A model generated the notes under the pieces. It saw only the letters and a program-made list of their open reading frames with translations, was not told the DNA's origin and searched no databases. Below are positions 1 through 22,525 of a stretch of 22,525 bases of DNA, in pieces (within the stretch, counting starts at the first letter, position 1; each line of letters begins with the position of its first letter). This DNA comes from a virus. The position numbers and the translations under genes are program-made. The stretch covers positions 1 through 22,525 of the IMG/VR virus record IMGVR_UViG_3300008448_000722. One strand, given 5' to 3'.

Positions 1-1596
1 TCCGTGCAAGTCCCCGCTGGCTCAGTAGCTGATCGTCCAGCAGTGCCTGCAAACGGAATGATTCGGTACAACACCGACACAGGTTTGTTTGAAGGTTACA
101 CAAGCGGCGCATGGCAAAGTTTTGCCTCTGGTTCTGGCGTTACGTCTATTGCTACAGGCACAGGCTTAACGGGAGGCCCCATCACCTCCACAGGCACAAT
201 CTCAATTGCCAACACTGCTGTAACTGCTGGATCGTATGGCGGAGCAACAAAGACCTTAACAGCTACAGTTAACGCTCAAGGTCAATTGACTGCCATGGCT
301 GAGACAGCTATTGCAATCACCAATACACAGGTTTCTGGCTTGGGCACGATGTCCACGCAAAACGCTAGTGCTGTGGCAATCACTGGTGGGACAATCAACG
401 CAACCTCAGTTGGAGCGACTACACCATCTACTGGTGCATTCAGTTCGGTTGCCATGACCTCTGGAACGATCACAACCGCTCCAACAAGTGGTACGGACAT
501 TGTCAACAAGACCTATGCTGATGCAATCGCATCTGGTATTAACTTCCACCAATCCTGTCGTTTAGCTACGACTACTGCACTAGCGGCTAATACCTACAAC
601 AATGGTACTTCTGGCGTTGGTGCAACTTTGACTGCAAACGCTAATGGTGCGTTGAGTGTTGATAGCGTACTGGTTGCGGCAACCAATCGCATCTTGGTGA
701 AGAATGAAGCGACACAGGCAAACAATGGCGTGTACACAGTTACACAGACTGGTTCTGCTGGTGCGCCATATATTCTGACCCGTGCGACTGACTTTGACTC
801 AGCAGGTACAGGCGTAGACCAAATTGATGCTGGTGACTTTTTCCTTATCACCGCTGGATCTACCTTAGCAAATACCTCATGGGTACAGCAGACTCCTCTG
901 CCTATTACTGTGGGAACGACAGCAATTGTCTTCCAACAGTTTGGTGCGCCTTTGACGTACTCTGCTGGTACTGGTCTAAATGAGTCGCCAGCGTACACAT
1001 TCAACATCGCAAACACAGCGGTCACATCTGGCTCCTATGGTGGCGCGGCTACTGTTCCTACGTTCTCTGTTAATGCTCAAGGTCAACTAACATTAGCGAC
1101 TGATGTTTCCATTGCAATAGCAGGCTCTCAGATTACTTCTGGCACCGTAGCAATAACAAACGGTGGTACAGGTCAATCAACAGCTTCTGCCGCCTTCAAT
1201 GCGCTGTCTCCTATTACTACAACTGGCGACTTGATCATTGGTAATGGCACAAACAGCGCAACTCGTTTGGCTATTGGTGCAAATGGTTACTTGTTGACAT
1301 CTAATGGAAGCACGGCAACTTGGGTTGCCGCTCCAGCAACTGGTGTAACATCTTTTAGCGCAGGAACAACTGGTTTTACGCCAAGTACTGGAACAACTGG
1401 CGCTATAACGCTTGCTGGCACGTTGGCGATTGCAAACGGTGGAACCAACTCAACCGATACACCAACAGCAGGTGGCGCTGGTTATGGAACTGGAACTGCT
1501 CATGCATATACTGCGGCAGGAACAGCAGGGCAAGTATTAACATCGGCGGGTACATCAGCGCCCGTATGGTCAGGAATCTCAGGAGGAACCTTCTAA
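1..1596 (+). CDS. Tail fibre-like repeat protein, 5' end cut by window edge
   Basis: The frame is open to the left edge, so the N-terminus is missing; the GTG at 4 is unlikely to be the true start. Counting from that GTG, residues 11-40 carry the common fibre motif RPxxPxNGMIRYNTDTxxFEGY. Residues 46-105 and 319-374 are two copies of a repeat containing NTAVTxGSYGG and VNAQGQLT. Residues 164-315 match a module seen in many phage tail proteins (VNKxYAD, ALAANTYNNG, RILVKNEA, NGVYTVT, LTRATDFDS, AIVFQQF). Residues 447-482 (GVTSFSAGTTGFTPST) recur in the next gene. It probably lies on the virion surface and takes part in host binding (family knowledge plus inference). The last codons, for GISGGTF, contain AGGAGG, which serves as ribosome binding site for the next gene; that gene's ATG overlaps this TAA by one base. 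The structural class is fairly sure; the exact role is not. Confidence 0.75.
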   Translation, partial: SVQVPAGSVADRPAVPANGMIRYNTDTGLFEGYTSGAWQSFASGSGVTSIATGTGLTGGPITSTGTISIANTAVTAGSYGGATKTLTATVNAQGQLTAMAETAIAITNTQVSGLGTMSTQNASAVAITGGTINATSVGATTPSTGAFSSVAMTSGTITTAPTSGTDIVNKTYADAIASGINFHQSCRLATTTALAANTYNNGTSGVGATLTANANGALSVDSVLVAATNRILVKNEATQANNGVYTVTQTGSAGAPYILTRATDFDSAGTGVDQIDAGDFFLITAGSTLANTSWVQQTPLPITVGTTAIVFQQFGAPLTYSAGTGLNESPAYTFNIANTAVTSGSYGGAATVPTFSVNAQGQLTLATDVSIAIAGSQITSGTVAITNGGTGQSTASAAFNALSPITTTGDLIIGNGTNSATRLAIGANGYLLTSNGSTATWVAAPATGVTSFSAGTTGFTPSTGTTGAITLAGTLAIANGGTNSTDTPTAGGAGYGTGTAHAYTAAGTAGQVLTSAGTSAPVWSGISGGTF

Positions 1597-2219
1597 TGGC
1601 GGCGACTAACTTTACACCCATCTCGCTGTACTACAGCACTACCGTATCTGCCGCCCCTATTGCGGGTAACCTCGTCAATGGTGAGTTGGCGATCAACATC
1701 ACTGACGGTAAGTTGTTCTACAAAGACAACGCCGCCGCTGTACAGGTGATTGGTTGGAAGACCACACCAGCCACGGCAGGCGGTACAGGTCAAACAACCT
1801 ACACTACTGGCGACATTTTGTATTCTTCCGCGACCAATACCTTGAGTAAGCTCGCGGCTGGTGCTAACGGCGAAGTTCTGACACTAGCTGGTGGCGTCCC
1901 AACTTGGGCGGCAAGCACTGGTGGTGTAACGTCATTTAGCGCTGGTACAACTGGCTTCACACCAAGTACAGCTACTACTGGTGCAATTACGTTGGGCGGC
2001 TTTTTGGGAGTAGCAAACGGCGGTTTAGGGGGTTCTACAACCCCTACCGCTGGTCAGATCCCAATAGGTAATGGCACAACGTACACAATTGCAACAATTA
2101 CCGCTGGCACTGGTATCTCTGTTACAAACGGTTCAGGTGCGATTACCATTGCCGCATCAGGCGGTAATAGTTCCATCGGAACGAATTTATACTTAGCAGT
2201 CAATTTTGGAGGATTTTAA
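1596..2219 (+). CDS. Short fibre-like structural protein
   Basis: This is a 207-residue protein. The ATG at 1596 is chosen over an in-frame ATG at 1566 because it has AGGAGG (1581-1586) nine bases upstream and overlaps the previous stop as TAATG. Residues 25-53 (NLVNGELAINITDGKLFYKD) form a motif common near the N-terminus of phage tail fibre proteins. Residues 110-143 repeat the GVTSFSAGTTGFTPST block at the C-terminal end of the preceding protein. The rest is Gly/Thr/Ala-rich beta-type sequence ending in NFGGF, with no enzyme motif. It is probably a fibre or fibre-accessory subunit made from the same modules as its neighbour. Alternatively, this gene and the previous one could be a split fibre, but the strong ribosome binding site and the fibre-type N-terminus favour a separate protein. 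Confidence 0.7.
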   Translation: MAATNFTPISLYYSTTVSAAPIAGNLVNGELAINITDGKLFYKDNAAAVQVIGWKTTPATAGGTGQTTYTTGDILYSSATNTLSKLAAGANGEVLTLAGGVPTWAASTGGVTSFSAGTTGFTPSTATTGAITLGGFLGVANGGLGGSTTPTAGQIPIGNGTTYTIATITAGTGISVTNGSGAITIAASGGNSSIGTNLYLAVNFGGF

Positions 2220-2221
2220 TC

Positions 2222-2704
2222 ATGGCAGTTACAGCAACACCCGTATTTACACAGACCCCTAACGTCGGGGCACTAAACGCCATCGTCAGCACGGCGATGA
2301 CCAACACTAAAGCATTTGACGGCACTGAAACTGCTGGCACGGCTTTGGCACTTGTCTTCACTGCTGGCGCTGATGGCGCTCGTATTGACCAGATCATGTG
2401 TCGTTTGGCATCAACCAACGGTGCTACAGCTTCTGGTACATCAGCGGCTACCGTGGTTCGTTTCTGGGCTAACAACAACTCAGTTAATACAACGGCTGGT
2501 AACAACATCTTTATTGGTGAGGTTGCAATCCCTGCAACTGCTGTTACCGCTTTGGGAACAACTGCGCTGACAACTTACCCCTTGACCTTGCCTTTGAACG
2601 GCTTGAATCTTCCAGCGTCTTACCGCATTTATGGTGGTTTGACTGTAGCGGCTGGCGGTACAAACATCGCTATTGCTTTGTCTGCATTCGGCGGGAACTA
2701 CTAA
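2222..2704 (+). CDS. Hypothetical virion protein in the fibre cluster
   Basis: This is a 160-residue protein. GGAGG at 2208-2212 lies nine bases before the ATG, and the previous stop is two bases upstream. The sequence is rich in Ala, Thr and Asn with alternating hydrophobic residues and no signal peptide or membrane segment, so a compact beta-rich fold is likely. I do not recognise a named family. The position between fibre-like and polyglycine adhesin genes, and a C-terminus ending in an aromatic residue (FGGNY), suggest a tail or baseplate accessory protein. A function beyond that is not supported. Confidence 0.6.
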   Translation: MAVTATPVFTQTPNVGALNAIVSTAMTNTKAFDGTETAGTALALVFTAGADGARIDQIMCRLASTNGATASGTSAATVVRFWANNNSVNTTAGNNIFIGEVAIPATAVTALGTTALTTYPLTLPLNGLNLPASYRIYGGLTVAAGGTNIAIALSAFGGNY

Positions 2705-2705
2705 G

Positions 2706-3701
2706 ATGCCTTGGTCACTTCAGATTACGGCCTTTAACTATGTCGTTAATGAAATGGCTGTGGATGTTCAGACGTTCACATCGTCTGGCGTATGGATAAA
2801 ACCACCTGAAGCCAATATCGTGCGCGTCTGCGTGTGGGGTGGTGGAGGCGGTGGGGGTAAGGGCGCTAGAAGTTCTAGTGCTACAAATACAAGCCCCGGT
2901 ACTGGCGGAGGCGGGGGCGCTAGAGCAAGTTTGACTTTCCCTGCTACGTGTCTTCCTAGTCAAGTAGGTGTAACTGTTGGCGCTGGGGGTGCAGGTAGTG
3001 AAGGTACTTGCGGCAGTGTTTTAGCCACCGCTGGTTCTGGCGGAACATCATCATTTGGTTGTTTCATCAAAGCCTATGGCGGTGGTGGTGGTGCGCAAGG
3101 TACAAGCAGTCGTTCTGGTGGATCAGGAGGTGGTACTGCTGGTGCTGGGGTTGCTAGTAGCATAACTTTTGCTACTGGCGGAGAACCATCGGGCACTGGT
3201 TTTGGTTCTTCAACTTATCCAAACAATTTAGGTGGCGGTGGCGGTGGCGCACAAGGCACTACTACTGTATCAGGAACTTCAGGAAGCGCCGAATGGGGTG
3301 GCGGTGCTGGTGGTAGAGGTGGAGAATGCGGATCAACTTGCTATAGGGGTGGTGGTGGATCAATTTTTGGCGGTGGTGGCGGCGGTAGCGGCGGATCAAT
3401 TGTTTCATGCGTCTATAAACGGGGCACTGGCGGCGGGACTGTGGTCTATGCTTCCAACCAATGTTTAACTACTGCTGGTACTGGTGTAGATGGCCCAAAT
3501 GGGATTACCCAAGCATCTGGTAGTGGTAGTGGTGGCTGGGGCGGCAATAGTAATGTGACTACTGTTAGACCCGGGAATGGTGGCAACGGTGGCATCCCTG
3601 CTGGTGGCGGGGGCGGTGGCGCGACGACTCTACTTGGTTATCCAACTGGTGGCTCTGGTGGTAACGGCGGTAACGGTATGGTTCGTGTTTATTCTTGGTA
3701 A
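2706..3701 (+). CDS. Polyglycine-rich adhesin-like protein, copy 1 of 3
   Basis: This is a 331-residue protein. The ATG at 2706 is preferred over an in-frame ATG at 2673, which lies inside the previous gene; only a weak GCGGG precedes it. Residues 1-51 form a framework shared with the two paralogues downstream: FNY, VQTFTSSGVW, IKPPxxxIVRVCVW, then a seven-Gly run at 45-51. The remainder is a series of G-rich runs separated by short variable loops, ending in VRVYSW. This matches the glycine-rich domain found in many phage tail proteins. By analogy with the phage S16 gp38 adhesin, it may fold as stacked polyglycine-II helices with receptor-binding loops at one end (inference). The protein is unusually rich in cysteine (RVCVW, ATCLPS, GTCGS, GECGSTC, VSCVYK, NQCL). 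Confidence 0.72.
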   Translation: MPWSLQITAFNYVVNEMAVDVQTFTSSGVWIKPPEANIVRVCVWGGGGGGGKGARSSSATNTSPGTGGGGGARASLTFPATCLPSQVGVTVGAGGAGSEGTCGSVLATAGSGGTSSFGCFIKAYGGGGGAQGTSSRSGGSGGGTAGAGVASSITFATGGEPSGTGFGSSTYPNNLGGGGGGAQGTTTVSGTSGSAEWGGGAGGRGGECGSTCYRGGGGSIFGGGGGGSGGSIVSCVYKRGTGGGTVVYASNQCLTTAGTGVDGPNGITQASGSGSGGWGGNSNVTTVRPGNGGNGGIPAGGGGGGATTLLGYPTGGSGGNGGNGMVRVYSW

Positions 3702-3707
3702 TTAGCT

Positions 3708-4811
3708 ATGACAATCACTAATCAACAAACATCGTTTAATTATCAAGTTACAGGTTCTGACGCAGATGTACAAACATTTACCGCATCTGGGCTTTGGAAT
3801 AAACCACCAAATGTAAAGTTAATTCGTGTCTGTGTATGGGGCGGTGGAGGTGGTGGTGCTTCTGGTGGCAGGGGAACTTCTAATGTGGCTGGAGGTGCTG
3901 GAGGTGGTGGGGGCGCTAGAGTTAGTAATTATTTTCAAGCCGCTTGTATACCCTCTCAAGTACAGGTGACTGTTGGTGCTGGCGGCGCAGGCGGCGCGGC
4001 AAGAACTACTAGTACTGGCGGTCTTGCCGGAACTGCTGGTGGGACTTCATCTTTTGGAAGCCATATAACAGCTTATGGCGGTGGCGGTGGTGGTGTAAAC
4101 GGAACTGGTTCTGATAATAGAGGTTCTGGCGGCGGTGGAGGTGGCTCTGGTGGAACTGGGGCTACTTCTACAGGAACTTCAACCCTTGGCGGTTTACCAA
4201 GAAATATTACTTACTATGGTGGAACTTCTGTAGGCCCCGGTTGTACCCCTTCTTATAACGGTGATAGGCAGGATAACATAGCTGGTGGTGGTGGCGGAAG
4301 CGCAAAGAGTACTTATGTGTGCTCCGGCTGTCCTTGTAACGTAGTAACTGTACAAAGAGGTTGGAACGGAAACGCCGAATGGGGTGGTGGGGCTGGCGCA
4401 CAAACACCAGCCAATACTACTACTTCTTCTGGCGACGCCGCTGGCTCTTCTATTTTTGGCGCTGGCGGTGGTGGTTATGGAGGGAATTTCCGCAATACTT
4501 CTACCAGTGTAGGTGCTTCTGCTGGGGGCGCGTCAAACAGTTACTCTAATGGTGGGGGTGGTGCGGCTGGTGTGAGTGGAGCGTCAAATACTGATGGAGT
4601 AGCAGGCACAACAAACACATCAACAGGAAGCGGCTCTGGTGGTGGCGGTGGCGGTAACACAGTGACCGCAGGACGTAATGGTGGAGCAGGCGGTGCAGGC
4701 GGGTTGTTTGGCGGTGGTGGTGGTGGAGGTGGGGCCAAAGGAGCGGGGGCCGACAGCTCTGGTGCTGGTGGTGCTGGCGCGGCTGGCGGTGTAAGAGTTT
4801 ATTCTTGGTAA
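3708..4811 (+). CDS. Polyglycine-rich adhesin-like protein, copy 2 of 3
   Basis: This is a 367-residue paralogue of its upstream neighbour, six bases after that stop. No Shine-Dalgarno is visible, so translation may be coupled to copy 1. Residues 1-51 align without gaps to copy 1 (FNY, VQTFTASGLW, NKPPxxKLIRVCVW, Gly run from 45). The second conserved block AACIPSQVQVTVGAGGAGG follows, and the protein ends in VRVYSW. The interior differs in length and loop sequence and includes a CSGCPC cluster near residues 205-210. Gly-rich runs lengthen toward the C-terminus. The probable role is a surface adhesin or distal fibre tip (inference). Long ORFs on the other strand here are by-products of the GGN codon runs. 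Confidence 0.72.
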   Translation: MTITNQQTSFNYQVTGSDADVQTFTASGLWNKPPNVKLIRVCVWGGGGGGASGGRGTSNVAGGAGGGGGARVSNYFQAACIPSQVQVTVGAGGAGGAARTTSTGGLAGTAGGTSSFGSHITAYGGGGGGVNGTGSDNRGSGGGGGGSGGTGATSTGTSTLGGLPRNITYYGGTSVGPGCTPSYNGDRQDNIAGGGGGSAKSTYVCSGCPCNVVTVQRGWNGNAEWGGGAGAQTPANTTTSSGDAAGSSIFGAGGGGYGGNFRNTSTSVGASAGGASNSYSNGGGGAAGVSGASNTDGVAGTTNTSTGSGSGGGGGGNTVTAGRNGGAGGAGGLFGGGGGGGGAKGAGADSSGAGGAGAAGGVRVYSW

Positions 4812-4820
4812 GAGGTAAAA

Positions 4821-5009
4821 ATGAAACGATATGCAATTATTGATTCCAACGGAACAGTAGACAACATCATCCTGTGGGACGAAGCGGCTCAGTGGTCGCC
4901 CCCCGAAGGCATGACTATGGTCAAAGTTGAAGACATTCTGTGCAGTATTGGGTGGAAGTACGAGAACGAAGTATTTACTGATCCAACCCCTGACACCCCT
5001 GCCGAGTAA
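4821..5009 (+). CDS. Small tail-cluster protein of unknown function
   Basis: This is a 62-residue acidic protein with GAGG (4812-4815) overlapping the end of copy 2 and five bases before the ATG. The pattern is KRYAIIDSNGTVDNIILWD, then a WSPPEG turn, then IGWKYENEVF and a Pro/Asp-rich tail. Small proteins of this style, often annotated as hypothetical, are common beside tail fibre genes of tailed phages. They resemble the N-terminal part of some fibre-assembly-type proteins (family recollection, not a match I can run). A chaperone or accessory role for the Gly-rich adhesins on either side is plausible but unproven. It interrupts an otherwise uniform three-gene array. Confidence 0.62.
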   Translation: MKRYAIIDSNGTVDNIILWDEAAQWSPPEGMTMVKVEDILCSIGWKYENEVFTDPTPDTPAE

Positions 5010-5023
5010 AGTCGGAGAACACC

Positions 5024-6004
5024 ATGCTGTCAAACCAACAAACATCTTTTAACTACAAAGTTTCAGAGCCAACAAGCAATGTTCAAAAGTTTACATCGTC
5101 TGGAACTTGGGTAAAACCTGTTGGCGTTACCTTTGTTCAAGTGTGTTTGTGGGGTAGCGGTGGCGGAGGTGGTGGTGGTTCTTTTGCAAGTTGTTCTAAT
5201 AAAGCATTAGGTGGTTCTGGAGGCGGTGGTGGTGCTAGGAATAGTCAAATTTTTATTGCCGCTTGTTTAACTTGCAGAGTTACTGTTACTGTTGGAGCAG
5301 GCGGAGCAGGTGGCGCAGGAAGAAATACGGTTGGTACTGGTCTTGTTGGCACTGCAGGCGGAACTACTAGCTTTGGCGCTTTTCTATCTTCTTTTGGGGG
5401 TGGTAGAGGTGGTAGCGGTTCTATTACACAATGTCTAAGCGGGGGTGCTGGAGGTGGTATTGCAAGTGCTGGCGGAAATAATAACACTACTACTGGCACT
5501 GCCTATGGTGGAAATCCAAATCCAAGATGCTTGTTTACCGATAATATAAGGGGCGGAGGCGGTTCAAATATTGCTGGAAACTGCGTTGGAAGTGCTGAGT
5601 TTGGTGGTGGTGGTGGTGGAAAAATATCTAGCGCAGGTGCTAATACTGCTGGCGGTGGTTCTTTGTATGGTGGCGCTGGTGGTGGTGCTGGTGGGACTAT
5701 TTGCGGTACAAACACTGCTGGGAAGGATGGTGGATCAAACACCTATGCACTTGGCGGCGGCGGAGCAGGCGGAGCGTTTCAGACCAATGGTACTGCGGGT
5801 ACAACATCTCTTAATCTTAGTGGAACGGGCGGTGGTGGTGGTGGTGCGGCACAATCAAGTAACCTCGGCGGTAATGGCGGTGCTGGTGGTGCATTTGGTG
5901 GTGGTGGGGGTGGCGGGGGTGCCTATAATGGGCCAAGTTGTTCATCAACTTCTGGCGCAGGTGGAGCAGGCGGTTCAGGTGGTGCCATAATATATTCTTG
6001 GTAA
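5024..6004 (+). CDS. Polyglycine-rich adhesin-like protein, copy 3 of 3
   Basis: This is a 326-residue third paralogue with GGAG (5014-5017) six bases before the ATG. The first 50 residues follow the framework of copies 1 and 2 with one residue less (NQQTSFNY, VQKFTSSGTW, VKPxGVTFVQVCLW, then a Gly run). The second block is AACLTCRVTVTVGAGGAGG, and the C-terminus is IIYSW. Its N-terminal NQQTSFNY is nearer to copy 2 than to copy 1, suggesting a copy 2/3 duplication after the first one. Cysteines appear in the loops (FASCSN, TQCLSG, NPRCLF, GNCVGS, TICGT, PSCSS). Its likely role is as for its paralogues: receptor recognition at the tail tip. Confidence 0.72.
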   Translation: MLSNQQTSFNYKVSEPTSNVQKFTSSGTWVKPVGVTFVQVCLWGSGGGGGGGSFASCSNKALGGSGGGGGARNSQIFIAACLTCRVTVTVGAGGAGGAGRNTVGTGLVGTAGGTTSFGAFLSSFGGGRGGSGSITQCLSGGAGGGIASAGGNNNTTTGTAYGGNPNPRCLFTDNIRGGGGSNIAGNCVGSAEFGGGGGGKISSAGANTAGGGSLYGGAGGGAGGTICGTNTAGKDGGSNTYALGGGGAGGAFQTNGTAGTTSLNLSGTGGGGGGAAQSSNLGGNGGAGGAFGGGGGGGGAYNGPSCSSTSGAGGAGGSGGAIIYSW

Positions 6005-6025
6005 CTTAAAATTAAAGGACAAGAT

Positions 6026-6694
6026 ATGTGCGCCGCAAACGAAACCCCCCAACAAGACATCCTTAATGCAAACATATACTTTCCAACAGTCGTATACACC
6101 ATTGAAAAGCCTGAGTTCCTTGAAGCTGTAAACAAGGTCGCTGAAGAAGCTCTTGTAGAAGTTCGTAAGAACAAACCGCTCAACGAGATTTATCCAGTCC
6201 ACATGACTGGTAATCTGTACGACAAGCCTGAAATTATTCCGTTTCAATATTACGTTGGTGGCACAGCGGCAAACATCCTGAAAGAACAGGGCTATAACAC
6301 AGATGGTTTTGACCCGTACTTCTCAGAGATGTGGTGTCAGGAGCACTTTAAACACTCAGCAATGGATCAGCACGTTCATGGCGCTGGCTCACAGATCGTA
6401 GGCTTTTATTTCCTAGAAGCACCAGAAGACTGTTCCAAGGTTGTGTTCCATGACCCACGCGCTGGCAAACCATTGATCTCATGGGCAGAGACTGATATGT
6501 CTCAGGCTACAGCCGCAAGCAACATGATCAACTTTACGCCAAAGGCTGGTCTGCTAATCTTTACAAACGCTTGGTTGCCACACAGCTTTTCACGTAACGC
6601 ATCTGAAAAACCGATCAAGTTCATCCACTTTAACTTAGGTCTTCGCCCTGCCGCTCCAGTGTTTAATGTTGCACCAGCCGCTGAGGTGGTATGA
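6026..6694 (+). CDS. 2-oxoglutarate/Fe(II)-dependent oxygenase
   Basis: This is a 222-residue protein with AAAGGA at 6014-6019 before the ATG. It resembles the 2OG-Fe(II) oxygenase family often annotated as TIGR02466 or 2OG-FeII_Oxy_5, which is frequent in aquatic phages. Visible features are an N-terminal FPTVVYT segment; DQHVHG with His116 and His118 as candidate metal ligands; SQIVGFYFLEAPED followed by VVFHDPRAG (141-147); and a distal NAWLPHSF whose His186 is the expected second-shell-side iron ligand. The usual Arg that binds 2-oxoglutarate after this His may be replaced by Lys in EKPIKFIHFNL. Such enzymes hydroxylate proteins, nucleic acids or small molecules; the substrate here is unknown. 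The gene follows the adhesin array and overlaps the next gene by four bases (ATGA), suggesting co-expression with tail genes. Confidence 0.82.
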   Translation: MCAANETPQQDILNANIYFPTVVYTIEKPEFLEAVNKVAEEALVEVRKNKPLNEIYPVHMTGNLYDKPEIIPFQYYVGGTAANILKEQGYNTDGFDPYFSEMWCQEHFKHSAMDQHVHGAGSQIVGFYFLEAPEDCSKVVFHDPRAGKPLISWAETDMSQATAASNMINFTPKAGLLIFTNAWLPHSFSRNASEKPIKFIHFNLGLRPAAPVFNVAPAAEVV

Positions 6695-6969
6695 ACAAGT
6701 ACCACATTAGGTTCAACAAAACCCGTGGTCAGGCTGGGCGTGGATCAATGGATCACGTATGGCGTGTCTTTGAAAACGACAAAGAATTCCTATTCAAAAA
6801 CTTAGACATCACAGTCCCTGTCAAGAGCGAAAAAGACGCGAATGGGGTAGACTACAACATCACTTGCCAAGGCTACATGACGATGGACAGAGCCACGTCT
6901 ACAGCGATCATTGGCTCTGAACAACAGAACGAAGTTGAGGAAGAAAATGAAGTTGCAGTTGCCCATTGA
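6691..6969 (+). CDS. Small conserved-type protein coupled to the oxygenase
   Basis: This is a 92-residue protein whose ATG overlaps the oxygenase stop (ATGA); GAGGTGG lies just upstream inside the oxygenase gene. The N-terminal two thirds looks like a small beta-fold (KYHIRFNKTRG, HVWRVFENDKEFLFKNLDITVPV, YNITCQGYMTMDRATSTAII). The tail is acidic and low in complexity (EEENEVAVAH). I recall similar proteins near oxygenase genes in T4-like cyanophages, but cannot check this. No catalytic motif is seen. The tight coupling suggests function with, or regulation of, the oxygenase. Confidence 0.66.
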   Translation: MNKYHIRFNKTRGQAGRGSMDHVWRVFENDKEFLFKNLDITVPVKSEKDANGVDYNITCQGYMTMDRATSTAIIGSEQQNEVEEENEVAVAH

Positions 6970-7093
6970 GCTAGTAAATCAGCTTCTTGGTTACTTGGGC
7001 TCCAAGCCCTACCAAGAGGTGTACCAACTAATCCAAGCCGTCCAAGAAGCCGCCAAGGCTGATAAGGTTGATGATGGAAACAGTGGAGACTAA
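6947..7093 (+). CDS. 48-residue hypothetical protein
   Basis: The start is placed at the ATG at 6947, which has GAGG at 6937-6940 and gives the compact protein MKLQLPIELVNQLLGYLGS. An upstream in-frame ATG at 6911 would lie deep inside the previous gene. It overlaps the preceding gene by 23 bases in another frame. The protein is helical in character: a repeating hydrophobic pattern (VNQLLGYLG, YQEVYQLIQAVQEAA) followed by a charged tail. Small proteins with a KPYxEVxxLI pattern occur in many aquatic phages; no function is known to me. A predicted two-helix fold and the tight packing support a real gene. Confidence 0.55.
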   Translation: MKLQLPIELVNQLLGYLGSKPYQEVYQLIQAVQEAAKADKVDDGNSGD

Positions 7094-7268
7094 GCTTGCC
7101 GTGCATGAGGCTATCTGCTCGGAGCGCTACAACAGCATAGATCGCTCGTTGCGTGATGGGGACAAGCGCATGACGAAGATTGAGTACCTGCTGTATGCGG
7201 TGATGATCTGTGTGCTGTTCGGCCCCGGCGTCGCTGGCGAGCTCATCAAAAAGGTTTTAGGTCTGTAG
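7074..7268 (+). CDS. Small single-TM protein, holin/XhlA-like
   Basis: This is a 64-residue protein. There are starts at 7068 (TTG), 7071 and 7074 (ATG); 7074 is chosen because AAGG at 7064-7067 is then six bases away. It overlaps the end of the previous gene. A charged N-terminal helix (ETKLAVHEAICSERYNSIDRSLRDGDKRM) is followed by one hydrophobic segment at about 36-56 (IEYLLYAVMICVLFGPGVAG) and a short basic tail. This layout is like XhlA-type hemolysin/holin-associated membrane proteins, small proteins with a coiled N-terminus and one TM helix. The position at the head of the lysis cluster supports a role in membrane permeabilisation, but the family call is by layout only. Confidence 0.6.
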   Translation: METVETKLAVHEAICSERYNSIDRSLRDGDKRMTKIEYLLYAVMICVLFGPGVAGELIKKVLGL

Positions 7269-7270
7269 CC

Positions 7271-7363
7271 ATGAAAGACTTGGTCGAAGCGTTTATCGTT
7301 GCGGCTTTCTTGGTTATTTTTATTGTCTGGGGTACGTTCACCCTTGTGTGGATTTGGGGATGA
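7271..7363 (+). CDS. 30-residue membrane microprotein
   Basis: A short ORF begins two bases after the previous stop, with TAGG at 7258-7261 nine bases before the ATG. It encodes MKDLVEAFIVAAFLVIFIVW and a short continuation ending in VWIWG. It is almost entirely one transmembrane segment with a charged N-terminus. Its stop lies one base before the next ATG, so it fills what would otherwise be an unusual gap between tightly packed genes. No homologue is known to me. It could be a holin accessory, an antiholin or simply a short leader for the downstream gene. Confidence rests on packing and composition only. Confidence 0.45.
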   Translation: MKDLVEAFIVAAFLVIFIVWGTFTLVWIWG

Positions 7364-7364
7364 A

Positions 7365-7820
7365 ATGATTGACATTACCAAAGCAATTGGAGCCGTTGCC
7401 GCTACCGTTGCCGCACTAGGCGGCAGTTACACGCTTGCCGATAAGTTTGGTTGGTTTGACCGCGCAATCATTGAATGGTCGCCTGAGAACTTTAAGATTG
7501 TGGCAGAGGCTGGTAAACCAATCACTGTTACGGTTGCAAGAATAAAAAAACGGGATGACTGTTCTGTTGAGAGTTTTACGCCAAGCATTCGTGATGCGGC
7601 AGGCATGGTGCATGAAGCGACCACCACTGCAAGCAAGTTCAGTGGCCCAGCAGGCCCAGAGATTGACACATTCACCTATGAACTGACGATGGTGAGAAAA
7701 GAGAAGATTGCCAGTGGTAAGGCAACCTTGCTGGCAACCATTAAATACAAATGCCCTGAAGGGGAGCGTGTTGTGCAATACCCTCGTCACAAGAATTTAA
7801 GTTTTGAATTAAAAGGGTAA
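7365..7820 (+). CDS. Membrane-anchored protein of unknown function in the lysis cluster
   Basis: This is a 151-residue protein. The ATG at 7365 is chosen over a start at 7299, which would overrun the microprotein gene; GGGG at 7357-7360 is close upstream. Residues 4-25 (ITKAIGAVAATVAALGGSYTL) are a hydrophobic segment that may act as signal anchor or TM helix. The rest is a beta-rich domain with two cysteines in KKRDDCSVESF and IKYKCPEGERVV, which could form a disulfide in the periplasm. Similar hypothetical proteins occur next to phage lysis genes (recollection). It is not obviously an i-spanin, since no long periplasmic coiled coil is seen. The function is unknown; a spanin substitute or envelope-modifying factor is speculative. 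Confidence 0.65.
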   Translation: MIDITKAIGAVAATVAALGGSYTLADKFGWFDRAIIEWSPENFKIVAEAGKPITVTVARIKKRDDCSVESFTPSIRDAAGMVHEATTTASKFSGPAGPEIDTFTYELTMVRKEKIASGKATLLATIKYKCPEGERVVQYPRHKNLSFELKG

Positions 7821-7824
7821 AGCA

Positions 7825-8340
7825 ATGGCTCAGTTTGAACCAGCTTTTGAGCAAATGATTAGAGACGAGGGCGGCTACGTTCTGCATGAAGTCGCTGGCG
7901 ACACGGGAGGCATGACCTACGCAGGCATCGCTCGCAACAAGAACCCACAGTGGGCTGGCTGGGCGCTGGTGGACAAAAAGGAGTTTGGCGGCTCCTTGAC
8001 ACCTATGGTGCGTGAGTTCTACCGCGTTGAGTTTTGGGACAAGATGCGTGGGAACGAGATTGCCAACCAAGAGGTTGCCAACACCATTTTTAACTTTGGG
8101 GTAAATGCTGGCATGGGCATGGCTGTAAAGCTGGCTCAGCTCGTGGTTGGAGCCACTCCTGACGGGGGTATTGGAGCCAAAACCGTCGAAAAGCTCAATC
8201 AGATCACCGATGGTCAGCGCTTCAAAGAGTCATACGCCTTGGCAAAAATTGCTCGTTATGTTGAGATTTGCAACAAAAACCCTGTTCAGGTCAAGTTCCT
8301 TAAGGGCTGGCTAAATCGCACACTGAAAGGTTTGAAATGA
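7825..8340 (+). CDS. Endolysin, GH108-type muramidase
   Basis: This is a 171-residue protein, the usual size for the family. AAGGG at 7813-7817 is seven bases from the ATG. Residues 13-18 read RDEGGY, where Glu15 is the expected catalytic acid of glycoside hydrolase family 108. It is followed by GDTGGMTYAGIA, which corresponds to the family's D-x-GG-x-T-x-x-GI block. The C-terminal half (NTIFNFGVNAGMGMAVKLAQ, VGATPDGGIGAKT) resembles the predicted peptidoglycan-binding domain usually paired with GH108. There is no signal peptide, so access to the wall probably depends on the holin downstream. The stop overlaps the holin ATG (ATGA). It cleaves the glycan backbone of peptidoglycan to lyse the host. 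Confidence 0.9.
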   Translation: MAQFEPAFEQMIRDEGGYVLHEVAGDTGGMTYAGIARNKNPQWAGWALVDKKEFGGSLTPMVREFYRVEFWDKMRGNEIANQEVANTIFNFGVNAGMGMAVKLAQLVVGATPDGGIGAKTVEKLNQITDGQRFKESYALAKIARYVEICNKNPVQVKFLKGWLNRTLKGLK

Positions 8341-8774
8341 GCTTAATAGGCGTTGGATCAATCATTGAAGCGGTCGGTAAGGTTGCAGGCGACCTGATCA
8401 CCACTGACAAAGAAAAGATGGAGATGGAGATTGAGCAAAGAAAGCTCGATCTTGAAGAAAAACGCATCGACCAAGCTACAGACCTAGCCCAGATTGAGGT
8501 CAACAAGATTGAAGCGGCGTCCTCTAACGTGTTTGTCTCTGGCTGGCGACCTGCCATCGGTTGGATTGGTGTGGCGGCTATGGGTTACCAGTTTTTGCTC
8601 TACCCTCTGTTTCAGTGGTGCTGGAAATACTTACAGGCTATGGGTTGGGTTCCTGTGGGCATGGATCCCCCTCCAGTGCTCGAGGCTGACCAACTTTGGG
8701 TCATCCTGTCAGGAATCTTGGGAATCGCTGGTATGCGGTCTTTTGAGAAGACTAAGGGTGTGGCAAGCAAGTAG
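8337..8774 (+). CDS. Holin, GTA-type three-TM family
   Basis: This is a 145-residue protein starting in the ATGA overlap with the endolysin; GAAAGG at 8325-8330 is six bases upstream. A short hydrophobic N-terminus is followed by a strongly charged helix at about 22-60 (KEKMEMEIEQRKLDLEEKRI), then the family signature FVSGWRPAIGW (67-76) leading into a membrane segment (73-98), and a second clear segment at about 118-133 (WVILSGILGIAGMRSFEK). This pattern is that of the holin of gene-transfer agents and many phages of Gram-negative bacteria. It would form the inner-membrane lesion that lets the endolysin reach the wall. It is the last gene before a promoter-bearing gap. Confidence 0.88.
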   Translation: MSLIGVGSIIEAVGKVAGDLITTDKEKMEMEIEQRKLDLEEKRIDQATDLAQIEVNKIEAASSNVFVSGWRPAIGWIGVAAMGYQFLLYPLFQWCWKYLQAMGWVPVGMDPPPVLEADQLWVILSGILGIAGMRSFEKTKGVASK

Positions 8775-8776
8775 CC

Positions 8777-8805
8777 TTGTCACAAGCTAAAAGGCATACT
8801 AAAAT
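8777..8805 (+). promoter_or_regulatory. Sigma70-like promoter before the structural operon
   Basis: TTGTCA at 8777-8782 and TAAAAT at 8800-8805 each match the bacterial -35 and -10 consensus at five of six positions, with exactly 17 bases between them. They lie in the 58-base gap after the holin (8775-8832), one of the largest + strand gaps in the window. Transcription would begin near 8812, just before the GAGGTG ribosome binding site of the adaptor gene. A small inverted repeat (CTTG, three-base gap, CAAG at 8776-8786) overlaps the -35 and could be an operator, but it is too short to insist on. The promoter would allow head-tail and ejection genes to be expressed apart from the lysis genes. 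Confidence 0.55.
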
Positions 8806-8832
8806 GTCCCAACGAATCTACGAGGTGAACGC

Positions 8833-9468
8833 ATGACGACCGCAAGTGTTATGACCTATGACAGTTTGGTCGAAAACATCCAGTCCTATCTGGAGCGTAC
8901 AGACGCCTCCACGCTAGACAAGATCCCCCTTTTCATCATGCTGGCTGAGCAGGTTATTGCCTCTCAGATCAAGTTTTTGGGCAATTTAACCGTTAACACC
9001 AGCACCATGACCGCTGGGGCTAACGTCATTGACAAGCCAGCTCGTTGGCACAAAACCGTCTCCATGAACATCACGGTAGCTGGTTCTCGTCAGCCAGTTT
9101 TAACTCGAAGGTATGAGTACCTGCGCGAGTACTGGCCTAACCCCACGCTAGAGGGCACACCAGCCTTTTATTGTGATTACGACTACACCCATTGGATGGT
9201 GGCTCCCACGCCTGATGCGGCTTACAACTTTGAGGTTTTGTACTACGAGCGCGTCCAACCTTTGGACAGCTCTAATCAGACCAATTGGTTCACCATATAC
9301 GCCCCCCAAGCCCTGCTGTACGGCTCTTTGCTTCAAGCCATGCCGTTCCTGAAAAACGACGACCGCACTCCCATGTGGCAGGCTCAGTACAAGCTGATCA
9401 TGGATGTTTTGACAGCAGAGGACAAGTTGCGTATTGCAGATCGTCAGGCGGTCGCCAATGACAGTTAA
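8833..9468 (+). CDS. Head-tail adaptor protein, SU10-type
   Basis: This is a 211-residue protein. GAGGTG at 8822-8827 precedes the ATG. The sequence follows the pattern of the phage SU10 adaptor family: an N-terminal helical part (YDSLVENIQSYLERTD, IPLFIMLAEQVIASQI), a LTRRYEYLREYWPNP region, then GTPAFYCDYDYTHWMVAPTPDAAY (about 107-130) and a C-terminal helical part with APQALLYGSLLQAMPFLKND. Adaptors of this kind bind under the portal ring and join it to the tail nozzle, closing the filled head. The gene lies two genes upstream of the nozzle, consistent with this job. The family call rests on recalled motif order, length and position. Confidence 0.78.
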   Translation: MTTASVMTYDSLVENIQSYLERTDASTLDKIPLFIMLAEQVIASQIKFLGNLTVNTSTMTAGANVIDKPARWHKTVSMNITVAGSRQPVLTRRYEYLREYWPNPTLEGTPAFYCDYDYTHWMVAPTPDAAYNFEVLYYERVQPLDSSNQTNWFTIYAPQALLYGSLLQAMPFLKNDDRTPMWQAQYKLIMDVLTAEDKLRIADRQAVANDS

Positions 9469-9476
9469 GGACTAAC

Positions 9477-10691
9477 ATGAGCTACAACTCACCATTCACA
9501 GGCAACGTCATTCAACCGACGGACGTCTCTTATCGCGCAGTTACGCTAAGCGCAAACACTCAGTTGGAGTGGCCCATCAACGGCAACGCTACTGACGACT
9601 TTGCCGCTCGTATCATGCAGGTTACGGCTACAAGTGCGGGTTTAAGCCTGTACATGCCACCTGCCAACCAAAGCTCGGTAGGCAATGATGCGCTGATCAG
9701 AAACGTCGGAATCAACACCTTTACGGTAAAAGACTACGCTGGCGCTAACACGATCATCTCTGTTGCCGCTGGTGAGTCTAAGTACGTTTACATCACAGCT
9801 AACCCTACAGTAACTGGCACATGGGGAACCATTGCTTTTGGCACGGGTACATCTTCTGCCGATGCGGGTACTTTGGCTGGCTTAGGTTTGGTTGCAAGTG
9901 GCGCAACATTGAACCAAAGTCACCCAGCGCAATCAATTGTGACTGGCGGAACCTTTGCTACTACAGATCGAGCTCAGGCGTTGGTGTGGAATGGTGGAGC
10001 TGGCACATACACGCTTCCATCGACTTCTACCTTGGGGAATAACTGGTTCACGATGTTCAAGAACAACGGATCTGGGTCAATGGTGATTTCAGCGTCTGAC
10101 AACATTGATGGCGTTTCTACAAAAACTTTTGCTCCAAATGAATCTGCATTTATTGTATGTACAGGAACAACCTACATCACGGTTGGATACGGTGTTAGCA
10201 CAACATTCTTCTACACCTCGTTAGTTAAGGCTGTAACGACTGGCTCTTATACACTAAGCTCTAGTGAGGCGTCTAACACCATACAGACATACACAGGAAC
10301 GCTTACAGGTAACGTGACGGTGGTTTATCCGCCTGTTGTGAACTTGTACGTGATCAAGAACTCTGTGACCGCTGGTGGCTATACACTGACAGTAGGCACT
10401 GGCTCAGGAACCTCTGTGGTTGTTCCTGCTGGTCAGCAAGTTACTTTGGCTTGCGATGGTACGAACTTCTTCAACGCAAATACATCTCAAGCTGGCGCTG
10501 TTACAACGGTAAGCTTGTCTGATGGAAATGTTGGTTCGCCCTCTTTAAATTTTGCTAGTGAGACAAATACAGGTATTTATCGAGCTGGAGCTGGTCGCTT
10601 TAACATCGCTGTTGGCGGATCAATGGCTGTTGACGTAACAAGCAGTGGAATGAAAGTTCCTGTTGGTATTTCTGGGGGCACGTTTGTATGA
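9477..10691 (+). CDS. Fibre-like virion protein between adaptor and nozzle genes
   Basis: This is a 404-residue protein with TAAGGA (9466-9471) before the ATG. The sequence is Gly/Thr/Ser-rich and beta in character throughout. Residues about 354-387 (PSLNFASETNTGIYRAGAGR followed by a VGGSMAVDV strand) match a motif widely seen near the C-terminus of phage tail fibres, often before an intramolecular chaperone, which is absent here. The final residues GISGGTFV share GISGGTF with the end of the fibre-like protein at 1-1596. The codons for this end contain GGGGG (10674-10678), the likely ribosome binding site of the nozzle gene, whose ATG overlaps the stop by four bases. It is probably a side fibre or tail decoration attached near the nozzle (inference). 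Confidence 0.7.
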   Translation: MSYNSPFTGNVIQPTDVSYRAVTLSANTQLEWPINGNATDDFAARIMQVTATSAGLSLYMPPANQSSVGNDALIRNVGINTFTVKDYAGANTIISVAAGESKYVYITANPTVTGTWGTIAFGTGTSSADAGTLAGLGLVASGATLNQSHPAQSIVTGGTFATTDRAQALVWNGGAGTYTLPSTSTLGNNWFTMFKNNGSGSMVISASDNIDGVSTKTFAPNESAFIVCTGTTYITVGYGVSTTFFYTSLVKAVTTGSYTLSSSEASNTIQTYTGTLTGNVTVVYPPVVNLYVIKNSVTAGGYTLTVGTGSGTSVVVPAGQQVTLACDGTNFFNANTSQAGAVTTVSLSDGNVGSPSLNFASETNTGIYRAGAGRFNIAVGGSMAVDVTSSGMKVPVGISGGTFV

Positions 10692-12928
10692 CCAAAAAGG
10701 TCTTTGCTCTCGACACAAAGGCTGGCATCCAACGCGATGGTACGGTCTTTGACAAAGAGTTTTACAACTCTGGTCGTTGGGTAAGGTTCCAGCGCGGACG
10801 TCCTCGCAAGATTGGTGGCTATAGGCAGATCACGGCTGGGCTGTCAGGGCCATCCAGAGGCATCTACGTCAACCCACAGCAAAGCTTTAACAACGTCTTC
10901 AGTGGGCACTCACAAGGCTTGCAGGTTGTTCCAATTGACAACAATGGTGTGGGTGCTGGTATCACGGATATGACGCTGAGCAACTTCACCTCATCGGACA
11001 ATAATCTGTGGCAGTTTGATGCGTTCTATGATGTAAGTGGGTCAGGGAATAATTTGCTCCTCGCGCACCCGGGGCAAAACCTCACGCTCATCGACAACAA
11101 CGTCAACACCCCCGTTTTGGGCGGCGCTATCACTGGCACCTCTTTGTCAGCGCTTGGCATATTTACTGAGTCAGCGTACTTAAACGCCACCACGACCATG
11201 TACCTTTCAACCCAGAGCCTTTTGATTGGCGCTGGTCAGTCCATCTCTGGGACTGGTATTCCCTCTGGTACTACTGTTGTTTCAGCCAATCTTTTTGTGC
11301 CTGTTTTGAACGCTGTGGCTGTGACTGGCACGGCTGGTCAGTGTTCTTGTACATCAACAACTGGTCTTTATATTGGTCAAAGAGTTGCTGTTTCAGGCAC
11401 TTTGACTGGTACTGCTACAGGCATTACCTCTGGCGTGACGTACTTTATCATCGCCACTAACTACGCCACAACATTTACGCTTTCTGCCTCTTCTGGTGGT
11501 GCGGCAATTACGACTACTGCTGGAACAACTGACGGTTTGGTTTTCACAGCAACTCAAGTACAGAACGTGGTGATTTCAGCCGCCGCAACAGCTTCTGGCG
11601 CCTCTACGATCACGTTTAACAACAATATTTCGGTGTCTGGTGGCGTGGTTACCCTTCACCCTTATGTGTTTGTGTACGGAAATGATGGGCTGATAAAGAA
11701 CTGCTCAGCAGGCAACACCAATGATTGGGTCTCTGCTGACGCAAATGAGGTCTCTGTAGCCACTGGAAAGATTGTCCAAGGGCTACCAGTCAGGGGCGGC
11801 TCAAACGCGCCTTCTGGGCTGTTTTGGAGCCTTGATAGCCTTATTCGCGTGTCCTACATCGGTGGTGCTGGTACGCCCCCACAGTTTTGGCGATATGACT
11901 TAATCTCTTCACAGTCATCTATCCTGTCTTCTCAGTGCGTAATTGAGTACGACGGTGTTTACTATTGGATTGGTGTTGATAGGTTCTTGCTCTACAACGG
12001 TGTTGTGAAGGAGATCTCCAACAACATGAACCAAAACTACTTTTTTGACAACTTAAACTACGCCCAGCGCGAGAAGATTTGGGTGTCAAAGGTTCCTCGT
12101 TTTGGTGAAGTTTGGTGGTTCTACCCACGCGGTGATGCAACCGAATGTACAGACGCAATCATCTACAACATTCGCGAGAATACTTGGTATGACGCAGGTG
12201 AGGCTCTTGGAGCTCGTCGCTCTGCTGGTTACTTCTCTCAGCTTTTTCCTTACCCAATTGCCGCCTCTTGGGAAGCCAATGAAGTTGGCGGTATCAATAC
12301 CGTCACATTGACCAACGCTGGATCTGGTTACACAAACGGCACATACAACAGCCAAGCGCTTACAGGCGGAAGCGGTACAGGCGCAACAGCAAATATCACG
12401 GTTGCTGGTGGTGTTATTACTGCTGTCGCAATCTTTAACAAGGGTCAAAACTACGTTACTGGTGACGTTTTGTCTGCCGCAATCCCTGCTGGATCTAACC
12501 TTGCAATTACGGTTGGTCAGGTGGTTAATTTTGTGTCGCTATGGCAACATGAGATTGGAACTGATGCGGTTCAGAATACGACAGCTCTTGCGATTGAGTC
12601 ATTTTTTGAAACCAATGATCTTGGATTGGTCTCAGGCGGCCCGTCCCAACCAAACCCTGTTGGAGACAACAGGTGGCTACGTTTAGAGCGTATTGAGCCT
12701 GACTTTGTGCAATCAGGCGAGATGGAAATCTACGTGACTGGTCGATCATTTGCTCAGTCCAACGACGTGACGACTGGCCCCTACCCATTTGATCCAGACA
12801 CTGGAAAGGTTGACATGCGCGAACAGCGCCGTGAGCTTCGCCTAAAGTTTGTCTCTAACGTGGCTGGTGGTAACTACCAAGTTGGTAAGGTTGTCCTAGA
12901 CGCAGACGTGGGTGACGTGAGACCATAA
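10688..12928 (+). CDS. Tail nozzle / DNA stabilisation protein, P22 gp10-like, with inserted domains
   Basis: This is a 746-residue protein. The N-terminus IQRDGTVFDKEFYNSGRW followed by VRFQRGRPRKIGGYR is characteristic of the packaged-DNA stabilisation (gp10-like) family that forms the nozzle of short-tailed phages. Later conserved parts are RVSYIGGAGTPPQFWRYDLI, YYWIGVDRFLLYNG, YFFDNLNYAQREKIWVSKV, WWFYPRGDATECTDAIIYNI and, at the C-terminus, RWLRLERIEPDF and MEIYVTGR. This is consistent with a beta-propeller body. Two stretches look inserted: about 211-291 (GLYIGQRVAVSG, ITSGVTYFIIATNYATTFTL) and about 531-614 (LTNAGSGYTNGTYNSQALTG, GGVITAVAIFNKGQNYVTGD). Both resemble small beta modules found scattered among tail proteins. 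It completes the tail conduit. The start overlaps the previous stop and the end overlaps the next ATG by one base. Confidence 0.82.
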   Translation: MTKKVFALDTKAGIQRDGTVFDKEFYNSGRWVRFQRGRPRKIGGYRQITAGLSGPSRGIYVNPQQSFNNVFSGHSQGLQVVPIDNNGVGAGITDMTLSNFTSSDNNLWQFDAFYDVSGSGNNLLLAHPGQNLTLIDNNVNTPVLGGAITGTSLSALGIFTESAYLNATTTMYLSTQSLLIGAGQSISGTGIPSGTTVVSANLFVPVLNAVAVTGTAGQCSCTSTTGLYIGQRVAVSGTLTGTATGITSGVTYFIIATNYATTFTLSASSGGAAITTTAGTTDGLVFTATQVQNVVISAAATASGASTITFNNNISVSGGVVTLHPYVFVYGNDGLIKNCSAGNTNDWVSADANEVSVATGKIVQGLPVRGGSNAPSGLFWSLDSLIRVSYIGGAGTPPQFWRYDLISSQSSILSSQCVIEYDGVYYWIGVDRFLLYNGVVKEISNNMNQNYFFDNLNYAQREKIWVSKVPRFGEVWWFYPRGDATECTDAIIYNIRENTWYDAGEALGARRSAGYFSQLFPYPIAASWEANEVGGINTVTLTNAGSGYTNGTYNSQALTGGSGTGATANITVAGGVITAVAIFNKGQNYVTGDVLSAAIPAGSNLAITVGQVVNFVSLWQHEIGTDAVQNTTALAIESFFETNDLGLVSGGPSQPNPVGDNRWLRLERIEPDFVQSGEMEIYVTGRSFAQSNDVTTGPYPFDPDTGKVDMREQRRELRLKFVSNVAGGNYQVGKVVLDADVGDVRP

Positions 12929-13188
12929 TGGCAAACATCCTCAACACCAATTTGGTCTACGACCCAAGGTATCACACCTTTGATTCGTGGGCGTCCCTCA
13001 TGTGTGAGCTGTATGCGGCGCAACAGCTATCTATCCCAGACGCAAACACGGATTGGAAGTCGTGGGCGGCTGGACTGAAGGGCATTGATGTGTTTACGAA
13101 CGAGGGGATACCCGGCCCCTACAACTACGACGACTGGCAAGAATGGGCTGAAGCTCTTGTCAACGCAGTTAACCCAACGGTGAACTAA
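12928..13188 (+). CDS. Small Trp-rich protein after the nozzle gene
   Basis: This is an 86-residue protein. Its ATG shares one base with the nozzle stop (TAATG), so translation is probably coupled; no strong Shine-Dalgarno is visible. The pattern is YDPRYHTFDSWASLMCELYA, then WKSWAAGLKGIDVFTNEGIP, PxPYxYDDWQEWAEALV. The spaced tryptophans in WxxW pairs are typical of a small family of hypothetical proteins found directly after nozzle genes in uncultured phages (recollection). It may be a small virion or tail-knob component. No enzymatic motif is present. Confidence 0.65.
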   Translation: MANILNTNLVYDPRYHTFDSWASLMCELYAAQQLSIPDANTDWKSWAAGLKGIDVFTNEGIPGPYNYDDWQEWAEALVNAVNPTVN

Positions 13189-13189
13189 T

Positions 13190-16100
13190 ATGGCAGTTTC
13201 AGACAAAGACATATTTAACTACTTTGCCTCTCCAGAAGTAAGGTCTGATGCGCAAATTGCACGAGACATGGACACCTTTCGTGTCTCTGCCGCAGACATT
13301 GCTCGTGCCACAGGCGTTGATGTTGGCGGCGTACAAGCTCGATATGACGCCGCACAAAGTCCTAGCGGTGGTTTGTCCACCGTTACACAAGGCAAAAATA
13401 CCGCTTTAGAAGACACTTCTAACAACTACAACACAAATACAAACTTAAATAATCAAGCAACTACTGGAGCCTTAACTCAAGCCGCTGATGTTTTAAGTAA
13501 AGACTTTACGAACACAACTAATGTTGGAGCTTTAACCAAAGCGGCGGACTACACATCTTCTGATGCAGAAACTAGCTTAAAACCTGTTGATTTAGGCAAT
13601 GGAACATACCAAACATCTGGCGGAACAATCATTGATTCCAATGGTTATCCTGTTACTGTTGGCAATGCACTAACCACTCAGCAAAAAATAGAGTTGGCTG
13701 AAAACAAAGCTTCTGAAGTAGCTAAGCCCACAACAATCGCAACACAGTTTCAAGGCAAAACCTACGACTTAAATATCAGCGATGTAGACAAAGTTAAAGC
13801 GCAAATATTAGCTCAGGGCACTACGTCCCAATGGACTGGTGAAGGATTTGGATCTGCTGAAGCTAACGCTGAAGCCATGGCTAAGAACTTGGTTGCGTCT
13901 GGCGTGACGGACATTAGTCAAGTTGCAATGATTGACAAGAAGGTTGACGCCGTTGTCATTCCTGATGGTCAAGGTGGTTTTGTTGATGCACAAGGCAACA
14001 GAGTTGACCCAAGCTTAGTCAAGGAAAACACGGACTATGGCGGTGAGAGCGGAAACCTAACCACCACATATACAGCCCCAATTGGCACTGAAAAAGTTAT
14101 TGGAAACAAGATAACTGGTGAACAGCTAATCAGCGACTATGACCGCTCAACAGGTAGCGCTTGGTCTGGAACCTTTACAGGCGAAGACAACACAGCTTTT
14201 AGAACAAGCTTTGATGCAAGCGGTAAACCAATCTTCTACACGACTGGCGCGTCTTCTAACGATCTAGTCACCATGATTGGTGATGACCCAATCCTTGGCA
14301 AGGTGGCAACTCTTGCCGCTGGCTACTTTGGTGGCCCTGCTGGCGTAGCCGCACTGCAAGCCGCTATGGGCAAGAGCGTTGAAGACATAGCCAAGAGCGC
14401 TTTGCTAACCTACGCTGGTGGACAGATAGCTGGAAATATTTCTGGATCGACTGACCTTGTTAGCTCTATAGGTGCTGATGCCACAAACGTCCTAGCTCGA
14501 GGTGCTGGGCAATTTGTATCTAGTGGCGGTAAGGCTGACATCATTCAGTCATTGGCTGGTGGTGCAGTTGATGTTGGTGTTAATCAAATTACTAGCCTTA
14601 TCCCAGACTTTGGGAACATGCCTAAAGGCGTTCAAGACTTCACAAAGAACGTAGTTGCAACCACCATCAAGAATGGTGGAGATTTGTCCATGGGTGAATT
14701 GGTGGACGCCGCATTTACTGCTGGAACAGCCGCTGTAAAAGCTTCCGCAACAGGAACAATTTCTACTGCCATTAAGGCTGATACAGCCGTCAACAATGCT
14801 GTTACTAATGAACTTAACAAGCAACTAACGATTGATGCGTCTGGTGCTCGTGACCTTAATTCTGCCGCTGAATTTGCCAGTGCTCAGGGCTACAACAAGT
14901 TTACGTTTGATGGCAAGACTTACACGCTTGACAACAACAACGCTGAAAACACAATTAAACAGTTAGAGGCTGACGCGCTAGTAACAAACACAGCCGCCAA
15001 CCTTAAAGGCGGTGAGTTTGAAGGTGTAGACGCTCAAGTAGCGGCTACTGCAAAAGCCAACAATACTGTTATTGGCAACGCAGAAGCAGACAATTTGGAA
15101 GAGGCGGCTTACTTAGCAAAACAAAAAAACCCAACAGGCACGACCTTTACATACGATGGCAAAACGTATGCCTTGGGCGCATCAAATACGGCTGTAACTC
15201 AAGAACTTAATGAAACCAAAAAAGCCGCAGTTCTAGACGACATCAAAAATGCCAAGACATTCAATGAAGCTTTTGCTACAGCAAGGTCGGGCTTGGGGGC
15301 TGGGCAAACATTTACTTGGAACGGAAAAGAGTACTCAACAGCTACAGCCACAGAACGCCCAGACTTGGCTGGCCCTTCTATTGAGTCATTGAACAAAGCC
15401 AATTTGGCTACAGTAACGGATGCATCTAAAACCGTTGCCGCTCAAAGCGATACAGCCGCACGAGCTACTGCCGCAGAAGAGCTTGCCAAACAACAAGCCG
15501 CTCAAAAAACCGCAATAGCGTCTATGCAGAAGACGGGTGTTTTTGACACCATGGTCAATGCCGTTCAAAATCAAATGAAGTTGAGCAGTGCCGCGGCTAA
15601 CGATTACTTGAAGAACAACCCAGACAGCCCAATTACAAACAGTGTAAGCACGGCATACGAAGCCGCTGGCAACTTAGAAAAGAATGTTGCAGGTGGCATA
15701 GCTTTGTTGACAAACAACAAGCCTCTTGCGGATGCTTTTGTAAAGAGTGGCAATGATCTGACTAAAGTTGGTCAAAGCATCGGCAACGGTGTTGTGGACA
15801 CTAAGAACTGGAACGACACCACACAGTTGATTCAAAACGCCAAGGGCTGGGAAAAGGTTGGCATATTGGCTGGTCGCATCATGGACGGCACGAGCGGTTT
15901 GGGTCGTCAGGTTGAGGTGGAGTTGCGCCAAGAGTTGCCGGGTCTCTTCCTCGGGGGCGGAACCGTCAAAGGTATTTTGATTGCCACTGGCGCTATGGAC
16001 ACCGCAGAGACCGCTGGTAACGCCGCCCTAGAAGCTTATGACGAAGCTGTAACAAAACAAGGCAAGAGCCACGCAGACGCCCTGTCAGACGCAAGGAAAG

Positions 16101-17887
16101 CTGGCGCCGCCGCTGGTATGGCAGAAGCCGCCGTCCAGTTAACGCTAGGCAAGGTCGCAGACGTTGTTGTTGGTAAAATTGGCAACATAGGCGCCAAGGC
16201 TGGCACCAAGATAGTTGGCGAGGGTGTTGTTGAGGGCGGTCAAGAAGGTGGTTCTTCCCTTGCTGTCAATGCTATTCTTGGTCAAGAAGCAGATCTAAAC
16301 AAAGCCTTGACACAGACCGTGCTCGGTGGTGCGGTTGGTAAGGGTACTGCTGTTGCAACCTCTCCTAGTGACATTGCCCAGACCGAGACGATCAACAACA
16401 ACATCACAGCCGCCGTGACCGCTGGCGACAAAGCTGGTGTTAACACAGCGATTACAAATTCTGTTCAACAGTCTTTGTCTGGTGGTTCTAGTGTTGAGGT
16501 TGCTGTTGGTTCTTCAGTTACTTCTGCAATCACAAATGGCGCTGATGCTGGCGCGTCCATTAATTCTGCTGTGTCTTCTGCTGTGACCAATGGCGCCGAT
16601 GTTTCTCAGACCGTCACAACGTCTATTGACTCAGCAATTACTGCTGGCGCTAACACAACGACAGCGATTAACTCAACTGTTAGCTCAGCAATTTCAAGCG
16701 GTGCAGATGTATCTCAGACTGTGTCTAGCTCAATTACAGCGGCTACAAAGGCTGGCGTAAACACCAACACAGCAATCACAACCACTGTTGACTCTGCCGT
16801 AACAACTGCGCTAAGTAGCAACGTCAACGCAAATACGGCAATTACAACTGCTGTGACGGCGGCTATCAATGCTTCTGTAAATGCCAACGCTAATGTAAAT
16901 GCAAACGTAAATGCCAATGTTAATGCTAATGTTAATACTAATGTAAACGCCGCAGTAAATGCCGCAGTAACCGCGGCTGTAAACGCTGGCGTGGATACAA
17001 ATACCGCCGTAGATGCCGCGGTCACCGCAGTGGTCAATGCAAACATTGACACAAATGTCAACATCAACATTGATCAAATTAAAAAGACGGCAACAGAGAC
17101 TGCTACAACAACGCTTGATAAGGTTGACCTTGTAAAGTCAGTCAATGATTTGATCTCTGGCACGGTAACAGCCACACCAGAAACACCAACAAGCAAGACC
17201 ACCAGCACTACCAAAAAGACGGCTGGTTTAACCGCTGGTTTGATGGCTGGAGCCGCTATGGCTGGTGATTTAGGTCGCCTTCCCCCTCAAATGCTCAAGG
17301 CGTACATGACTCAGGATAAGTTCGTGGATCCGCTTGCTAAGTTACAGGCTTTGCAAGATGAGGCGAATGCTGAGAAAATGGGATCATCACCTCAAGTTAA
17401 TACACAGGAACCAGCTATGCCAGATCGAGGCACATGGAAATATGGTAATGCCCCAGACGACATGGATCAGTTGTTTGGCGAAGAGGAGGAGGGAGCTCTT
17501 GGCTTTAAGGAGGGCGGATACGTTGCCCCTCTGCAAATGGCTTCTGGTGGAATGCCCCTTCCCCTGTTGGTCAAGTCTGGTGGCGCCTTGGGAGCTCTCC
17601 CTCGCCATGATGGACGCCTAGACTTCCGCCACGGCGCACACGTCGCTGGTGAGGGTGACGGACAGTCTGACGACATCAAAGCCATGTTGGCTGACGGTGA
17701 GTTTGTGTTCCCTGCGGACGTAGTTTCTGCTCTAGGAAATGGCTCAACCAAGGCAGGTTCAGATAAACTATACGAAATGATGCACTCTATACGCGCTAGA
17801 GCTAGGTCTAAGAAGCCAAAAGACCTACCTCCACCCGCATTGAAATCACCACTTGACTACCTCAAAAAACAGGTAAGGAGCAAATAA
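13190..17887 (+). CDS. Giant virion/internal protein, 1565 residues, with repeat arrays
   Basis: The N-terminal 55 residues (DKDIFNYFAS, DAQIARDMDTFRVSAADIARATGV) look like a helical DNA- or protein-binding domain repeated across large phage virion proteins. Three diverged repeats with FT-x-x-GK-x-Y (about 555-583, 632-664, 687-717) follow, the first after a Gly/Ala-rich hydrophobic region (about 365-540). Another Gly/Ala-rich region spans about 900-1060 (GILIATGAMDTAETAGNAAL, LTLGKVADVVVGKIGNIGAK). Residues 1074-1297 are a tandem 18-residue repeat. The C-terminus ends with DDIKAMLADGEFVFPADVVS, ALGNGSTKAGSDKLYEMMHS and PPPALKSPLDYLKKQ, a tail conserved in many aquatic phage proteins. It starts two bases after the previous stop with no clear ribosome binding site. 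Size, composition and place before other internal-type genes suggest an ejection or inner-core protein; a tape-measure role is less likely in a short-tailed phage. Confidence 0.72.
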   Translation: MAVSDKDIFNYFASPEVRSDAQIARDMDTFRVSAADIARATGVDVGGVQARYDAAQSPSGGLSTVTQGKNTALEDTSNNYNTNTNLNNQATTGALTQAADVLSKDFTNTTNVGALTKAADYTSSDAETSLKPVDLGNGTYQTSGGTIIDSNGYPVTVGNALTTQQKIELAENKASEVAKPTTIATQFQGKTYDLNISDVDKVKAQILAQGTTSQWTGEGFGSAEANAEAMAKNLVASGVTDISQVAMIDKKVDAVVIPDGQGGFVDAQGNRVDPSLVKENTDYGGESGNLTTTYTAPIGTEKVIGNKITGEQLISDYDRSTGSAWSGTFTGEDNTAFRTSFDASGKPIFYTTGASSNDLVTMIGDDPILGKVATLAAGYFGGPAGVAALQAAMGKSVEDIAKSALLTYAGGQIAGNISGSTDLVSSIGADATNVLARGAGQFVSSGGKADIIQSLAGGAVDVGVNQITSLIPDFGNMPKGVQDFTKNVVATTIKNGGDLSMGELVDAAFTAGTAAVKASATGTISTAIKADTAVNNAVTNELNKQLTIDASGARDLNSAAEFASAQGYNKFTFDGKTYTLDNNNAENTIKQLEADALVTNTAANLKGGEFEGVDAQVAATAKANNTVIGNAEADNLEEAAYLAKQKNPTGTTFTYDGKTYALGASNTAVTQELNETKKAAVLDDIKNAKTFNEAFATARSGLGAGQTFTWNGKEYSTATATERPDLAGPSIESLNKANLATVTDASKTVAAQSDTAARATAAEELAKQQAAQKTAIASMQKTGVFDTMVNAVQNQMKLSSAAANDYLKNNPDSPITNSVSTAYEAAGNLEKNVAGGIALLTNNKPLADAFVKSGNDLTKVGQSIGNGVVDTKNWNDTTQLIQNAKGWEKVGILAGRIMDGTSGLGRQVEVELRQELPGLFLGGGTVKGILIATGAMDTAETAGNAALEAYDEAVTKQGKSHADALSDARKAGAAAGMAEAAVQLTLGKVADVVVGKIGNIGAKAGTKIVGEGVVEGGQEGGSSLAVNAILGQEADLNKALTQTVLGGAVGKGTAVATSPSDIAQTETINNNITAAVTAGDKAGVNTAITNSVQQSLSGGSSVEVAVGSSVTSAITNGADAGASINSAVSSAVTNGADVSQTVTTSIDSAITAGANTTTAINSTVSSAISSGADVSQTVSSSITAATKAGVNTNTAITTTVDSAVTTALSSNVNANTAITTAVTAAINASVNANANVNANVNANVNANVNTNVNAAVNAAVTAAVNAGVDTNTAVDAAVTAVVNANIDTNVNINIDQIKKTATETATTTLDKVDLVKSVNDLISGTVTATPETPTSKTTSTTKKTAGLTAGLMAGAAMAGDLGRLPPQMLKAYMTQDKFVDPLAKLQALQDEANAEKMGSSPQVNTQEPAMPDRGTWKYGNAPDDMDQLFGEEEEGALGFKEGGYVAPLQMASGGMPLPLLVKSGGALGALPRHDGRLDFRHGAHVAGEGDGQSDDIKAMLADGEFVFPADVVSALGNGSTKAGSDKLYEMMHSIRARARSKKPKDLPPPALKSPLDYLKKQVRSK
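16409..17080 (+). repeat. Tandem 18-residue (54-base) coding repeats with an Ala-Asn-Val-Asn expansion
   Basis: Twelve consecutive units run through the giant virion gene. Nine are exactly 18 residues, beginning at 16469, 16523, 16577, 16631, 16685, 16739, 16859, 16973 and 17027. The others are 20 or 22 residues (16409, 16793, 16913). The consensus is roughly S-A-[IV]-x-x-G-A-[DN]-x-x-x-x-[IV]-x-x-x-[IV]-x. Inside the array, 16877-16951 is an A-N-V-N tetrapeptide expansion (12-base unit) whose synonymous codons differ between copies, so it is not a fresh slippage product. The repeat causes long spurious ORFs on the minus strand. Confidence 0.85.
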
Positions 17888-18799
17888 ATGGCAAGCTTAT
17901 TCCAAGGTGACGCACCACCAAATGTCGAAACGACCAGAACGACGGCGACCACAGCTCCTCAGTACCTGACGGATTATTTGACCGACCTTGCCAAGGCTGG
18001 TCAAACAGCGCTTGATAAGCCTGCTGACCAATTGGTAGCGCCTTTAAGTGGCTTGCAGACTGGTGCTATTGCCGCCGCTCCTACGGCTCTTACTCGCTAT
18101 CAAGCCCCATTAGATTCGGCTTTGACTGCGGCTCAGGCTGGGGCTGACGTAAGCCAAGCTGACATCTCTAAATTCTATAACCCCTACGAAAATGCTGTCG
18201 TAGGTGGTATGGCTAACACAAGCGCTACCAACGTACAGCGCAACCTATTGCCACAGCTCAAGGCTGGCTTTGTAGGTTCTGGCGGTTTAGGTGGTCAGCG
18301 TTACGCAAACGCCTTGGGTCAGACCATGGGCGATGTCAACACATCCCTTTTACAAGAGCAAAACAAAGCTCGACAGACTGGTTACCAATCTGCGCTTGAT
18401 GCCGCTTTGCGTGAAATGTCTGGTCAAACATCAGCCGCCAACGCCATGACAAACTTGGGTGCAACTGAACAGACAGCCGCTACGGCTGGTCTAAAGTCAG
18501 CGATGGATATGGGCGCTATTGAGCAAGCTCAGAAACAAGCTGAGATCAATGCACCATTGACCAACGCAACTAACGTGGCGGCTTTGATGCGTGGTTATAC
18601 GTACCCAACAACAGTCACCGAGAATTACAAAGGCCCAGCCCAGTCCTACGGCCCCTCCATCCTGTCGCAAATTGGCGGCTTGGGTGGCTTGCTTGGTAGC
18701 GGTACAAACTCAAAAGACACTGGGTGGTTGGACAAACTTACAAAATGGATTGGTACTCAAGTAACAAGCGACCCTGAGCAACTGTCTGGCCCAACCTGA
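17888..18799 (+). CDS. Internal/ejection-type virion protein
   Basis: This is a 303-residue protein with AAGGAG (17874-17879) eight bases before the ATG. It is Ala/Gln/Thr-rich and mainly helical. From about residue 96 the sequence reads FYNPYENAVVGGMANTSATN, then LPQLKAGFVGSGGLGGQRYA and EQNKARQTGYQSALDAAL. This NPY-plus-helix pattern occurs in many uncultured phage structural proteins. A Gly-rich segment near the C-terminus (ILSQIGGLGGLLGSG) could be membrane-active. The gene lies between the giant virion protein and a second long helical protein, as ejection (pilot) proteins do in podoviruses. The role is inferred from context and composition. Confidence 0.68.
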   Translation: MASLFQGDAPPNVETTRTTATTAPQYLTDYLTDLAKAGQTALDKPADQLVAPLSGLQTGAIAAAPTALTRYQAPLDSALTAAQAGADVSQADISKFYNPYENAVVGGMANTSATNVQRNLLPQLKAGFVGSGGLGGQRYANALGQTMGDVNTSLLQEQNKARQTGYQSALDAALREMSGQTSAANAMTNLGATEQTAATAGLKSAMDMGAIEQAQKQAEINAPLTNATNVAALMRGYTYPTTVTENYKGPAQSYGPSILSQIGGLGGLLGSGTNSKDTGWLDKLTKWIGTQVTSDPEQLSGPT

Positions 18800-18809
18800 G
18801 GCGTAAAAA

Positions 18810-20552
18810 ATGGCTGTAAAAGAACTTAACTTAACAAACGCCATCGGCACTGAGGCGTTGCAGAAGTATCTGGACGCCCAGAAACATGCCAATGAAGTAT
18901 TGGAAGAGCGTAACAATCGCCTGTTTGACCCAACAATGTTGGCAATGGCGCAGGGCTTCTTGGCGCCAACAAAGACTGGTGGTTTTGGTGAGTCTCTTGG
19001 TAACGTAGCCGCCGCTGTTGGCCCTGCCCAAGCCTCTGAAGAAAAGCGCACCATGGACATGGCTAAGATGCGTTTGGAGATGGCTCAGCAAGGTTTGCAG
19101 ACTAGTATGCAGACCACAAAAGCTCAGCAAAACGCTGACTTGATGCGCAGAATTGCTAACGGTGAGCCTTTGTTCCCAACCGCTCAAGCTTCTCAAACCC
19201 CTCAAGCACCTCAAGTTCAACAAGCTCCTCAAGTTCAACAAGCTCCCGCCCCCGCTCCACAGGCTGGCGCTTTGCCTGCACCACAACCAATGCCACAGGA
19301 TGCACCTGCGGCGCCTCCCCAAGCGCCTCCCCAAGCACCTCTTGCACAAGTTGCACAAGTTGCACAACAACAGGCGCCACAAGGCCCAGCAGGCACACAG
19401 TTGTTCCCTGCCATGCCACAGAACCTCAACAGGGAAGAGAAGCTGTTGGTTGCCTCTATGGCAAACGCCAACAAAGAGCCTTATGAGATCCTTAAAGAGC
19501 TCGATGAGATGCGACGTAAGAACATGGTCGTTAACGAGCGCGGTGCAACAGATATTCGGTCTGGCAGAACCTATGCGCCTCCTGATCCAACGCCTACAGA
19601 AGTTCGACTTCCAGACGGCACTACTCACATCACAACCAAGACGATGGCTAGTCGTTTGGCTGGCGCTCAAGCGGCTGGTAATGCAGAAGAATACTTCCAA
19701 ATTGTTGACCAAATTCAGAAGGGCATGACACGTCCTGCCGCTGGTGGTGCTACCCCTGCCGCCGCGCAAGCCACCGCGCCTGCTAACGCGCCAGTTGGTC
19801 GTCCTCGTACCAAAGAAGAGGAAGAGGCAAGTTCGACGCAGTCAAAAGCTGAAGCCACTAAAACTGGTGAGGGCAGAGTTGCTAGAACAACCGCAGTGCT
19901 TGATGCAGTCAAAGCCGCTGAGGACACTCGCATCATTGCTCAGAGCGCTAAGGACGTCATCAATCAGCCCAATTCTGAGTTGTTCATGGGTATCTTCGAG
20001 AAGCCAAAGATCAAAACAGCGTTGGCAAAAATGGTTGAAGACACGGTGTTTGCGCCTACAAACTTCCGTGAAGCCATTACCTCGATGAACATTGCCTTGA
20101 GCGTTCCGAGGGAGCCAAACGAGAACAACAAAGACTACATGGCGCGTAAGCAAGACGTCATGGATCGCTACATTGAAGCTACTACTTTGATGGCTCAAGC
20201 CAAGTTTGCGGCAAGTTTGTTGTCCAAAGGTCAGGGCACGATCACTGATGGCGAGCGTAAGCTGTTTGCTGACACGACGATCAACACGAAGATGTCTGTT
20301 AACGCCTTTAACAAGATCTCTGACATGCTGATCGAGCGCTCCAAGTTTGCTGAAAGCTTGGGTGGAAAGCTCGCTCAGAACAAGATGCAGATTGATGACT
20401 TCAAACAAACGCCTGAGTACAAAAAGATGGCGCGTGAGTATGAAGGTCGTCTAAGCTCAATCCTTCGTGGTGGCAGACCTGCCGCAAGCTCTTCTGGTGG
20501 TAGACCAGACTTAGACGCGGCTGGCTCAAACTTAGAGAGGCAAGGAATCTAA
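18810..20552 (+). CDS. Internal/ejection-type virion protein with Pro/Gln/Ala linker
   Basis: This is a 580-residue protein. GAGG overlaps the preceding stop (18798-18801), eight bases before the ATG. An N-terminal helical part (TEALQKYLDAQKHANEVLEE, MLAMAQGFLAPTKTGGFGES, MDMAKMRLEMAQQGLQTSMQ) leads into a long Pro/Gln/Ala-rich linker at about 128-195. A middle domain follows (EEKLLVASMANANKEPYEIL; RLPDGTTHITT), then a second Ala/Pro linker near 310-330, then a helical C-terminal domain (FEKPKIKTALAKMVEDTVFA, LLSKGQGTITDGERKLFADT). The GQGTITDGER segment is typical of large helical proteins next to phage transglycosylases (recollection). A cytoplasmic enzyme is unlikely. It is probably carried in the virion and ejected with DNA (inference). 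Confidence 0.65.
   Translation: MAVKELNLTNAIGTEALQKYLDAQKHANEVLEERNNRLFDPTMLAMAQGFLAPTKTGGFGESLGNVAAAVGPAQASEEKRTMDMAKMRLEMAQQGLQTSMQTTKAQQNADLMRRIANGEPLFPTAQASQTPQAPQVQQAPQVQQAPAPAPQAGALPAPQPMPQDAPAAPPQAPPQAPLAQVAQVAQQQAPQGPAGTQLFPAMPQNLNREEKLLVASMANANKEPYEILKELDEMRRKNMVVNERGATDIRSGRTYAPPDPTPTEVRLPDGTTHITTKTMASRLAGAQAAGNAEEYFQIVDQIQKGMTRPAAGGATPAAAQATAPANAPVGRPRTKEEEEASSTQSKAEATKTGEGRVARTTAVLDAVKAAEDTRIIAQSAKDVINQPNSELFMGIFEKPKIKTALAKMVEDTVFAPTNFREAITSMNIALSVPREPNENNKDYMARKQDVMDRYIEATTLMAQAKFAASLLSKGQGTITDGERKLFADTTINTKMSVNAFNKISDMLIERSKFAESLGGKLAQNKMQIDDFKQTPEYKKMAREYEGRLSSILRGGRPAASSSGGRPDLDAAGSNLERQGI
19211..19368 (+). repeat. Short perfect DNA repeats coding a Pro/Gln/Ala linker
   Basis: Three sets of identical tandem units lie in the linker of the 580-residue protein: an 18-base unit (tcaagttcaacaagctcc) at 19211-19228 and 19229-19246; a 12-base unit (gcgcctccccaa) at 19311-19322 and 19323-19334; and a 9-base unit (ttgcacaag) at 19342-19350 and 19351-19359, with a near copy at 19360-19368. 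All keep the reading frame. Perfect identity suggests recent slippage. Confidence 0.85.
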
Positions 20553-20554
20553 AC

Positions 20555-22138
20555 ATGGCTGACCTCAAACTTAGTTTCATCCGAGAGCTGAACAAAGAAC
20601 AACTTCAAGTTGCTGAGAAGGTGGCTAGAGCCGCCATAGCCATGGGCATTGATCCTTCGTTTGCCGTCTCTATTGCCTTCAAAGAAGGTAGCCTTGACCC
20701 CAAAACAATTGACAGCCCTAAAAAAGCTATTGGGATGATGCAAGTTGTGCCAGACACTGGTAAGGCTTATGGCTACTCTGAAAAAGATTTGCGGGATTTT
20801 GATAAAAACCTTGATGCTGGACTTAAGAACATCAAAGAAGCGTTGGATTACGCAAACAAAAACCCCAAGTTAGCGGCTATTTACTACCACAGCGGCCCTG
20901 ACGAGATCAAGGCTCAAGCCGCTGGCAAGGATCTTGGCCCTAACACCCTTGACTACCTGAAAAAACTTAAAAGTTTCGGTACGTTTGAGGCGTTTAACCC
21001 AGACTTTAAAGCTCCTTCTGAGCCCGAAGCCGCCCCTAGCGCTCCCGCCGCACAGCCAGAGCCACAAGCGCCGCCTCCCGCGCCACCTTCTGGCATGGCT
21101 GGCGTATCAATGCCAACCACAGCGCAAGACTTCATCAGACCTGACTCTGAAGCTGACCTAAAACGAGATGAGTACGGTTTGTACGGTCTTGGTGCTGGTA
21201 CTGCTGTTGCCCTCGCTCCAAAAGCCGCTCAGATTGCCACTGGCACGTTGGGTAGAACCATGCGCGCTTTTGACATGGCTAGAAACCCACAGAAAGCCCT
21301 TACAGGCGGTTTACCGATGGGTGGTGCACCTACTCCCCCACCAGCGCCTCCAAGCGCTCCTATGGGCGGTTTGCCTAGTCCGCAAGGTCAACCAGTACCT
21401 TCTGTTGTTCGTCAAGCTCCATCTACTGGTTACGGCACGTACAACTACGGCGTCTCTCAAGGTCTGACTGACATCGAGTCTGGTTTGGCTAAGGACATGA
21501 CCAAGCAGGCTGGTGGTGTTCATGACCTGCTGACACAGCGCCGTGAGGCTTTGAACAGGCTTCAGGGCATGGGCGCAAACGACTTTGTTGAAAACCCAAG
21601 GTTTGGTGGGATCATGACGCAGGCGCCTAGCGTCGGTGGAGGCCCTCGTGAGTCATTTGCTATGCAAACCCCAGAGGCTGGTAAGCCAGCTCAGCTTGCA
21701 CCGATTCCCAAAGCACCAATCATCCCTACGACCCCTCCTCCGCCGTCAGGCTTGGATCAGGTAAAGAACATGTTTACAGGCATGATGAGACAGGGCATGA
21801 GGTTGATGCCAGTGGTTGGCCCTCCTTTGGCTGGCTTGAGCATCGGTCGTGACTTGGCTGACATTGAGACCCAGTATGAGAGGGCTCCCAAGGAGCGCGA
21901 CTACACTGACATTGGGCTGAGCACTGCTGGCATCTTGGCTACTGGTGCTTCACTGTATCCGCCAGCTTTCCCTGTTGCGGCGCCTTTGAGCATTGGCATC
22001 CCAACATACCGAAACATACGTAGGAACTTGTTAGCCCAAGAGTCAGATCCTGAGCTTCAAAGATTTATTCAGTCTGAGCCAACAGCGCGAGAATTAGAAG
22101 AGGCAAGTCGACCAGCTTTCCGCTATGCTAGACCTTGA
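20555..22138 (+). CDS. Virion-associated lytic transglycosylase (SLT domain)
   Basis: This is a 527-residue protein with AAGGA (20542-20546) before the ATG. Residues 1-165 form a lytic transglycosylase domain: Glu44 in AFKEGSLDP is the likely catalytic acid, GMMQVVPDT (60-68) matches the GLMQ block, and AIYYHSGP (108-115) matches the AYNAGPG block. A Pro/Ala linker (about 150-190) follows, then a low-complexity middle with more Pro-rich segments, and a C-terminal hydrophobic and Gly-rich stretch at about 409-486 (LMPVVGPPLAGLSIG, ILATGASLYPPAFPVAAPLS) that might insert into membrane. As last gene of the ejection block it resembles podovirus internal proteins that drill through peptidoglycan at infection. 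It is distinct from the soluble GH108 endolysin used at lysis. Confidence 0.83.
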   Translation: MADLKLSFIRELNKEQLQVAEKVARAAIAMGIDPSFAVSIAFKEGSLDPKTIDSPKKAIGMMQVVPDTGKAYGYSEKDLRDFDKNLDAGLKNIKEALDYANKNPKLAAIYYHSGPDEIKAQAAGKDLGPNTLDYLKKLKSFGTFEAFNPDFKAPSEPEAAPSAPAAQPEPQAPPPAPPSGMAGVSMPTTAQDFIRPDSEADLKRDEYGLYGLGAGTAVALAPKAAQIATGTLGRTMRAFDMARNPQKALTGGLPMGGAPTPPPAPPSAPMGGLPSPQGQPVPSVVRQAPSTGYGTYNYGVSQGLTDIESGLAKDMTKQAGGVHDLLTQRREALNRLQGMGANDFVENPRFGGIMTQAPSVGGGPRESFAMQTPEAGKPAQLAPIPKAPIIPTTPPPPSGLDQVKNMFTGMMRQGMRLMPVVGPPLAGLSIGRDLADIETQYERAPKERDYTDIGLSTAGILATGASLYPPAFPVAAPLSIGIPTYRNIRRNLLAQESDPELQRFIQSEPTARELEEASRPAFRYARP

Positions 22139-22151
22139 TAGAATTCTCCTC

Positions 22152-22181
22152 ACAAGTGTCTTTTAAGCAGTTGCCACTTGT
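22152..22181. repeat. Inverted repeat ahead of the terminator
   Basis: ACAAGTG at 22152-22158 is the exact reverse complement of CACTTGT at 22175-22181, with a 16-base loop. It lies in the 71-base gap (22139-22209) between the convergent gene blocks, directly before the rho-independent hairpin. It could stabilise the 3' end of the message or be a protein site; neither can be shown. Confidence 0.45.
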
Positions 22182-22184
22182 TTT

Positions 22185-22211
22185 AGCCCCCCTCATACGG
22201 GGGCTTTTTTT
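22185..22211 (+). terminator. Rho-independent terminator of the structural operon
   Basis: AGCCCCC at 22185-22191 pairs with GGGGGCT at 22199-22205 around a seven-base loop, giving a GC-rich seven-pair stem followed by a T run (22205-22211). It lies 46 bases after the transglycosylase stop. Read on the minus strand the hairpin is followed by AAAA rather than T, so it should act mainly on + strand transcripts. The T run just touches the stop codon of the minus-strand gene. Confidence 0.85.
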
Positions 22212-22425
22212 ATGCGTTGCCAGCAGGTGTACACAGCATAAATAGGACTTGCTTGCGATCCTGCTCTACGTCATCCATGGCAACGTCATACCCATGCTCG
22301 AGAACTAACGAAAAGAGCTTGGCTTTGTAAGCCTCTTCAGACTTACAGCCTTTGTCGAAGCACTTGGTCAGCTTTTCAATGGCATCCCAATCTGCTTCTA
22401 ACTTGCCGTTATCGTCAATTTTCAT
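22210..22425 (-). CDS. Hypothetical protein, minus strand, 71 residues
   Basis: The frame opposes the structural operon and ends at the terminator. Starts available are TTG at 22467, ATG at 22434 and ATG at 22425; the last gives MKIDDNGKLEADWDAIEKLT, a natural-looking N-terminus, and overlaps the upstream gene's TGA by 11 bases. No clear Shine-Dalgarno is seen for any start, so coupling to the upstream gene is likely. The protein is charged and soluble, with helical parts (SEEAYKAKLFSLVLEHG) and a C-terminal strand (RKQVLFMLCTPAGNA). I do not recognise the family. It probably belongs to the early or metabolic part of the genome to the right. Confidence 0.55.
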   Translation of the reverse strand: MKIDDNGKLEADWDAIEKLTKCFDKGCKSEEAYKAKLFSLVLEHGYDVAMDDVEQDRKQVLFMLCTPAGNA

Positions 22426-22525
22426 CAAGATCATGTTCAAACCGCTTGGAGTCCACAAGGTCGTCAAACTTGTGGCATTCCGTGCGATCCCGAGGTTCGA
22501 TTCGCCATTCTAACTTTTTAGCAAA
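22415..22525 (-). CDS. C-terminal part of a minus-strand gene, cut by window end
   Basis: The minus-strand frame ending in TGA at 22417-22415 is open to the right edge and reads FAKKLEWRIEPRDRTECHKF followed by DDLVDSKRFEHDLDEN. The composition is typical of a real soluble protein rather than a chance frame, and the stop lies just after the next gene's ATG (ATGAAAATTGA), the kind of overlap seen between linked phage genes. The start and function lie outside the window. Confidence 0.5.
   Translation of the reverse strand, partial: FAKKLEWRIEPRDRTECHKFDDLVDSKRFEHDLDEN

Follow-up and report, generated by a model that had tools for sequence, protein, structure and literature searches.

Adhesins built on polyglycine lattices are already known from bacteriophages, either as tips of tail fibres (Salmonella phage S16, coliphage PP01 and cyanophage Pam3) or as brushes of mycobacteriophages. 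In case of gp38 of S16 and PP01, a polyglycine-II lattice presents the receptor loops, and in PP01 loop residues touch the receptor (PMC6851490, PMC12892980). Mycobacteriophage Mysterious encodes two consecutively numbered minor tail proteins (gp31 and gp32), both predicted to contain polyglycine-rich domains (PMC13252515). The window analyzed here, i.e., the complete stretch of 22,525 nucleotides of viral record IMGVR_UViG_3300008448_000722, contains three genes for proteins with 32–33 % glycine (GR1, GR2 and GR3; Table 1). These are best explained, with fair probability, as three receptor-binding heads of one phage, carried in a mobile cassette together with putative N-terminal docking tags and a probable chaperone, and with loops renewed in place.

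The three genes were found exactly where the preliminary description had placed them. They are collinear, but not strictly tandem as described, since a gene for a 62-aa protein (g62) intervenes between GR2 and GR3. All three proteins pass the curated cut-off (24.3 bits) of family PF21722 (Gly_rich_2), with 35.2 bits (1.7e-8) for GR1, 41.5 bits (2e-10) for GR2 and 28.9 bits (1.5e-6) for GR3. The reported near-collinearity of the N-termini is borne out by an ungapped alignment of GR1 and GR2 over the first 57 alignment columns, GR3 requiring one gap, and all three proteins indeed share the C-terminal end YSW. Overall identities to GR1 of 51 % (GR2) and 45 % (GR3) are inflated by glycine. The likeness is nevertheless not a glycine artefact, since BLASTP with composition adjustment aligns residues 6–124 of GR1 and GR2 at E = 4e-20, and other contigs with the same arrangement are retrieved at about 1e-36 to 1e-57 when an HMM built from the first 125 residues is used. 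Between the conserved ends, loops and lengths differ as described; the interiors are nonetheless also homologous, displaying Gly-run blocks in register with variable loops and indels between them.

Table 1. Features of the three-head cassette and of the adjacent upstream genes; positions refer to the window
Feature	Position	Strand	Evidence or remark
Fibre-like protein, 530 aa	4..1596	+	phrog_8745 tail fiber protein, 1.2e-19
Fibre-like protein, 207 aa	1599..2219	+	phrog_31660 tail fiber; C-terminal tag NLYLAVNFGGF
g160, conserved protein, candidate dock	2222..2704	+	immediately upstream of adhesin slot
GR1, predicted Gly-rich adhesin head copy 1, 331 aa	2706..3701	+	ORF; PF21722 Gly_rich_2; phrog_863 tail
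Putative N-terminal docking tag of GR1 (SLQITAFNYVVNE...)	2706..2765	+	strict pattern after g160 in 51/57 loci
GR2, predicted Gly-rich adhesin head copy 2, 367 aa	3708..4811	+	PF21722; AF2 model; fold match
Putative N-terminal docking tag of GR2 (TNQQTSFNYQV...)	3708..3767	+	position-specific conservation; model residues 1-16 pLDDT <50
g62, 62 aa, probable chaperone of the adhesins, client-binding beta domain lacking a C-terminal helix	4821..5009	+	phrog_14370; AF2 fold; neighbourhood
GR3, predicted Gly-rich adhesin head copy 3, 326 aa	5024..6004	+	PF21722; full-length alignment with GR1 and GR2
Putative N-terminal docking tag of GR3 (LSNQQTSFNYKVSE...)	5024..5080	+	position-specific conservation
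2OG-Fe(II) oxygenase, 3' side of cassette	6026..6694	+	PF13759 1.2e-9; phrog_81
g92, small protein	6691..6969	+	shared cassette DNA mostly stops inside, about 6905-6912

Structure prediction was performed for GR2 as a monomer, the folds of GR1 and GR3 being assigned by homology only. The AlphaFold2 model (pLDDT 83.3, pTM 0.83) displays a fold of TNF-like and glycine-rich domains, matching gp33 of mycobacteriophage Bxb1 (Z 22.5, rmsd 2.5, 210 residues) and, in Pam3 gp24, the part composed of these two domains (Z 16.2, 198 residues), with Z-scores far above those of unrelated structures in the same search. Bxb1 gp33 is also the only PDB sequence match of the Gly-rich profile (E 4e-4). The model suggests GR2 to be a polyglycine-lattice adhesin head of the Bxb1 gp33/Pam3 gp24 type. 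While the model and the loop variation (see below) support the proposed polyglycine scaffold with variable loops, the nearest solved folds are these two proteins and not the originally named S16 gp38. The latter (6F45) is absent among the PDB fold and sequence matches listed, an absence which is not taken as exclusion. Residues 1–60 of the model (residues 1–16 at low confidence) contain no helix and hence no N-terminal helical bundle with Trp of the S16 type.

The N-terminus of GR1 directly follows g160, a protein with 81–94 % identity in the first homologues aligned and with 183 relatives in viral contigs, for which no match was obtained in PHROGs, PDB sequences, isolate phages or GTDB contigs. 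Apart from the loci conforming to the strict pattern (Table 1), the remaining six of 57 carry variants of the tag directly after g160, as judged by eye. Since the tag, Q..(A/S)FN(Y/L), also recurs on unrelated proteins occupying the same slot, it may represent a virion-docking tag, even though its conservation could have another cause. A tree of the N-termini groups the heads by gene position with only 3 changes (minimum 2; shuffled mean 14.8). In other contigs, too, the C-terminal tag of the fibre-like protein is encountered ahead of g160.

For g62, a sequence search of the PDB yielded chance matches only. The two best PDB matches of its AlphaFold2 model are (i) the tail-fibre chaperone of phage Mu (5yvq_B; prob 0.93, Foldseek E 0.11, weak taken alone) and (ii) the Pam3 chaperone (7ypx_a), which aligns with 60 of the 62 residues at Z 6.4, a score within the range which the tool calls middling. 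In each of the seven isolate phages read, a homologue of g62 is encoded after a Gly-rich gene, as is the case in the cassettes. From model and neighbourhood, g62 probably serves as a chaperone shielding and folding the glycine lattices. In each of the 12 three-copy cassettes, the protein ends with the beta domain and lacks a C-terminal helical trimerisation domain, whereas its counterpart in single-copy g160 loci has a short helix-like C-terminal tail (10/10).

The loss of this tail bears on the possibility that GR1, GR2 and GR3 contribute one chain each to a single heterotrimeric, asymmetric glycine-lattice tip (comparable to the A/B/C chains of C1q), a homotrimer no longer being templated by the chaperone. 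Agreeing with such a tip are the TNF-like domain of the matching fold, which is trimeric in Pam3 gp24 (PMC9608196), the presence of exactly three copies in all 12 cassettes, and the position-specific N-termini and strands. However, a single event in one lineage may account for the missing tail, the same data fit three separate homotrimers, and Pam3 trimerises mainly via an N-terminal helix bundle which is absent from GR1–GR3. A mixed-chain tip is considered unlikely.

The same cassette is present in 12 distinct viral contigs (window included) in the order g160-GR1-GR2-g62-GR3-2OG-g92. The preliminary description had envisaged an expanded cassette or a reservoir for recombination between loops. 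Comparison of these contigs agrees with fixed ends and varying interiors but does not support an array that expands, contracts or exchanges loops between its copies, because the copy number is three in 12/12 complete cassettes, in identical order and with position-specific N-termini, and strong shared interior DNA nearly always connects same positions (see below). The 2OG-Fe(II) oxygenase is encoded in every complete three-copy cassette; a literature search for oxygenases linked to tail fibres retrieved nothing direct. Shared DNA begins at about position 2169–2184 in three contigs (L009, L010 and L015), the strong block ending at about 6911, while three others (L044, L051 and L084) have the backbone in common with the window but are devoid of the cassette. 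Judged from these limits and from the backbones without it, the cassette is best read as a stable, mobile three-head receptor-binding block.

All cassette-bearing relatives are metagenomic contigs, and isolate relatives were found neither for GR2 or its N-terminal 129 residues nor for g160. Likewise, the g160 profile revealed no relative in GTDB genome contigs that would indicate a host via a prophage. The stabilisation protein encoded in the window (10688–12928) shares about 45 % identity over 62 % of its length with those of Caulobacter phages RW, GB2A, RLK and KcrB, which provides a lead only with respect to the host.

Variation is concentrated in the head interiors. Compared to the related contig L007, nucleotide identity amounts to 88–96 % in the neighbouring genes and 87–92 % in the head N-termini, but only to 61–65 % in the interiors. 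Disregarding glycine, identity of the heads is 0.85–0.87 at the N-terminus versus 0.21–0.46 in most interior blocks. Mismatches are clustered beyond shuffles in 12/12 gene comparisons of the heads as opposed to 0/4 of the oxygenase, and seven close GR2 orthologues have a mean identity of 0.84 in Gly-run columns versus 0.47 in loops. That loops are replaced but Gly runs and core strands persist, a pattern sharply different from that of the neighbouring genes, argues against the proteins being structural brushes, the loop variation of which would reflect relaxed constraint. Unspecific contact to lipids or sugars is presumed for mycobacteriophage polyglycine domains, brush fingers being thought to touch lipid-rich walls (PMC13243795), and the closest fold, Bxb1 gp33, bears the name tail wing brush. 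Considering also that, of the genes which can be identified in variable islands of marine phages, those for tail fibres, oxygenases and gp38-like proteins are among the frequent ones (PMC3909814), a purely structural role appears rather improbable.

Three homologous genes with conserved ends and patchy interiors would, in principle, permit the array to act as a reservoir, with one head displayed at a time and loops swapped between the copies via glycine-codon repeats. Yet 27 strong shared interior DNA segments connect same positions versus only 2 connecting different positions, and the latter two are scaffold motifs and not loops; loop shuffling between copies is therefore rejected as the main process. 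Each copy has moreover retained its own N-terminus, and the GR1-GR2 DNA is identical over 1770 nt in two contigs from different metagenomes, which also speaks against fast switching. A diversity-generating retroelement is not favoured either, since loops differ not only by substitution but also in length, and nine related records, each of them possibly incomplete, revealed no reverse transcriptase (RVT_1). Taken together, a loop reservoir is highly unlikely. Glycine-rich repeats can be misassembled, which calls for caution with differences such as the 67 nt inside GR2 that are present in L010 but missing from the otherwise near-identical L011.

According to the preferred reading of three separate receptor-binding heads, each head would dock on the virion with its short N-terminal tag, followed by a TNF-like beta-sandwich and a polyglycine-II strand lattice presenting variable loops to the host surface. 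The heads probably reside on the tail of the phage, where they would recognise the surface of bacteria. Since the tags are position-specific, each head probably occupies its own place on the virion, the three being carried together; several receptor specificities per virion are a plausible, putative consequence. The block moving between different phage backbones would reach from the end of the upstream fibre gene to g92, with g160, the three heads, the chaperone and the oxygenase in between. The loops of each head may be renewed in place, through divergence as well as through recombination with the same position in relatives.

Beyond the known polyglycine-lattice adhesins, this uncultured phage group keeps three such heads as a fixed set within an exchangeable host-recognition block, each with hypervariable loops and, by inference, its own conserved docking end. 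With naturally varied loops on scaffolds that stay constant, the cassettes offer a way to learn which loops decide host range. Furthermore, the small protein family phrog_14370, hitherto without a function, gains a proposed one as adhesin chaperone, testable in cultured phages such as Arthrobacter phage Qui (gp34 with gp35), and the cassette raises the question of mixed-chain tips in phages.

Among described systems, Bxb1 gp33 (PDB 9d93) resembles GR2 across nearly the whole predicted fold, but the match includes neither the N-terminal tag (model residues 1–19 lie outside) nor the three-gene cassette. The tail fibre gp24 of Pam3 (PDB 7ypx, 7yfw; PMC9608196) shares the TNF-like and glycine-rich domains of GR2, and g62 aligns best with the client-binding domain of the Pam3 chaperone gp25; however, docking and trimerisation of gp24 rely on an N-terminal helix bundle, and gp25 possesses a C-terminal helical trimerisation domain missing in g62. 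In gp38 of S16 and PP01, glycine-rich motifs alternate with hypervariable loops as in the heads, but the lattice of gp38 emerges from a beta-helix, and the protein is anchored to a gp37 trimer through an N-terminal helical bundle (PMC6851490, PMC12892980). Family PF21722 includes all three heads but is silent on copy number, tag and cassette. Mysterious gp31 and gp32 are two proteins instead of three, with no shared tag or loop comparison reported (PMC13252515). Finally, the host-recognition modules shared by Alteromonas phages (PMC10579305) and the metaviromic islands (PMC3909814) are similarly exchanged or variable blocks between phages that otherwise differ from or resemble each other, differing from the present cassette by other fibres and the lack of a triple adhesin.

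The window, a 22.5-kb IMG/VR virus record that is probably a genome fragment, carries three neighbouring genes for glycine-rich, putative adhesins (heads; GR1, GR2 and GR3). The three ORFs lie where the preliminary description had placed them, although g62 between copies 2 and 3 had been overlooked in that gene array. Two fibre-like genes also lie upstream of GR1, and endolysin, holin and virion genes follow past the oxygenase.

Coordinates of the cassette genes in the window
Feature	Position (nt)	Product length	Location
g160	2222-2704	160 aa	upstream of GR1
GR1	2706-3701	331 aa	
GR2	3708-4811	367 aa	
g62	4821-5009	62 aa	between GR2 and GR3
GR3	5024-6004	326 aa	
2OG-Fe(II) oxygenase	6026-6694		downstream of GR3

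With the adhesins, the stabilisation protein and g160 as queries, 12 distinct complete cassettes were recovered from viral contigs (window, L006, L007, L009, L010, L013, L015, L016, L017, L018, L129 and L162). All 12 share the gene order g160-GR1-GR2-g62-GR3-oxygenase with three copies; the three-head putative adhesin cassette is real and conserved, and copy number does not vary among the 12. Each complete three-copy cassette has the oxygenase next to the adhesins, possibly as a modifier of the virion or host surface. No isolate relatives of the adhesins were found in the collections searched. Upstream of its cassette, L012 contains further glycine-rich genes of a second type (563-5117) with a C-terminal motif like RIIW..(R)TFPSTN, two of which are followed by proteins of ~160–180 aa.

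The similarity of the copies is real, since GR1 and GR2 match in composition-adjusted BLASTP (4e-20); full-length identities to GR1 (GR2 51 %, GR3 45 %) are both inflated by glycine. As described previously, the N-termini of GR1 and GR2 are collinear (first 57 alignment columns gap-free) and all three proteins end in YSW. Cysteines are abundant in the heads of all cassettes (3–13 per protein, often within variable loops), with neither number nor parity fixed.

The proposed constancy of the ends and variability of the interiors was borne out in relatives. Between the window and L007, nucleotide identity amounts to 92 % for g160, 96 % for g62 and 88 % for the oxygenase, and within the heads to 87–92 % for the N-termini vs 61–65 % for the interiors. 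With glycine left out, the seven closest cassettes have identities of 0.87 and 0.85 in N-terminal blocks one and two, 0.76 in strand block 76-95, 0.55 for the C-terminal block and 0.21–0.46 in all remaining blocks; between paralogues, the variable blocks reach 0.10–0.25. Mismatches cluster beyond shuffling in 12 of 12 comparisons of heads and in none of four of the oxygenase, a contrast only of degree, since those of g160 cluster in three of four. Recombination of loops between copies, as suggested in the preliminary description, is argued against by 27 of 29 strong shared interior segments joining same-position copies, and rapid switching by GR1-GR2 DNA identical over 1770 nt in two contigs from different metagenomes. 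Together with the divergent interiors and clustered mismatches, these sequence comparisons argue for loops being renewed in place over evolutionary time. In copy 2 of L011 (~8388; ~9660 in the otherwise near-identical L010), a 67-nt deletion with frameshift and without microhomology is either genuine or an assembly error, to which glycine-coding repeats are prone.

In a tree built from residues 1-48, which has few columns and weak individual forks, the copies group by position with 3 changes (minimum 2, shuffles 14.8). The protein encoded directly after g160 bears the N-terminal pattern Q..(A/S)FN(Y/L), strictly in 51 of 57 distinct loci and, as judged by eye, as variants in the other six. The bodies that bear this tag differ widely (e.g., proteins of 120, 150 and 380 aa), and the pattern almost never occurs at other positions in the loci (17 of ~8,600 ORFs, for the most part unrelated). 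The gene preceding g160 usually encodes a C-terminal tag like N(I/L)(F/Y)LA.NFGGF. In the simplest reading, both tags would serve for docking in an exchangeable slot, and g160 is a candidate for the dock itself. Nine further g160 contigs have a single glycine-rich gene directly 3' of g160 (L151 with a second farther upstream), and in many others different proteins occupy this slot. Assembly of GR1, GR2 and GR3 into one heterotrimer appears improbable. The g160 protein shows strong conservation across 183 or more viral contigs; searches of PHROGs, PDB sequences, isolate phages and GTDB contigs gave no hit for it.

All three heads exceed the Gly_rich_2 (Pfam) cut-off and match tail families in PHROGs. 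The AlphaFold2 model of monomeric GR2, the copy modelled (alignment A3, 30 window and locus sequences), reaches a mean pLDDT of 83.3 and a pTM of 0.83 (residues 1-16 low confidence). Its best solved match is gp33, the tail wing brush of Bxb1 (Z 22.5, rmsd 2.5, 210 residues), also the sole match of the adhesin profile among PDB sequences (E 4e-4); Pam3 fibre gp24 (TNF-like plus glycine-rich part, Z 16.2) and the glycine-rich domains of ALK and LTK (Z 6.4–9.5) follow. The Pam3 glycine-rich domain is described as having a conserved stem and hypervariable tip (PMC9608196), and gp38 of S16 (PMC6851490) and PP01 (PMC12892980) carries receptor loops on a polyglycine-II lattice; mutual resemblance of the Pam3, Bxb1 and S16 domains was remarked in a 2026 paper (PMC13243192). 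These matches and precedents support the proposed polyglycine scaffold with loops, and the GR2 model points to the fold family of Bxb1 gp33 and Pam3 gp24.

The g62 protein belongs to phrog_14370, a family of unknown function. The top two PDB matches of its AF2 model (pLDDT 82, pTM 0.62) are, with modest scores, two chaperones: that of the Mu tail fibre and gp25 of Pam3, which partners gp24. Genome context agrees: in seven of seven isolate phages (L201-L203, L205-L208; infecting Arthrobacter, Microbacterium, Salmonella, Pseudomonas and Burkholderia), a g62 homologue lies directly 3' of a glycine-rich protein (23–33 % Gly in the last 250 residues), five of five tested matching Gly_rich_2, four above cut-off. 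The phrog_14370-like proteins may be annotatable as probable glycine-rich adhesin chaperones. A C-terminal helix-like tail on the small protein is present in 10 of 10 single-copy g160 loci and none of the 12 three-copy cassettes, and its absence may represent a single evolutionary event.

DNA common to the window and L009, L010 and L015 begins at ~2169-2184, in the terminal part of the fibre gene upstream; the strong shared block stops at ~6911, inside g92, the small gene after the oxygenase; L010 additionally shares lysis genes beyond g92. L044, L051 and L084 have the backbone in common with the window from ~7–9 kb on and lack the cassette. From these boundaries and backbone relatives, the cassette is predicted to be an exchangeable host-recognition block. 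Marine phages have variable islands in which genes for tail fibres, oxygenases and gp38-like proteins are likewise common (PMC3909814). The building blocks of the cassette are already known, and their fixed arrangement is new.
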